A program made the position numbers and the translations under genes. Under the pieces are notes generated by a model. That model did no database searches, was not told the origin of the DNA, and saw only the letters and a program-made list of their open reading frames with translations. A stretch of 47,700 nt of DNA. It comes from Verrucomicrobiota bacterium (GTDB lineage Bacteria; Verrucomicrobiota; Verrucomicrobiia; Verrucomicrobiales; Akkermansiaceae). Shown in pieces: positions 1 through 47,700 of this stretch. The stretch is taken from positions 1 to 47,700 of the forward strand of contig JAGWXY010000008.1 of assembly GCA_018969605.1 (NCBI GenBank), given 5' to 3'. Every line of letters begins with the position of its first letter. Position 1 is the stretch's first letter.

Positions 1-507
1 TTCCACCAACCGGTCGAGGCGCGGAAACATCTCCTCGCCGCACCCTTGCGCGAACTGGCCCGCGCGGCGCGCGACGAGGGCGTCCTTTTGTCCGTGGAGA
101 ACCATGCGGACTTCCGCGTCCGCGATCTGCTCGATCTTCTCGCCCAAACCGGCACGCCGGCGCCCGGACTGTGCCTCGACCTCGGCAACGCGCTGCGCAC
201 CGGCGACGCCCCGGCCGCGTTGCTGCGCGAAATCGGCCCGGGTCGCCTTTTCATGGTCCAACTCAAAGACGTTCTGCGGGTGCCCGGAGACGAGGATCCG
301 CGCGGCTGGTGGCCCGCGGTGGAATTCGGATCCGGCCATGCCGACCTGGCCGGCTGTCTCGCCATCCTGCGGGAGCGCGGCTATGACGGACCCGCGGTGA
401 TCGAGCTTTCCAACCTGCACACCGGACTCGAGGAGACCACCGTGGCGCGGCAAGCCGCCGGGTTCGTCCGCCACCTGATGGTTCAGTCCGGCGCCGGAGC
501 ACTTTAA
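1..507 (+). CDS. Sugar phosphate isomerase/epimerase, TIM barrel (5' end outside window)
   Basis: The frame is open from base 1, so the start lies upstream of the window; what is visible is roughly the C-terminal half of an AP-endonuclease-2/xylose-isomerase-like TIM barrel. Recognisable barrel-strand motifs are VENHADF (metal-binding Glu), CLDLGNAL (Asp), VQLKDV, GSGHADL and VIELSN near the end (last metal-binding Glu). The strand that often reads HxKD in this family has Q in place of H here. Substrate cannot be told; relatives act on inositol-type or keto sugars. Base composition is markedly richer in G+C than the genes after position 1500, so this end of the window may have a different history. 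Confidence 0.8.
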   Translation, partial: FHQPVEARKHLLAAPLRELARAARDEGVLLSVENHADFRVRDLLDLLAQTGTPAPGLCLDLGNALRTGDAPAALLREIGPGRLFMVQLKDVLRVPGDEDPRGWWPAVEFGSGHADLAGCLAILRERGYDGPAVIELSNLHTGLEETTVARQAAGFVRHLMVQSGAGAL

Positions 508-556
508 GAAATGCTGTGACCCCGATCGGTTCCGGCGCCGCGACAACTGCCTGCGG

Positions 557-573
557 CGGCGGCTTCCCCGCCG
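557..573. terminator. Short GC hairpin after the isomerase gene
   Basis: A six-base-pair stem CGGCGG/CCGCCG with loop CTTCC lies 50 bases after the isomerase stop and 30 bases before the end of the convergent PanB-like fragment. There is no T-run on either side, so a terminator role is only a guess. Confidence 0.25.
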
Positions 574-603
574 ACCAGGGAAGCGGACGCGGGCAAGGCC
601 GCG

Positions 604-1077
604 CTAGGCGCGCGGCTCGGGCAGGCCGGCGAGGAAAGATGCCAATTCGTCGTCCTTCATTTTCAGCATGTGGCCGGCGGCCGGATAAGCCCCGCTCTGC
701 ACCTCTTCGTGCAGCGCCCGGAAGGCTTCGGTGCGCAGCTTTTGCACCCGCGCCTCTTCCTTGCCGATCTGGCCGTAGACTTTGGCGTGGCGCGGGACGT
801 GCCCCGTGTTTGTGCCGAGTACGTCGGTGGCGAAAAGATACTGCACCGTGGCCTTGCCGCTGCCCATGGAAATGAGGATGAGATTTTCCAGCCGGCGGTC
901 GATTTCCGCGGCCAGTTCGTCCGGCACGATTTCGATTTCCACCCCAATGGCCCCCGCATCCTGGTAAGCCTTGGTCCCGGCATTCATCAGACGGAACCCG
1001 GCCGAGACCGCCTGCTCCGGCGAGGCGACCGCGGGGTCGTTCACGGTGTGCGCCACGATGAGGAAGACGTCCGGCAC
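604..1077 (-). pseudogene. PanB-like (ketopantoate hydroxymethyltransferase family) C-terminal fragment
   Basis: The 157-residue frame resembles only the C-terminal part of the PanB family (usual length about 260-280 residues). Visible matches are the YQDAGAIGVEIEIVPDELA segment (PanB: A..leeAGAfaivlE.vP.ela) and GHVPRHAKVYGQI, equivalent to the PanB stretch PkFvkkY, followed by a helix and EEVQSGAYPAAGH (PanB: dVr.g.FP...H). The N-terminal half with the metal-binding aspartates is missing. The first usable start is a GTG; the frame stays open about 150 bases further upstream but that part shows no PanB similarity. I read this as a decayed or truncated gene, although expression of a short protein cannot be excluded. 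Confidence 0.55.
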
Positions 1078-1144
1078 CGCAGGATAGAGGGGTTCTGTTG
1101 AGCGCTTACCAAAAAAGCGGATGAATGGAAGGTCAACACTTGGC

Positions 1145-1393
1145 TCAGTGCGCTGCAGCAGCCCTAAGATTCTCGATCGGAACGAACTCCACTTTGAGAT
1201 TTCCCACCTGCCGTTCGTAGGCAGTCTTCACATGGGGGGCGATTACGATATTTCGCCCAACGGGGTAAGCCTCGCGAAATGTTTTTAAGCCATGGACATC
1301 AAAGGCTTCAGGGTTCCACACGCACTCGATCGCATCGACCCTGCCTCGCGACTTCACGCCCTGATTCGTCGCGCCAAGGGCACTTGCTTCCAT
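1145..1393 (-). pseudogene. DUF4143/AAA-type ATPase C-terminal remnant
   Basis: The 82-residue frame begins inside what looks like the C-terminal nuclease-like domain of the ATPase family carrying DUF4143: RVDAIECVWNPEAFD, then YPVGRNIVIAP, corresponds to the family pattern V-D-x-I-E-C-K-W followed by a YPxGxN stretch. Intact members are about 380-450 residues with an N-terminal P-loop, absent here; an in-frame stop (1400-1402) precedes the ATG. Together with the neighbouring PanB-like fragment it marks a stretch of gene debris. The following 1394-1545 interval holds no gene I recognise. Confidence 0.5.
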
Positions 1394-1545
1394 GCACGGT
1401 CAAGCCGACCCATCCAAAATGGCCGATCAATCATAACGAAACCAGACTTTACACCATACGCGGAGGATGCAAAGTATAGTTTACAAACAAGTTTTTACAA
1501 ACCTTCAGAAAAACGGGCGAAATCTGCTGTTTGAGCGTCGATGAT

Positions 1546-2247
1546 TCAGCCCAAGAGCCGTTGCATGTCATCTGCCGATAGGGCGCACCACTCGCCTTCT
1601 TCCAGATCCTCCGGCAATTGCAGGCCGCCGATGGAGATGCGCTTGAGGGCCACGACATGATTGCCTGCAGCGGCAAACATGCGGCGGACTTGATGATAGC
1701 GACCTTCATGCAAGGTGACGAGCGCCTCGCATTCGCCGATTTTTTCGAACTGTGCTGGAAGCAAGGCTTTGGTTTCGCCATTGAGCATGAGAGTACCCGA
1801 GGCAAAGAGCGCGGCTTCATGACCATCGAGAGGACGCGAGAGCGTGGCACGATAGACTTTGTGGCAGGCGGACTTCGGATGGATGATCTTGTGCAGCAGT
1901 TTGCCATCATCGGTCATCAGCAATAGCCCGGTCGTGTCCTTGTCGAGGCGGCCGATGCAGTTGAGGCCCGGGTTGCGATGGGCGAAGCGCTCGGGCAAAA
2001 GATCATAGACTGTTGATCCCGGATCATCGGCGCTGCAGGTGTAACCATCGGGCTTGTTGAGCATGATCGTGAGAGGAAACTCCGGATCAAGTGACTCGCC
2101 GCGAAAACGTATTTCCGCGTGCGGTATTGCGCAGTGATCATCGAGCGCGTCACCATTTTCGTTGGTCACCGCGCCGGCACGGATCAGGCGTTGCACCTCG
2201 CGGCGCGAGCCGTATCCGAGATTGGCGAGGAGCTTGACGAGTTTCAT
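1546..2247 (-). CDS. rsuA: 16S rRNA pseudouridine synthase, RsuA family
   Basis: 233-residue protein. An N-terminal S4-like RNA-binding domain (MKLVKLLANLGYGSRREVQ, residues 1-60) is followed by a pseudouridine synthase domain with the catalytic-Asp motif GRLDKDTTGLLLMT and the downstream signature EGRYHQVRRMF. The length and the NKPDGYTCS block fit RsuA/RluE; RsuA makes pseudouridine 516 in 16S rRNA. I chose the ATG at 2247 because the S4-like domain starts there; the upstream open frame is antisense-like and overlaps rsmC. It is the last gene of a probable three-gene operon (pseudokinase, rsmC, rsuA), 13 bases after rsmC, so two small-subunit rRNA modifiers are coupled. Confidence 0.88.
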   Translation of the reverse strand: MKLVKLLANLGYGSRREVQRLIRAGAVTNENGDALDDHCAIPHAEIRFRGESLDPEFPLTIMLNKPDGYTCSADDPGSTVYDLLPERFAHRNPGLNCIGRLDKDTTGLLLMTDDGKLLHKIIHPKSACHKVYRATLSRPLDGHEAALFASGTLMLNGETKALLPAQFEKIGECEALVTLHEGRYHQVRRMFAAAGNHVVALKRISIGGLQLPEDLEEGEWCALSADDMQRLLG

Positions 2248-2260
2248 GGGAAATGTGCGG

Positions 2261-3268
2261 TCAGCGTTTCTCGGCGAAGATGACTTTGTAAGTAGGATCC
2301 TCGGCGATCTTGCGCCACGCGAGCGCCTTGGATTCGAGCACCGCTTCGTAGGGCAATTGACGGTTGGCGACGAGCAGCAATTTTCCGCCACGACGCAGGG
2401 CCGCGATGGCACTTGTGATGAAGGCGCGACCGAGATCAAGATCAGTCGCTTGGCCAGTGTGAAAAGGTGGGTTCATGAGAATGGCATCGTAATTTTCCGT
2501 GAGGCCCCTTGTGACATCGTGCCAATGGAAAGCGGTTTTCTCGGCGTGTCTCGCGAGATTTTTGCGGGCGCACTCGAGTGCGCGCGCATCGGCTTCGTAG
2601 AGATCGATGTGCGTGATGGCATCGCAAGCATCGAGCGCCGCCGCGGAAAGATATCCCCATCCGGCACCAAGGTCTGCGACGCGACCGCGCAGGCTTTTTG
2701 GAAGATTTGTCGCGAGCAACAGCGAACCCGGATCGATGTGCCCGCTGCTAAAGATGCCGGGCTGCGTGACAAACTCCGTGCCATTGACTTTTCGCAAATG
2801 GCCGAGCTTGCGCCATTCGGCGAAGATCGCTTCGTTCCATGATCCGTCATCGGTGGCGATGAAGGCGCGGCACTTGTGTTTCTGAATCGAATCGACACGC
2901 CCGGTGGCGCGCGCGATTTCCTTTTCAAATCGTGAGGCTCCCGCAGTGTTGGGCATGGCCACGAGCAACTTGCCACCCGCCGCAAGTCGATCGCGAGCAA
3001 GCGCAAACCACAGCAGCGTTTCGTCGCGCGATTTTTGCGGCAGCACCATCACGCATGGCCATTTGCCTTCGGGCAATGTCTCGCTGCGCGCAAATCCTGC
3101 TATGTCCCAAGCGTCTGCCAAGGGCTTGAGTGCTTGCCAGCCAAGGAGCCTCGCCTGCCCGCTCAATGCTGGATGAGCTTGAGCACCGATGAATAACATG
3201 CTTTCCGGCCGCGCGCCCTCATGCGAGTCACATGCCAGCATCAGGGTCTCGAGCGCCAAATTCTCCAC
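2261..3268 (-). CDS. rsmC: 16S rRNA (guanine-N2) methyltransferase, RsmC/RlmG type
   Basis: 335 residues, close to the length of E. coli RsmC (343). Two tandem Rossmann-like halves: a degenerate N-terminal half (residues 1-160) and a C-terminal catalytic half with the SAM-binding motif VADLGAGWGYLS and the amino-methyltransferase motif NPPFHTG, which is diagnostic for guanine-N2 methyltransferases of this group. RsmC methylates G1207 of 16S rRNA and the close relative RlmG a 23S guanine; sequence alone does not fully separate them, but the adjacent rsuA favours a 16S target. It starts 4 bases after the upstream gene and ends 13 bases before rsuA, so the three are probably co-transcribed. Confidence 0.8.
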   Translation of the reverse strand: MENLALETLMLACDSHEGARPESMLFIGAQAHPALSGQARLLGWQALKPLADAWDIAGFARSETLPEGKWPCVMVLPQKSRDETLLWFALARDRLAAGGKLLVAMPNTAGASRFEKEIARATGRVDSIQKHKCRAFIATDDGSWNEAIFAEWRKLGHLRKVNGTEFVTQPGIFSSGHIDPGSLLLATNLPKSLRGRVADLGAGWGYLSAAALDACDAITHIDLYEADARALECARKNLARHAEKTAFHWHDVTRGLTENYDAILMNPPFHTGQATDLDLGRAFITSAIAALRRGGKLLLVANRQLPYEAVLESKALAWRKIAEDPTYKVIFAEKR

Positions 3269-3272
3269 GGGA

Positions 3273-4604
3273 TCAATCGATTATCTGAATCGCAGACACA
3301 TCGTTGATCATGACCGCCGGGCTCGACAAGTTCCCTTGCATTTCTTTTTTCACTTCGCCTGACGCACGAATCTTTTTACCGACGAAGGCCGCGAGTTCCG
3401 ACTTCATTGCATCGGGCGAGCCTTTGCCCAATCGGATGCCGACGCGCGATGACTCCGGTTTGTCACCACCGAAGAACACGAGATAAAGCGTCTTTCCCGA
3501 TTTCGACTGATCGATTCTTCCCGCCGGTCCTTCGACCGTGACTTTGCGTCGGACCTGTTCCAGCAGCCTTGGATGATTGTCCCACGGGATCACTTCGGTG
3601 GCGGGAGCATCGAAGGCACCGGCCACGATCTCGGTTCGCGGCTCCGGCTTTTTCTTTTTTGCGGCGGATTTCTTCGCGTCGAATTGGTCGGCCATGAGAT
3701 AGGATTGGGGTGGCTTAGCATTCTTGTGCGACTGCTTCACTTGATATGCGTAGCCACCGAAAGCGATCGTGCCGAGCGCGAGAAAAAGATTCACCCACAG
3801 CATAGTTCTGACGGGTCGCTTGGCTTTGCGCGAAGTGGGCTGTTTGCCCTTCGGTTGCGGTGGTGCCGACTTGCGAACGGGTGCGTGGGTGGCTGATTGC
3901 AAAAGCAGCGAAAGTTTGCTTTGCGCTTGCGCAAGTGTGGTGGATTTCGGCGCGACACGAAGCCATTCGATCCAATGGACGAGTCCGGAAAACTTCGCAT
4001 CGCCATTTGTGTGCGGCACGCCGTGAAGCAATTGCGAGGCAAGGCCGGAAAGTGATTTGAGGTCACCATCCGTTTTGGCAATGCCCAGCCACTTGAAGGG
4101 CGAAATGCAAAACACATAGTCATGCGCCTTGTCGGAATTGCGCCGCAGCATCGTCGACAATTCCGTTTCCACCCACAGCTCTTCACGCCCGAAAAGTTGT
4201 GAAAGCCACAACGATGCATCGATCGTGGCACCGAGCAATTTCAACACATCATGCACACCCAGCGTGGCGCGCGCATGAAGGACTTCGAGCGTCTCGCCAT
4301 CGATCCACTCGGTCGCCATGAAGGGAAATCCATCGACATCGTCACAGCCGCCGCCCACGACTGCGGCCAGTGATTCGTGCCTCACGGAACGCAGATCGCC
4401 GAGCGAATCCTCATAGGCTTTTCGGCCCTCGGCATCGAGCCCGCCATAGCCCCTGCCGAAGGGAAAATACCGCCGCAGCGCGACGGTTCGGCCGGTCTCG
4501 GTATCAGTGGCGCGAAAGACCACTCCGTTGTGGCCCTGTGACATCATATCTTCGATCAGGTATCTCTCTTTCATGCGTTGCATTCGACGCAGGAGCGACG
4601 ACAT
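3273..4604 (-). CDS. Pseudokinase with membrane helix and OB-like C-terminal domain
   Basis: 443 residues in three parts. Residues about 14-210 look like a protein-kinase fold: a degenerate glycine loop (SQGHNGVVFRATD), VALRRYF where the usual VAIK lysine is Arg, and ATEWIDGETL like a hinge. I see no HRD catalytic loop and no DFG motif, so it should be catalytically dead. Residues about 268-287 (WVNLFLALGTIAFGGYAY) form one transmembrane helix after a basic linker. The last 105 residues resemble an OB-type beta barrel (VTVEGPAGRIDQS, then FVGKKIRASGEV) and would lie outside the cytoplasm. The start may also be the Met at codon 8 or 11. The function is unknown; it probably leads the operon with rsmC and rsuA. 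Confidence 0.65.
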   Translation of the reverse strand: MSSLLRRMQRMKERYLIEDMMSQGHNGVVFRATDTETGRTVALRRYFPFGRGYGGLDAEGRKAYEDSLGDLRSVRHESLAAVVGGGCDDVDGFPFMATEWIDGETLEVLHARATLGVHDVLKLLGATIDASLWLSQLFGREELWVETELSTMLRRNSDKAHDYVFCISPFKWLGIAKTDGDLKSLSGLASQLLHGVPHTNGDAKFSGLVHWIEWLRVAPKSTTLAQAQSKLSLLLQSATHAPVRKSAPPQPKGKQPTSRKAKRPVRTMLWVNLFLALGTIAFGGYAYQVKQSHKNAKPPQSYLMADQFDAKKSAAKKKKPEPRTEIVAGAFDAPATEVIPWDNHPRLLEQVRRKVTVEGPAGRIDQSKSGKTLYLVFFGGDKPESSRVGIRLGKGSPDAMKSELAAFVGKKIRASGEVKKEMQGNLSSPAVMINDVSAIQIID

Positions 4605-4642
4605 TCATTCACCCACAGCGTGAAAAATCCGACATTTGCAAA

Positions 4643-4670
4643 ATTGTAAGGATTTCTTAAGTTTAACGCA
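4643..4670 (-). promoter_or_regulatory. Candidate promoter of the pseudokinase-rsmC-rsuA operon
   Basis: Read on the minus strand: TGCGTT, 16-base spacer, TACAAT, about 38 bases before the pseudokinase ATG. The -10 box is good and the -35 box is weak. It is the only sigma-70-like pair I found on this strand of the 239-base divergent spacer. Confidence 0.4.
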
Positions 4671-4790
4671 CCGAAAACCCCTGAAAGGCGCATGGCAACT
4701 GGCTTTGAGGGGTCTTGCTTGGGGCTTGATTTCCAGTGAGTCGCGAAATCGACTGCAATGAGACTCAATAAATTTCCAAGGCGCGCGAAA

Positions 4791-4819
4791 TTGGTCGCTT
4801 TTCTCTGCGGCATTTACCA
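4791..4819 (+). promoter_or_regulatory. Candidate promoter of the DUF1287 gene
   Basis: TTGGTC, exactly 17 bases, then TTACCA, ending 24 bases before the ATG of the DUF1287 gene. The leader carries GGGAG about 10 bases before the ATG, one of the few purine-rich stretches before a start in this window. Confidence 0.4.
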
Positions 4820-4843
4820 ATCATCGCGCGGGAGCTCTCATCC

Positions 4844-5599
4844 ATGGCCCGCAAGAAGACCATTTTTCACGAAACGATCGAATACATCGGCCCGCGTCCT
4901 CAGCTGCAAAAGCGTCGCAATCGGCTTGGTGGTTGGGTGATTGTATCGATTGCGGTGGCCATGGGTTTTTGGTTTGGCCGTCCGCTCATTCCGAGTTTGC
5001 GCGCCACGCAGCAGAGCGCATCGGTCGAGCAGGTCGGCGAGGCTGTTTCTCATCTCGAAAAGTCGTCACAGCCCGGGGCGCAACTCGCGGCTTCGGCGCT
5101 CGAATACTCGCAACGCGACATCGCTTACGACCCATCGTACTATAAAATTGGATTTCCGATGGGCGATGTGGCGGATGACAAAGGCATGGCTGCGGATTTG
5201 ATTGTGCGTTGTTTTCGTGGCATTGGCATCGACCTGCAAGCGCAGGTGCATGATGACATGAAGGCCCACTTCAACCGTTACCCACAGTTGTGGAATGCGG
5301 CGGGGCCCGACAGCCACATTGACCATCGCCGCGTGGCGAACCTGCAGCGTTTTTTCGAACGCAACGGCGAATCACTCAAGCCATCGCGACATGCAATGGA
5401 TTACGCACTGGGAGACATCGTCGTGTGGTCGCTTGCCAGTGCGGAAAAACACATCGGCATCGTGGTGCCGGGGCCTGGAGTCAGCTCGGGTCAACCATGG
5501 GTCGTCCACCATCTTGATGACAAGGTGAGGTGGGAAAATGTGCTCTTCGATTTCAGGATCGAAGGTCACTATCGTTACCACGGCAAGAAAGCCGAGTGA
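4844..5599 (+). CDS. DUF1287 family protein, membrane-anchored
   Basis: 251 residues. Residues about 30-46 (GWVIVSIAVAMGFWFG) form an N-terminal signal anchor after a basic stretch, so the rest should be extracytoplasmic. From residue 85 the DUF1287 pattern is clear: YDPSYYKIGFPMGDV, NRYPQLW, HIDHRRVANLQRFF, GDIVVWSL, HIGIVVPG, IEGHYRYH. The family resembles NlpC/P60 cysteine peptidases, and most members I know read G-V-C-T-D-V-V-I-R; here the segment is GMAADLIVRC, so the expected Cys is Ala116 and a different Cys lies at residue 123. The His of HIGIV (203) is kept. It converges on map with only 24 bases between the stops. Confidence 0.75.
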   Translation: MARKKTIFHETIEYIGPRPQLQKRRNRLGGWVIVSIAVAMGFWFGRPLIPSLRATQQSASVEQVGEAVSHLEKSSQPGAQLAASALEYSQRDIAYDPSYYKIGFPMGDVADDKGMAADLIVRCFRGIGIDLQAQVHDDMKAHFNRYPQLWNAAGPDSHIDHRRVANLQRFFERNGESLKPSRHAMDYALGDIVVWSLASAEKHIGIVVPGPGVSSGQPWVVHHLDDKVRWENVLFDFRIEGHYRYHGKKAE

Positions 5600-5623
5600 T
5601 TTCGCGAATCATCAGTGCTGCGA

Positions 5624-6466
5624 TCACCAAGCCGGCAGGCCCAGCATTTCGGGCAGCGCCTCACGCGGACGCCAAGTCAGAATTTCCGGTTCGCCCTCTG
5701 TCACGAGCACCGTGTGTTCGAAGTGCGCGGAGGGCTTGCGATCTTCGGTGATGACTGTCCATCCGTCTTCAAGAATGCGCACAGCGCCGACACCGGCGTT
5801 GACCATCGGCTCAATGGCGAGGGTCATGCCCGGCATGAGCACGGGAGTTTTTCCCTGCGGGCGGTAGTTTGGAATTTGCGGCTCTTCGTGAAGGCGGCGA
5901 CCGACGCCGTGGCCGACGAATTCGCGCACGACGGTGAATCCGCGCGGGACAACAAATGCCTCTACCGAAGCGCAAAGATCAGCGAGCCGGCGGCCGGCGC
6001 GCGCATGCGAGATCGCTTCGAAAAGTGACTGCTCGGTGGCTGCGAGAAGGCGCTTGGTTTCAAGCGGAATGTCCCCTGCCGCAACAGTCGTTGCGTTGTC
6101 ACCGATGAAGCCACTCTTGATGATGCCGACATCGATTTTGACGATGTCGCCCGGCATGATTTTGCGCGCGCCGCCGATGCCGTGCACGACTTCCTCGTTT
6201 ACCGAGATGCAGATGTGACCGGGAAATCCGCGGTAGCCGAGAAAGGCGCTTTTGCAATCATGCTCGCGCATCAGCTCTGCGGCGAGACGATCGATCTCGC
6301 CGGTGCTGCGACCGGGCGAGACCTCACGAGCCAGCGCCTGGAGAATCGACGACGCGATCGAGCCGGCCTTGCGCATGAATTCGATTTCGCGCGGCGACTT
6401 GATGGGGATGCGGGTTCTGCGGGACACCTGGAAGAGTCGGGGTATGGTGAGAAGCAGGCGTTTCAC
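5624..6466 (-). CDS. map: Methionine aminopeptidase, type I
   Basis: 280 residues. It removes the initiator methionine from nascent proteins. The pita-bread fold ligands are visible: VKIDVGI and GDNATTV (two Asp), FVGHGVGRRLHEEP (His), AIEPMV (Glu) and HFEHTVLVTE (Glu). The start is a GTG 5 bases after the adk stop; a second in-frame GTG lies 13 codons in, so the 15-20 residues before IPIKSPREIEFMRKAG are uncertain. It is the last gene of the 16-kb ribosomal run; infA, rpmJ, rpsM, rpsK, rpsD, rpoA and rplQ do not follow, so that part of the usual alpha operon lies elsewhere. Confidence 0.93.
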   Translation of the reverse strand: MKRLLLTIPRLFQVSRRTRIPIKSPREIEFMRKAGSIASSILQALAREVSPGRSTGEIDRLAAELMREHDCKSAFLGYRGFPGHICISVNEEVVHGIGGARKIMPGDIVKIDVGIIKSGFIGDNATTVAAGDIPLETKRLLAATEQSLFEAISHARAGRRLADLCASVEAFVVPRGFTVVREFVGHGVGRRLHEEPQIPNYRPQGKTPVLMPGMTLAIEPMVNAGVGAVRILEDGWTVITEDRKPSAHFEHTVLVTEGEPEILTWRPREALPEMLGLPAW

Positions 6467-6471
6467 GCCGG

Positions 6472-7134
6472 TCAGGATGGGTTGATGAAATGCGCGAGAA
6501 TTTTCGCCGCCACCTCATCCTGCGGAGCGGTGGCATCGCAAGCAAAAAGCCGATTCTGGTCGCGATAATGCGTGATGACAGGCAATGTGAGTTTCTCGAA
6601 CTCATGGTGGCGCTTGCGGAAATTTTCTTCGCTGTCGTCAGCGCGCGATTGCGCCACCTGTCCGCAGACCGGGCAATGCTTGCCGTCGCGCAGTTGGCGA
6701 ATCTGGCCGGTCCAGCGGCAATCGGGGCATTCAACGCGCTGGCTGATGCGCTCGAGAAGCACATCGAAGGGCACTTCAAGCGATAGCGCGCAGTCGATCG
6801 CAAGGCCGCGTTGCGAAAGCCACTCATCCAAAAAAACCGCCTGCGGCAAACTGCGTGGGAAACCATCGAGCACCCATCCGCCCGGTTGCTTGGCAAGCCA
6901 ATCGGCGAGGATGCGGCACATCAGGTCATCGGGCAGATAATGACCGCGGGCAAGAATTGGCGCCGCAGTTTTTCCAAGCTCGGTTTGATTTTCGACCTGC
7001 TCGCGCAGTACCGCGCCGGTGCTGAGGTAGCCAAGACCAAGACTTTCGGCGAGGCGCTTGCCTTGGGTTCCCTTGCCGGATGCCGGCGGGCCAAGCAGCA
7101 CGATGCGCAGAGGTCTGGCCGTGGGATCGGTCAA
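6472..7134 (-). CDS. adk: Adenylate kinase with zinc-binding LID
   Basis: 220 residues. It interconverts ATP + AMP and 2 ADP in the cytoplasm. The P-loop is GPPASGKGTQ (residues 15-24) and the AMP-site motif DGFPRSLPQA is present. The LID has two Cys pairs, VECPDCRW and HCPVCGQ, so it should bind zinc, as in Gram-positive and many other adenylate kinases but unlike E. coli. The ATG overlaps the secY stop by 4 bases (ATGA), so translational coupling to secY is likely; map follows 5 bases later. Confidence 0.95.
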   Translation of the reverse strand: MTDPTARPLRIVLLGPPASGKGTQGKRLAESLGLGYLSTGAVLREQVENQTELGKTAAPILARGHYLPDDLMCRILADWLAKQPGGWVLDGFPRSLPQAVFLDEWLSQRGLAIDCALSLEVPFDVLLERISQRVECPDCRWTGQIRQLRDGKHCPVCGQVAQSRADDSEENFRKRHHEFEKLTLPVITHYRDQNRLFACDATAPQDEVAAKILAHFINPS

Positions 7135-8633
7135 TGGAGCTTGTTGTAAATGTAAGCCGTGATGCCGAACACGATCAGCACCGCGATCACCGTCCAGAGA
7201 TACACCAAGGCAGTGCGGGATGCCGCGTTGCCACCGGGCCCAAGGCGGTCATAGCGACCCTTGAGTTTGCCTTTGCGAAGGAAGCCGTCGTAGTGCTTCT
7301 GCAGCAACTGGGTTTCGACCTGGCGCATCACATCGAGCACGACGCCGACCATGATGAGCAGCGAAGTGCCACCAAAGAAATGCAGCACGAGTGATCCGGG
7401 TGGAAGTCCGACCACCTTGCCAGTGAGCACTGGTAGCACGAAGAGCGCGGTGAGGAAGATCGCACCGGCAAAGGTGAGACGGGTCATCGTGAAGTCGAGG
7501 AAATCGGCGGTCGGTTTGCCGGGACGCACACCAGGGATGTATCCACCGTTGCGCTTGAGGTCCTCGGATATCTGCGAGGGCTGGAACATCATCGCGACCC
7601 AGAAGTACGAGAAGAGGAAAATTCCAAGTCCGCCGAGTACGTAGTACCAGAGCCCGCCGCCAACGAGTTCACCGTAGAGTTTGGTTGCCCATGGCTGACC
7701 CGCAAAAAACCACTGCAGCATCATCGGCGGCAGCGAAAGCACGGCCGAGGCGAAGATGATCGGCATCACGCCGGCGTAGTTGACCTTGAGGGGAAGGTAT
7801 TGCGTCTGACCGCCGAATTGTTTGCGGCCGACCACGCGCTTGGCGTACTGCACTGCGACGCGGCGCTGGGCTTGGGTGATGGCGATGGTTGCGGCAATGA
7901 CGAGCAGCAGGAGCACGATCATCACAACCATCATGATCGCGTTGTATTTGCTCACCCCTTCACCGTTAATGAAATATTTCCATGCTTGGATCAGTGCTCC
8001 AGGCAGTGAGGAAATCACATTGACCGTGATGATGATCGAGGTGCCATTGCCAATGCCCTTGTCGGTGATCTGATCGCCGATCCACATCAGCAGGACCGTG
8101 CCAGCCACAATAGTGACGACCGTGAGGAACATCCATGTGTAGGAGGGATCGGGAACGAGGTTTCCGAATTTCTCGATGCCGGCCATGTAGGGGATCTTGC
8201 CCGGATTGGTGAGCGACTTCGCAACGAAGAAACCCTGCACGAGAGCGATGCCGATCGTGATGTAGCGGGTGTATTGGGTGATTTTTTGGCGTCCGCCATC
8301 TTCACGCGCGAGACGCGAGAGCTTTGGCACGACCGCAGTGAGCAACTGCACCATGATCGATGCCGAGATGTAGGGCATGATGCCGAGTGCGAAGATGCCC
8401 GCCTGTTGAAGGCCGCCGCCGGAGAAAACCGTGAGCAGCGCGGTGATGCCACCGGTGGGACTCTTGGGGTCCTGCATCTGAAGGTTATCGAGCCATGCCT
8501 TGATGACTGTGGCATCGACGCCGGGCAGCGTGATGTGCACGCCGAGGCGGATGATGACGATCAGTGCGAGGGTGAAGAGAATGCGGTCCCGGAGCTCCGG
8601 GATTTTCCAGGTGTTGGCGAAGGCGGAAATCAT
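7131..8633 (-). CDS. secY: Preprotein translocase subunit SecY, with an extra C-terminal helix
   Basis: 500 residues against about 440 in E. coli. It is the channel of the Sec translocon in the inner membrane. The start at 8633 gives the usual SecY beginning (FANTWKIPELRDRILFT). Ten canonical helices can be followed, including the plug region FSGGGLQQAGIFALGIMPYI and the C5 loop QPSQISEDLKRNGGYIPG. Where SecY normally ends, after the basic GFLRKGKLKGRYDR, the chain continues for about 40 residues with another hydrophobic segment, LVYLWTVIAVLIVFGITAY, which should be an eleventh helix and would put the C-terminus on the periplasmic side. Confidence 0.95.
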   Translation of the reverse strand: MISAFANTWKIPELRDRILFTLALIVIIRLGVHITLPGVDATVIKAWLDNLQMQDPKSPTGGITALLTVFSGGGLQQAGIFALGIMPYISASIMVQLLTAVVPKLSRLAREDGGRQKITQYTRYITIGIALVQGFFVAKSLTNPGKIPYMAGIEKFGNLVPDPSYTWMFLTVVTIVAGTVLLMWIGDQITDKGIGNGTSIIITVNVISSLPGALIQAWKYFINGEGVSKYNAIMMVVMIVLLLLVIAATIAITQAQRRVAVQYAKRVVGRKQFGGQTQYLPLKVNYAGVMPIIFASAVLSLPPMMLQWFFAGQPWATKLYGELVGGGLWYYVLGGLGIFLFSYFWVAMMFQPSQISEDLKRNGGYIPGVRPGKPTADFLDFTMTRLTFAGAIFLTALFVLPVLTGKVVGLPPGSLVLHFFGGTSLLIMVGVVLDVMRQVETQLLQKHYDGFLRKGKLKGRYDRLGPGGNAASRTALVYLWTVIAVLIVFGITAYIYNKLH

Positions 8634-8677
8634 GGGGATCTCAGGGGAGTTCGTGCTTGGGTGGTGACGCAAGACGA

Positions 8678-8697
8678 GGAAGCGTGATGGCGCTTCC
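8678..8697 (-). promoter_or_regulatory. Stem-loop in the rplO-secY spacer
   Basis: A perfect 7-base-pair stem GGAAGCG/CGCTTCC with a 6-base loop in the 104-base gap between rplO and secY, the widest gap of the whole ribosomal run. There is no T-run after it, so it is more likely an mRNA processing or stability element than a terminator. Confidence 0.35.
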
Positions 8698-8737
8698 CCG
8701 TCGGAGTTCAGAAAATGTCCGGCAAGGAATCAATCGA

Positions 8738-9181
8738 TCAGGCCTTGATGCTGCCACCGGCTTTTTCGATCTTGCCGCGGGCAGAGGCGCTGACGCTATC
8801 GACGTCGATGGTGTAGGCCTTTTCGACTTCACCATCGGCAAGCAGCTTCACACGGTCGCAGCGACCGTTGAGGAGGCCGGCGTTGCGCAGTGACTCCTCA
8901 TTGATGAGGGCACCTGCTTCGAAGCGGGCATCGAGATCGCCAACATTGACCACGCCAGTTTTGTCGCGGAAGTCGAAGTTGTTGAATCCGCGCTTGGGAA
9001 GACGGCGGTGAAGTGGCATTTGGCCGCCTTCGAAACCAACGCGGGTGCCGCTGCCGGAGCGGGCCTTTTGACCTTTGTTGCCTTTGCAGGCGGTCTTGCC
9101 GTGGCCGGAGCTCTCGCCGCAGCCGAGGCGCTTGACGCGATGCTTGGCTCCGGGGTTGGGGCTGTAAGAGTGGAGGTTCAT
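8738..9181 (-). CDS. rplO: Ribosomal protein uL15
   Basis: 147 residues, normal length. A late-assembling large-subunit protein. The typical Gly/Arg/Lys-rich N-terminal arm is seen (MNLHSYSPNPGAKHR, RLGCGESSGHGKTACKGNKG), then GFEGGQMPLHRRLPKRGF, the L15 signature region. It follows rpsE by 45 bases; the gene that normally lies between them, rpmD (L30), is missing. Confidence 0.96.
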   Translation of the reverse strand: MNLHSYSPNPGAKHRVKRLGCGESSGHGKTACKGNKGQKARSGSGTRVGFEGGQMPLHRRLPKRGFNNFDFRDKTGVVNVGDLDARFEAGALINEESLRNAGLLNGRCDRVKLLADGEVEKAYTIDVDSVSASARGKIEKAGGSIKA

Positions 9182-9226
9182 GTCTTGTTCTTAGGTTCGA
9201 TTGGCTGGATCAGCGGATCTGTGAAA

Positions 9227-9877
9227 TCAGATGGCCTTTTCCTTTTTCTTTTTGCCGCGGCCCGAGAGAATCTGATCGCGGGTGCGGAGTTGCGAGAGTG
9301 CCTTGAGGGTAGCCTTGACCACGTTGGCGTGGTTGGACGAACCCATCGATTTGGCGAGCACGTCGCGGATGCCCACCGCTTCACAGACAGCGCGAACGCC
9401 ACCACCGGCGATGATGCCGGTACCAGGGGAGGCAGGCTTGAGAAGCACCTTGCCACCGCCGAACTCGGCGTAGATTTCATGCGGGATGGTGCCATCGACG
9501 ATGCTCATTGGCTTGAGCACCTTGCGGGCGCTTTCGCTGGCTTTCTTGATCGCATCAGCAACTTCGTTGGCCTTGCCGAAGCCGAGGCCGACCTTGCCGA
9601 TCTTGTCGCCGGAGACGACGAGGGCGGAGAAGCTGAAGCGACGGCCGCCTTTGACGACCTTGGCGCAGCGGTTGATGAAGACGACCTTTTCTGCAAGCTC
9701 GTTGCCTTCGGAGTCGGTCGGTGCCTGACGCTCTTCACGCCTTGGGCCGCTGCGACCGCGACCTTGACCGCCGCCTTGACCGCGGCCTCCTTGGTAAGCC
9801 TGTTGCGGGGCTGCAGCCTCGGGGGCTTGGGCCTCTGAAGTCACTTCAGGCGTTTCGTTTTCTGGAATCGTTACCAT
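9227..9877 (-). CDS. rpsE: Ribosomal protein uS5 with Gly/Arg-rich N-terminal extension
   Basis: 216 residues; E. coli S5 has 167. The conserved domain begins at [20 protein letters not shown] (about residue 61) and shows the double-stranded RNA-binding fold and the signature [13 protein letters not shown]. The first 60 residues are extra: an Ala/Glu/Pro part, then [20 protein letters not shown], an RGG-like run. S5 together with S3 and S4 lines the mRNA entry site of the 30S subunit. The start at 9877 ([12 protein letters not shown]) is supported by a continuous low-complexity frame; a later start would leave no Met before the core. No Shine-Dalgarno sequence is visible. Confidence 0.93.
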
Positions 9878-9903
9878 GATGGGATGATGGGCAGGTCGTT
9901 GGA

Positions 9904-10260
9904 TTAGAATTGGAGGCCACCTTCGCGGGCTGCGTCGGCGAGGGCTTTGACTTTACCGTGGTAGAGGTGACCACCGCGGTCGAAGACCACATTGCTGATG
10001 TTGGAACCCTTGGCACGCTCGGCGATGAGCTTGCCAACCTTCTGGGCGCTTTCGACATTCGACGAAGCCTTCTCGATCGACTTGTCGAGGGTCGAGGCGG
10101 CGACGAGGGTACGACCGACGGTGTCGTCGATGACCTGGGCGTAAATGTGCTGGTTTGAATAGTGGATGGCCAGGCGTGGGCGCTCCGAAGTTCCGCTGAC
10201 CTTGCGGCGGATGCGTTTGTGGATGCGCTGGCGGATCGACTTGCGTTTGATGATGCTCAT
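9904..10260 (-). CDS. rplR: Ribosomal protein uL18
   Basis: 118 residues, normal length. It binds 5S rRNA with uL5 in the central protuberance. Basic N-terminus [19 protein letters not shown], then [19 protein letters not shown] and the C-terminal motif [19 protein letters not shown], all typical for L18. Lies 20 bases after rplF and 26 before rpsE. Confidence 0.96.
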
Positions 10261-10280
10261 GTTGCCGTGATGGTAATGGA

Positions 10281-10820
10281 TTATTTGCCGACGCTCTTGC
10301 CTTCCTTGCGGCGGACTTTCTCATCGGCATAGCGCACGCCCTTGCCCTTGTAGGGTTCCGGCGGATAGTAGCCGCGGACCTCGGCGGCAAACTGTCCGAC
10401 GAGTTGTTTGTCGATGCCCTCGACCTTGATCTTGGTGTTTTCGTTCACCGTGACCGTGAGGCCGCTGGGGATGGGATGAAGAAGCGGGTGGGAGCGACCG
10501 AGTGAAAGGTCGAGGTCCTTGCCCTTGACCGCGGCGCGTAGACCCACGCCTTGGATTTCGAGGTCCTTCACAAAGCCCTTCGAAACGCCGATGATCATGT
10601 TGTTGATCAGGCTGCGTGCGGTGCCGTGGAGGGCCTTGAGTTGGCGGGTCTCGGTGTTGCGTGAAACCGTGACGGCGCCTTCTTCGGCCTTGAGTGAGAT
10701 GCCTTCAGGCAAGCTGAAGTCGAGTTTGCCTTTGGGGCCTTCGACAACGACGTTGCGGCCGTCGAGTTTGACGGCGACTTTATCGGGCAGGGAGATTGGT
10801 TTGAGTCCGACTCGTGACAT
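10281..10820 (-). CDS. rplF: Ribosomal protein uL6
   Basis: 179 residues, as in E. coli (177). Two tandem L6 domains; [12 protein letters not shown] is the usual start and [20 protein letters not shown] the family signature near the C-terminus. It sits near the sarcin-ricin loop of 23S rRNA. An AAGGA stretch about 10 bases before the ATG makes this one of four genes in the run with a recognisable Shine-Dalgarno sequence. Confidence 0.97.
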
Positions 10821-10850
10821 GGTGATGATTTCCTTTCGCGAGTGAGTGGT

Positions 10851-11246
10851 TTACCAGACGTTGGCGAGGAGTTCGCCGCCGAGTTTCTGACGCTTGGCAT
10901 TGCCGCCGGACATCACGCCTTTCGAGGTCGAAAGGATGGAGATGCCGAGGCCCGACATGACGCGTGGCACTTCGTTGGCGCCGACATAGTGGCGGCGGCC
11001 GGGAGTGGAAACGCGCTTGAGATCGGTGAGGACCGGGCGGCCATCGACGAACTTCGGCTTGAGCTTGAGTTCGGTGCGCTTGCCGGTGACGACCTCATAG
11101 TTCCAGAGGTAGCCTTCTTCGGTGAGGATGCGGGCGATGTCCGCCTTGATTTTCGAATAGGGTGCGGTGAATTCCTCGTTGCCGGCGCGGCATGCGTTTT
11201 TGAAACGCGTGAGGAAGTCTGCGATAGGATCGGTGAGAACAGCCAT
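10851..11246 (-). CDS. rpsH: Ribosomal protein uS8
   Basis: 131 residues (E. coli 130). A primary 16S rRNA-binding protein. It begins DPIADFLTRFKNACRAGNEE and ends with the S8 signature STSKGVMSGGNAKRQKLGG. It directly follows rplE; in most bacteria rpsN (S14) stands between them, here it is found 30 kb away at 41698-41967. AAGGA lies 10 bases before the ATG. Confidence 0.97.
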   Translation of the reverse strand: MAVLTDPIADFLTRFKNACRAGNEEFTAPYSKIKADIARILTEEGYLWNYEVVTGKRTELKLKPKFVDGRPVLTDLKRVSTPGRRHYVGANEVPRVMSGLGISILSTSKGVMSGGNAKRQKLGGELLANVW

Positions 11247-11288
11247 GGTGGGGATTCCTTGTTAGGTGCTTTAAGTGGTTTCCTTGGT

Positions 11289-11873
11289 TCAGACCGCGGC
11301 GGCCTCGGTGGATTCGGACGACTTCTTCGCGTCGCGGAAGGGCAGGCCAAGCTCGGTGAGCAGCGCGCGTCCTTCGGCATCGGTCGGAGCCGAGGTGACG
11401 AAAATCAGGTCAAAGCCGATCTGGCGTTTGATCTGGTCGATTTCGATTTCGGGGAAGATCGATTGGTCCTGGATGCCGCAGGCGTAGTTGCCGCGACCGT
11501 CGAACGATTTCGAAGAAATCCCGCGGAAGTCGCGGATGTTCGGCGAGGTGATGTTGATGAAGCGATGAAGGAACTCCCACATGCGAGTGCCACGAAGCGT
11601 GACGCGTGCGCCGAGGACTTCACCTTCGCGCAGCTTGAAGTTGGCGACGGCCTTCTTCGAGTAGGTGAGCGATGGGCGCTGACCGGTGATTTTTTGGATT
11701 TCGTTGACGGCATCGTCGACGGCGACCTTGCGGTCGGGGGCTTTGCCCATGCAGGAGGTCACGACGATTTTTTCGAGACGCGGAACCTGATGGGGATTGG
11801 TGTAGCCGAGCTTCTTGGTGAGAGCCGGCACCACCTTATCCTTGTAGTGTTGCAGTAGCGGTGTTGTTTTCAT
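11289..11873 (-). CDS. rplE: Ribosomal protein uL5
   Basis: 194 residues, slightly longer than E. coli L5 (179) because of a tail after the core (DAKKSSESTEAAAV). It binds 5S rRNA and contacts tRNA in the P site. Signatures: LEKIVVTSCMGKA, GQRPSLTYSKKAVANFKLRE and the terminal SAPTDAEGRALLTELGLPF. Next gene is rpsH after 42 bases; no rpsN in between. Confidence 0.96.
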   Translation of the reverse strand: MKTTPLLQHYKDKVVPALTKKLGYTNPHQVPRLEKIVVTSCMGKAPDRKVAVDDAVNEIQKITGQRPSLTYSKKAVANFKLREGEVLGARVTLRGTRMWEFLHRFINITSPNIRDFRGISSKSFDGRGNYACGIQDQSIFPEIEIDQIKRQIGFDLIFVTSAPTDAEGRALLTELGLPFRDAKKSSESTEAAAV

Positions 11874-11933
11874 TTTGTTTTGCGGGTCAGCGCGGTTTTG
11901 GTTTGGCGCTTAAGCGCGGGCGGAGGCGGTGCC

Positions 11934-12167
11934 TCAGCCCACTTTCTTGACGTTGGAGATGTGGACGGGACCGTCGATGGTGTTGATGCCACCGCTGGGG
12001 TTGGCTTCGGTCGGTTTGGCGGCCTTCTTGAGCGGGCGTGCGCCTTCGACGACGACCTGGCCCTTGGCGGCGTTGACGAGCAGCACGGTGCCGCGCTTGC
12101 CCTTGTGGTTGCCGGTGATGATTTCGACTTGGTCGCCTTTTTTGACGTGAGTCTTGATTTGGCTCAT
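11934..12167 (-). CDS. rplX: Ribosomal protein uL24
   Basis: 77 residues, shorter than E. coli L24 (104). KOW motif at the N-terminus: [20 protein letters not shown]. The second half ([19 protein letters not shown], then [11 protein letters not shown]) keeps the conserved part that contacts 23S rRNA. It is an assembly initiator of the large subunit. The short length comes from a reduced C-terminal region and not from a frameshift; the stop is clean and 60 bases separate it from rplE. Confidence 0.94.
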
Positions 12168-12201
12168 GGGAGTGGGATCGGTTCGAAGTTGGTATTGCGG
12201 A

Positions 12202-12567
12202 TCAGAGCACCTCGGGAGCGAGGGAGACGATTTTCATGAAGGCCTTCTCGCGGAGTTCGCGGGCGACGGGGCCGAAGATGCGGGTGCCGCGCGGGTTGTT
12301 GTCCTTGTCGATGATGACGATCGCGTTCGAGTCGAAGCGCAGGATCGATCCATCGGGACGGCGGATCGGGAAGGCGGTGCGGACCACGACGGCCTTGACC
12401 ACGCTACCCTTCTTGACCGAGGCGGTGGGGATGGAATCGCGGATGTGGGCGGTGATGACATCACCGACACAGGCGGTGCGGCTGCGCTTGCCGAGCACGC
12501 CGATCATTTTTGCGCTGCGGGCACCGGTGTTGTCGGCGACGGCGAGCATGGTTTCCATCTGAATCAT
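12202..12567 (-). CDS. rplN: Ribosomal protein uL14
   Basis: 121 residues, normal length (E. coli 123). It begins [20 protein letters not shown], has the signature [20 protein letters not shown] and ends [16 protein letters not shown]. It binds 23S rRNA and lies at the subunit interface and at the RsfS-binding site. First gene of the spc part; 63 bases after rpsQ, with no promoter I can see. Confidence 0.97.
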
Positions 12568-12630
12568 GGCAGTAAGGTCGAGTGGGGTGTGAAAATTGAG
12601 GGGTGGGATCGGCGGGTGCCGTTGAAACGA

Positions 12631-12900
12631 TTAGTGGGAAAGCACTTCCTCGAGCGACCAGCGCTTGAGTTTCGAAAGCGGGCGGGTTTCGACGATGCGG
12701 ACGCGATCGCCGATCTTGGCCTGGCTGTTTTCGTCGTGCACGTAGTACTTCTTCGAGCGCTTGACGATTTTGTTGAAACGCGGATGCGGAACGCGCGCGA
12801 CATGCTCGACGACGAGGGTCTTGTCCATCTTGTCGGAGATGACCACGCCGACGCGGGTTTTGCGGATGTGGACTTTCGAGTCCGTGGAGGTTTCGCTCAT
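12631..12900 (-). CDS. rpsQ: Ribosomal protein uS17
   Basis: 89 residues. OB-fold 16S rRNA-binding protein. Signature TRVGVVISDKMDKTLVVEHV, then GDRVRIVETRPLSKLKRWSL at the C-terminus, which is the standard S17 pattern. 32 bases after rpmC. Confidence 0.96.
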   Translation of the reverse strand: MSETSTDSKVHIRKTRVGVVISDKMDKTLVVEHVARVPHPRFNKIVKRSKKYYVHDENSQAKIGDRVRIVETRPLSKLKRWSLEEVLSH

Positions 12901-12932
12901 GGTGAAATGGGGGTAGGCGTTGGTGGCGTGGA

Positions 12933-13127
12933 TCAGGCGGATTTCGCAGCGTTCATCGCGGTGAGAACGCGGGCGGTGTCGCGGCGCACTTGTTGGATGC
13001 GGGCGGGGTTTTCAAGTTGGCCGACGGCCTTCTGAAGGCGGAGGTTGAGGGCTTCCTGCTTCAACTCGCGGAGGCGGAGTTGGAGTTCGTCGGCGGTGAG
13101 TTCGCGGATGTCTTTGGCTTTGGCCAT
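12933..13127 (-). CDS. rpmC: Ribosomal protein uL29
   Basis: 64 residues (E. coli 63). The start at 13127 gives MAKAKDIRELTADELQLRLR, the standard L29 beginning; the longer open frame upstream overlaps rplP and is not coding. Two antiparallel helices, with the L29 motif NPARIQQVRRDTARVLT. It lies at the peptide exit tunnel near the SRP and trigger-factor site. Confidence 0.96.
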   Translation of the reverse strand: MAKAKDIRELTADELQLRLRELKQEALNLRLQKAVGQLENPARIQQVRRDTARVLTAMNAAKSA

Positions 13128-13153
13128 GGCTCGGTGAGTGGTTGGGTGATGGA

Positions 13154-13573
13154 TCAGGCGTGCGGATTGCGGGCAACGAGGCGGGTGCGGATGCCGAGTT
13201 TGTAGGAGGCGAGGCGCATCGCTTCTTTGGCGGCGGATTCGGGCACACCGCCGACTTCGAAGAGCATGTTGCCTGGGCGCACGACGGCGACCCAACCTTC
13301 CACGGCGCCCTTACCTTTACCCATCCGGGTTTCCGGTGGGCGCGAGGTGATGGACTTGTGCGGGAAGATGCGGATCCAGACTTTGCCTTTTCTTTTCAGC
13401 GAACGGTTGATCGCGATACGGCAGGCTTCGATCTGGCGGTTGCTCATCCATCCGCGGTCGAGGGTTTGAAGTCCGTAGTCACCGAACGCGACGGTGGTTC
13501 CGCGCTGGGCGTTACCGGCGCGGCTTCCGCGGTGGCTTTTGCGGAACTTCGTTCTTTTGGGCATCAAAGGCAT
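13154..13573 (-). CDS. rplP: Ribosomal protein uL16
   Basis: 139 residues (E. coli 136). It begins [16 protein letters not shown] and has the signature [20 protein letters not shown]. It contacts the A-site tRNA elbow and is needed late in 50S assembly. Its start is preceded by AGGAGG eight bases before the ATG, the best Shine-Dalgarno sequence in the whole ribosomal run, which stands out because nearly all neighbours have none. Confidence 0.97.
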
Positions 13574-13624
13574 GGCAGGGTCCTCCTAGGGAGATTAGTG
13601 GTTGGTTAAAATTTCGGGATGGGC

Positions 13625-14359
13625 TCAGTTTCTGTTGCTGGGGCGGCGCTCGCCACCACCACCACCTCCGCGCGGGCCGCGAGGTCCACGCTCACCGCGG
13701 TCGCCGCGGTCGCCTTGAGGTCTGGCAGAAGCATCTTCTTCCTTTTTGTTGACCCAGCATTTCACGCCGATGATGCCGTAGACCGTGCGGGCTTCGGCAA
13801 AGCCGTAGTCGAGCGGCACGCGCAGCGTTTGAAGCGGCACTTTGCCTTCGCGGTAGCCTTCGGCACGGGCGATGTCGGCACCGCCGAGGCGGCCGGCGCA
13901 ACGGAGGCGGATGCCTTCGGCACCGAACTCCATGGCGGTTTGCAGCGCGCGCTTCATGGCACGGCGGAAGCTGATCCGGCGCTCAAGCTGCACGGCAATT
14001 TGCTCGGCGACCAACTGGGCATCGAGTTCCGGCTTGCGGATTTCGATGATGTCGATCTTGACCTGGGCACCTTTGCAGAGGTCGGAAATTTCCTTGGTCA
14101 TCACTTCGATTTCCTTGCCTTGGCGGCCGATGATGAGGCCGGGGCGTGAGGTGTGAAGGGTGACGCGGACGCTGTTCCAGGCGCGCTCGATGACCACGCG
14201 GGCAAGGCCTGCGTTCTGGAGCTTGCGCTTGAGGTAGCCGCGGATTGACAGGTCCTCGTGGAGCTTGTCGGTGTAGTCTTTGCCGCTGGCATACCACTTC
14301 GAGCGCCAGTCCTTGTTGACCGCGAGGCGAAATGCGATTGGATTTACTTTTTGGCCCAT
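13625..14359 (-). CDS. rpsC: Ribosomal protein uS3 with Gly/Arg-rich C-terminal tail
   Basis: 244 residues. It begins MGQKVNPIAFRLAVNKDWRS; the KH domain is seen around RPGLIIGRQGKEIEVMTKEI and the C-terminal domain ends near GIIGVKCWVNKKEE (about residue 210). The last 32 residues are a disordered basic tail with RGDRGERGPRGPRGGGGGGE. S3 lies at the mRNA entry of the 30S subunit next to S4 and S5; rpsE of this genome carries a similar Gly/Arg-rich extension. It is 31 bases after rplV and has no visible Shine-Dalgarno sequence. Confidence 0.96.
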   Translation of the reverse strand: MGQKVNPIAFRLAVNKDWRSKWYASGKDYTDKLHEDLSIRGYLKRKLQNAGLARVVIERAWNSVRVTLHTSRPGLIIGRQGKEIEVMTKEISDLCKGAQVKIDIIEIRKPELDAQLVAEQIAVQLERRISFRRAMKRALQTAMEFGAEGIRLRCAGRLGGADIARAEGYREGKVPLQTLRVPLDYGFAEARTVYGIIGVKCWVNKKEEDASARPQGDRGDRGERGPRGPRGGGGGGERRPSNRN

Positions 14360-14390
14360 GTGTGCTGAGGGGTGGGATTGTGAGGGATGA

Positions 14391-14816
14391 TTAGGCTTGT
14401 GGTTCCGCGGCTGGGGCGGCTTCGGTGGTGGTCTCCTGCTTTTCGGCGGCCGGCTTGCGCGGTGCCTTCTTGCGTTTCTCGGGAGCGGAGCCCACGAGGG
14501 TGATGGAAATGTGGCTGCTGTGGCGGATGATCGGACCCGCGGATCCCTTAGCGCGCGGCTTGAAGCGGCGGAGCGAAGGAGCCTTGCCGATCACGGCTTC
14601 CTTGACGACCAGCGAACCGGCATCGAGGGAGAAATTGTTTTCGGCATCGGCGATGGCTGTCTTGAGGGTCTTGCCGATGAGCTGCGCGGCCTTCTTCGGG
14701 GTGAAGGTAAGGATGTCGAGCGCGCTCGATACCGGCAGGCCTTGAATTTCGCGGGCGACGTCGCGGGCCTTTTTGGGCGAGAGGCGAACGAATTTGGTGG
14801 TGCTTTTGACTTCCAT
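14391..14816 (-). CDS. rplV: Ribosomal protein uL22 with C-terminal extension
   Basis: 141 residues; E. coli L22 has 110. The core (VRLSPKKARDVAREIQGLPV to the family motif RRFKPRAKGSAGPIIRHSSH) is complete and carries the hairpin that reaches into the exit tunnel. About 30 extra residues follow, first basic (PEKRKKAPRKPAAEK), then acidic and Ala-rich. It is separated from rpsS by an inserted gene for a predicted exported protein, although rpsS and rplV are normally adjacent. Confidence 0.95.
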   Translation of the reverse strand: MEVKSTTKFVRLSPKKARDVAREIQGLPVSSALDILTFTPKKAAQLIGKTLKTAIADAENNFSLDAGSLVVKEAVIGKAPSLRRFKPRAKGSAGPIIRHSSHISITLVGSAPEKRKKAPRKPAAEKQETTTEAAPAAEPQA

Positions 14817-14837
14817 GGGAGGCGGGCGTGAGGGGTG

Positions 14838-15569
14838 TTACTGCTCTTGGGCTTGTGTTTCGAGATGGGCGAGGTCGCCGACTTTGGGTGAGTCTGCGGC
14901 GTTGTTGAGGGTTTCGACAAACAATCCGCTGACGCCCTTGCGGACATCGGCGAGAATGGCTTTTCCGTAGGTTTCCTGACCGCGCATGAGGCGGAAAGTC
15001 ATGCCGATTTTCGCACCTTGGCTTTCGCCGATGTTGAGAACTAGCATGCCGCTTTCCTGATCGTGGCTGACGATGCGGGCTTGCTGCAGGGTGCCGGACC
15101 GGATTTCGGGACGGGGCTTCTGGCGGAGACCAAGGGCGGCGTCAAGCTCTCTTAGCGAAGTTTCGATGCGAAGGCGCGCATCCGGATCGGAAACGACCGC
15201 TTGGCGAAGGAAATCGTTGACCGCTCCGTTGAGGCGGATGGCGGAAGCCTCGAGGTGCGTGATGCGTTCGTTGGCGATTTGAAGATCGGCGGCGGCTTGC
15301 ACGAGGCGGTCATCGCCACCGTCGAGGAGGTTCTTGCCGAGGGCGGCGAGTCTTTCGCGGACTTGGGCGAGTTGCGCGGCCGATTGCTTTTCGCCGCGGT
15401 TGGCTTCGGCGAGGCTTTGCTGGAGGGTTTTGTTCTGCTGTTGGAGTTCGAGAATCGCCTCCTGCAGCTGAGCGGCACTGGCGGCCTGGGCGCGACACAT
15501 CCCGGCAGTGGCCGCGAGCCCGAGGGCGGCGGCAACTGCCTTGTAAAGGAATGTGTGGCGTGAGGACAT
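14838..15569 (-). CDS. Predicted exported coiled-coil protein inserted in the S10 operon
   Basis: 243 residues of unknown function. Residues 1-28 look like a signal peptide (basic start, AVAAALGLAATAGMCRAQA, cleavage after an Ala). Residues about 30-125 are rich in Gln, Glu, Leu and Ala with heptad spacing (EAILELQQQNKTLQQSLAEA; LQIANERITHLEASAIRLNG), a probable coiled coil. From about residue 160 a beta-rich part follows (GMLVLNIGESQGAKIGMTFR, then GKAILADVRKGVSGLFVET, SPKVGDLAHL), with G-x-x-x-G-A-x-x-G-M as in small barrels of MreC/FlgT-like envelope proteins; that likeness is only by eye. It lies 24 bases after rpsS and 21 before rplV, so it must be co-transcribed with ribosomal proteins. 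Only intact genes surround it, so this is not a recombination scar. Confidence 0.8.
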   Translation of the reverse strand: MSSRHTFLYKAVAAALGLAATAGMCRAQAASAAQLQEAILELQQQNKTLQQSLAEANRGEKQSAAQLAQVRERLAALGKNLLDGGDDRLVQAAADLQIANERITHLEASAIRLNGAVNDFLRQAVVSDPDARLRIETSLRELDAALGLRQKPRPEIRSGTLQQARIVSHDQESGMLVLNIGESQGAKIGMTFRLMRGQETYGKAILADVRKGVSGLFVETLNNAADSPKVGDLAHLETQAQEQ

Positions 15570-15593
15570 CGTGCTGCGGGTGTGCTGCTTGGC

Positions 15594-15866
15594 TTACTTC
15601 TTGCCGATACCGCCGTGCTGGCGGAAAATGCGGGTCGGGGCAAACTCACCGAGTTTGTGGCCAACCATGTTTTCGGTCACATAGACCGGCACGAAGGTTT
15701 TGCCATTGTGGACGGCGAAGTTGTGACCGACGAAGTCCGGGGTGATCATCGACTTGCGGCTCCATGTCTTGATGGGCTTGCGGTCGGATCCGGCGTCGGC
15801 GACGGCGTCGATCTTGGCGAGAAGCTTCTGATCGACGAAGGGGCCTTTCTTGAGTGAGCGTGGCAT
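15594..15866 (-). CDS. rpsS: Ribosomal protein uS19
   Basis: 90 residues (E. coli 92). It begins [20 protein letters not shown] and has the S19 signature [27 protein letters not shown]. It binds 16S rRNA in the 30S head with S13. The next gene downstream is not rplV but the inserted exported-protein gene. Confidence 0.97.
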
Positions 15867-15906
15867 GGAATCGTTGCTTGGTTAAAAGTGAAAGGTTGGG
15901 CGGGCG

Positions 15907-16746
15907 TTACTTCTTCTTGTGGCGGGACTCGACGATGAAGACGCTGGTGGTCTTCTTGTGGTTGCGGGTCTTCTGGCCCTTCGCGTGACCCCAGGGGCTG
16001 AGAAGGTGCTGGCGACCACCACCGGATTTCGATTTGCCCTCACCACCACCGTTCGGGTGGTCGACGGGGTTCATGGTCATGCCGCGGACGGTTGGGCGAA
16101 CGCCCTGCCAGCGGGTGCGGCCGGCCTTGCCCGAGGTTTCATTCATGTGGTCGCGGTTGCCGACTTGGCCGATCGTGCAGAAGCAGCGGTCGTTGAAGCG
16201 GCGAATTTCGCCGGAAGGCATTTTCACGAGTGCCCAGCCGCCATCGCGGTTGGAAAGCACGGCGAGCTGACCGGCGGCGCGGGCGACTTTGCCACCATTG
16301 CCCGGGATGAGCTCGATGTTGTGGATCGAGGTACCGAGTGGCACGGCGCTGAGCGGCATGGCATTGCCGGTCTTGGGAGCGACATTTTGGCCGGAAACCA
16401 CGGTCGAGCCGACTTCAAGGCCGAGCGGCGCGAGGATGTAGGACTTTTGTCCGTCCTCATACTGGATCAGCGCGATGCGGCAGGTGCGGTTCGGATCGTA
16501 CTCGATGCCGATGACCTTCGCCGGGGCGTCGTGACGGCCGCGCTTGAAGTCGATGAGGCGATAGTGACGCTTGTGACCACCGCCGACGTGGCGGCAGGTG
16601 ATGCGGCCGGTGTTGTTGCGGCCACCCGAGCGCTTGAGCGGAACCAGAAGGCTCTTCTCAGGCTTGCTCTTGGTGATCTCCTCGAAGGACGGGAGATTCT
16701 TGTAGCGTGCGGAGGGGGTGATTGGCTTGAAATTTTTCAGTGGCAT
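15907..16746 (-). CDS. rplB: Ribosomal protein uL2
   Basis: 279 residues (E. coli 273). Near the peptidyl transferase centre and essential for subunit association. It begins [21 protein letters not shown]-like core and the signature region [20 protein letters not shown], followed by GEGKSKSG, are intact. The conserved His of the PVDHPHGG motif is Asn here (DHPNGG). 40 bases before rpsS. Confidence 0.97.
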
Positions 16747-16797
16747 GACTCGCGGAACGGTGAGGTGTTGCGATTGGAACTGCGGGTTGGCGGCTGG

Positions 16798-17082
16798 TTA
16801 GATGAGGTCGAGGGACTCGCCTTCCTTGAGCCGGACGATGGCTTTCTTCCAATGGTTGGTACGGCCGGCGTCGGACCGGCGCTTGCGGCGGAGCTTGCCG
16901 TCGTAGTTGGCGGTGCGGACTCCGGTGACGGATTTTCCGAACAGCTGTTCGACAGCTTGCTTGATTTCCAGCTTGTTGGCCTTGCGGTCCACTTCGAGGG
17001 TGACCTCGTTGTTGGTTTCCTGGAGAAGGGCGGCCTTCTCACTGAGGCGGACATTCTTGATGACCTGGTAGATGTCTTTCAT
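16798..17082 (-). CDS. rplW: Ribosomal protein uL23
   Basis: 94 residues, normal length. It begins MKDIYQVIKNVRLSEKAALL; signature KANKLEIKQAVEQLFGKSVT. It lies at the tunnel exit and docks trigger factor and SRP; the docking Glu falls within the conserved loop region, which I cannot place exactly by eye. 23 bases after rplD. Confidence 0.95.
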   Translation of the reverse strand: MKDIYQVIKNVRLSEKAALLQETNNEVTLEVDRKANKLEIKQAVEQLFGKSVTGVRTANYDGKLRRKRRSDAGRTNHWKKAIVRLKEGESLDLI

Positions 17083-17105
17083 GATCGCGGGGTGGGGTCC
17101 GGGGT

Positions 17106-17714
17106 TCAGGCGGTGCGCTGGGCGAGGGTTTGAACGGCATCACCCACGAGGATGACGGAGTTCGCGAGGAGGAGTTGTTCGACGTTTACATCCGAGCCGG
17201 TGACCAGTTGGGCCCATGCGACATTGCGGCCGGCGAGGTAGGTGGAATCGTCAAACGAGTTGGAAACGACGAGGATCTTGCCGGGGTTTGTGACGGCGCT
17301 GATCGCGGAAACAAAGGACTTGGTCTTGCCATCGGCGATCGAGAACGAGTCGACGACTTTGATTTTTTCGCCGCGAACGAGATCGCCGAGGACGCGGCGG
17401 AGGGCCAGCTTGCGGACGGTTTTGGAAACGCTCTTCGAGTAGTCGCGAGGGCGAGGGCCGAAGACCACACCACCACCGACAAAGATCGGGGCGCGCTTGT
17501 CGCCGTGACGGGCGTTGCCGGTGCCTTTCTGTTTGTAGATTTTCTTGTTGTTGCCGGAGACTTCGCCACGCGTCTTGGTGTTGGCGGAGCCGGAGCGGCG
17601 GTTGGCGCGGTAAGCAGTGACGAGGTCGTGCACGGCTTGACGGCCTTTTTCCGGGCCGACCAACACGAAATTGGCGGCTTGGGCGTCTTCAATGGTAAGG
17701 GACTTGACGGACAT
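17106..17714 (-). CDS. rplD: Ribosomal protein uL4
   Basis: 202 residues (E. coli 201). The tunnel loop is recognised by YKQKGTGNARHGDKRAPIFV, GGGVVFGPRPRDYS. In E. coli L4 also represses its own S10 operon by acting on the leader; there is no sign here of an equivalent S10 leader, because rpsJ is preceded only by 47 bases after fusA. 41 bases after rplC. Confidence 0.96.
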   Translation of the reverse strand: MSVKSLTIEDAQAANFVLVGPEKGRQAVHDLVTAYRANRRSGSANTKTRGEVSGNNKKIYKQKGTGNARHGDKRAPIFVGGGVVFGPRPRDYSKSVSKTVRKLALRRVLGDLVRGEKIKVVDSFSIADGKTKSFVSAISAVTNPGKILVVSNSFDDSTYLAGRNVAWAQLVTGSDVNVEQLLLANSVILVGDAVQTLAQRTA

Positions 17715-17755
17715 GGCTTGGTGTCTGGTGAGGTTTCAGGGGCCGGTGAAATAAA

Positions 17756-18391
17756 TCAGGCGGTCTTCTTTTTGGCCGGGCGGACGGTGACATAGCCACC
17801 TTTGGATCCGGGAACAGCGCCGGAGATGAGGATCACGCCATCTTTGGGGCGAACGGCGACGACCTTGAGGTTTTGAACGGTGGTGCGGGTGGTGCCCATG
17901 TGACCGGGCATCTTTTGGTTTTTCCAAACGCGACCGGGAGTCGAACGGCAACCGATGGCGCCGGTACGGCGGTGCATCATGGAGCCGTGGGTCATCTTGA
18001 GACCACCGAATCCGTGGCGTTTCACAGCGCCTTGGAAACCGCGGCCTTTGCTGTCGGCGATGACGTCGACCCATTGGCCTGCGCTGAAGAGCTCGAGGCC
18101 CGGATGTGCTTCGGGAGTGGCTGCGCCTTTTTCAAAGCGGAACTCTTGGATGAAGCGCTTCGGCGTGGAGCCCGCTTTCTTGAAGCGGCCCAGGTCGGGC
18201 TTGGAAACGCGTTGTTCCTTTTGATCGTCGAATCCGATTTGGAGGGCGGTGTAGCCGTCTTTCTCCACAGTCTTGACCTGGAGGATGGCGTTGCCCGAGA
18301 CATCGATGACGGTCACGGGAATCATGGATCCCGCCTGTTGATCGAAGAGGCGGGTCATGCCGATTTTTTTACCGAGGAGGCCGAGTGACAT
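17756..18391 (-). CDS. rplC: Ribosomal protein uL3
   Basis: 211 residues (E. coli 209). It begins LGLLGKKIGMTRLFDQ after the initiator; signature RGFQGAVKRHGFGGLKMTHG, with GSTPGRVWKNQKMPGHMG further on, which includes the loop that reaches the peptidyl transferase centre (the Gln methylated by PrmB in E. coli is in GxxQ of this region). An early-assembling 23S rRNA binder. Confidence 0.97.
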   Translation of the reverse strand: MSLGLLGKKIGMTRLFDQQAGSMIPVTVIDVSGNAILQVKTVEKDGYTALQIGFDDQKEQRVSKPDLGRFKKAGSTPKRFIQEFRFEKGAATPEAHPGLELFSAGQWVDVIADSKGRGFQGAVKRHGFGGLKMTHGSMMHRRTGAIGCRSTPGRVWKNQKMPGHMGTTRTTVQNLKVVAVRPKDGVILISGAVPGSKGGYVTVRPAKKKTA

Positions 18392-18449
18392 GGCTGAAAA
18401 GTGTGGGGTGTTGGAGTCTGGGAGAGAGAAGAAATGATGGGACGGATGC

Positions 18450-18758
18450 TCAGATGCGGATCGTGATGTCGACGCCGGCAGGGAGGTTGAGCTTCTTGAG
18501 TTCGTCGACGGTGCGAGCGGTGGGGTCGACGATGTCGAGCAAGCGCTTGTGAGTGCGGATTTCGAATTGTTCGGCGGACTTCTTGTTCACGTGGACCGAG
18601 CGGTTGACGCTGAACTTTTCGATGCGGGTTGGAAGCGGAATGGGGCCGGCAACGCGAGCGCCAGTGCGTTTGGCGGTCTCCACGATTTCTTGGGCGGAGC
18701 GGTCGATCGCGCGATGATCGAAAGCGCGGAGGCGGATGCGGATTTTCTGGTTTTCCAT
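18450..18758 (-). CDS. rpsJ: Ribosomal protein uS10
   Basis: 102 residues (E. coli 103). It begins [20 protein letters not shown] and has the S10 signature [20 protein letters not shown], ending [11 protein letters not shown] 30S head protein, also NusE in transcription antitermination. It follows fusA directly (47 bases); the tuf gene that often stands between them is absent. Confidence 0.97.
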
Positions 18759-18805
18759 GGTGGAGCTTGGTTGACGGTTGCTTTGTTGTTCTTCAGGGCG
18801 AGTGA

Positions 18806-20947
18806 TCAGCCTAAGCGGTCGCTTACGATCTCTTCGACGATATTGGATGGGACCTGCTCGAAATGCGATGGGGTCATCGCATAGGAAGCGCGGCCGGATG
18901 AGAGGGTGCGTACGGCGGTTGAGTAGCCGAACATTTCCTTGAGAGGGACATTGGCGCGGACGATGGCGAGCTTGCCTTTCGACTCCATGTTCTGGATTTG
19001 TCCGCGACGGCGGTTGAGGTCGCCCATGACATCGCCTTGGTAGTCATCGGGGGTGGAAACTTCCACTGCCATGATAGGCTCGAGCAGGATCGACTTGGCC
19101 TTTTTGAAGCCGTCCTTCATCGCGAAGATGGCGGCCATGGTGAAGGCGTTTTCGTTTGAATCCACATCGTGGTACGAGCCGTCGAGGATCTCGACATGCA
19201 CATCGACCACCGGATAGCCGGCGATGATGCCGTTGCTCATGGCTTCGTTCACGCCTTTGTAAACGGCGTTCATGTATTCCTTGGGAATCGTGCCGCCGAT
19301 GACCTTGTTCTCGATGGTGAGGCCCTTGCCCTTTTCGTTGGGCTTCATGGAAAGGATCACATGGCCGTATTGGCCGCGGCCGCCGGATTGTTTGACCAGT
19401 TTGCCTTCGCCACCGGCGGCGGTGGTGATGGTTTCGCGGTAAGCGATTTGCGGCGCGCCGGTGTTGGCGTCGACCTTGAACTCACGGCGGAGGCGATCGA
19501 TGATGATCTCGAGGTGGAGCTCGCCCATGCCGGAGATGATCGTCTGGCCGGTTTCCTCGTCGGTCTTCACATTGAAGGTCGGGTCTTCCTCGGAGAGGCG
19601 GCCGAGTGCGAGAGCGAGTTTTTCCTGGTCGGCCTTGGTCTTGGGCTCGACGGCCATCGAGATGACCGGCTCGGGGAAAGTCGGGGGCTCGAGCACCACA
19701 TCGTGGTTCATCGCGGCGAGCGTGTCGCCGGTGGTAACATTCTTGAGGCCGACCATCGCAGCGATGTCGCCGGCGTAGCAGGCGTCGATGTCCTTGTGCT
19801 CGTTGGCTTGGATTTGGATCAGGCGACCAACGCGCTCACTGCGGCGGGTGCGCGGGTTGTAGACCGTGTCGCCTTTGCGGACGACACCGGAGTAGACGCG
19901 GAAAAAAACCAATTTGCCGACGAACTTGTCGGCCCAAAGTTTGAATGCGAGAGCAACAAATTTCCCGTGATCGGTGGTTTCCACCTCGATGCGGGTTTCC
20001 TCGTTTTCGGGGTCCATGCCAATTGCGGCAGGAATGTCGAGCGGGCTTGGGAGGTAATCCACCACCGCGTCGAGAAGGTATTGCACACCCTTGTTTTTGA
20101 AGGCTGATCCACCGGCCACCGGGATGAGCTTGTTGGCGATGGTCGCGCGGCGGATGCCTTGCTTGAGGTCCTCGAGAGTGACCGTTTCCTCCATCAGGAA
20201 TTTTTCGCCGACCGTTTCATCGACATCGGCAACGGCGTTGAGTAGCTCGTTGTAGGCCTCGTCGGCGATTTTCTTTTGCTCGGCATCGAGTTCCTTGACG
20301 GTGTAGGTCGAACCAAACTTGTCGTCGTCGGAGAAATAAACCGCCTTACCGTTGACCACATCGATCTGGCCCTTGAGGTTTTCCTCGGAGCCGATCGGGA
20401 TGAGAATGCGCACGGCATTGGCACCGAGTTTTTCCTTCACTTCGCCGAACACGCGGTCGAAGTCGGCACCGGTGCGGTCCATCTTGTTGACGAACACGAT
20501 GCGCGGCACATGGTACTTGGTAGCTTGGCGCCAGACGGTTTCGGTCTGCGGTTGGACACCGGCGACGCCGCAGAACACGACGATCGCGCCATCGAGCACG
20601 CGCAGCGAGCGCTCCACCTCGGCGGTGAAGTCCACGTGGCCGGGGGTGTCGATGATGTTGATGCGTTGCTTTTGCTCGGGGAAAAGCTTGAAGGTCCCCT
20701 CCTCCACGCGCTGCCACCATTCGGTGGTGACGGCGGCGGATGTGATGGTGATGCCGCGCTCGCGCTCTTGTTCCATCCAGTCGGTCGTGGCCGAACCGTG
20801 GTGCACCTCGCCGATCTTGTGGATCATGCCGGTGTAGAAAAGAATCCGCTCGGTGAGGGTCGTCTTGCCCGCGTCGATGTGCGCCGCAATCCCGATATTA
20901 CGGGTGCGTTCGAGCACATGTTGGCGTTCTGGACTGTTCGGATTCAC
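18806..20947 (-). CDS. fusA: Translation elongation factor G
   Basis: 713 residues (E. coli 704). A ribosomal translocase GTPase. G1 [19 protein letters not shown], effector region [11 protein letters not shown]3 [10 protein letters not shown]4 NKMDRTG; domains II to V follow, with the domain IV signature [14 protein letters not shown]. The start is GTG ([20 protein letters not shown]); no ATG fits. It lies 30 bases after rpsG. No tuf gene follows. All hallmarks of canonical EF-G are kept, so it is unlikely to be the recycling-only paralogue. Confidence 0.97.
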
Positions 20948-20977
20948 GAGAGAGTCGCGCGGTGGCGCGGGGGTGGA

Positions 20978-21451
20978 TTAGAAGCGGAAGTGGGCGAAGG
21001 CGCGGTTGGCCTGAGCCATCTTGTGGACATCGTCGCGCTTGCGCACGGCCGCGCCTTGGTTGTTGGCGGCGTCCTTGATTTCATTGGCGAGGGCCACATG
21101 CATCGGCGTGCCTTTGCGGTTGCGGGCGTAGGAAACAATCCAGCGCATCGCGAGCGACTCCGAGCGATCGGCGGCGACTTCGAGCGGCACTTGATAGGTC
21201 GCACCACCGACGCGGCGGGACTTGACCTCAACGCGCGGCTTCGAGTTCTCGACGGCGCGGGTGATCACTTCGAGCGGATCGACGGTGTCGATGCCTTCGT
21301 TGGCGCGATCGATCGCGGCATAAACAATGCGTTGTGCGAGAGAGCGCTTGCCATCGGTCATCACCTTGGAAATCAGGTGACCAACGAGGGCGCTGTCGTA
21401 ACGGGGATCGCGGCGATCCGGCTTGGTGAAAACTCGCTTGCGGCGTGGCAT
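20978..21451 (-). CDS. rpsG: Ribosomal protein uS7
   Basis: 157 residues, like S7 of most bacteria (E. coli 156-179). It begins MPRRKRVFTKPDRRDPRYDS; signature YDSALVGHLISKVMTDGKRS. It nucleates assembly of the 30S head and lies at the mRNA exit/E site. 33 bases after rpsL. Confidence 0.97.
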   Translation of the reverse strand: MPRRKRVFTKPDRRDPRYDSALVGHLISKVMTDGKRSLAQRIVYAAIDRANEGIDTVDPLEVITRAVENSKPRVEVKSRRVGGATYQVPLEVAADRSESLAMRWIVSYARNRKGTPMHVALANEIKDAANNQGAAVRKRDDVHKMAQANRAFAHFRF

Positions 21452-21484
21452 GGCGTGGGTGGGCTGGGGGTTGAGTGGTTGAAA

Positions 21485-21889
21485 TTACTTCTTCTTGGCG
21501 GGAGCGGCGGCGGCACCGGCCTTCGGGCGCTTGGCACCGTACTTCGAGCGCGACTGGCGGCGTTTGTCGACTCCGAGGGTGTCGAGCGATCCGCGGACGA
21601 TGTGGTAGCGCACACCCGGAAGGTCCTTCACCCGGCCACCGCGAACGAGAACGATCGAGTGCTCCTGAAGGTTGTGGCCTTCACCGCCGATGTAGGCGAT
21701 CACTTCAAATCCGTTGGTGAGGCGCACTTTGGCCACTTTACGGAGAGCCGAGTTCGGCTTCTTGGGCGTACGGGTCATCACCTGAAGGCAAACTCCGCGG
21801 CGCTGGGGACAATTCACGAGAGCGGGCGACTTCGACTTTTCGGCCGGAGTGATTCGTCCCTTGCGAACGAGCTGGTTGATGGTCGGCAT
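21485..21889 (-). CDS. rpsL: Ribosomal protein uS12
   Basis: 134 residues with a basic, Ala-rich tail ([11 protein letters not shown]) beyond the usual end. It begins [20 protein letters not shown]. The decoding-centre loops are wild type: [20 protein letters not shown] with Lys42/Lys43 equivalents and [13 protein letters not shown] with the Lys87/88 and Pro region, so no streptomycin-resistance change is visible. AGGA five bases before the ATG. It is the first gene of the ribosomal run. Confidence 0.97.
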
Positions 21890-22040
21890 GATTTCCTGCG
21901 TGGTTCTGGTTGTGCTTGGGACAAACCGGAGCGACGACGAGGAAACCTCGTTGAAGCTTTTCTCCGGAGCTGACCCGATAAATTTTCCCTGTTTCGGGAG
22001 CTGCCTGTTTCGAAGAGGCAGGTCGCAATGCGGGGCGGCG
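21890..22040 (-). promoter_or_regulatory. Structured leader of the rpsL-map run
   Basis: If the promoter at 22041-22068 is used, the mRNA has a leader of about 145 bases. It can form three hairpins: CTGCCT/AGGCAG (22001-22021), a smaller CCC/GGG stem just after it (21988-22001) and ACGAGG/CCTCGT with a 3-base loop (21937-21951). The first two share the sequence CGAAACAGG in tandem, 15 bases apart. Such leaders in other bacteria bind a ribosomal protein (S7 or S12 for str operons) for feedback; whether this one does is not known. Confidence 0.45.
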
Positions 22041-22068
22041 AAAATAGGGTTCGAACCCGACCTGACAA
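22041..22068 (-). promoter_or_regulatory. Candidate promoter of the ribosomal run, with palindrome in the spacer
   Basis: On the minus strand: TTGTCA, 16-base spacer, TATTTT, 152 bases before the rpsL ATG. The spacer consists mostly of a perfect 12-base palindrome, GGGTTCGAACCC (22047-22058). A-rich sequence lies upstream of the -35 box, which could act as an UP element. It is the best pair I found in the 293-base gap between the SWIM gene and rpsL. Confidence 0.5.
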
Positions 22069-22182
22069 GCCCTAATTTGCTTTTTCTTGGAAATTTTTCC
22101 TCCGAAGGGCAAAAATCCGTGGAATTTTACAAAATCGAGGATCTCACATGGGCGTGAAATGCGCCTGTATGTGCTTCGATCA

Positions 22183-23130
22183 TTATTTTTTTCGCTGCTT
22201 GGCCCTTTGTGGGGTCGCCGCTTTTTTGGCTTTTGGAGCTTTGGTGGCTCGGACTTGGGGCTGTTTGCTCGGGTTTTTTAAGGTTTTTTTGGTGCTTGGG
22301 CTTTTCCGGGAGGCGGCTTTTTTGGCTGGCTCAGGTTTTTTCTTTTTTGCTGTGGCCCGGGTTTGGGGCGGCTTTGAGGGGCTGGATTCCATTTCAATGC
22401 CGAAAATGCTACTGAGGTCGCTTTCGTCGATTTCTGGCGAACCATCCGCAGTGGCGGCTGATTGCAAAAGCTCGGAGCTGGCGGCGTGCGAGATCAGGTC
22501 GGCGGCATCGACCGAGCGCAACTGGAAGAGCAATTCCGGCTGAAGATCGAGCCTGTTGCCAACTCCGTATAGGGTCGCGGCGGCATGCTTGCACAGGCCT
22601 GCGTAATCGGGGCATGAGCATTGGATCTTGATTTCGCTTGGCGCGGGAAACAAACCGTTTTTTCGATCCGAAAGATGAGCCATCACGCTGGAGGAAAGCT
22701 TGGCCTGCAGCAATTCGACGAGCGAACCGACACCGCCAGCGCATTCGGTGCAAATCGCATTCCACTTCGCCTTGGACACCGGGGCGATCGAGATGAAAAC
22801 CTCATACAAACTCGAGCCGCTCACAATCGCGGCAATTTCACCATCGCGCACCTCGAGATGCATGACCGAGCCGTTGCGCACATAGGTGCGGCCTCGCGGA
22901 AGACGATTGGAATAATCACTGTAAGACTCCAGATGCTCACACCAGGATTTGCCCCAAAAGCTCTCGGCGATTTTCTTTCCGCTGATGGTGACAGGGGTAA
23001 TTGTCATGCCCTTTTTTGCCATTTTGGCCACTTCTTTGGCAGCCTGTTTGCGGCGTTGGGCGACCGGCACATAGGGAGCAAAGCCGTAATAATTATGAGT
23101 GCCGGAATAGCGTTTGGAATATCTGGCCAT
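22183..23130 (-). CDS. SWIM zinc-finger protein with histone H1-like tail
   Basis: 315 residues. Residues 171-182 (CSCPDYAGLCKH) form a SWIM zinc finger, C-x-C-x6-C-x-H. The N-terminus (YYGFAPYVPVAQRRKQAAKE) and FWGKSWCEHLESYSDYSNRL, residues 58-77, are typical of the SWIM proteins that accompany bacterial SNF2 helicases. From about residue 250 the chain is a Lys/Ala/Pro/Ser-rich tail with repeated KKxPxPAKKAA-like units, similar in composition to histone H1 C-termini and probably DNA-binding. I chose the ATG at 23130, which begins MARYSKRYSGTHNYYG; it is 10 bases after the helicase stop, so both are one transcription unit. Confidence 0.8.
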   Translation of the reverse strand: MARYSKRYSGTHNYYGFAPYVPVAQRRKQAAKEVAKMAKKGMTITPVTISGKKIAESFWGKSWCEHLESYSDYSNRLPRGRTYVRNGSVMHLEVRDGEIAAIVSGSSLYEVFISIAPVSKAKWNAICTECAGGVGSLVELLQAKLSSSVMAHLSDRKNGLFPAPSEIKIQCSCPDYAGLCKHAAATLYGVGNRLDLQPELLFQLRSVDAADLISHAASSELLQSAATADGSPEIDESDLSSIFGIEMESSPSKPPQTRATAKKKKPEPAKKAASRKSPSTKKTLKNPSKQPQVRATKAPKAKKAATPQRAKQRKK

Positions 23131-23140
23131 GGGAAAGTCT

Positions 23141-25885
23141 TCAGGTGGCTGTGGCGCGGTGGATATCGAGGGCAACGAATCGAAGCAGCTCGTCGTTGCT
23201 CATTTCAGTCAGCATTTTTTCACTGCCGCCTTCAAGCAGTTCGTTCGAGAGCGCGCGCTTGCCTTCGATCACTTCGTCGATGCGTTCCTCGATGGTTCCG
23301 CGGCAGACAAACTTGTGGACGAGCACCTTGTTTTTTTGACCAATGCGAAAGGCGCGGTCAGTGGCCTGATTCTCGACGGCAGGATTCCACCAACGATCGA
23401 AGTGGATGACATGCGCGGCCTGGGTGAGGTTGAGTCCTGCACCGCCCGCTTTGACGGTGAGGATGAAAAACGGCGGGCCATCATCGCGTTGAAACGCATC
23501 GACGAATTCCCGGCGCTTGGCGATGGCGGTGCCACCGTGAAGGACCAAGCCAGGCCGACGGAATACGGCGGTCAGAAATTCAGACAAGGGGCCGGTGACT
23601 TCTTTGAACTGGGTGAAAACGAGCACTTTTTCCTGACGCTCCGCGATCTCCTCGGTGATCTCGCGCAAACGGTCGAATTTGCCGCTGGCTTCCGGTGCCC
23701 ATGCGCCGTCGCCCAACCATTGGGACGGGTGGTTGCAGATTTGCTTGAAGCGCGTGATGAAGGCCAAGACGAGACCCCGGCGCTGAATGCCATCCGAATT
23801 CTCCAAGGCCTTGGCCAAGTCGTCGACCGACTTCTGATAAAGCGCGGCCTGCATCTTGGTAAGCGGACAAAACGCGCGCATTTCCGTTTTGTCGGGCAGA
23901 TCGGCGATGACTCGCTTGTCGGTCTTCAGTCGACGGAGGATGTAGGGCTTTGTCAGAGCGCGCAACGGGCCGTAGTCGGGCTGCGCCTGCTTGTTGTTTG
24001 CTTTGATGAACTCGCCAAATGCCTTCGCTCCTCCCAACAGGCCGGGGTTGATAAAATCAAAAATCGACCACAGGTCGGAGGCACGGTTTTCCACCGGGGT
24101 CCCCGTGAGGGCGATTCGAACTTGGCTGTCCACTTCCTTGACGGCGCGGGTCTGGCGTGCTGCCGGATTTTTGATGGCTTGGGCCTCATCGAGGATGACC
24201 GCATCCCACTTGCGTTTGCGGATCTCATCGCTGCGAGTGAGCATGCCATAAGTGGTGATGACGAGATGCTCCTTCTGCTGCTTGTCGTTTTTCTGTTCGG
24301 AAGGATGGATGATGTTGAAAACCAAATCCGGCGCGAAGCGTTCGATTTCCGAACGCCAGTTGCCAAGCAAGGAAGCCGGCACAACCAACAGCGAGGGTGC
24401 TTTGTTGTTGGATTTCTCTTCTTTCCTAAGCAAAAGGAGAGAGATGACTTGGAGCGTTTTTCCCAATCCCATGTCGTCGGCAAGGCATGCTCCAAGACCG
24501 AGCCTCGCAAGGAAGCGCAACCACGTTACACCGGTTTGCTGATAGGGGCGCAGTGTGGCGCGCAGGCCTGGGATTTCCAAACATTCCGAGGCCTTGGCCG
24601 GGTCACGCATGCCTTGGAGAATTTCATCCAGCCGTGGGCCCGCACTGACCCCTGCCCATTCGTGTTCGTGAAAAACCACATCCTTGTCCGCTCCTGTTTC
24701 CCGCGAGCGAAAGCCGGCAAGCATGCGCATTCCTTCAAAAAAGCTAAGACCATCCCTGTCGGCCATTTTCTTAACTTTTTTCCAATGCTCAAGTGCCTCT
24801 TGGAGCTTATCCGCATCCACCTCCACCCACTTGCCGCGTATCATGGCAAGACCGTCGACCGAACTCGTGAGCGACCGCAATTCGGCAGCCGACAGCGCCT
24901 CACCATCAAGCGTCACACTCAGGGAAAAATTCAGCAAGGCACCGGCACCCAATCCGGCAGAGTTCGGAGCATCAATGTTCACACTCACCTTTGGACGCGG
25001 TGGTTTGCCGCTTTTCCACCAATCTGGAAGGCGGACCAGCACGCCCGCTTCTTTGAACAAGGAAACATCGCGCAGGAACCGGTAAGCGTCGGCAACAGGC
25101 CACAGCTGGGGCTTGAAAATGCGGTGACTGTCGACCAATTCGCGCATGAAGGCGCTATTCTTTGCCGCGCGTTCGACCGGGGCGAGCAGGTTGATCAGGC
25201 CTTGTCTGTTTTTTGCGCCCGCGTATTCCTCGATGGCCTTTCCAAGCGGCAGGTGTTGCACACGAGCATCGCCGGAAATACGCGTCGCGTAGCTGGCCAT
25301 GAAGGCAAACGGGAAATCCTGGTTCTTCTTGTTTTCCGCAAGGTGAAATGTCACGCGACCAACCGTCCGCCACAAAGGGCTCACCTCCGAGAGCCAGCCT
25401 TCCAAACCACGCGGGTGACGGGACACCGCTTCGCGCACATGAGAATCAAGCGATTTCCACAGATCCTCCAAAAGGTCGGGCGACAGATACTCCCCACCGC
25501 GCATCGGAGGGGCCGCATCAATCAACTTGGCAAAATCCACCGGTGTGAGCGGCGGCAGAGGAGCAAGTTCTTGCACCTCAACATTCTCCGGTCGATGGCA
25601 TAGGCCAGACAAAAAACACCTCGCAAACTCGCGCCACCATGACGCCGCGGGAGGTATTGCTGTCTCCGCACCAAGGGACGCCAAATGAACCAAGGCATGC
25701 GCACTCGACTTCAGAAGCGCGTCCGCGAGGCGGCCTGCAGCATTATCATCGAGCCAAGCCGACGGTGGCTCGACGCTTTCCATGAACAAATGTCCATGCG
25801 GGCTCAAGCCCAAGTCGGAGAATGCCTCTGCATGATGCCGCACGACGCGAAAACTAGTCGGCACATCGACCAGCACAAGCACCAC
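23141..25885 (-). CDS. SNF2/SWI2-family DEAD-like helicase (ATP-dependent DNA translocase)
   Basis: 914 residues. Residues about 1-420 are a SNF2-associated N-terminal region without clear motifs. The two RecA-like lobes follow: motif I DDMGLGKTLQVISLL, motif Ia LLVVPASLLGNW, motif II LDEAQAIKNP (DEAQ), motif III ALTGTPVENR, motif IV region LVFTQFKEVTGP, motif V GGAGLNLTQA and motif VI QATDRAFRIGQ. Such bacterial proteins are double-stranded DNA translocases; a role in transcription (RapA-like) or in chromosome maintenance cannot be decided. It starts at GTG, the first start after an in-frame stop. The SWIM gene follows within 10 bases. It is transcribed divergently from grpE. Confidence 0.88.
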   Translation of the reverse strand: MVLVLVDVPTSFRVVRHHAEAFSDLGLSPHGHLFMESVEPPSAWLDDNAAGRLADALLKSSAHALVHLASLGAETAIPPAASWWREFARCFLSGLCHRPENVEVQELAPLPPLTPVDFAKLIDAAPPMRGGEYLSPDLLEDLWKSLDSHVREAVSRHPRGLEGWLSEVSPLWRTVGRVTFHLAENKKNQDFPFAFMASYATRISGDARVQHLPLGKAIEEYAGAKNRQGLINLLAPVERAAKNSAFMRELVDSHRIFKPQLWPVADAYRFLRDVSLFKEAGVLVRLPDWWKSGKPPRPKVSVNIDAPNSAGLGAGALLNFSLSVTLDGEALSAAELRSLTSSVDGLAMIRGKWVEVDADKLQEALEHWKKVKKMADRDGLSFFEGMRMLAGFRSRETGADKDVVFHEHEWAGVSAGPRLDEILQGMRDPAKASECLEIPGLRATLRPYQQTGVTWLRFLARLGLGACLADDMGLGKTLQVISLLLLRKEEKSNNKAPSLLVVPASLLGNWRSEIERFAPDLVFNIIHPSEQKNDKQQKEHLVITTYGMLTRSDEIRKRKWDAVILDEAQAIKNPAARQTRAVKEVDSQVRIALTGTPVENRASDLWSIFDFINPGLLGGAKAFGEFIKANNKQAQPDYGPLRALTKPYILRRLKTDKRVIADLPDKTEMRAFCPLTKMQAALYQKSVDDLAKALENSDGIQRRGLVLAFITRFKQICNHPSQWLGDGAWAPEASGKFDRLREITEEIAERQEKVLVFTQFKEVTGPLSEFLTAVFRRPGLVLHGGTAIAKRREFVDAFQRDDGPPFFILTVKAGGAGLNLTQAAHVIHFDRWWNPAVENQATDRAFRIGQKNKVLVHKFVCRGTIEERIDEVIEGKRALSNELLEGGSEKMLTEMSNDELLRFVALDIHRATAT

Positions 25886-25902
25886 ATGCGCCTTGACCTG
25901 TC

Positions 25903-25931
25903 ATTTTACCAAGGAAAGACATCTTCCAAAA
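25903..25931 (-). promoter_or_regulatory. Candidate promoter of the SNF2-SWIM operon
   Basis: On the minus strand: TTTTGG (25926-25931), 17 bases, TAAAAT (25903-25908), 17 bases before the GTG start. The -10 box is good. It shares the 98-base divergent spacer with the grpE promoter. Confidence 0.4.
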
Positions 25932-25947
25932 TCCCCTGTCACCGGGG

Positions 25948-25975
25948 TTGACGCGGGGCCGTTCGCGGCTACAGC
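25948..25975 (+). promoter_or_regulatory. Candidate grpE promoter, -10 box 8 nt before the ATG
   Basis: TTGACG, 16-base spacer, TACAGC, then only 8 bases to the grpE ATG at 25984. With normal spacing transcription would start at or within a base or two of the ATG, giving a leaderless mRNA. I saw no CIRCE-type (GCACTC-N-GAGTGC) operator of HrcA and no sigma-32 box. Confidence 0.5.
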
Positions 25976-25983
25976 TATCCGCC

Positions 25984-26553
25984 ATGCAAGCCGACAACCA
26001 AACCGCACCTGAAGCCGAGGCCCCGGTCGAAAACCCCGAGATCGCCAAGGAAAATGCCACACCGGAAGCTGCGGCGGAGCTTGATCCATGGGAGCAGCTC
26101 GAAGCCGAGGCCGCCAAGTGGAAGGACCTTTCCCTGCGCACCGCCGCCGAAATGGACAACTTGCGCAAGCGCACTGCCCGCGAACGCGAGGAAGCCGTGC
26201 GGTATTCGAATCAACGCCTGCTCGAAGAGCTTTTGCCGGTGATCGACAACTTCGAAATGGGCATGCAAGCCGCGGCACAGGATACCTCGTCGATGATCTA
26301 CATCGGCATGGACATGGTCCGCCGCCAGCTCAACGAGTTTCTATCCTCCCAAGGCGTCGAAGAGCTCGTGGCCAGCGGAGCCTTTGATCCCAACCTACAC
26401 GACGCGGTGGCGCAGGAGGAATCGGCCGAAATCAAGGAAGGCGACATCATTCGGGTGACCCGCCGCGGCTTCAAGCTGCGCGACCGCCTGCTGCGCCCGG
26501 CCAGCGTGGTGGTTTCCAAAGCACCAACCGCTGCGGAAGGAGGCGTTGACTGA
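25984..26553 (+). CDS. grpE: Nucleotide exchange factor GrpE
   Basis: 189 residues. It releases ADP from DnaK in the Hsp70 cycle. Acidic, disordered N-terminus, then a long dimerising helix ([33 protein letters not shown]) and the family signature at the C-terminal beta domain (NPNLHDAV-like [27 protein letters not shown]). I chose the ATG at 25984 because the extra residues of the longer frame overlap the promoter. dnaJ follows after 5 bases; dnaK is not in this window. Confidence 0.93.
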
Positions 26554-26558
26554 TCCCC

Positions 26559-27704
26559 ATGGCTGACAAACGCGATTACTACGAAATTCTGGGAGTTTCC
26601 CGCGACGCGAGCGCCGACGAAATCAAGAAGGCCTACCGCAAACTCGCGGTCAAATTTCACCCGGACAAGAACCCCGGCGATCATACGGCCGAGGAAAAAT
26701 TCAAAGAACTTGGCGAGGCCTATGAAGCCTTGAGCGATGCCGACAAGCGCGCGGCCTACGACCGCTACGGACACGCGGCATTCTCGAATGGTGGCGGTCG
26801 TCCCGGCGGTGGTTTCCACGACCCGATGGACATGTTCTCGCAGGTCTTTGGCGGTGCCTTCGGTGGTGGCTTCGAGGAATTTTTTAGCGGTGGCGGCGGT
26901 GGCGCCAGGCGCAAAAGCTCCGGCAAACAACGCGGTAGCGACCTGCGCTATGATCTGGAAATCTCGCTCGAAGAAGCCGCGCGCGGTGTTGAGAAAGAAC
27001 TCGAGATCGAACGCTACATGCCCTGCGAAGCCTGCGACAGCAAAGGCACCAAAGGTTCGGGCGGCGTGAAAACCTGCCAAACATGCGGTGGCCGCGGCGT
27101 CGTTTCGCGCCAGTCCGGCATCTTCATTCAACAAACCACCTGCCCGGAATGCCGTGGCGCAGGTGAAACGATCAGCGATCCCTGCAAGGCCTGCAAAGGC
27201 GAAGGACGCGTGCAAAAGGAAAGCCGCATCAAGCTGCGCATCCCCGCCGGCGTGGATACCGGCACGCGCCTGCGCTCGACCAGCAATGGCGACGCTGGCG
27301 TGCGCGGTGGCCCGGCAGGCGACCTGTATGTGTTCCTGCATGTCCGCGATCACGACATCTTCGAACGCGACGACTCCGACCTCTTTTGCGAAGTCCCCCT
27401 CCCCTTCTCGACCGCCGCACTCGGTGGCGAGTTGAAGGTGCCGACGCTCGATGGTCAGTCATCAATCAAGATCCCCGCCGGCACTCAAGGCGGCACGGTT
27501 TTCCGCCTGCGCGATAAGGGCATACCCACACTTTCAGGCGGACGCCGCGGTGATCTGAACGTCCGCGTGCAAGTCGAGGTGCCCACCAAACTCAACAGCG
27601 ATCAGCAGGAAAAGCTGCGCGCGTTTTCTGAATCGATCGGCGGTCACAACTCGCCTATGCAGGAAGGATTTTTCGAAAAGGCGAAGCGCTTTTTTGATCT
27701 CTGA
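26559..27704 (+). CDS. dnaJ: Chaperone DnaJ (Hsp40, type A)
   Basis: 381 residues (E. coli 376). J domain at residues 1-70 with HPD ([11 protein letters not shown]) that stimulates DnaK; a Gly/Phe-rich linker about 75-130 ([16 protein letters not shown]); four zinc-binding CxxCxGxG repeats: [32 protein letters not shown]; then the substrate-binding C-terminal domains. Complete type A DnaJ. Between grpE and rsmE, probably one operon (gaps of 5 and 6 bases). Confidence 0.96.
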
Positions 27705-27710
27705 CGCGCC

Positions 27711-28424
27711 ATGGCCCGCTTTCATCTGCCGTCAGAAAACTGGCAAACTGCTGCGCTCACCGGCGACGAGGCTAGGCATCTTTCGCAGGTGCTGCGTGGC
27801 AAGGCAGGTGATGTGATCACGGTCTTCAATGGTCATGGTCGGCGTGCTTCGGCGAAGGTGCTGCAAGTTTCGCGCGACCGCGTCTCGCTGGAACTTTCTG
27901 AGGTCGTTTCCCCTGCTCCGCCGCAGCCACGCATCACGCTTGTGCAGGCGATTCCCAAGGGCAAAACGATGGACCTAATCGTGCAAAAGGCGGTCGAGCT
28001 CGGCGTGGCAAGCATCGAGCCACTCGTCACGCGCCACACGATCGTGCAACCGGGCGAGGGCAAGTCGGAGAAGTGGACACGCGTCGCGCTCGAGGCTTGC
28101 AAGCAATGCGGCCAGGACATGCTGCCGGAAATTTCACCGGCCCTCGCATTCGACGCATGGATCGCGGGCGCGGCAAAAATTTCCGGGCTTAAGCTCATCG
28201 CCTCGCTCGCGCCTGGTGCGCAGGCCATGCGCGAAGTGCTCAGAGCGCACCCCGCCACCACCGAGGCCACGATCCTCGTCGGCCCGGAGGGGGATTTCTC
28301 ACCACAAGAAACCGCCGCCGCGCTGGCTGCCGGATTCATCCCCGTGTCGCTTGGCAACATCGTGTTGCGCGTCGAGACCGCATCGTTGTTTTGCATTTCC
28401 GCACTGCGCTACGAATTCGCGTAG
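27711..28424 (+). CDS. rsmE: 16S rRNA (uracil1498-N3)-methyltransferase RsmE
   Basis: 237 residues (E. coli 243). SPOUT-class methyltransferase. N-terminal PUA-like part (residues 1-70: HLSQVLRGKAGDVITVFNGH) and the knotted SAM-binding domain with AIPKGKTMDLIVQKAVELGV, ILVGPEGDFSPQE and LGNIVLRVETA, the RsmE signature. It lies 6 bases after dnaJ, the arrangement dnaJ-rsmE also seen in Gram-positive bacteria (dnaJ-prmA-rsmE). Followed by nfeD. Confidence 0.93.
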   Translation: MARFHLPSENWQTAALTGDEARHLSQVLRGKAGDVITVFNGHGRRASAKVLQVSRDRVSLELSEVVSPAPPQPRITLVQAIPKGKTMDLIVQKAVELGVASIEPLVTRHTIVQPGEGKSEKWTRVALEACKQCGQDMLPEISPALAFDAWIAGAAKISGLKLIASLAPGAQAMREVLRAHPATTEATILVGPEGDFSPQETAAALAAGFIPVSLGNIVLRVETASLFCISALRYEFA

Positions 28425-28482
28425 GTTGGCGCTATGCTGGCAATTCGGCCAAGGCCGCCTTGCGCGATGCCAATCCCGGTGC

Positions 28483-29925
28483 ATGATAGAGCCCGTGAAG
28501 CATTTGTTGCCAACGATTCTAACAGCTTTTGCCGCCTGCGTTATGCCGCTCGGTGCGCAAGCAGAAAAGCCAGCACCGCCAGCGCCGAAAACTCCGGCCA
28601 AGGTCGTCGTCATTCCGATCCGCGCGCAGATCGCCAAGCCCGAGCTATTCATCCTGCGCCGCGGACTCAAGGACGCGATCGAGAACAAGGTCGACACCAT
28701 CGTGCTCGACATGGAAACGCCCGGCGGCGAGCTCGCCGTGACCTTCGAGATGCTCAAGGCCTTGGAAAAATTTCCCGGAAAAACTGTGACCTATGTGAAC
28801 CGCGAGGCGATCTCCGCCGGTGCGCTGATCGCTGCCGGCACCGATGAGATCCACTTCGCACCCGAAGGCGTGATCGGTGCCGCGGCACCCGTGCTCGCGA
28901 CCGGCGCGGAAATCGACGAGACGATGCGCAGCAAAATTGTGAGTTATCTCAAGGCGCGCGTGCGATCGATTTCCGAAGGCAAAGGTTATCGCGGCGAGGT
29001 GGTCTCGGCGATGATCGACATGGATTCGGAGTTCAAGATCGGCGACACGGTCATCAAGAAAAAGGGCGAGCTGCTCTCGCTCACCGCACAGGAAGCGATG
29101 AAGACCTACGGCGATCCCCCCCTGCCCTTGCTTGGCGCGGGCATTTCTGAGGATCTCAATGCCTTGCTCGATCAACTTCATGGCGCGGGAAATTATTCGG
29201 TGTTGCGGCTTGAAGTCACATGGTCGGAAAAACTCGCGCAGTACCTCACCAGCCTCACGCCGATCCTCCTCGGACTTGGCCTGCTCGCGCTCTTCATCGA
29301 ATTCAAGACACCAGGCTTCGGTGTCTTTGGCATCAGCGGCGCGATTCTTTTGGGCATCGTGTTTTTTGGTCACCATGTCGCGGGTCTTTCGGGTCATGAA
29401 CCCGCCCTGCTCTTCGCGCTTGGTGTCTCATTGGTGATCATCGATGTCTTTCTGTTTCCCGGCACGATGATCGCCGCGCTCACTGGAGTGACGATGATCC
29501 TTGCTTCGCTCGTGTGGATGATGCTCGACATCTGGCCGGGCGAGCCGGTGACGATTTCGGGAAATGCCCTGCTGCGTCCGCTCGCCAATGTGCTGGCAGG
29601 TGCCGCATTGGCAATCGCGGCGTTTTTGGTGTTGCTCAGGTTTTTGCCGAAAGGCGGACCATGGGGCGGCATGGTTTTGGAAAGCGCCGTTGGTGGTGAA
29701 CCCAAAGCCGCGACCGCGCTTGGCGGCGCTGCGTCGCCCATCAGTGCAGAAAATCTGTTAGGCCAAAGCGGCAAAGCGACCACCGCGCTTTTCCCGAGTG
29801 GACAAGTCGAGATTTCCGGCAAACGATACGAGGCGAAACTCGCCATGGGTTTCGCCGAAGAAGGTACGCCAGTGAAAGTTACTGGCGTATCGGAATTCGG
29901 CCTCATCGTGGAAACTCTGACATGA
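28483..29925 (+). CDS. NfeD family membrane-bound serine protease (long form)
   Basis: 480 residues. Signal peptide/first helix at residues 5-27 (LLPTILTAFAACVMPLGAQA). The ClpP-like protease domain follows: VVVIPIRAQIAKPELFILRR, LDMETPGGELAVTFEML and NREAISAGALIAAG, which holds the likely nucleophile Ser; a Lys in a following helix would complete the Ser-Lys dyad as in Pyrococcus PH1510. Residues about 265-400 hold at least five transmembrane helices, and the last 70 residues form the OB-like NfeD domain (GQVEISGKRYEAKLAMGFAE). The usual role is membrane quality control with SPFH/flotillin partners. The start at 28483 is chosen for its signal sequence; a GTG 4 codons later is possible. The stop overlaps nfeD2 by 4 bases. 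Confidence 0.88.
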   Translation: MIEPVKHLLPTILTAFAACVMPLGAQAEKPAPPAPKTPAKVVVIPIRAQIAKPELFILRRGLKDAIENKVDTIVLDMETPGGELAVTFEMLKALEKFPGKTVTYVNREAISAGALIAAGTDEIHFAPEGVIGAAAPVLATGAEIDETMRSKIVSYLKARVRSISEGKGYRGEVVSAMIDMDSEFKIGDTVIKKKGELLSLTAQEAMKTYGDPPLPLLGAGISEDLNALLDQLHGAGNYSVLRLEVTWSEKLAQYLTSLTPILLGLGLLALFIEFKTPGFGVFGISGAILLGIVFFGHHVAGLSGHEPALLFALGVSLVIIDVFLFPGTMIAALTGVTMILASLVWMMLDIWPGEPVTISGNALLRPLANVLAGAALAIAAFLVLLRFLPKGGPWGGMVLESAVGGEPKAATALGGAASPISAENLLGQSGKATTALFPSGQVEISGKRYEAKLAMGFAEEGTPVKVTGVSEFGLIVETLT

Positions 29926-30401
29926 GCCTGATCATTTTACTTTTTGCCGTCGGCCTCATCCTGTTCGCCGCCGAGGTGATCGTGCCTGGCGGCATCCTTG
30001 GCGGCATCGCGGCACTGATGATGCTGGGCGGTTGCGCGATCGCTTATTCGCGCTTTGGCCCGAGCGGTGGTGCGCTGGCTTTGGCTGCGGCCTTGGTGCT
30101 TATTGGCATCACTCTGTTTTTGGAATTTTATGTCCTGCCGAGAACCCGCCTTGGCCGCCGGGCTTTTCTCGACAGCGAAATCAGCGCCACCAGCGCGGCA
30201 CTCGGGCCCGAGGCGCAGCAACTCATCGGCGCCAATGCCGAAGCGATCACCCTGCTTTCACCTAGCGGCTACATCCGCGTGAATGGAAAACGCTACGAAG
30301 GATTTAGCCAATCTGGACAAATTTCGCCGGGTGCGGCGCTACAGGTCGTCGGCGCAGACAATTTCCGTCTCATCGTCACTCCCACCAACACACCAAATTA
30401 A
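29922..30401 (+). CDS. NfeD-like short protein
   Basis: 159 residues. Three hydrophobic segments ([35 protein letters not shown] and [20 protein letters not shown]), then an OB-like C-terminal domain with [20 protein letters not shown], parallel to the end of the preceding long NfeD. No protease domain. Its ATG overlaps the stop of nfeD (ATGA), so the two are translationally coupled, and floA starts 5 bases after it. Two NfeD partners in front of one flotillin is a layout close to B. subtilis yqeZ-floA, with one extra member. Confidence 0.85.
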
Positions 30402-30406
30402 ACACC

Positions 30407-31402
30407 ATGGACCTATCCACCATCATATTCGTCGTCATTGTCATCGCGTCGCTTGTCGTCTTTGGCATCATCATTTCCTTCTTTAGCGTCTGGCTCCGCG
30501 CATGGCTGGCCGGCGCCTATGTCGGCTTCACCGATCTTGTCGCCATGCGCCTGCGCCAAGTGCCCTACGGCATGGTCGTCGACGCCCGCATCACCGCCAA
30601 AAAGGCAGGCATCGATATTCCGATCAATGACATCGAGGCCCACTTCCTCGCCGGCGGCAATGTGATCCCAACGATCCAAGCACTCATCGCCGCGCAAAAG
30701 GCAGGCATCGTACTCGATTGGAACCGCGCCTGTGCGATCGACCTCGCCACCAAGGGCTCCGGCAAGAGCGTGGTCGAAGCGGTCCGCACCTCGGTCGACC
30801 CGAAAGTCATCGATTGCCCAAATCCCTCCTCCGGCCGCACGACCATCGATGGCGTTGCCAAGGATGGCATCCAGGTGAAAGTCCGCGCGCGCGTTACGGT
30901 GCGCACCAACCTCGACCGCTTCGTCGGCGGTGCCAAAGAGGAAACCATCATCGCCCGCGTCGGCGAAGGCATCGTCACGACCATCGGCTCGGCCGAAACT
31001 TACAAGACGGTGCTCGAGTCGCCTGATACGATTTCGAAGGTTGTCCTTCATCGCGGACTCGATGTGGGCACTGCGTTTGAAATCCTTTCGATCGACATTG
31101 CCGATGTCGATGTCGGCGAAAACGTCGGCGCTCAACTCCAGGAAGCGCAGGCCGAGGCCAACAAGAACATGGCTCAGGCACAGGCCGAAATCCGCCGCGC
31201 GGCGGCGGTCGCACTCGAGCAGGAAATGGTTGCCCGCGTGGCGGAGATGAAGGCCAAGGTCGTCGAGGCCGAAGCCCAAGTGCCGCTCGCGATGGCCGAA
31301 GCCTTCCGCAATGGTCACCTCGGCGTGATGGATTATTACAAAATGGAAAATGTGAAGTCCGACACGCAGATGCGCGCCAACATCGCCAAGGACGGCAACT
31401 GA
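30407..31402 (+). CDS. floA: Flotillin-like protein FloA
   Basis: 331 residues (B. subtilis FloA 331). A membrane re-entrant/transmembrane segment at residues 5-38 ([20 protein letters not shown]), the SPFH domain with the family block [20 protein letters not shown] and [25 protein letters not shown], then an Ala/Glu-rich helical coil ([20 protein letters not shown]) and a C-terminus with [15 protein letters not shown], the standard FloA end. It organises membrane microdomains and works with NfeD. Follows nfeD2 by 5 bases. Confidence 0.93.
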
Positions 31403-31432
31403 TCCAGCTCCCATTCATCCGACCCGCAGATC

Positions 31433-31915
31433 ATGGACTGGATCTTCGATCATTTCCAAATCGTCCTCATCGTCGCGCTGGCCTTTGCCTCATGGGTGAA
31501 AAGCCGCCAAGAGGCAAAGCAGGCCGAGCGCGAAGCGCGCGAGGCCGGTGAACAGCCGGACATGGGGGACATTTTTGGACCCGAAGAATCATGGCAGCCA
31601 GAAGCGGAGCCGATGACGAATCAGCCGCCACCGGTTCCAAGCCAAAGCGCACGCAACTCATTCCCGGCGCAAGAGCCAGTGCCCGACCGCGAGCTCGAAC
31701 GACAAAATGCGCTGCGCGAACAACTCCGCCAGATCCGCGAGGCCAAGGCCATCACCACCGGCAATGCCGCCGCAACACGCGAGCGCGCCAATGCGAAGGG
31801 CAAGGCAGCAGTGCCGGTGGCAAGCTCATTGCGCGGCATGCTCAGAAACCGCAGCGAACTGCGCAAAGCAGTGATCACGCGTGAGGTCCTTGGCACTCCG
31901 GTGGGCTTGCGCTAG
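31433..31915 (+). CDS. Small membrane-anchored protein after floA, unknown function
   Basis: 160 residues. One N-terminal hydrophobic segment (residues 7-22, HFQIVLIVALAFASWV), then a charged helix (RQEAKQAEREAREAGEQPDM), a Pro/Gln-rich disordered stretch, a second charged helix and the end LRKAVITREVLGTPVGLR. A similar basic ending with L-R-x-A-h-h-x-x-E-h-L-G-x-P-x-x-L-R is familiar to me from small proteins of Planctomycetes and Verrucomicrobia, but I do not know a function. Position, 30 bases after floA on the same strand, suggests a role with the NfeD-FloA system. Confidence 0.65.
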   Translation: MDWIFDHFQIVLIVALAFASWVKSRQEAKQAEREAREAGEQPDMGDIFGPEESWQPEAEPMTNQPPPVPSQSARNSFPAQEPVPDRELERQNALREQLRQIREAKAITTGNAAATRERANAKGKAAVPVASSLRGMLRNRSELRKAVITREVLGTPVGLR

Positions 31916-31936
31916 AGCGAGAGGGTGTTTGGGCAT

Positions 31937-31953
31937 GGCGGTTGAAAACCGCC
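31937..31953. repeat. Intergenic hairpin between convergent genes
   Basis: Perfect 7-base-pair stem GGCGGTT/AACCGCC with a 3-base loop, followed by a smaller GGTT/AACC palindrome. It lies in the 53-base gap between the floA-linked gene and ruvX, which converge. No T-run follows; it could stop or protect both transcripts, or be a copy of a dispersed intergenic repeat. Confidence 0.4.
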
Positions 31954-31968
31954 GCCACGGTTTGAACC

Positions 31969-32415
31969 TCACGCTTCCTGCCAGTCGTTGCCCATCCAGA
32001 GGTTGAGGATTTCGACAGCGGCCGCCTGATCGATCACGGGTTTTTGTTGGCGTGCGTTGCGTCCGGCTTCGCGCAGCTTGGCGGCGGCGCTGGAGGTGGT
32101 GAGAGTCTCATCGACAAAAAACAAGGGCACCGTGCCGACGCGTTCGTGAAGTTGCGAAGCAAAGGCACGCACCTTTGCCGCAGCATCGCCTTCGCTGCCA
32201 TCCATGCGCAGCGGCAAACCAACCACAAGCGTTTTTATTCCGCGGGCCTGCACAAGCTGCGCGATGCGCTCAACGGCGTCGACCTTCTTGCAATCGATCG
32301 TCTCAACCGGATGCGCAAGAATGCCAAAATCATCCGTCGCAGCGATGCCGATGCGGGCGTCTCCGTGGTCAATCCCGAGCGCGGGATGCGATGAGTTGGA
32401 ATCAGCGGTTTTCAA
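31969..32415 (-). CDS. ruvX: Putative pre-16S rRNA nuclease / Holliday junction resolvase RuvX (YqgF)
   Basis: 148 residues (E. coli YqgF 138). RNase H-like fold: LGIDHGDARIGIAATDD (first catalytic Asp), VVGLPLRMDGSEG, VDETLTTSSA (Glu) and DQAAAVEILNLWM with the last Asp. The family matures the 16S 5' end in E. coli and was first described as a resolvase. The only usable start is a TTG at 32415; no ATG or GTG lies between it and the conserved core, and the in-frame stop upstream leaves no other choice. Confidence 0.9.
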   Translation of the reverse strand: MKTADSNSSHPALGIDHGDARIGIAATDDFGILAHPVETIDCKKVDAVERIAQLVQARGIKTLVVGLPLRMDGSEGDAAAKVRAFASQLHERVGTVPLFFVDETLTTSSAAAKLREAGRNARQQKPVIDQAAAVEILNLWMGNDWQEA

Positions 32416-32469
32416 TTTCTTATGATCAATGTGAAACTGGCACTCTCATTTATCTTCCAAGATATCGGC

Positions 32470-32571
32470 CACTGATTTCACTGATGTACTGATTGATAAG
32501 AAGAAGAGAATCATCACATCGGGACCTGAATCCACATCCCTCCCCCAACCAGTAAATCAGTAAAATCAGCG
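32470..32571. repeat. Imperfect inverted repeat of CTGATT-type units
   Basis: Two 25-base arms, 32470-32494 and 32547-32571, are inverted copies with 21 of 25 positions equal, 52 bases apart. Both arms consist of repeated ACTGATT-like units. They fill most of the 178-base gap between ruvX and manC. Elements of this look (sets of ACTGATT/AATCAGT) recur in intergenic DNA of many bacteria; here it is a single copy in the window. Confidence 0.5.
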
Positions 32572-32593
32572 GTAAAAATAGCCGCTTTCAGAT

Positions 32594-33676
32594 TCAAAGC
32601 AAATGCTCCGGCAGCACATCGGTGAGCTGCTTGATGGCATCGGCCTGATGGCGATTCGCAACGAGTAGCGCGTCCTCGGTCTGCACAATGATAAGGTCAT
32701 CCACACCAAGCAGCGCGACGCGGCTTTGGGCGCGTGCATTGAAGACGATGTTGTTTTCCGAATCGATCTCGGTGAGCTCGCTGTTAGAGCGGTTTTCTTC
32801 GCCGTATTTCGGCAAGTATTTGGAAATCGAGATCCATGAGCCGACATCGTCCCAGTCGAAGGTGGCCTCGATGTTGAGCACGCGATCGGCCTTTTCCATG
32901 AGCGCGTAATCGATCGATCTTGCAGGGAGCTTGGGAAATTGCGCGGCGATCGTCGCGTGGATGTCTTTCGAACGGCGGAGCTCGGAAATGAATTCGGCGA
33001 GCTCTGGCGCATGGCGCGCGAGTTGCTCAACAACCGTCGGAATTTTCCAAACGAACATGCCGGCATTCCAGGTGAAGCCACCTTGGCGAAGAAATTGCTC
33101 GGCCATTTCGGGGTTGGGTTTTTCGCGAAAGCGTTTCACTTCGAAGGGCGGGTTCTCGCAATCGAGCCCGGCAATCACCGCGCGTTCGCCGCGTTCGATA
33201 TAGCCGTACGACGGGCAAGCCCATGTTGGTTGGATGCCGATCGTGACAAGTCCGTCGGCAGACTCCGCGCTGAGGATCGCATCGCGCAACACCTCTTGAA
33301 ACGAAGCCGTGTCCTGAATGAGTTGGTCGGACGGAAGCACCAGCATCACCGCATCCGGATTTTTCGCGGCGACGAGTCCGATGCCGAGAGCGACCGCCGG
33401 CGCAGTGTCGCGTTTGGCCGGCTCGGCAAACACATTGGCCGCAGGCAACATCGGTGCGGCCGCTCGCACGGCGTCGACCTGCTTTTCATTGGTGAGCACA
33501 AAGATCTGCTCAAGCGGTACCAAGCCATCGAGGCGACGAATGGTTTGCTCGAGCAGCGTGCCGGATCCGAAGAGATCGAGCAGTTGCTTGGGGCGAGAGT
33601 TGCGACTCAAGGGCCAGAAGCGCGTGCCGGATCCGCCGGCAAGGATCAGCGCATAGGTGTTGTTAGGCGATGGCAT
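32594..33676 (-). CDS. manC: Mannose-1-phosphate guanylyltransferase
   Basis: 360 residues. It makes GDP-mannose from mannose-1-phosphate and GTP for glycan or capsule synthesis. Nucleotidyl transferase signature LAGGSGTRFWPLSRNSRPKQ (residues 11-30), then FVLTNEKQ, SDQLIQ, YGYIERG, FREKPNPEMA, WNAGMFVWK and DWDDVGSW. The length is that of the single-function enzyme; the cupin isomerase domain of the two-function ManC (about 470 residues) is absent. I chose the ATG at 33676, which starts MPSPNNTYALILAGG; no other sugar nucleotide genes lie nearby. Confidence 0.9.
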   Translation of the reverse strand: MPSPNNTYALILAGGSGTRFWPLSRNSRPKQLLDLFGSGTLLEQTIRRLDGLVPLEQIFVLTNEKQVDAVRAAAPMLPAANVFAEPAKRDTAPAVALGIGLVAAKNPDAVMLVLPSDQLIQDTASFQEVLRDAILSAESADGLVTIGIQPTWACPSYGYIERGERAVIAGLDCENPPFEVKRFREKPNPEMAEQFLRQGGFTWNAGMFVWKIPTVVEQLARHAPELAEFISELRRSKDIHATIAAQFPKLPARSIDYALMEKADRVLNIEATFDWDDVGSWISISKYLPKYGEENRSNSELTEIDSENNIVFNARAQSRVALLGVDDLIIVQTEDALLVANRHQADAIKQLTDVLPEHLL

Positions 33677-33746
33677 GACCCCGCCAAGTTGCGGGATGCC
33701 GCCCCCTTGGGAAAGCCGCAATCATCAGAAATTTTCGTTTCCATGG

Positions 33747-33775
33747 TTGTCGCCTCGCGGCCGATCGGCTAGATT
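33747..33775 (+). promoter_or_regulatory. Candidate promoter with -10 box 6 nt before the ATG
   Basis: TTGTCG, exactly 17 bases, TAGATT, then 6 bases to the ATG at 33782. Transcription would begin at the ATG itself, so the mRNA would be leaderless. No Shine-Dalgarno sequence is present. Confidence 0.5.
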
Positions 33776-33781
33776 GACCCC

Positions 33782-34105
33782 ATGCCTGCCGAACATTCCG
33801 GATCAAAACCCGTGTGGATTGAAACCAGCGCGCTTGCCGCACCGACCTTGCTTGGAGCGGCCGCAGGATTCCTGATTGGCGATCTGATGCATCGCAATGC
33901 GCGCCGGGGATTCGGCATTGGCATCGGCGCGCTTGGTGTGGCCGCATTGTTACCTTTTGTCGTTGATGGCCTCAACAACCTGGTGACCGGCCCGAAAAGC
34001 AAGGTCGGCGTGAAACGCAGAATCCAAGGCATCCGCGACGCGGGCATTGGCGCACCAGACCACGATGAGGTCGACGCAGAGCTTCGCGAGCAAGGTTTGC
34101 TGTAA
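33782..34105 (+). CDS. Small two-helix membrane protein, unknown
   Basis: 107 residues. Two hydrophobic stretches, ALAAPTLLGAAAGFLIGDLM (residues 17-36) and GFGIGIGALGVAALLPFVVD (43-62), joined by HRNARRG, which resembles the Gly-zipper hairpins of small membrane proteins. The C-terminal 40 residues are charged (KVGVKRRIQGIRDAGIGAPD). No known family recognised. It is a single-gene unit with its own promoter and a strong terminator. Confidence 0.6.
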   Translation: MPAEHSGSKPVWIETSALAAPTLLGAAAGFLIGDLMHRNARRGFGIGIGALGVAALLPFVVDGLNNLVTGPKSKVGVKRRIQGIRDAGIGAPDHDEVDAELREQGLL

Positions 34106-34131
34106 ATTGTCACCATTTGATTTTTCCCAAC

Positions 34132-34164
34132 AAAAAAGCCCGTGATCAACTCACGGGCTTTTTT
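34132..34164. terminator. Bidirectional rho-independent terminator
   Basis: Stem AAGCCCGTGA/TCACGGGCTT with a 5-base loop, flanked by six A on the left and six T on the right, so it works in both directions. It lies 26 bases after the small membrane protein gene and 41 bases before the end of the convergent rpmA. This is the clearest intrinsic terminator in the window. Confidence 0.9.
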
Positions 34165-34205
34165 GTAAATTTGAGAGATCGCCGCACTCGAGCGGCATCA
34201 TCGGA

Positions 34206-34457
34206 TCAGTTGGCGATGGCCACCACATTCACGCGGCGGGCTTCCTGATCGAACTTCACGCGTCCGTCGACGAGGGCGAAGAGCGTGTGGTCGCGGCCGA
34301 TGCCGACGCCCACACCCGGATGCACCTTGGTGCCGCGCTGGCGGATGATGATGTTGCCGGCGATGACGGCTTGACCGCCGAATTTCTTCACGCCGAGGCG
34401 CTTGCTGCGTGAGTCGCGTCCGTTCTTGACGGAACCTTGTCCTTTTTTATGGGCCAT
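34206..34457 (-). CDS. rpmA: Ribosomal protein bL27
   Basis: 83 residues (E. coli 85). It begins [20 protein letters not shown] after the Met, so its N-terminal arm is not extended and needs no Prp-type cleavage; the signature is [20 protein letters not shown]. The N-terminus reaches the peptidyl transferase centre. 27 bases after rplU, the usual pair. Confidence 0.97.
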
Positions 34458-34484
34458 GGAAGTAGGTAGGTGAGGTGTTGATGA

Positions 34485-34796
34485 TTAACCGGCGATCGAG
34501 GTCACCTCGAGCTTGGTGAGGCTGCGGCGGAAACCTTTGGTTTTGTGGAAGCCCTTGCGGCGCTTGAATTTGAAAGCCACGCCCTTGGGTCCGCGGAATT
34601 GGCTGAGCACCTTGGCGGTGACGGAAGCACCGGCGACGAGAGGAGCGCCGACCTTGACGGTTTCGCCTTCGCCCACGAGCAGGACGTCGAATTTGATTTC
34701 AGAATCCACGGGAGCGTCGAGTTTTTCGACATCAAACTTCGTGCCTTGTTGAACGCGGTATTGTTTGCCGCCGGTTTTGATCACTGCGTAGGCCAT
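34485..34796 (-). CDS. rplU: Ribosomal protein bL21
   Basis: 103 residues, as in E. coli. It begins MAYAVIKTGGKQYRVQQGTK; signature FKFKRRKGFHKTKGFRRSLT region (KRRKGFHKTKGFRRSLTKL). First gene of the rplU-rpmA operon; the 234-base spacer upstream holds no other gene, and I see no convincing promoter in it. Confidence 0.96.
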   Translation of the reverse strand: MAYAVIKTGGKQYRVQQGTKFDVEKLDAPVDSEIKFDVLLVGEGETVKVGAPLVAGASVTAKVLSQFRGPKGVAFKFKRRKGFHKTKGFRRSLTKLEVTSIAG

Positions 34797-35004
34797 GGCC
34801 GTATTGGGAAAGGTTGGTTGTGCCCCTGCGGGCGGGCGGGGAGAAAATCACGGAGCCCCCACCCGCGCAAGGTTTTTTTTGGCTGATTCGGGGGTTTTCG
34901 GGGAAATCGCCTGCAGGTGGATCATTTCGGCGAAAAATTCCGCAATATCCTGGGCACTGGACTGGGAGAAGCAATTGCCGATCGATAACAGAATCATTCG
35001 CGAC

Positions 35005-35025
35005 GGACGCTTTGGAAAAGCGTCC
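35005..35025. repeat. Strong hairpin after lysS
   Basis: Perfect 9-base-pair inverted repeat GGACGCTTT/AAAGCGTCC with a 3-base loop, 5 bases after the lysS stop. It probably ends or protects the lysS mRNA. There is no T-run, and the flanks (GACGG.../...CCTGCC) suggest that it may be a copy of a dispersed element. Confidence 0.55.
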
Positions 35026-35030
35026 CTGCC

Positions 35031-36518
35031 CTACTCCCTGCGCTTGAGCAGGGGGAAAAGCACCACATCGCGGATGGTCGGCGCGCCGGTGAGCATCATC
35101 ACCAAGCGGTCGATGCCGATGCCGATGCCGCCCGCAGGAGGCATGCCGTGCTCGAGAGTCTCGATGAAATCGTAGTCGACTTTCTGCTCTTCCTCACCGC
35201 CGGCCTGATGCTCAAGGCGCTGGCGCTGCACATCGGGATCATTGAGCTCGGAATAGCCCGGTGAAATTTCCTGGCCATTGATGATCAACTCGTAGACCTC
35301 GACGGTTTTTCCGCCGGGGGTGAGCTTCGCAAGTGGGATGAGTTCGCTCGCCACGCGGGTGACGAAGCATGGATCGAAGGTGTGCTCCTCGACCTTCTTT
35401 TCGAAGACCTGCTGCACGACTTCGTAGTCCTCCATTTCGGGTGAAATCTGCACGCCGAGCTCCTCGCAGCGCAGGCGGCGGCCGGCCGGGCTGAGCTCGA
35501 AGAAATCATCACCGGCAGCGAGCTTGATGAGGTCGTGGTAATTCGCGCGGCGCCATGGACGCGTGAGGTCGATCGTGCGCGTGACATTGCCGTCCTCGTC
35601 CTTGTGCTCGATTTTCAAGCCACCACAAAATTTCTCCGCGAGGTGGCAGGTCATTTCCTCGACGAGGTTGGCCATTTCCTCGAAATCCGAAAACGCCCAA
35701 TAAGCCTCGAGCATCGTGAACTCGGGATTGTGGCGGCGCGAAATGCCTTCGTTGCGGAAGTTGCGGTTGAGCTCGAAAATTTTCGTGTAGCCGCCGACGA
35801 GCAGACGCTTGAGGAAAAGTTCCGGCGCGATGCGCAGCGTGAGCGGCATGCCAAGCGCGTTGTGATGCGTCTCGAAAGGACGCGCCGCCGCACCGCCCGC
35901 GACATCCTGCAGCATCGGCGTCTCGACCTCGAGAAATCCCCTGTCCTGCAAAAACTTACGAATCTCGGCAAGCATCAGCGAACGCGTCACGAAGATGTTT
36001 GCGCTCCCCGGGTTGCCCATCAGGTCGAGGTGACGCTTGCGGTATTTCGTTTCGCGATCGGCGAGACCATGGAACTTGTCGGGCATCGGCCGCAGCGACT
36101 TTGAGAGCACCGTGAAGCTCTCGACCTTCACAGTCGGCTCGCCGGTCTTGGTGACAAAAGTTTCGCCCTCGATGCCGATCCAGTCGCCGCGATCGAGGCA
36201 TTTCCACGCGGCCGCCTCATTTTCGCCGAGGTTCTTGGTGCCGAGGTAGCCCTGAATCGACCCGAGCACATCGCCAAGCTGGAAAAACACCGACTTGCCC
36301 ATGTCGCGCAGTGCGGTGATGCGGCCCGCGATCTTCACGCGGCGGCCTTCGCTGAAATTGGCCCGCAGTTCGCCCGGGGTGGTGTCGACGGAATACCGCG
36401 CGCCATACGGATCGATGCCGAGCTCGCGGAGTTTGGCGAGTTTCTCGCGGCGGATGGCGATGAGTTCGGCCTCGGTCGAATGCGTTTGTGGCGTAGCGTC
36501 TGCGGACATGACAGGCAT
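35031..36518 (-). CDS. lysS: Lysyl-tRNA synthetase, class II
   Basis: 495 residues (E. coli 505). OB-fold anticodon-binding domain (residues about 60-170, VKIAGRITALRDMGKSVFFQ) and class II core: motif 1 around FLEVETPMLQ, motif 2 FELNRNFRNEGISRRHNPEF, motif 3 GGIGIGIDRLVMMLTG. The start may be the Met at 36518 or the one three codons later (MSADATPQ). It is separated from divergent hflX by about 120 bases. Confidence 0.95.
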   Translation of the reverse strand: MPVMSADATPQTHSTEAELIAIRREKLAKLRELGIDPYGARYSVDTTPGELRANFSEGRRVKIAGRITALRDMGKSVFFQLGDVLGSIQGYLGTKNLGENEAAAWKCLDRGDWIGIEGETFVTKTGEPTVKVESFTVLSKSLRPMPDKFHGLADRETKYRKRHLDLMGNPGSANIFVTRSLMLAEIRKFLQDRGFLEVETPMLQDVAGGAAARPFETHHNALGMPLTLRIAPELFLKRLLVGGYTKIFELNRNFRNEGISRRHNPEFTMLEAYWAFSDFEEMANLVEEMTCHLAEKFCGGLKIEHKDEDGNVTRTIDLTRPWRRANYHDLIKLAAGDDFFELSPAGRRLRCEELGVQISPEMEDYEVVQQVFEKKVEEHTFDPCFVTRVASELIPLAKLTPGGKTVEVYELIINGQEISPGYSELNDPDVQRQRLEHQAGGEEEQKVDYDFIETLEHGMPPAGGIGIGIDRLVMMLTGAPTIRDVVLFPLLKRRE

Positions 36519-36637
36519 GGCTTAAGCGCCACGGCCGTCCCCCGCAAGAGTTGAAACGGATTGCCCTGCGGAAATCGCCCGCCTAAGAAAAAATTTCGCA
36601 TGGCCCGCACCGCCATCCGGTGCTACCCCTGCCTCGG

Positions 36638-37936
36638 ATGTTTGAGGTCAGGCAGAAACCGGAAATGGTCGAACGCGCGCTGCTGGTGCGCTTTTGTTTC
36701 GATCCGCGGGAAATGGACGAGGCGGAGTCGCTGCTCGAAGAGCTCGGCGAGTTGGTCAAGACGCTCGGCATCGAGGTGGTCGATTCGGTGCTCGCCCGTT
36801 GCCGCGACATGCACAAGAAATTGCTCTGCGGCACCGGCAAGGCCGATGAAATCGTGAGCCTCGCCCGCGCGCATGACTGCGATGTGATCGTCATCGACAA
36901 TGGTCTCGCACCATCGCAACAACGCGAGTGGGAAAAACTCGCCGACCTCTGCGTGATCGATCGCGAGGAGGTGATTCTGGATATTTTCGCCAAACGCGCG
37001 CAGACGAAGGAAGCACGCCTGCAGGTCGAACTCGCCCGCATGCAATACGCGCTGCCGCGACTCGCCAGAATGTGGGGACACCTCGACCGCGAAGGCGGAT
37101 CCGGCGGAGGCCAAGGTGGTGGTGCGGCACGCGGCATGGGCGAAAAACAAATCGAGGTCGACCGCCGACTGGCCAACCTCAGCATCGATCGCTGCAAGCG
37201 CGAACTCGAACAAGTTCGCAAACAACGCCGCACCCAACGCAAGGAACGCGAGAAACTCGAAACCCCGCACGCTGCGATTGTCGGTTACACGAATGCTGGC
37301 AAGTCGACCTTGCTCAATGCGCTGAGCGGCGCCGATGTGATGGCCAAGGACATGCTCTTTGCCACGCTCGACACGACCACACGGCGCATCAATCTGCCCG
37401 ATGGCCAACCATTGCTGCTCACCGACACGGTCGGCTTCGTGCGCAACCTGCCCCACCGCTTGGTCGAGGCCTTCAAGGCCACACTCGAAGAAGCGGTGCT
37501 CGCCGATTTCCTCATCCATGTGCTCGATGCCACCTCGCCGGAAATCGAACGCTTCCATCGCACCACCCTCGAGGTGCTTGACGAACTCGGCGCAGAGGGC
37601 AAACCCACGATCACCGTCCTCAACAAAATCGACCTCGTCGAGGACCCCGAGCAAATCGCCTCACTCGCAAGGATGTTTCCCGATGCACTTCGCGTCTCGG
37701 CATTCACCCGCGCGGGGCTCGATCAGCTGCTCGATGCCTGCTCGGCCGCTCTCGCCGACCGCGTGCGCTGCCTCGACTACCGAATACCCCAGCAGCGCGC
37801 CGACCTCGTGGGCCTTTTGCACCGCGATGCGAAGGTGCTCTCGACGGATTACGAAGGAAACGATATTCTCGTGCGCGCGGTCGTACCGTCGATGCTTGCC
37901 GGAAGGCTCGAGCCATTCGTCGCACAACCCGCCTGA
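36638..37936 (+). CDS. hflX: Ribosome-associated GTPase HflX
   Basis: 432 residues (E. coli 426). It splits stalled 70S ribosomes after stress. N-terminal HflX domain (VERALLVRFCFDPREM, residues 11-26; LLCGTGKADEI), a Gly-rich hinge (REGGSGGGQGGGAARGMGE), coiled part and G domain: G1 GYTNAGKST, G2/G3 FATLDTTTRR and LTDTVGFVRNLP, G4 NKIDL. I chose the ATG at 36638; a GTG 6 codons upstream is also open. The ldt gene follows after 21 bases. Confidence 0.94.
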   Translation: MFEVRQKPEMVERALLVRFCFDPREMDEAESLLEELGELVKTLGIEVVDSVLARCRDMHKKLLCGTGKADEIVSLARAHDCDVIVIDNGLAPSQQREWEKLADLCVIDREEVILDIFAKRAQTKEARLQVELARMQYALPRLARMWGHLDREGGSGGGQGGGAARGMGEKQIEVDRRLANLSIDRCKRELEQVRKQRRTQRKEREKLETPHAAIVGYTNAGKSTLLNALSGADVMAKDMLFATLDTTTRRINLPDGQPLLLTDTVGFVRNLPHRLVEAFKATLEEAVLADFLIHVLDATSPEIERFHRTTLEVLDELGAEGKPTITVLNKIDLVEDPEQIASLARMFPDALRVSAFTRAGLDQLLDACSAALADRVRCLDYRIPQQRADLVGLLHRDAKVLSTDYEGNDILVRAVVPSMLAGRLEPFVAQPA

Positions 37937-37957
37937 ACCCGCCCCTTACGCATTTTC

Positions 37958-39178
37958 ATGATCCGCGTTTTCATCATCCTCTCATGCCTGGCGCTCGGCT
38001 TGCTCCACGCGCAGGAGCCCGCGACCGATTCCGCCAATCGGCCAGTCCTCAAAGCCCTGCCAATCGGCGGCGACGATGACATCACCTCGCAACCGCTTCC
38101 CGACGAAGTGGTGAGCATGCCGGAAGAAACACCCGCCGTTGCTGCGGATGAAACAAATGAAGCTCCGGCTGCGATCGTCATTGATGAGCCCGCCGAGATT
38201 GCAAGCCCATCGAGCACCACTGCATCGAATGCCAAACCCGAAGGCATCGAAGCACTGCGCCTGCAGGTTTTTTTGGACAGATCCAACTTCGGCCCAGGCG
38301 TGATCGATGGTCGCATGGGTCAGTTTGGCGAACTCGCTGTGCGATCGTGGAATGAAGTCAACGGCCACCCGCTCGACGACTGGTCGGCGGTGATGCTTGC
38401 CGCCAAGAGTGCGGTGCCGGAGCCACTGATCACAGTCACGGTGCCGAATGTCGCAAGCAAATGGGTGAATCCGTCGTTACCCACCAAACGCAGCCTGCAG
38501 GCATCCGCCAAAAGAATGAGCTACCGCAGCATCGCGGAGTTCATGGCCGAGCGCTACCACAGCGATGTCCCCTACCTCACCGAACTCAATAAGGGCATGA
38601 AAATCCAAAGCCTCAAGCCCGGCGACTCGCTCATCGTGCCGAATGTCGAGCCTTTCGAAATCGAGACACTTACTGGCGCGAAATATGAAGCGGACGCAAC
38701 ACTCAGCGAACGCCATGTGGTGGTGAATACAAAGATCAACCAAGCAAGGATCTTCGAAGCCGCACCCGCCGCCTTGGTGGTCGATGAATCGGATGACGGC
38801 AGCGCGCCCATTGCAAAGACCAAAGCCAACCGCGCGCTGGTCGCATCATTTCCCATCACACCGGGCAAACCGAAATTCATCAAATTCGGCACCTGGAAGT
38901 TGCTCAACATGATCGAACTGCCCTACTGGCGCTACGACCAGCAACTCCTCGACACCGGCAAAAGAAGCGCCAACGCCATCAACATCCCACCCGGCCCCAA
39001 CAGCCCGGTCGGCGTCATTTGGAATGGCACCAGCAAACCCGGCATCGGCATGCACGGCACCTCCGACCCGGAAACCATCGGCCGCGCACGCAGCGCCGGA
39101 TGCATTCGCCTCGCCAACTGGGATGCCATCCGCCTGCCAAACCTCATCCGCCCCGGCGCGACCGTGGAAATTCGTTGA
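37958..39178 (+). CDS. L,D-transpeptidase (YkuD domain), exported
   Basis: 406 residues. Signal peptide at residues 1-19 (MIRVFIILSCLALGLLHAQ), a long acidic disordered stretch (25-90), a peptidoglycan-binding-like helical segment (LRLQVFLDRSNFGPGVIDGR, MGQFGELAVRSWN; about 98-140) and a LysM-like stretch (LNKGMKIQSLKPGDSLIVPN). The C-terminal YkuD domain has the active-site pattern HGTSDPETIGRARSAGCIRL, with the catalytic Cys. Such enzymes form 3-3 crosslinks or attach lipoproteins to peptidoglycan. Probably co-transcribed with hflX. Confidence 0.88.
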   Translation: MIRVFIILSCLALGLLHAQEPATDSANRPVLKALPIGGDDDITSQPLPDEVVSMPEETPAVAADETNEAPAAIVIDEPAEIASPSSTTASNAKPEGIEALRLQVFLDRSNFGPGVIDGRMGQFGELAVRSWNEVNGHPLDDWSAVMLAAKSAVPEPLITVTVPNVASKWVNPSLPTKRSLQASAKRMSYRSIAEFMAERYHSDVPYLTELNKGMKIQSLKPGDSLIVPNVEPFEIETLTGAKYEADATLSERHVVVNTKINQARIFEAAPAALVVDESDDGSAPIAKTKANRALVASFPITPGKPKFIKFGTWKLLNMIELPYWRYDQQLLDTGKRSANAINIPPGPNSPVGVIWNGTSKPGIGMHGTSDPETIGRARSAGCIRLANWDAIRLPNLIRPGATVEIR

Positions 39179-39512
39179 GGATGTGGAAATCGGCGGGCAG
39201 CTTGGAGATGGATTTTTTCTCCAGCTTGTGTCCATCGCCCGGCGTGGTTGATGCATGCGATGGATCCGCCGGGCGCAATGTGGCGCAGTGACGGCATCAT
39301 GCAGAAAAACAAGAATTTCATCCAACCCGAGATCCGACACAAAACAAAGACCATTTGCGAAATAGACGCCATGGGCATGTGCAAAGTCTGCATCCGAGAG
39401 TGCATGCTGTGACCTTCGACGCGGATGCAGGCAAAGGAACCCCGGATCCTTGCAAGTAGCGGCAAGCATCAACACGGACAACTCGCCCGTGGCGGGCTCA
39501 GGCAGGAGGCGC
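39179..39512. other. Gene-free spacer with one long inverted repeat
   Basis: I see no gene in these 334 bases. They hold an 8-base inverted repeat CGCCCGGC/GCCGGGCG (39236-39243 and 39268-39275, loop of 24 bases), about 60 bases after the L,D-transpeptidase stop, and a small GCCCG/CGGGC hairpin near 39485. Either could end transcription, but there are no T-runs. Confidence 0.4.
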
Positions 39513-39644
39513 TTAGGATTTTTTCATCCGACAGCGGTCGCTGCAAAATTTCACCTCGCCCCAGACCCGCTCCCATTTTTTTCGCCACTTGAAAGGCCGC
39601 CCGCAGGTGGCACAAGTTTTCTCGGGCAGTTGTTGTTTCTTCAC
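39513..39644 (-). CDS. DUF2256 family mini-protein with four cysteines
   Basis: 43 residues, below the usual length cut-off for gene finding. The frame reads [42 protein letters not shown], which fits the DUF2256 pattern from end to end: C-x2-C near residue 11, the K-W-R-K-K-W core and C-x3-C at the end. Four Cys suggest a zinc ribbon. Function unknown. The start is the GTG at 39644; no ATG is in frame before the stop upstream, and a TTG 12 codons earlier is the only other choice. Confidence 0.8.
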
Positions 39645-39762
39645 AACACAATGCTCGGAATTTGCTTTCGGAGGAATCAAGAATATTCAGGCGCTGATGC
39701 TGAAATCATACCGCCTCTCATAATGAATGCGACAGTCGAGCGGTTAGGACGCAGGAGAAAAG

Positions 39763-39830
39763 AGTCTAAAAGTCAAAAGTCCAAGGTCAGCTCAATATTC
39801 GCGGTTCTTCGATTTTTTGACTTTCAGACC
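39763..39830. repeat. Inverted repeat of AGTCAAAA type
   Basis: Arms 39763-39778 and 39815-39830 are inverted copies with 14 of 16 positions equal. They lie in the 312-base gap between DUF2256 and the end of the CNNM gene; the rest of the gap holds no gene I recognise. The AAAGTCAAAA motif and its placement fit a dispersed intergenic repeat; it could also act as a weak transcription stop for the CNNM gene. Confidence 0.45.
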
Positions 39831-39956
39831 CATGGCTCCGCTTGCCAATTTGTCGCGTTGTTTCTTGGAAGTGGTATCAGCATGAAAACCACCGCATGCG
39901 ATCTACCCGAGGGCATTGGCTGAAGACGGTGCCGGCTGTGTAAAAGGCGGGGAGTA

Positions 39957-41363
39957 TCAAGCCTCTTCCACGTCCGCTTCTTCTTCGTCCTCCGGCTTCT
40001 GGAGTTTGCGGAAGTGGATCTGCCCGACGCGGCGTCCATCGGTGCTGGTGACGCGCGCTTCGTAGCCGAGGATCTCGACGGTCTCACCCACTTCAGGAAA
40101 TCTGCCAAGCAGCTGGGTGATGTATCCGCCGACGGTGGTGACCTCGCCACTTTCCAGCACCAGTTCGGGCACATGACCTCCCAAGTCATTGAGCGTCATC
40201 GAGCCCTCGATCACAAACTCATCGCCATTCACACGGGTGAAGGCAGAGCGCTCATTGTCGAATTCGTCCTGAATGTCGCCGACCAATTCCTCCATGATGT
40301 TGTCGAGGAACACGATGCCCACCGGCGTTCCAAACTCATCGACCGCCATCGCAAGATGGGCGTGCTCGCGCAGGAAAAATTTCAGAAGCGTGTCGAGCGG
40401 CATCGTGTCGGGCACGATCTTGAGATCGCGCTTGATCCGCATGAGGTCGGGGTTCGGGTCGTTGATGAGCTTGAAGAGGTCCTTGATATGGATGAGGCCG
40501 ATGGCGTGATCGAGGTGGCCTTTCACCAGCGGGAAACGCGTGTGCTTGCTGCGGATGGCAAGCTCAAGCGTGCGCTCGAATGGCTCGTCGGCATCGAGCA
40601 CAATCACCTTGTTGCGCGGGGTCATCACATCGCGCACCCAGAGTTCGTTGAGCCCAAGCGCGTTGATGAGGATCTCGCGTTCGGTCTCGGTCACTTCCTG
40701 CGATTTGCCGCTTTGCGTGACGAGCAATGCGAGTTCCTCGGCCGAGTGCGAGTGCCCGCCTTCCCTGACCGGCTCGATGTTGAAAATTCGCTTGAGCAGC
40801 CAGTTGGCGGTGCCATTGAGCACGCGAATCGCCCAGTGGGCGGAGCGGTAGAATGCATGCAGCGGTGTCGCCAGCGCGAGTGTCGTCGAAACCGAGCGGC
40901 TGATCGCCAGCGATTTGGGCATCAATTCGCCAATCACCACATGCAGGAAAGTGAATGACACGATTGCAAGCCCGAAGGAGATCAGCTTCACCCACCAAAT
41001 CGACATGCCGGTCATCAGGAGCAGCGGCGCGACGAGTGCTTCGACGAATGGCTCGCCGAGAAAGCCGAGTGCGAGCGAGGAAATCGTGATGCCGAGCTGG
41101 TTGGCGGAGAGATAGCCATCGAGGTGGTTCACCACATGCAGCGCCATCTTGAGTTTCGCCGGGCGGTTCTTTCCTTCGGCCTCAAGCTGACTTGGGCGGA
41201 CCTTGACGATGGCAAATTCCGACGCGACGAAAAACGCGTTGAGCAGCAGGAAAAACAGAATGCCGAAAAGGTAGAGCAGCGACTTGCCGAGGCTCGGAAA
41301 TTCGGTCGGCGGCAAACTCGTTGCCGATGCCAGAAAATCTACAGTGAGGGGAAGTGCCGTCAT
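39957..41363 (-). CDS. CNNM/CorC-HlyC family transporter with CBS pair
   Basis: 468 residues. N-terminal DUF21/CNNM membrane domain with helices at FGILFFLLLNAFFVASEFAI (residues about 32-51), LGITISSLALGFLGEPFVEA, and SFGLAIVSFTFLHVVIGELM; the GELMPKSLA motif is typical. Then a CBS pair (VRDVMTPRNKVIVLDADEPF; DEFGTPVGIVFLDN, LDNIMEELVGDIQDEF) and a CorC_HlyC domain at the C-terminus (VIEGSMTLNDL, VTTVGGYI). Members transport Mg2+ or other cations, and some are called haemolysins without good evidence. It starts 12 bases after fmdB, so it may be co-transcribed with fmdB and rpsN. Confidence 0.9.
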   Translation of the reverse strand: MTALPLTVDFLASATSLPPTEFPSLGKSLLYLFGILFFLLLNAFFVASEFAIVKVRPSQLEAEGKNRPAKLKMALHVVNHLDGYLSANQLGITISSLALGFLGEPFVEALVAPLLLMTGMSIWWVKLISFGLAIVSFTFLHVVIGELMPKSLAISRSVSTTLALATPLHAFYRSAHWAIRVLNGTANWLLKRIFNIEPVREGGHSHSAEELALLVTQSGKSQEVTETEREILINALGLNELWVRDVMTPRNKVIVLDADEPFERTLELAIRSKHTRFPLVKGHLDHAIGLIHIKDLFKLINDPNPDLMRIKRDLKIVPDTMPLDTLLKFFLREHAHLAMAVDEFGTPVGIVFLDNIMEELVGDIQDEFDNERSAFTRVNGDEFVIEGSMTLNDLGGHVPELVLESGEVTTVGGYITQLLGRFPEVGETVEILGYEARVTSTDGRRVGQIHFRKLQKPEDEEEADVEEA

Positions 41364-41375
41364 TGGAGAATAGGA

Positions 41376-41636
41376 TCAGAGTTTTTCGTACACCCCTTGA
41401 TCGCGCCTTTCGAGCACGGTGAAGCCGGCTTTTTTGGCGTCGCTCACCGAGAGCGGCTTGGTGATCGTCGGCGTGTTGACGCGCGAAATGACCTTGCGAA
41501 CGGGCTGCTTGCACAATGGGCAGGCGACCAAGGGAGCGCGATCGACGGGGCGGCGGAGTTCAAATCCGCGGGCACAGATACGGCAGGACCTTTCAGGATC
41601 CTCGGGTGCTTCGGAGCGGTATTCGTAGATCGGCAT
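41376..41636 (-). CDS. FmdB-family zinc ribbon protein
   Basis: 86 residues. It begins MPIYEYRSEAPEDPERSCRI (FmdB pattern P-x-Y-E-Y) with two Cys pairs, CRIC and CPLC (spaced by about 25 residues), forming a zinc ribbon. The rest is a basic linker and a short helical end. FmdB was named for a putative regulator of formamidase, but most members have no known role. I chose the ATG at 41636, which gives the family start. It lies 61 bases after rpsN. Confidence 0.85.
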   Translation of the reverse strand: MPIYEYRSEAPEDPERSCRICARGFELRRPVDRAPLVACPLCKQPVRKVISRVNTPTITKPLSVSDAKKAGFTVLERRDQGVYEKL

Positions 41637-41697
41637 TTGGGGGGCGCGGACCGGGTAGTTTCCGTTCCACGCCACAGAGAGCGTATTCCGTGCCAGC

Positions 41698-41967
41698 TTA
41701 CCAGCTGGACTTGGTTACGCCTGGGAGCATTCCCGCCGAGGCAAGCTCGCGGAAAGTGATCCGGGAAAGACGGAAGCGGCGCAGGAACGCACGACGGCGG
41801 CCGGTGATTTCGCAACGGTTGATGAGACGGGTCGGGCTCGCATCGCGTGGCAGCATGGAGAGACCAACATAATCCTTCTCTGCCTTGAGTTTGCGGCGGA
41901 GTTCGGCGTACTTCTCGACGGTTTGCTTCTTGCGCTCGTTGCGGGCGATCCAACTTTTCTTAGCCAT
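41698..41967 (-). CDS. rpsN: Ribosomal protein uS14 (zinc-free form), outside the spc operon
   Basis: 89 residues. It begins [20 protein letters not shown] and has the S14 signature [20 protein letters not shown], followed by [20 protein letters not shown]. The CxxC-x-CxxC zinc ligands of the short S14 are missing, so it is the long, zinc-free form. It is not in its usual place between rplE and rpsH but about 30 kb away, next to fmdB. I chose the ATG at 41967. No Shine-Dalgarno sequence. Confidence 0.96.
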
Positions 41968-42137
41968 AATGCGGGGGCGGATTAAAGGGGGGGGCGGGCG
42001 GCGGACGCAAGCCCAAAGTTGAAAAAATCGCCGCAATTTCGAGAAATTTGACAAAAAACCGGCCATCGAGGCTGCTTTGGCGCCCCGAATCGGGAAATAT
42101 TATCGCCAATTTCCTCAAATACGCACACCATCATGGC

Positions 42138-42731
42138 TCAAACCGGCTTGTACTTCATGAGCTTGAAGCGCACGTGGTAGGCGCCGCGGTTGAATTTGCG
42201 GCAGCAATCGTAGCAGGCAACCGTGCGTTGGATCGGGCGAACGCGGTGAATGATGCCGAGGCAATTCGGGCAAATGTACGAATGGTTGCGCTTCATGCGA
42301 CGCCGCTTGAAGGGCAGCGTGTGGAATGGTTTCTCGCCGGGGATGCCGAGCTCGGTGCAGGCGGCCTGCCATTCGTCGCCATGCGGGTCGATGTGACGGC
42401 GACCGCAACGCTCGTAAGCAACGAGGTGGGCGAGCTCGTGCTTGAGCGTGCGCCAAAGTTCTTCGGGCTGGCAGTCGCGCAATTTCGGATTGAGCTCGAT
42501 CGTGCGATCCGGCCACCACGCGCGACCGGCGGTGGTCTGCATGCGTGGGTTCCAAACGACCCGCACCTTGCGCGCGAGCTCCGGCAAAGCAAGGTCATTG
42601 GACGCCTCGGTGCACCACGCCGTAAGCCCGCCATCCTCCCTTGTGGGCCGTTCTTTTACCGGTGCCGGAAACCTCAAAACCCGCAGCCACGAGGTCCATC
42701 GAAATTCCAGTTGCGGCATGCTGCGATCCAT
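42138..42731 (-). CDS. SprT-like zinc metalloprotein with zinc ribbon
   Basis: 197 residues. Zinc-metallopeptidase motif HELAH in LWRTLKHELAHLVAYERCGR (HExxH), with a third ligand His downstream (HIDPHGDEW), and a C-terminal zinc ribbon (SYICPNCLGIIHRV, then VACYDCCRKFNRG). This is the SprT/SPRTN-like fold; SPRTN in eukaryotes degrades DNA-protein crosslinks, the bacterial role is open. Two in-frame starts are possible, 42731 (MDRSMPQLEF) and 42719; I prefer 42731 because a -10-like box ends 8 bases before it. Confidence 0.8.
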   Translation of the reverse strand: MDRSMPQLEFRWTSWLRVLRFPAPVKERPTREDGGLTAWCTEASNDLALPELARKVRVVWNPRMQTTAGRAWWPDRTIELNPKLRDCQPEELWRTLKHELAHLVAYERCGRRHIDPHGDEWQAACTELGIPGEKPFHTLPFKRRRMKRNHSYICPNCLGIIHRVRPIQRTVACYDCCRKFNRGAYHVRFKLMKYKPV

Positions 42732-42739
42732 CGATCGAA

Positions 42740-42768
42740 CTGATAACAATCGAACTCGAAATTGGCAA
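42740..42768 (-). promoter_or_regulatory. Candidate promoter of the SprT-like gene, -10 box 8 nt before ATG
   Basis: On the minus strand: TTGCCA, exactly 17 bases, TATCAG, then 8 bases to the ATG at 42731. This places the start of transcription at the ATG and implies a leaderless mRNA. Confidence 0.45.
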
Positions 42769-42920
42769 TATTCCATGTGTGAAAAAACACACAAAAAATA
42801 CCGATTTTTTGCGAAGCATACCGCAGGCCGTCGATTGAAGCAACCAGCAACGCTCGGAAGCACATATGACGCATGATGATGCTGGTGACGAAAGCTCCAC
42901 GACCAAGAATGATACGACGC

Positions 42921-43097
42921 ATGCAAGAGAATCCTTCGGGCACTTTGAGCGCACTTGTGATGGCGGCGCTGATCTCGGCAAGTGCCGGACTGATGGCCCA
43001 GAGTGTTACCGAATCCGGCCGCATCGCCATGATCCAAGCCGAGCAATCGCCGCAAGCTCAGGCACGGTCGATTGGCGCAGTTAGCTTATTAATTTAG
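42921..43097 (+). CDS. Short frame with signal peptide, possibly a truncated secreted protein
   Basis: 58 residues beginning MQENPSGTLSALVMAALISA, SAGLMAQSVTES. The first 27 residues look like a signal peptide with cleavage after LMAQ or before it; the rest is short and has no known domain. It lies in the 450-base gap between the SprT-like gene and the end of the GH13 gene. It could be a remnant of a secreted protein or a real small peptide. I see no promoter that convinces. Confidence 0.3.
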   Translation: MQENPSGTLSALVMAALISASAGLMAQSVTESGRIAMIQAEQSPQAQARSIGAVSLLI

Positions 43098-43181
43098 GAA
43101 GCGGCGGAGCGGCTACGCCGTCATTCGCTCCCCACTCAATTAAACCCCAAAAACAACTCCTCACAAAGCGCAAACGGCGGC

Positions 43182-46100
43182 TCAGGGGCCTGTCACGCGC
43201 AATCGCAGAAATTTTGCCCCACCCTCGATCGGTACAGAAACTTCGCGGCGCCGGTAGTTGGCGGGCACCCCGCTGGTATCGGCCGAATCCGTGGCAGTAA
43301 GCACTGACCAGTTGATCGAGGAAAGGTTTGTAGAGAGCAAGGGCACAACTGAAAAACCCGCCTCCGGGTCGGTCCTTTGTAGCCATTGCATAACCAGACG
43401 GCTGGCTCCGCCGACATTGGTCTGCCAAGAGGAAACGAGCCCGCCCTCGCCGACCATGGGGTTGCCGCCGAGGGCGTATTCCATGCGGTGGCTGAAACCG
43501 TCCCCGTCGGGATCTTCGTCCCAGCGGGGATCCGAAGCCGTGGAGGGCAAGGGCTCGGGGAGTCCGTTGCTTTCCCACCACTCGGCGGAGACGGGGTAAC
43601 TCGTAATCGAATAGGTTCCCGCTAAATCCTTGAAGGTGAGGCGGTATCGACCGCCTTTCGTCACCGCCGCAGTGATGTTGCTCGGGCCGGAGCGGACTGC
43701 CACGCCCGCGTTGCTGTTGCCGGCACTCCAACCCCAAGAGTCGCCTCCGGTCCAGTTGGAGTTGTTGGTCGCTTGGGAAAACTTGAATTGGATATTGGTC
43801 GTGTTGCTGAACGTTCCCGTCCACTCCCACTGCATCCTCTGGTCGCTCCACGTCATGTTGCTGGCGTTCGGCTGCCAGAACGGCAAAGGTCCCGTGTCGC
43901 CGGTCACCGTCATCCGCTTGGGTGCAGCAGCGCTGTCGGATGCCTGCGGGTTCATGAACGTGCCGTTCGCGTTGGTGAATCTGGTGAATTCCGCGAGATT
44001 TGACCACCCGTCCCCGTCGGGGTCGGCCTCGCCCGCGGCATCGCCGCCCGTCAACCCGTGGTAGGCGATCCAGGCGGCGTAGGTGGCATGGTATCTGATC
44101 TCGTAGGACAAAGTTTTCTCGTTGAAAAGGAAGCGGTAGATGCCGTTGCCCTGGCCGAAATCATTGCTAATGTTAGATCCGCCGGGATCGCCGATGCCGT
44201 CCATCGGGGCGTTGTCACCCCAATTCTCCGACCAGTTCCCGACGGTGAACTTGAACTGGCCCGCCACGCCGCCACGCCGGGGCAAATCCAGCATCCACCA
44301 ATTGGCTCCGATGTAGCCCATGGGGTTCGCGGAGGGGCTGAATCCGCCGTATTGATTGCCCGCCAGATAAACCGCTGCACGGTCGGGCACATGCGGATCG
44401 CTGCCCCGGGCGAATTCCTGCAGGTTGGTGAAAGTATCGCCATCCGGATTAGCGTTGAAATCATTCACGCCGTGGAAAACCGCCCAATTCGTGCGGTTGC
44501 TATCGAACACGTCGAGGTTGGTGTTGGGTAAAAAGAACGAGTAGCTCGATTCGAAATTCGTGAGATTGAGAGAAAACCGGAGATAGGCTCCCGCGGGATT
44601 GGTGAAGAACGGACCCGGGATGCTGTTGGAGAGGAAGGAGAAGGAGAAGGAGGAGGAGGAGGAGGAAGCCGGATCGACGGCCCAGGCGATGTGCTGGACC
44701 ACGGGATTGTTCGACGAGGCGCGCAGGGTATGGGTCGTCCCGTTGTAGGTCACCGAGGCAACATTCTTATTCAGCGGGTCGAGCCCGTTCTGGTATTCGA
44801 AGAGATTGGACAGACCGTCGATGTCGTCATCGGATGACCCATCGGAGGCACCCGTCATGGCCTGCCAGCCGTCCGGCACTCCGTCCCCACCGGCGTCCTC
44901 CGTGAACCTTCCAGTCGGCGCGGGCGTCCTCGCCAAAACCACGACACTGTGTGCCGCCATCGGCACGTCGGCGCGGACGGCACTGCCTTGGAAGTTCGCC
45001 GTGACCGCGTGGCCGGCGGGACCAACGTTGCCGAAATCGGATCCGTAGACGCTCCAGTCGGAATTGAATTGGACGTACCAAGTGCCGGTCGTGGGGAAAG
45101 GACAACTGATGTTGAGGGTTGTGGCGGAAAAGTTGAACAGCACAACCAGGTTGTCGGCATTGCTGGTGCCCAGACGCCAGTAGGCCATCAGGTCCTGCTC
45201 GTCGTTGGAAAAGCCGGCCGACGCATCGAGATTCGAGTTTTGCAGGGCGGGCAAAAGCTCCCGCATCTCAATGAGGTCGCGGTGCGCGCGGAAGATCCGG
45301 TGCTGTCCGGTTGCGGTGCGCCAATCGAGGGGCGAGGAGTCGCTGAAAGTCCCGGTGGCGTGAAACTCCTGACCCATCCAAAGCATCGGGGTGCCAGGCG
45401 CGGTGAGGGTCAGGGCCGCATTGAGCAAAGATTTCTTGCGCGCCGTCTTGCCGGCGGGATCGGCAGGAACCATCCGGTCCGCCAAACGCATGCCGCGATT
45501 GAGGTCGCCGGACTTGTCGTGGTTGTCGGTGAAAATGACGCGGTAACCGGGCGGCTCGGACCAGCCGCTGACCTTGCCAAGGATACGGCCTAGGTCGGGC
45601 GTGGCCGAGGCGAGTTGCGGTGTGATCTCGTTGTGGAAACTCGTCTGCCAATGGCCGTCGAAACTGTCGGCCACGTCATCGACCCGCAGCTGGTCAAAGA
45701 AACCTCCCTGCGGATACCAGGAACCATCCGGTCGCACGGTAAGCATGTCCGCATCCTCCGCCACGCTCCAGCGCCCGGGATACTGTTCGTGGATCAACCG
45801 GTTGATCTCCATGAGCAAGCTCTTGCCTTCCGGCAGCAAGGTCTGGGGGTTGTTGACAATGGTTTGGGTGGCGTTGGCGTCATAGCCGAGAATGTTCTGC
45901 GGAGAATCCCACCGGAATCCGTCGACGCGGAAATTATCGAGCAGGCTCTTGATATTCTCGCGGATGAAGCGCCGGACTTCGGGCTGCGAGTAGTTTGGCC
46001 GCCGACCCCATTTAGTCCAACCTTGAGAATTATCAGGGTAGAAATAGATGTTGTTGGTGCCGTCGAATTCCCACAGTCCGTCGCCCGGCGGGTTCCAATG

Positions 46101-46805
46101 ATTGTGCACCACATCGAGCTGCACCTTCATACCGCGAGCATGGGCCGCCTTGACGAATCGTTTCAGTGCGTCCGGACCGCCGTATGCGGACTCTATGGCG
46201 AAGAGGTGCTCCGGATTGTAGCCCCAGCTGAAATCGCCGCCGAATTCGTTGACCGGCATGAGGGCGATGACGTTCACCCCGAGCCTCTGCAGGTAGTCGA
46301 GCCGTCCAATGGCATCGTCAAATGTGTAGGGTCGGCCGTCGCTAGGGTTGGGATCATAAAAACTCCCAATGTGCATTTCGTACATCACCTGCTGGCTCAC
46401 CGGAATGTTGGGACTGCTCACGTTGCTCCAATCAAAAGCGTTGTGGTCGTAGATGACGGAATTCCCGTTCCGCACCCACACGGCGCGCGGGTCATGCTTC
46501 CACGTGCCAATGGCGTTCCCGCTCCACCGCAGGAAATATTTGTATTCCTGCCCGGGCCGCGCGGCTGAGACAGTCGCCGTCCAGTAGCCGGTCGCGGTGT
46601 CCTTGGTCATGGCCTGATCACCCCAACCGTTGAACTCACCCCGCACCGTCACATCGGTGGCATTGGGCGCCCAGACGCGGAAAGTCACTCCGGTGACAAT
46701 TGTCCCGCTTTTGTTGACGATGGCGCCCAGAGGTTCCTGACTGCGCGCGGCATTCGCAAAGACCAAACAAACAAAAATGATCCTGAAAAAAAAGCGCATA
46801 CGCAT
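43182..46805 (-). CDS. Secreted GH13 alpha-amylase-like enzyme, multidomain
   Basis: 1207 residues. Signal peptide (residues 1-22, RFFFRIIFVCLVFANAARS), a CBM48-like domain (TFRVWAPNATDVTVRGEFNG), then the GH13 barrel with all four conserved regions: DVVHNH (231-236), GFRWD (nucleophile Asp300), a Glu in SVAEDAD (acid/base Glu350) and FTDNHD (Asp430). The layout resembles branching enzymes and maltogenic hydrolases. After a beta-sandwich, four D-x-D-x-DG calcium-type repeats with N-L-x-E-Y/F (near 640, 820, 960 and 1130) alternate with two SusE/SusF- or X25-like starch-binding modules (FKFTVGNWSENWG; IQFKFSQATNNSNW). The end (KFLRLRVTGP) is typical of secreted verrucomicrobial proteins. I chose the ATG at 46805 for the signal peptide; another lies two codons later. 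It stands alone, with no sugar transporter near it. Confidence 0.9.
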   Translation of the reverse strand: MRMRFFFRIIFVCLVFANAARSQEPLGAIVNKSGTIVTGVTFRVWAPNATDVTVRGEFNGWGDQAMTKDTATGYWTATVSAARPGQEYKYFLRWSGNAIGTWKHDPRAVWVRNGNSVIYDHNAFDWSNVSSPNIPVSQQVMYEMHIGSFYDPNPSDGRPYTFDDAIGRLDYLQRLGVNVIALMPVNEFGGDFSWGYNPEHLFAIESAYGGPDALKRFVKAAHARGMKVQLDVVHNHWNPPGDGLWEFDGTNNIYFYPDNSQGWTKWGRRPNYSQPEVRRFIRENIKSLLDNFRVDGFRWDSPQNILGYDANATQTIVNNPQTLLPEGKSLLMEINRLIHEQYPGRWSVAEDADMLTVRPDGSWYPQGGFFDQLRVDDVADSFDGHWQTSFHNEITPQLASATPDLGRILGKVSGWSEPPGYRVIFTDNHDKSGDLNRGMRLADRMVPADPAGKTARKKSLLNAALTLTAPGTPMLWMGQEFHATGTFSDSSPLDWRTATGQHRIFRAHRDLIEMRELLPALQNSNLDASAGFSNDEQDLMAYWRLGTSNADNLVVLFNFSATTLNISCPFPTTGTWYVQFNSDWSVYGSDFGNVGPAGHAVTANFQGSAVRADVPMAAHSVVVLARTPAPTGRFTEDAGGDGVPDGWQAMTGASDGSSDDDIDGLSNLFEYQNGLDPLNKNVASVTYNGTTHTLRASSNNPVVQHIAWAVDPASSSSSSFSFSFLSNSIPGPFFTNPAGAYLRFSLNLTNFESSYSFFLPNTNLDVFDSNRTNWAVFHGVNDFNANPDGDTFTNLQEFARGSDPHVPDRAAVYLAGNQYGGFSPSANPMGYIGANWWMLDLPRRGGVAGQFKFTVGNWSENWGDNAPMDGIGDPGGSNISNDFGQGNGIYRFLFNEKTLSYEIRYHATYAAWIAYHGLTGGDAAGEADPDGDGWSNLAEFTRFTNANGTFMNPQASDSAAAPKRMTVTGDTGPLPFWQPNASNMTWSDQRMQWEWTGTFSNTTNIQFKFSQATNNSNWTGGDSWGWSAGNSNAGVAVRSGPSNITAAVTKGGRYRLTFKDLAGTYSITSYPVSAEWWESNGLPEPLPSTASDPRWDEDPDGDGFSHRMEYALGGNPMVGEGGLVSSWQTNVGGASRLVMQWLQRTDPEAGFSVVPLLSTNLSSINWSVLTATDSADTSGVPANYRRREVSVPIEGGAKFLRLRVTGP
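44628..44668 (-). repeat. 41-base pure purine/pyrimidine tract coding for Ser/Phe repeats
   Basis: A run of 41 purines on the plus strand (GGA, GAA and GGAGAA units) within the GH13 gene encodes a Ser/Phe tract (six Ser, then FSFSF; residues 714-724). Units are 3 or 6 bases, so slippage would keep the frame and change only linker length. Confidence 0.7.
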
Positions 46806-46813
46806 ACGAGAAA

Positions 46814-46819
46814 GATCTA
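46814..46819 (-). promoter_or_regulatory. Candidate -10 box of the GH13 gene
   Basis: TAGATC on the minus strand, 8 bases before the ATG at 46805. TTGACG lies upstream, but the 14-base spacing is too short for a normal -35 box, so the promoter is uncertain. Confidence 0.3.
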
Positions 46820-46912
46820 GGTTTACGATCACCCGTCAAGCCGATGCAGCAGACAAAGATGCAAGTAATACCAAAGCCCCGTAAATATTGGACATTAAAT
46901 ATCGGCGATTTA

Positions 46913-47700
46913 TCAAGAATCGGGCAAAACCGCGAAATGATCCCACCCGCCACTCAGGGTGATGCCCTTGCCTTCTGCAACGAGTCGACCGATCACCGTA
47001 AGTTCCAAACCTGGAAATCGCTTCGCCCACGCCGCTTGCAATTCAGCCACCAGCTCGGGCGCCATGGCAAAAAGCAATTCGTAGTCCTCACCATCGGCCA
47101 AAGCCTGATTCACCCCGCAGCCCTCCTCCCGCGGCAGAGCCTCGAAATCCAATTCATAACCACAGGCCGATGCCTCTGCCAAGCGCGGCAAATCCTTCGC
47201 CAGACCATCCGAAATATCCATCATGGCCGTGGGCTTGAAATTAGATACCAACCAGTCTGATTCCTTGAAGCGAGGGGTAAAATGCAGATGCTTGTGAGCG
47301 ATCGAGCCGCCCAGTCGGCCAGTGACCATGAGCACATCGCCAGGCCTGCCGGTCGAGCGCAAAACCAATGCTTCACGCGAAACGCTGCCAGTCGCAGCAA
47401 TGGAAATCACCGCAGAAGACCCTTTGGGCACTCGCGAAGTTTCACCGCCCGCCAGCCGCGCATCAAAGGCCCGCAAGGCCTCGCCGATCCCCTCATAGAG
47501 CGCTTCCGCCCATGCCACCTCAGTTTCCGGTGGAAGGGCCAGGGTCACCAAAAAACGCTCAGGCCGCCCACCCATGGCCGCAAAGTCCGAAACCACCCGC
47601 GCCACCGCCTTCCAACCCACCTGCTTTGGCGGCGATTCCAGGGTATAATGCACATTACATACCAATGCGTCGGTTTTTAAGAGCTCGAGGCGACCTCGAT
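46913..47700 (-). CDS. thiL: Thiamine-monophosphate kinase (5' end outside window)
   Basis: The frame is open to the window edge and reads LELLKTDA before residue 1 of the first inner start, which fits the ThiL pattern L-x-x-T-D, so the gene continues beyond 47700. It makes thiamine pyrophosphate from thiamine phosphate. Visible motifs are VGWKAVARVVSDFAAMGG, GGETSRVPKGSSAVISI, RPGDVLMVTGRLGGS, MMDISDGLAKDLPRL and DGEDYELLF. It lies on the same strand as the GH13 gene but 107 bases before it, so it is likely a separate unit. Confidence 0.93.
   Translation of the reverse strand, partial: RGRLELLKTDALVCNVHYTLESPPKQVGWKAVARVVSDFAAMGGRPERFLVTLALPPETEVAWAEALYEGIGEALRAFDARLAGGETSRVPKGSSAVISIAATGSVSREALVLRSTGRPGDVLMVTGRLGGSIAHKHLHFTPRFKESDWLVSNFKPTAMMDISDGLAKDLPRLAEASACGYELDFEALPREEGCGVNQALADGEDYELLFAMAPELVAELQAAWAKRFPGLELTVIGRLVAEGKGITLSGGWDHFAVLPDS

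Follow-up and report, generated by a model that had tools for sequence, protein, structure and literature searches.

A Probably Exported Helix and Beta-Barrel Protein Is Encoded between rpsS and rplV in the S10 Operon of Many Verrucomicrobiota

Introduction

Few gene orders of bacteria are as conserved as that of the S10 operon, and nearly all bacteria have rpsS next to rplV. Non-ribosomal genes inside ribosomal-protein clusters are well known from the spc part, where secY, adk and map are widespread among bacteria; secY is an envelope gene. In this work we describe a gene that resembles these three in being a non-ribosomal member of a ribosomal-protein cluster but differs from them in that it sits in the otherwise ribosomal S10 part, between rpsS and rplV, and is known here from one phylum, Verrucomicrobiota.

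A lineage-specific protein of the same superphylum, the PVC signature protein (CT421.2 homologues), was described with a length of about 53 to over 80 aa (PMC3444138), whereas the homologues of the embedded gene product are at least 108 aa long. Several described proteins of the cell envelope resemble the embedded protein in fold or build. FlgT makes the periplasmic H ring of the Vibrio flagellum, as stated in PMC7693769, and TsaP is presented in PMC10653833 as a stabilizer of the PilQ secretin. The barrel of the embedded protein resembles the C-terminal domain of FlgT, which comes first by VIA-align Z for both of our models, nearly tied with F1-ATPase barrels; the protein is unlike FlgT in its long helix ahead of the barrel and in the S10-operon location of its gene. 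TsaP is the best PDB profile match of the barrel; unlike it, the embedded protein is without LysM, and the window holds no adjacent pilus genes. MreC is similar in its export signal or membrane anchor, helix and beta-domain, with weak matches, but the source genome has a distinct MreC gene. Our literature search on the operon, the phylum and signature proteins found no description of the embedded gene; most subscription papers lie outside the coverage of this search, and its outcome is weak evidence.

The Embedded Gene and Its Neighbors

The window, i.e., the whole stretch of 47,700 nt that was analyzed (contig JAGWXY010000008.1, positions 1–47,700), belongs to a 2.43 Mb assembly of an Akkermansiaceae bacterium (GCA_018969605.1) that is 98.7% complete. 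Its minus strand carries a ribosomal cluster with rpsL, rpsG, fusA, the S10 and spc genes and secY, and the gene under study lies in this cluster (Table 1). The first-pass annotation had placed a reading frame of 243 residues between rpsS and rplV, with gaps of 24 nt after rpsS and 21 nt before rplV, and both the ORF coordinates and the Pfam matches of the neighbors confirm this. It had also called the gene "in frame" with a tight operon; the common strand and the tight spacing hold, but the expression is meaningless between separate genes. Its remark that no mobile element is nearby agrees with our Pfam scan of 10 window proteins, none of which was such an element (two had no match). Same strand, tight spacing and conserved place (see below) characterize the gene as a non-ribosomal member of the S10 operon.

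Table 1. Positions in the window of the embedded gene, its neighbors and the parts of the encoded protein
Feature	Position	Strand	Basis or remark
Embedded gene	14838–15569	(-)	243 aa, ATG start; probable exported helix and beta-barrel protein
rpsS (S19), upstream neighbor	15594–15866	(-)	Pfam E 1.8e-37
rplV (L22), downstream neighbor	14391–14816	(-)	Pfam E 5.2e-33
N-terminal leader, about residues 1–27, probable Sec signal peptide	15489–15569	(-)	Sequence and alignment A1
Long helix, residues 32–123, probable coiled coil	15201–15476	(-)	AlphaFold, 10-residue blocks 31–120 at pLDDT 83–96
C-terminal beta-barrel domain, about residues 156–239	14853–15104	(-)	AlphaFold model, fold and profile searches
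secY, same cluster	7131–8672	(-)

The embedded ORF had no Pfam or NCBIfam match above the curated cut-offs. Sub-cut-off matches to phage scaffold, ZapB, EzrA, SMC and other proteins in both databases were regarded as coiled-coil noise; those listed with a cut-off fall below it. When 32 homologues were scanned with Pfam, Phage_scaffold was the commonest (8 members) and FlgT_C the third (5) among the families listed. PDB sequence matches to 1ukf, an avirulence protein (E 0.59), and to SigA (E 0.83) were taken as chance. No RNA elements were found across the window at Rfam gathering scores.

Coding Status, Codon Bias and Transcription Signals

In 13 pairwise comparisons of 12 genomes (L005 and L132 give identical values and were counted as one genome), dN/dS of the embedded ORF was 0.096–0.283, compared with 0.00–0.144 for rplB, rplV, rpsC and rpsS. 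With the two closest relatives left out, identity of the embedded protein was 0.69–0.76 vs 0.94–0.97 for rplB. The protein evolves far faster than its neighbors, yet it is constrained. The low dN/dS and the homologues at this position in many genomes show that the ORF is not a chance reading frame but a real coding gene under purifying selection.

Codon bias toward ribosomal genes was 0.591 for the embedded ORF and 0.61–0.84 for 21 translation genes. This value exceeds those of 29 of the 30 other window ORFs of at least 100 aa, some of which are probably spurious; the sole other ORF with a higher value (26559–27704) is DnaJ-like as read from its sequence. Neither promoter-like sites nor coding-strand terminator-like sites were detected within positions 14300–16000, where four terminator-like sites, all on the non-coding strand, were found vs 3.8 expected. 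The place in the S10 operon together with the absence of such signals from this part of the window suggests that the protein may be made in step with ribosomes. The idea of the first-pass annotation that its amount might follow growth rate thereby has indirect support, from the missing signals and from a codon bias just under that of the translation genes. In relatives, the gap ahead of the gene reaches up to 120 nt, so that there is room for a promoter.

Layout of the Encoded Protein

The AlphaFold model (40 sequences) contains helices at residues 7–22, 32–123 and 129–145, followed by six strands within residues 163–236. The coiled coil and beta-rich end read from the sequence in the first-pass annotation agree with this helix and these C-terminal strands. 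Mean pLDDT of the model is 86 and its pTM is 0.42; therefore, the relative arrangement of the parts is not fixed. A second model, made for an Akkermansia muciniphila protein from 33 sequences (pLDDT 74), resembles the first in build, but its helix is divided into two. The same parts are recognized in alignment A1 of 32 homologues from the order Verrucomicrobiales, where a leader is followed by a middle rich in helix and then by a conserved C-terminal part, in which four columns are invariant.

The claim that the protein is exported is supported by sequence layout only, the leader having been read from the sequence. We looked for a hydrophobic stretch, defined as mean hydropathy of at least 2.0 over 13 residues within the first 90 residues, taking the longest possible start codon as the start of each homologue. 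It was present in 42 of 54 homologues from outside the order, compared with 612 of 2160 shuffles, in 32 of 56 homologues within the order and in none of 21 translation proteins used as controls. At the looser threshold of 1.6, there is little discrimination (shuffles reach it in 1010 of 2200 cases). In a few homologues (L258, L265, L201, L253) the stretch lies past residue 55, and either the start was called too early or the leader is missing. In some lineages (e.g., L208, L218, L221) the N-termini look like uncleaved anchors.

It should be mentioned that short versions of 108–130 aa, comprising only the leader and the barrel, occur in families f7, f9, f13, f14, f16 and f17 (L173, L175, L180, L182, L183, L188, L189, L191, L193, L194, L198, L200, L201, L203, L209, L220). 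The homologue of G176 (f14) has 116 aa, or 181 aa from a longer start; that of G167 (f41), with 129 aa, is also short. Because one clade keeps only the leader and the barrel, the barrel is probably the core of the protein. The layout common to the homologues is a leader, an optional helix and a barrel.

The Barrel and Its Nearest Known Proteins

VIA-align placed 8z5n_0 and 3w1e (FlgT) at ranks 1 and 2 for both models, with Z of 11.1 and 10.4 for the first and 11.1 and 10.6 for the second; 8z5n_0 is a chain of the LPHT-ring entry that we take to be FlgT from its length. F1-ATPase barrels were close behind (best Z 9.6 and 10.3, respectively). In Foldseek, 8z5n_0 ranked first for the first model (E 1.5e-4), followed by 3w1e (3.5e-4); for the second model, 8z5n_0 was again first (E 3.8e-5), with an ATP synthase chain second (1.2e-4) and 3w1e third (2.4e-4). 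Whole-chain TM-scores in Foldseek were low (0.26–0.28). The models thus support the class of the barrel well, while FlgT as its nearest relative is nearly tied with the F1-ATPase barrels. A shared fold alone is no proof of function.

Sequence comparisons of the barrel point in a similar direction, though weakly. Pfam FlgT_C was matched weakly by 18 of 80 barrels (best E 0.0028) and not by the window's own barrel, which matched no Pfam family; on single barrels, the unrelated KIF2A-like family (0.00023) and the proteasomal OB domain (0.00095) did better than FlgT_C. A profile of the 80 barrels had TsaP (3jc8_Ta) as its best PDB sequence match, with a whole-sequence E of 1.6e-5; this match is composed of stretches 318–356 and 367–402, the better of which alone has an E of 0.014.

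We considered whether the embedded gene could be one of these known genes itself. FlgT was ruled out, because the flagellar P-ring gene FlgI was not found in the source genome (98.7% complete), which therefore has no such flagellar rings. The gene is not a whole TsaP either, since LysM is missing: it was not among the seven Pfam families that the embedded protein matched at an E of 1 or less, nor among the first 25 of 58 Pfam families over 32 homologues. Nor is it the MreC of this genome. The embedded protein did not match the MreC barrel core PF04085, and a canonical MreC is encoded elsewhere, at G000:C40. Secretins are also present in the source genome.

Conservation within Verrucomicrobiales

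A homologue was found in 56 of 59 Verrucomicrobiales genomes searched, the source included; the three genomes without it are 59–84% complete. The first-pass annotation had made its reading depend on whether close relatives keep the gene in the same place. In all 56 genomes read, an ORF of 234–322 aa (longest start) lies directly upstream of rplV, and it is preceded by whole or partial rpsS in 55 of them; in the remaining one (L043) the contig has only a short stretch ahead of the ORF. A set of 80 named loci, which overlaps with these 56 genomes, gave a similar result. Four of them (L113, L119, L131, L168) end before rplV, and 75 of the 76 that could be judged have the ORF between rpsS and rplV, including records labelled Akkermansia muciniphila and Verrucomicrobium sp. 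In the exception, L170 (labelled Verrucomicrobiales bacterium), neither rplV nor rpsC nor a homologue was found in the 3.7 kb that follow rpsS. As far as read, the position of the gene is fixed in Verrucomicrobiales.

Distribution in the Phylum

We then surveyed the region ahead of rplV across Verrucomicrobiota, the phylum to which the homologue search was confined. Alignment A1 matched 153 of 288 phylum genomes, a count that includes paralogues and misses some carriers. The sample taken outside the order comprised 99 genomes: a first set of 54, of which 47 had an A1 match, and a second set of 45 that were absent from the list of matches. Of these, 53 and 43, respectively, yielded rplV. A candidate had to be at least 80 aa long and to end not more than 260 nt before rplV or not more than 60 nt inside it. 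The sample was not random, and the counts below are not frequencies.

In 54 of these 96 genomes a homologue lies beside rplV: in 32 it is located between rpsS and rplV, and in 22 directly before rplV with rpsS absent from the stretch read. The homologue is lacking at rplV in 42 genomes, 29 of which have rpsS and rplV together, while in the other 13 rpsS is also absent from the stretch read. Carriers make up 41 of 53 genomes in the first set and 13 of 43 in the second; these 13 had been missed by the phylum search with A1. Of the positives, 51 rest on a match at E 1e-3 or better to A1, which was built solely from the order, and three (G113, G110, G143) on alignment A3, in which they are not themselves included; many other positives are part of A3, which makes the values they obtain with it circular. 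G160, whose candidate has an A3 E of 0.001 and ends 248 nt upstream of rplV, was counted as lacking, and so was G308. In G308 (L274:3829–4404), the rpsS–rplV gap of 555 nt contains a 127-aa ORF without a match, perhaps a decayed copy.

The survey of the rpsS–rplV gap, which the first-pass annotation had proposed, shows that the homologue is common across the phylum, though not universal. Because 42 of 96 genomes lack it at rplV, the gene is dispensable in many lineages. To follow its history, we used a quick maximum-likelihood tree of rplV and rpsC (111 rows, unrooted, with 32 of 108 inner branches open). Carriers occur in each of its three largest groups (34, 32 and 45 rows); two subgroups (7 and 10 rows) have none. 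The presence state requires 15 changes on this tree, whose root was not inferred, so that gain and loss are not separable by the number of changes. We infer one early gain and many losses, as it is unlikely that this gene was gained at this junction more than once. The order (56/56), the phylum (54/96), dN/dS and the tree give strong support, well beyond the family, to the earlier suggestion that the position is stable and selected.

Split of the Operon at the rpsS Junction

In 35 genomes rpsS was missing from the stretch read (618–5434 nt), and in 22 of them the homologue has stayed before rplV. We searched for rpsS in 18 genomes without rpsS ahead of rplV and found it elsewhere in 17, of which 14 are carriers. 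This rpsS was directly preceded by rplB in all 17 and was not followed by rplV within about 1.5 kb (16 genomes) or 0.5 kb (L284). In the other half of the split operon, the homologue stands directly before rplV. In G146, with a 618-nt stretch at a contig end, rpsS was not found anywhere in the genome. The S10 operon of the 17 genomes is split at the junction of rpsS and the embedded gene. The split state requires three changes on the tree, and the 32-row split clade has a support of 95 (SH-aLRT).

The split (loci L257–L273 and L277–L293) extends throughout this clade and apparently also occurs outside it, in f46 and f26; L170 likewise stops after rpsS.

A Paralogous Family outside the Operon

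A related family with a membrane anchor, a coiled coil and the same barrel is encoded elsewhere, on source contig C20 and in other genomes. It forms tandem pairs at L294:2574–4297 (source contig C20), L299:2964–4929, L295:3077–4919 and L301:2156–3865; the pair of L301 (same family, genus code g18) is located near an nth-like gene and secG. We considered whether the embedded gene had moved elsewhere in non-carriers and rejected this for the five non-carrier genomes checked (L323–L327), as their off-operon matches fit a model of this membrane-anchored family better than A1; the comparison is indicative only, the model (15 members) and A1 being of differing breadth. A carrier, L328, also has such a paralogue, which supports the reading of the off-operon matches as paralogues.

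Possible Function

The barrel is of a kind seen in periplasmic rings; together with the leader and the long helix, it leads us to infer a periplasmic docking or scaffold protein. The interpretation that we prefer, and to which we give about an even chance, is that the gene encodes a Verrucomicrobiota envelope protein that has been in the S10 operon since early in the phylum, is made in step with ribosomes and docks on an envelope partner. An envelope gene would have joined the operon early in Verrucomicrobiota. Its product would be exported by Sec to the periplasm; in some lineages, an N-terminal helix that is not cleaved may keep it on the inner membrane. The long helix would drive oligomerization, and the barrel, of the FlgT-C/TsaP-C/MreC type, would dock on a cell-envelope partner. 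As the gene would be carried on the S10 transcript, supply might rise as growth rate and envelope area increase. The first candidate partners would be the wall-synthesis machinery or outer-membrane rings of the secretin type; such candidates exist, since the source genome has secretins and a separate MreC. A bolder version is less likely than not: ribosome production would set the supply of an envelope component built into the S10 operon, with envelope building hard-wired to growth rate on one transcript, and export might also tether the mRNA of the ribosomal proteins to the membrane while it is translated. The 29 of 96 genomes with rpsS and rplV but without the gene, and the 13 more without both the gene and nearby rpsS, count against strict coupling to the ribosome.

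The same 29 genomes fit an explanation in which the gene is a frozen hitchhiker with a function unrelated to ribosomes, which entered once, came under a strong constitutive promoter there and was retained because its removal would put an essential operon at risk. The 15 changes on the tree, the fast evolution of the protein and the paralogous family of the same layout outside the operon point in this direction, too. However, in 22 of 35 genomes without upstream rpsS the gene is still found with rplV, all 56 order genomes read have kept it, and purifying selection means that its product matters; we consider this explanation unlikely. It is improbable that the protein is a wall-synthesis factor acting like MreC, with a barrel that regulates peptidoglycan synthases. 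Foldseek matched MreC (2j5u, E 6.3e-3 for the first model and 1.2e-3 for the second), five of the 80 barrels matched it in Pfam (best E 0.0064), and there was a weak profile match to 9dvb (E 0.19), but FlgT came ahead of MreC in the fold searches, as did TsaP in the profile search, and the canonical MreC is encoded elsewhere in the genome. Periplasmic chaperones of Skp-like action have a general build of helices and a barrel, which the embedded protein shares, and secY lies further down the same gene cluster. A periplasmic chaperone or export helper, Skp-like in action (kinship to Skp is not claimed), whose supply matches the export flow through SecY, would account for both; as no chaperone family was among the Pfam matches listed and the short versions are without helical arms, we regard this as quite improbable.

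The gene of a protein that is not ribosomal and is probably exported has been kept in the S10 operon across much of a phylum, and with rplV where the operon broke. This retention hints that ribosome and envelope production may have a need in common. A link of envelope growth to ribosome supply becomes testable in Akkermansia, from the human gut, and in Verrucomicrobium spinosum, for which PMC12283558 describes targeted mutagenesis and gives 100 essential proteins of unknown function. The gene is also a marker for phylum history, and it shows that a clean break of the operon at the rpsS junction is possible.

As a separate observation, the window encodes at 43185–46832 an alpha-amylase-like protein of 1216 aa with CBM48 and a leader-like start.
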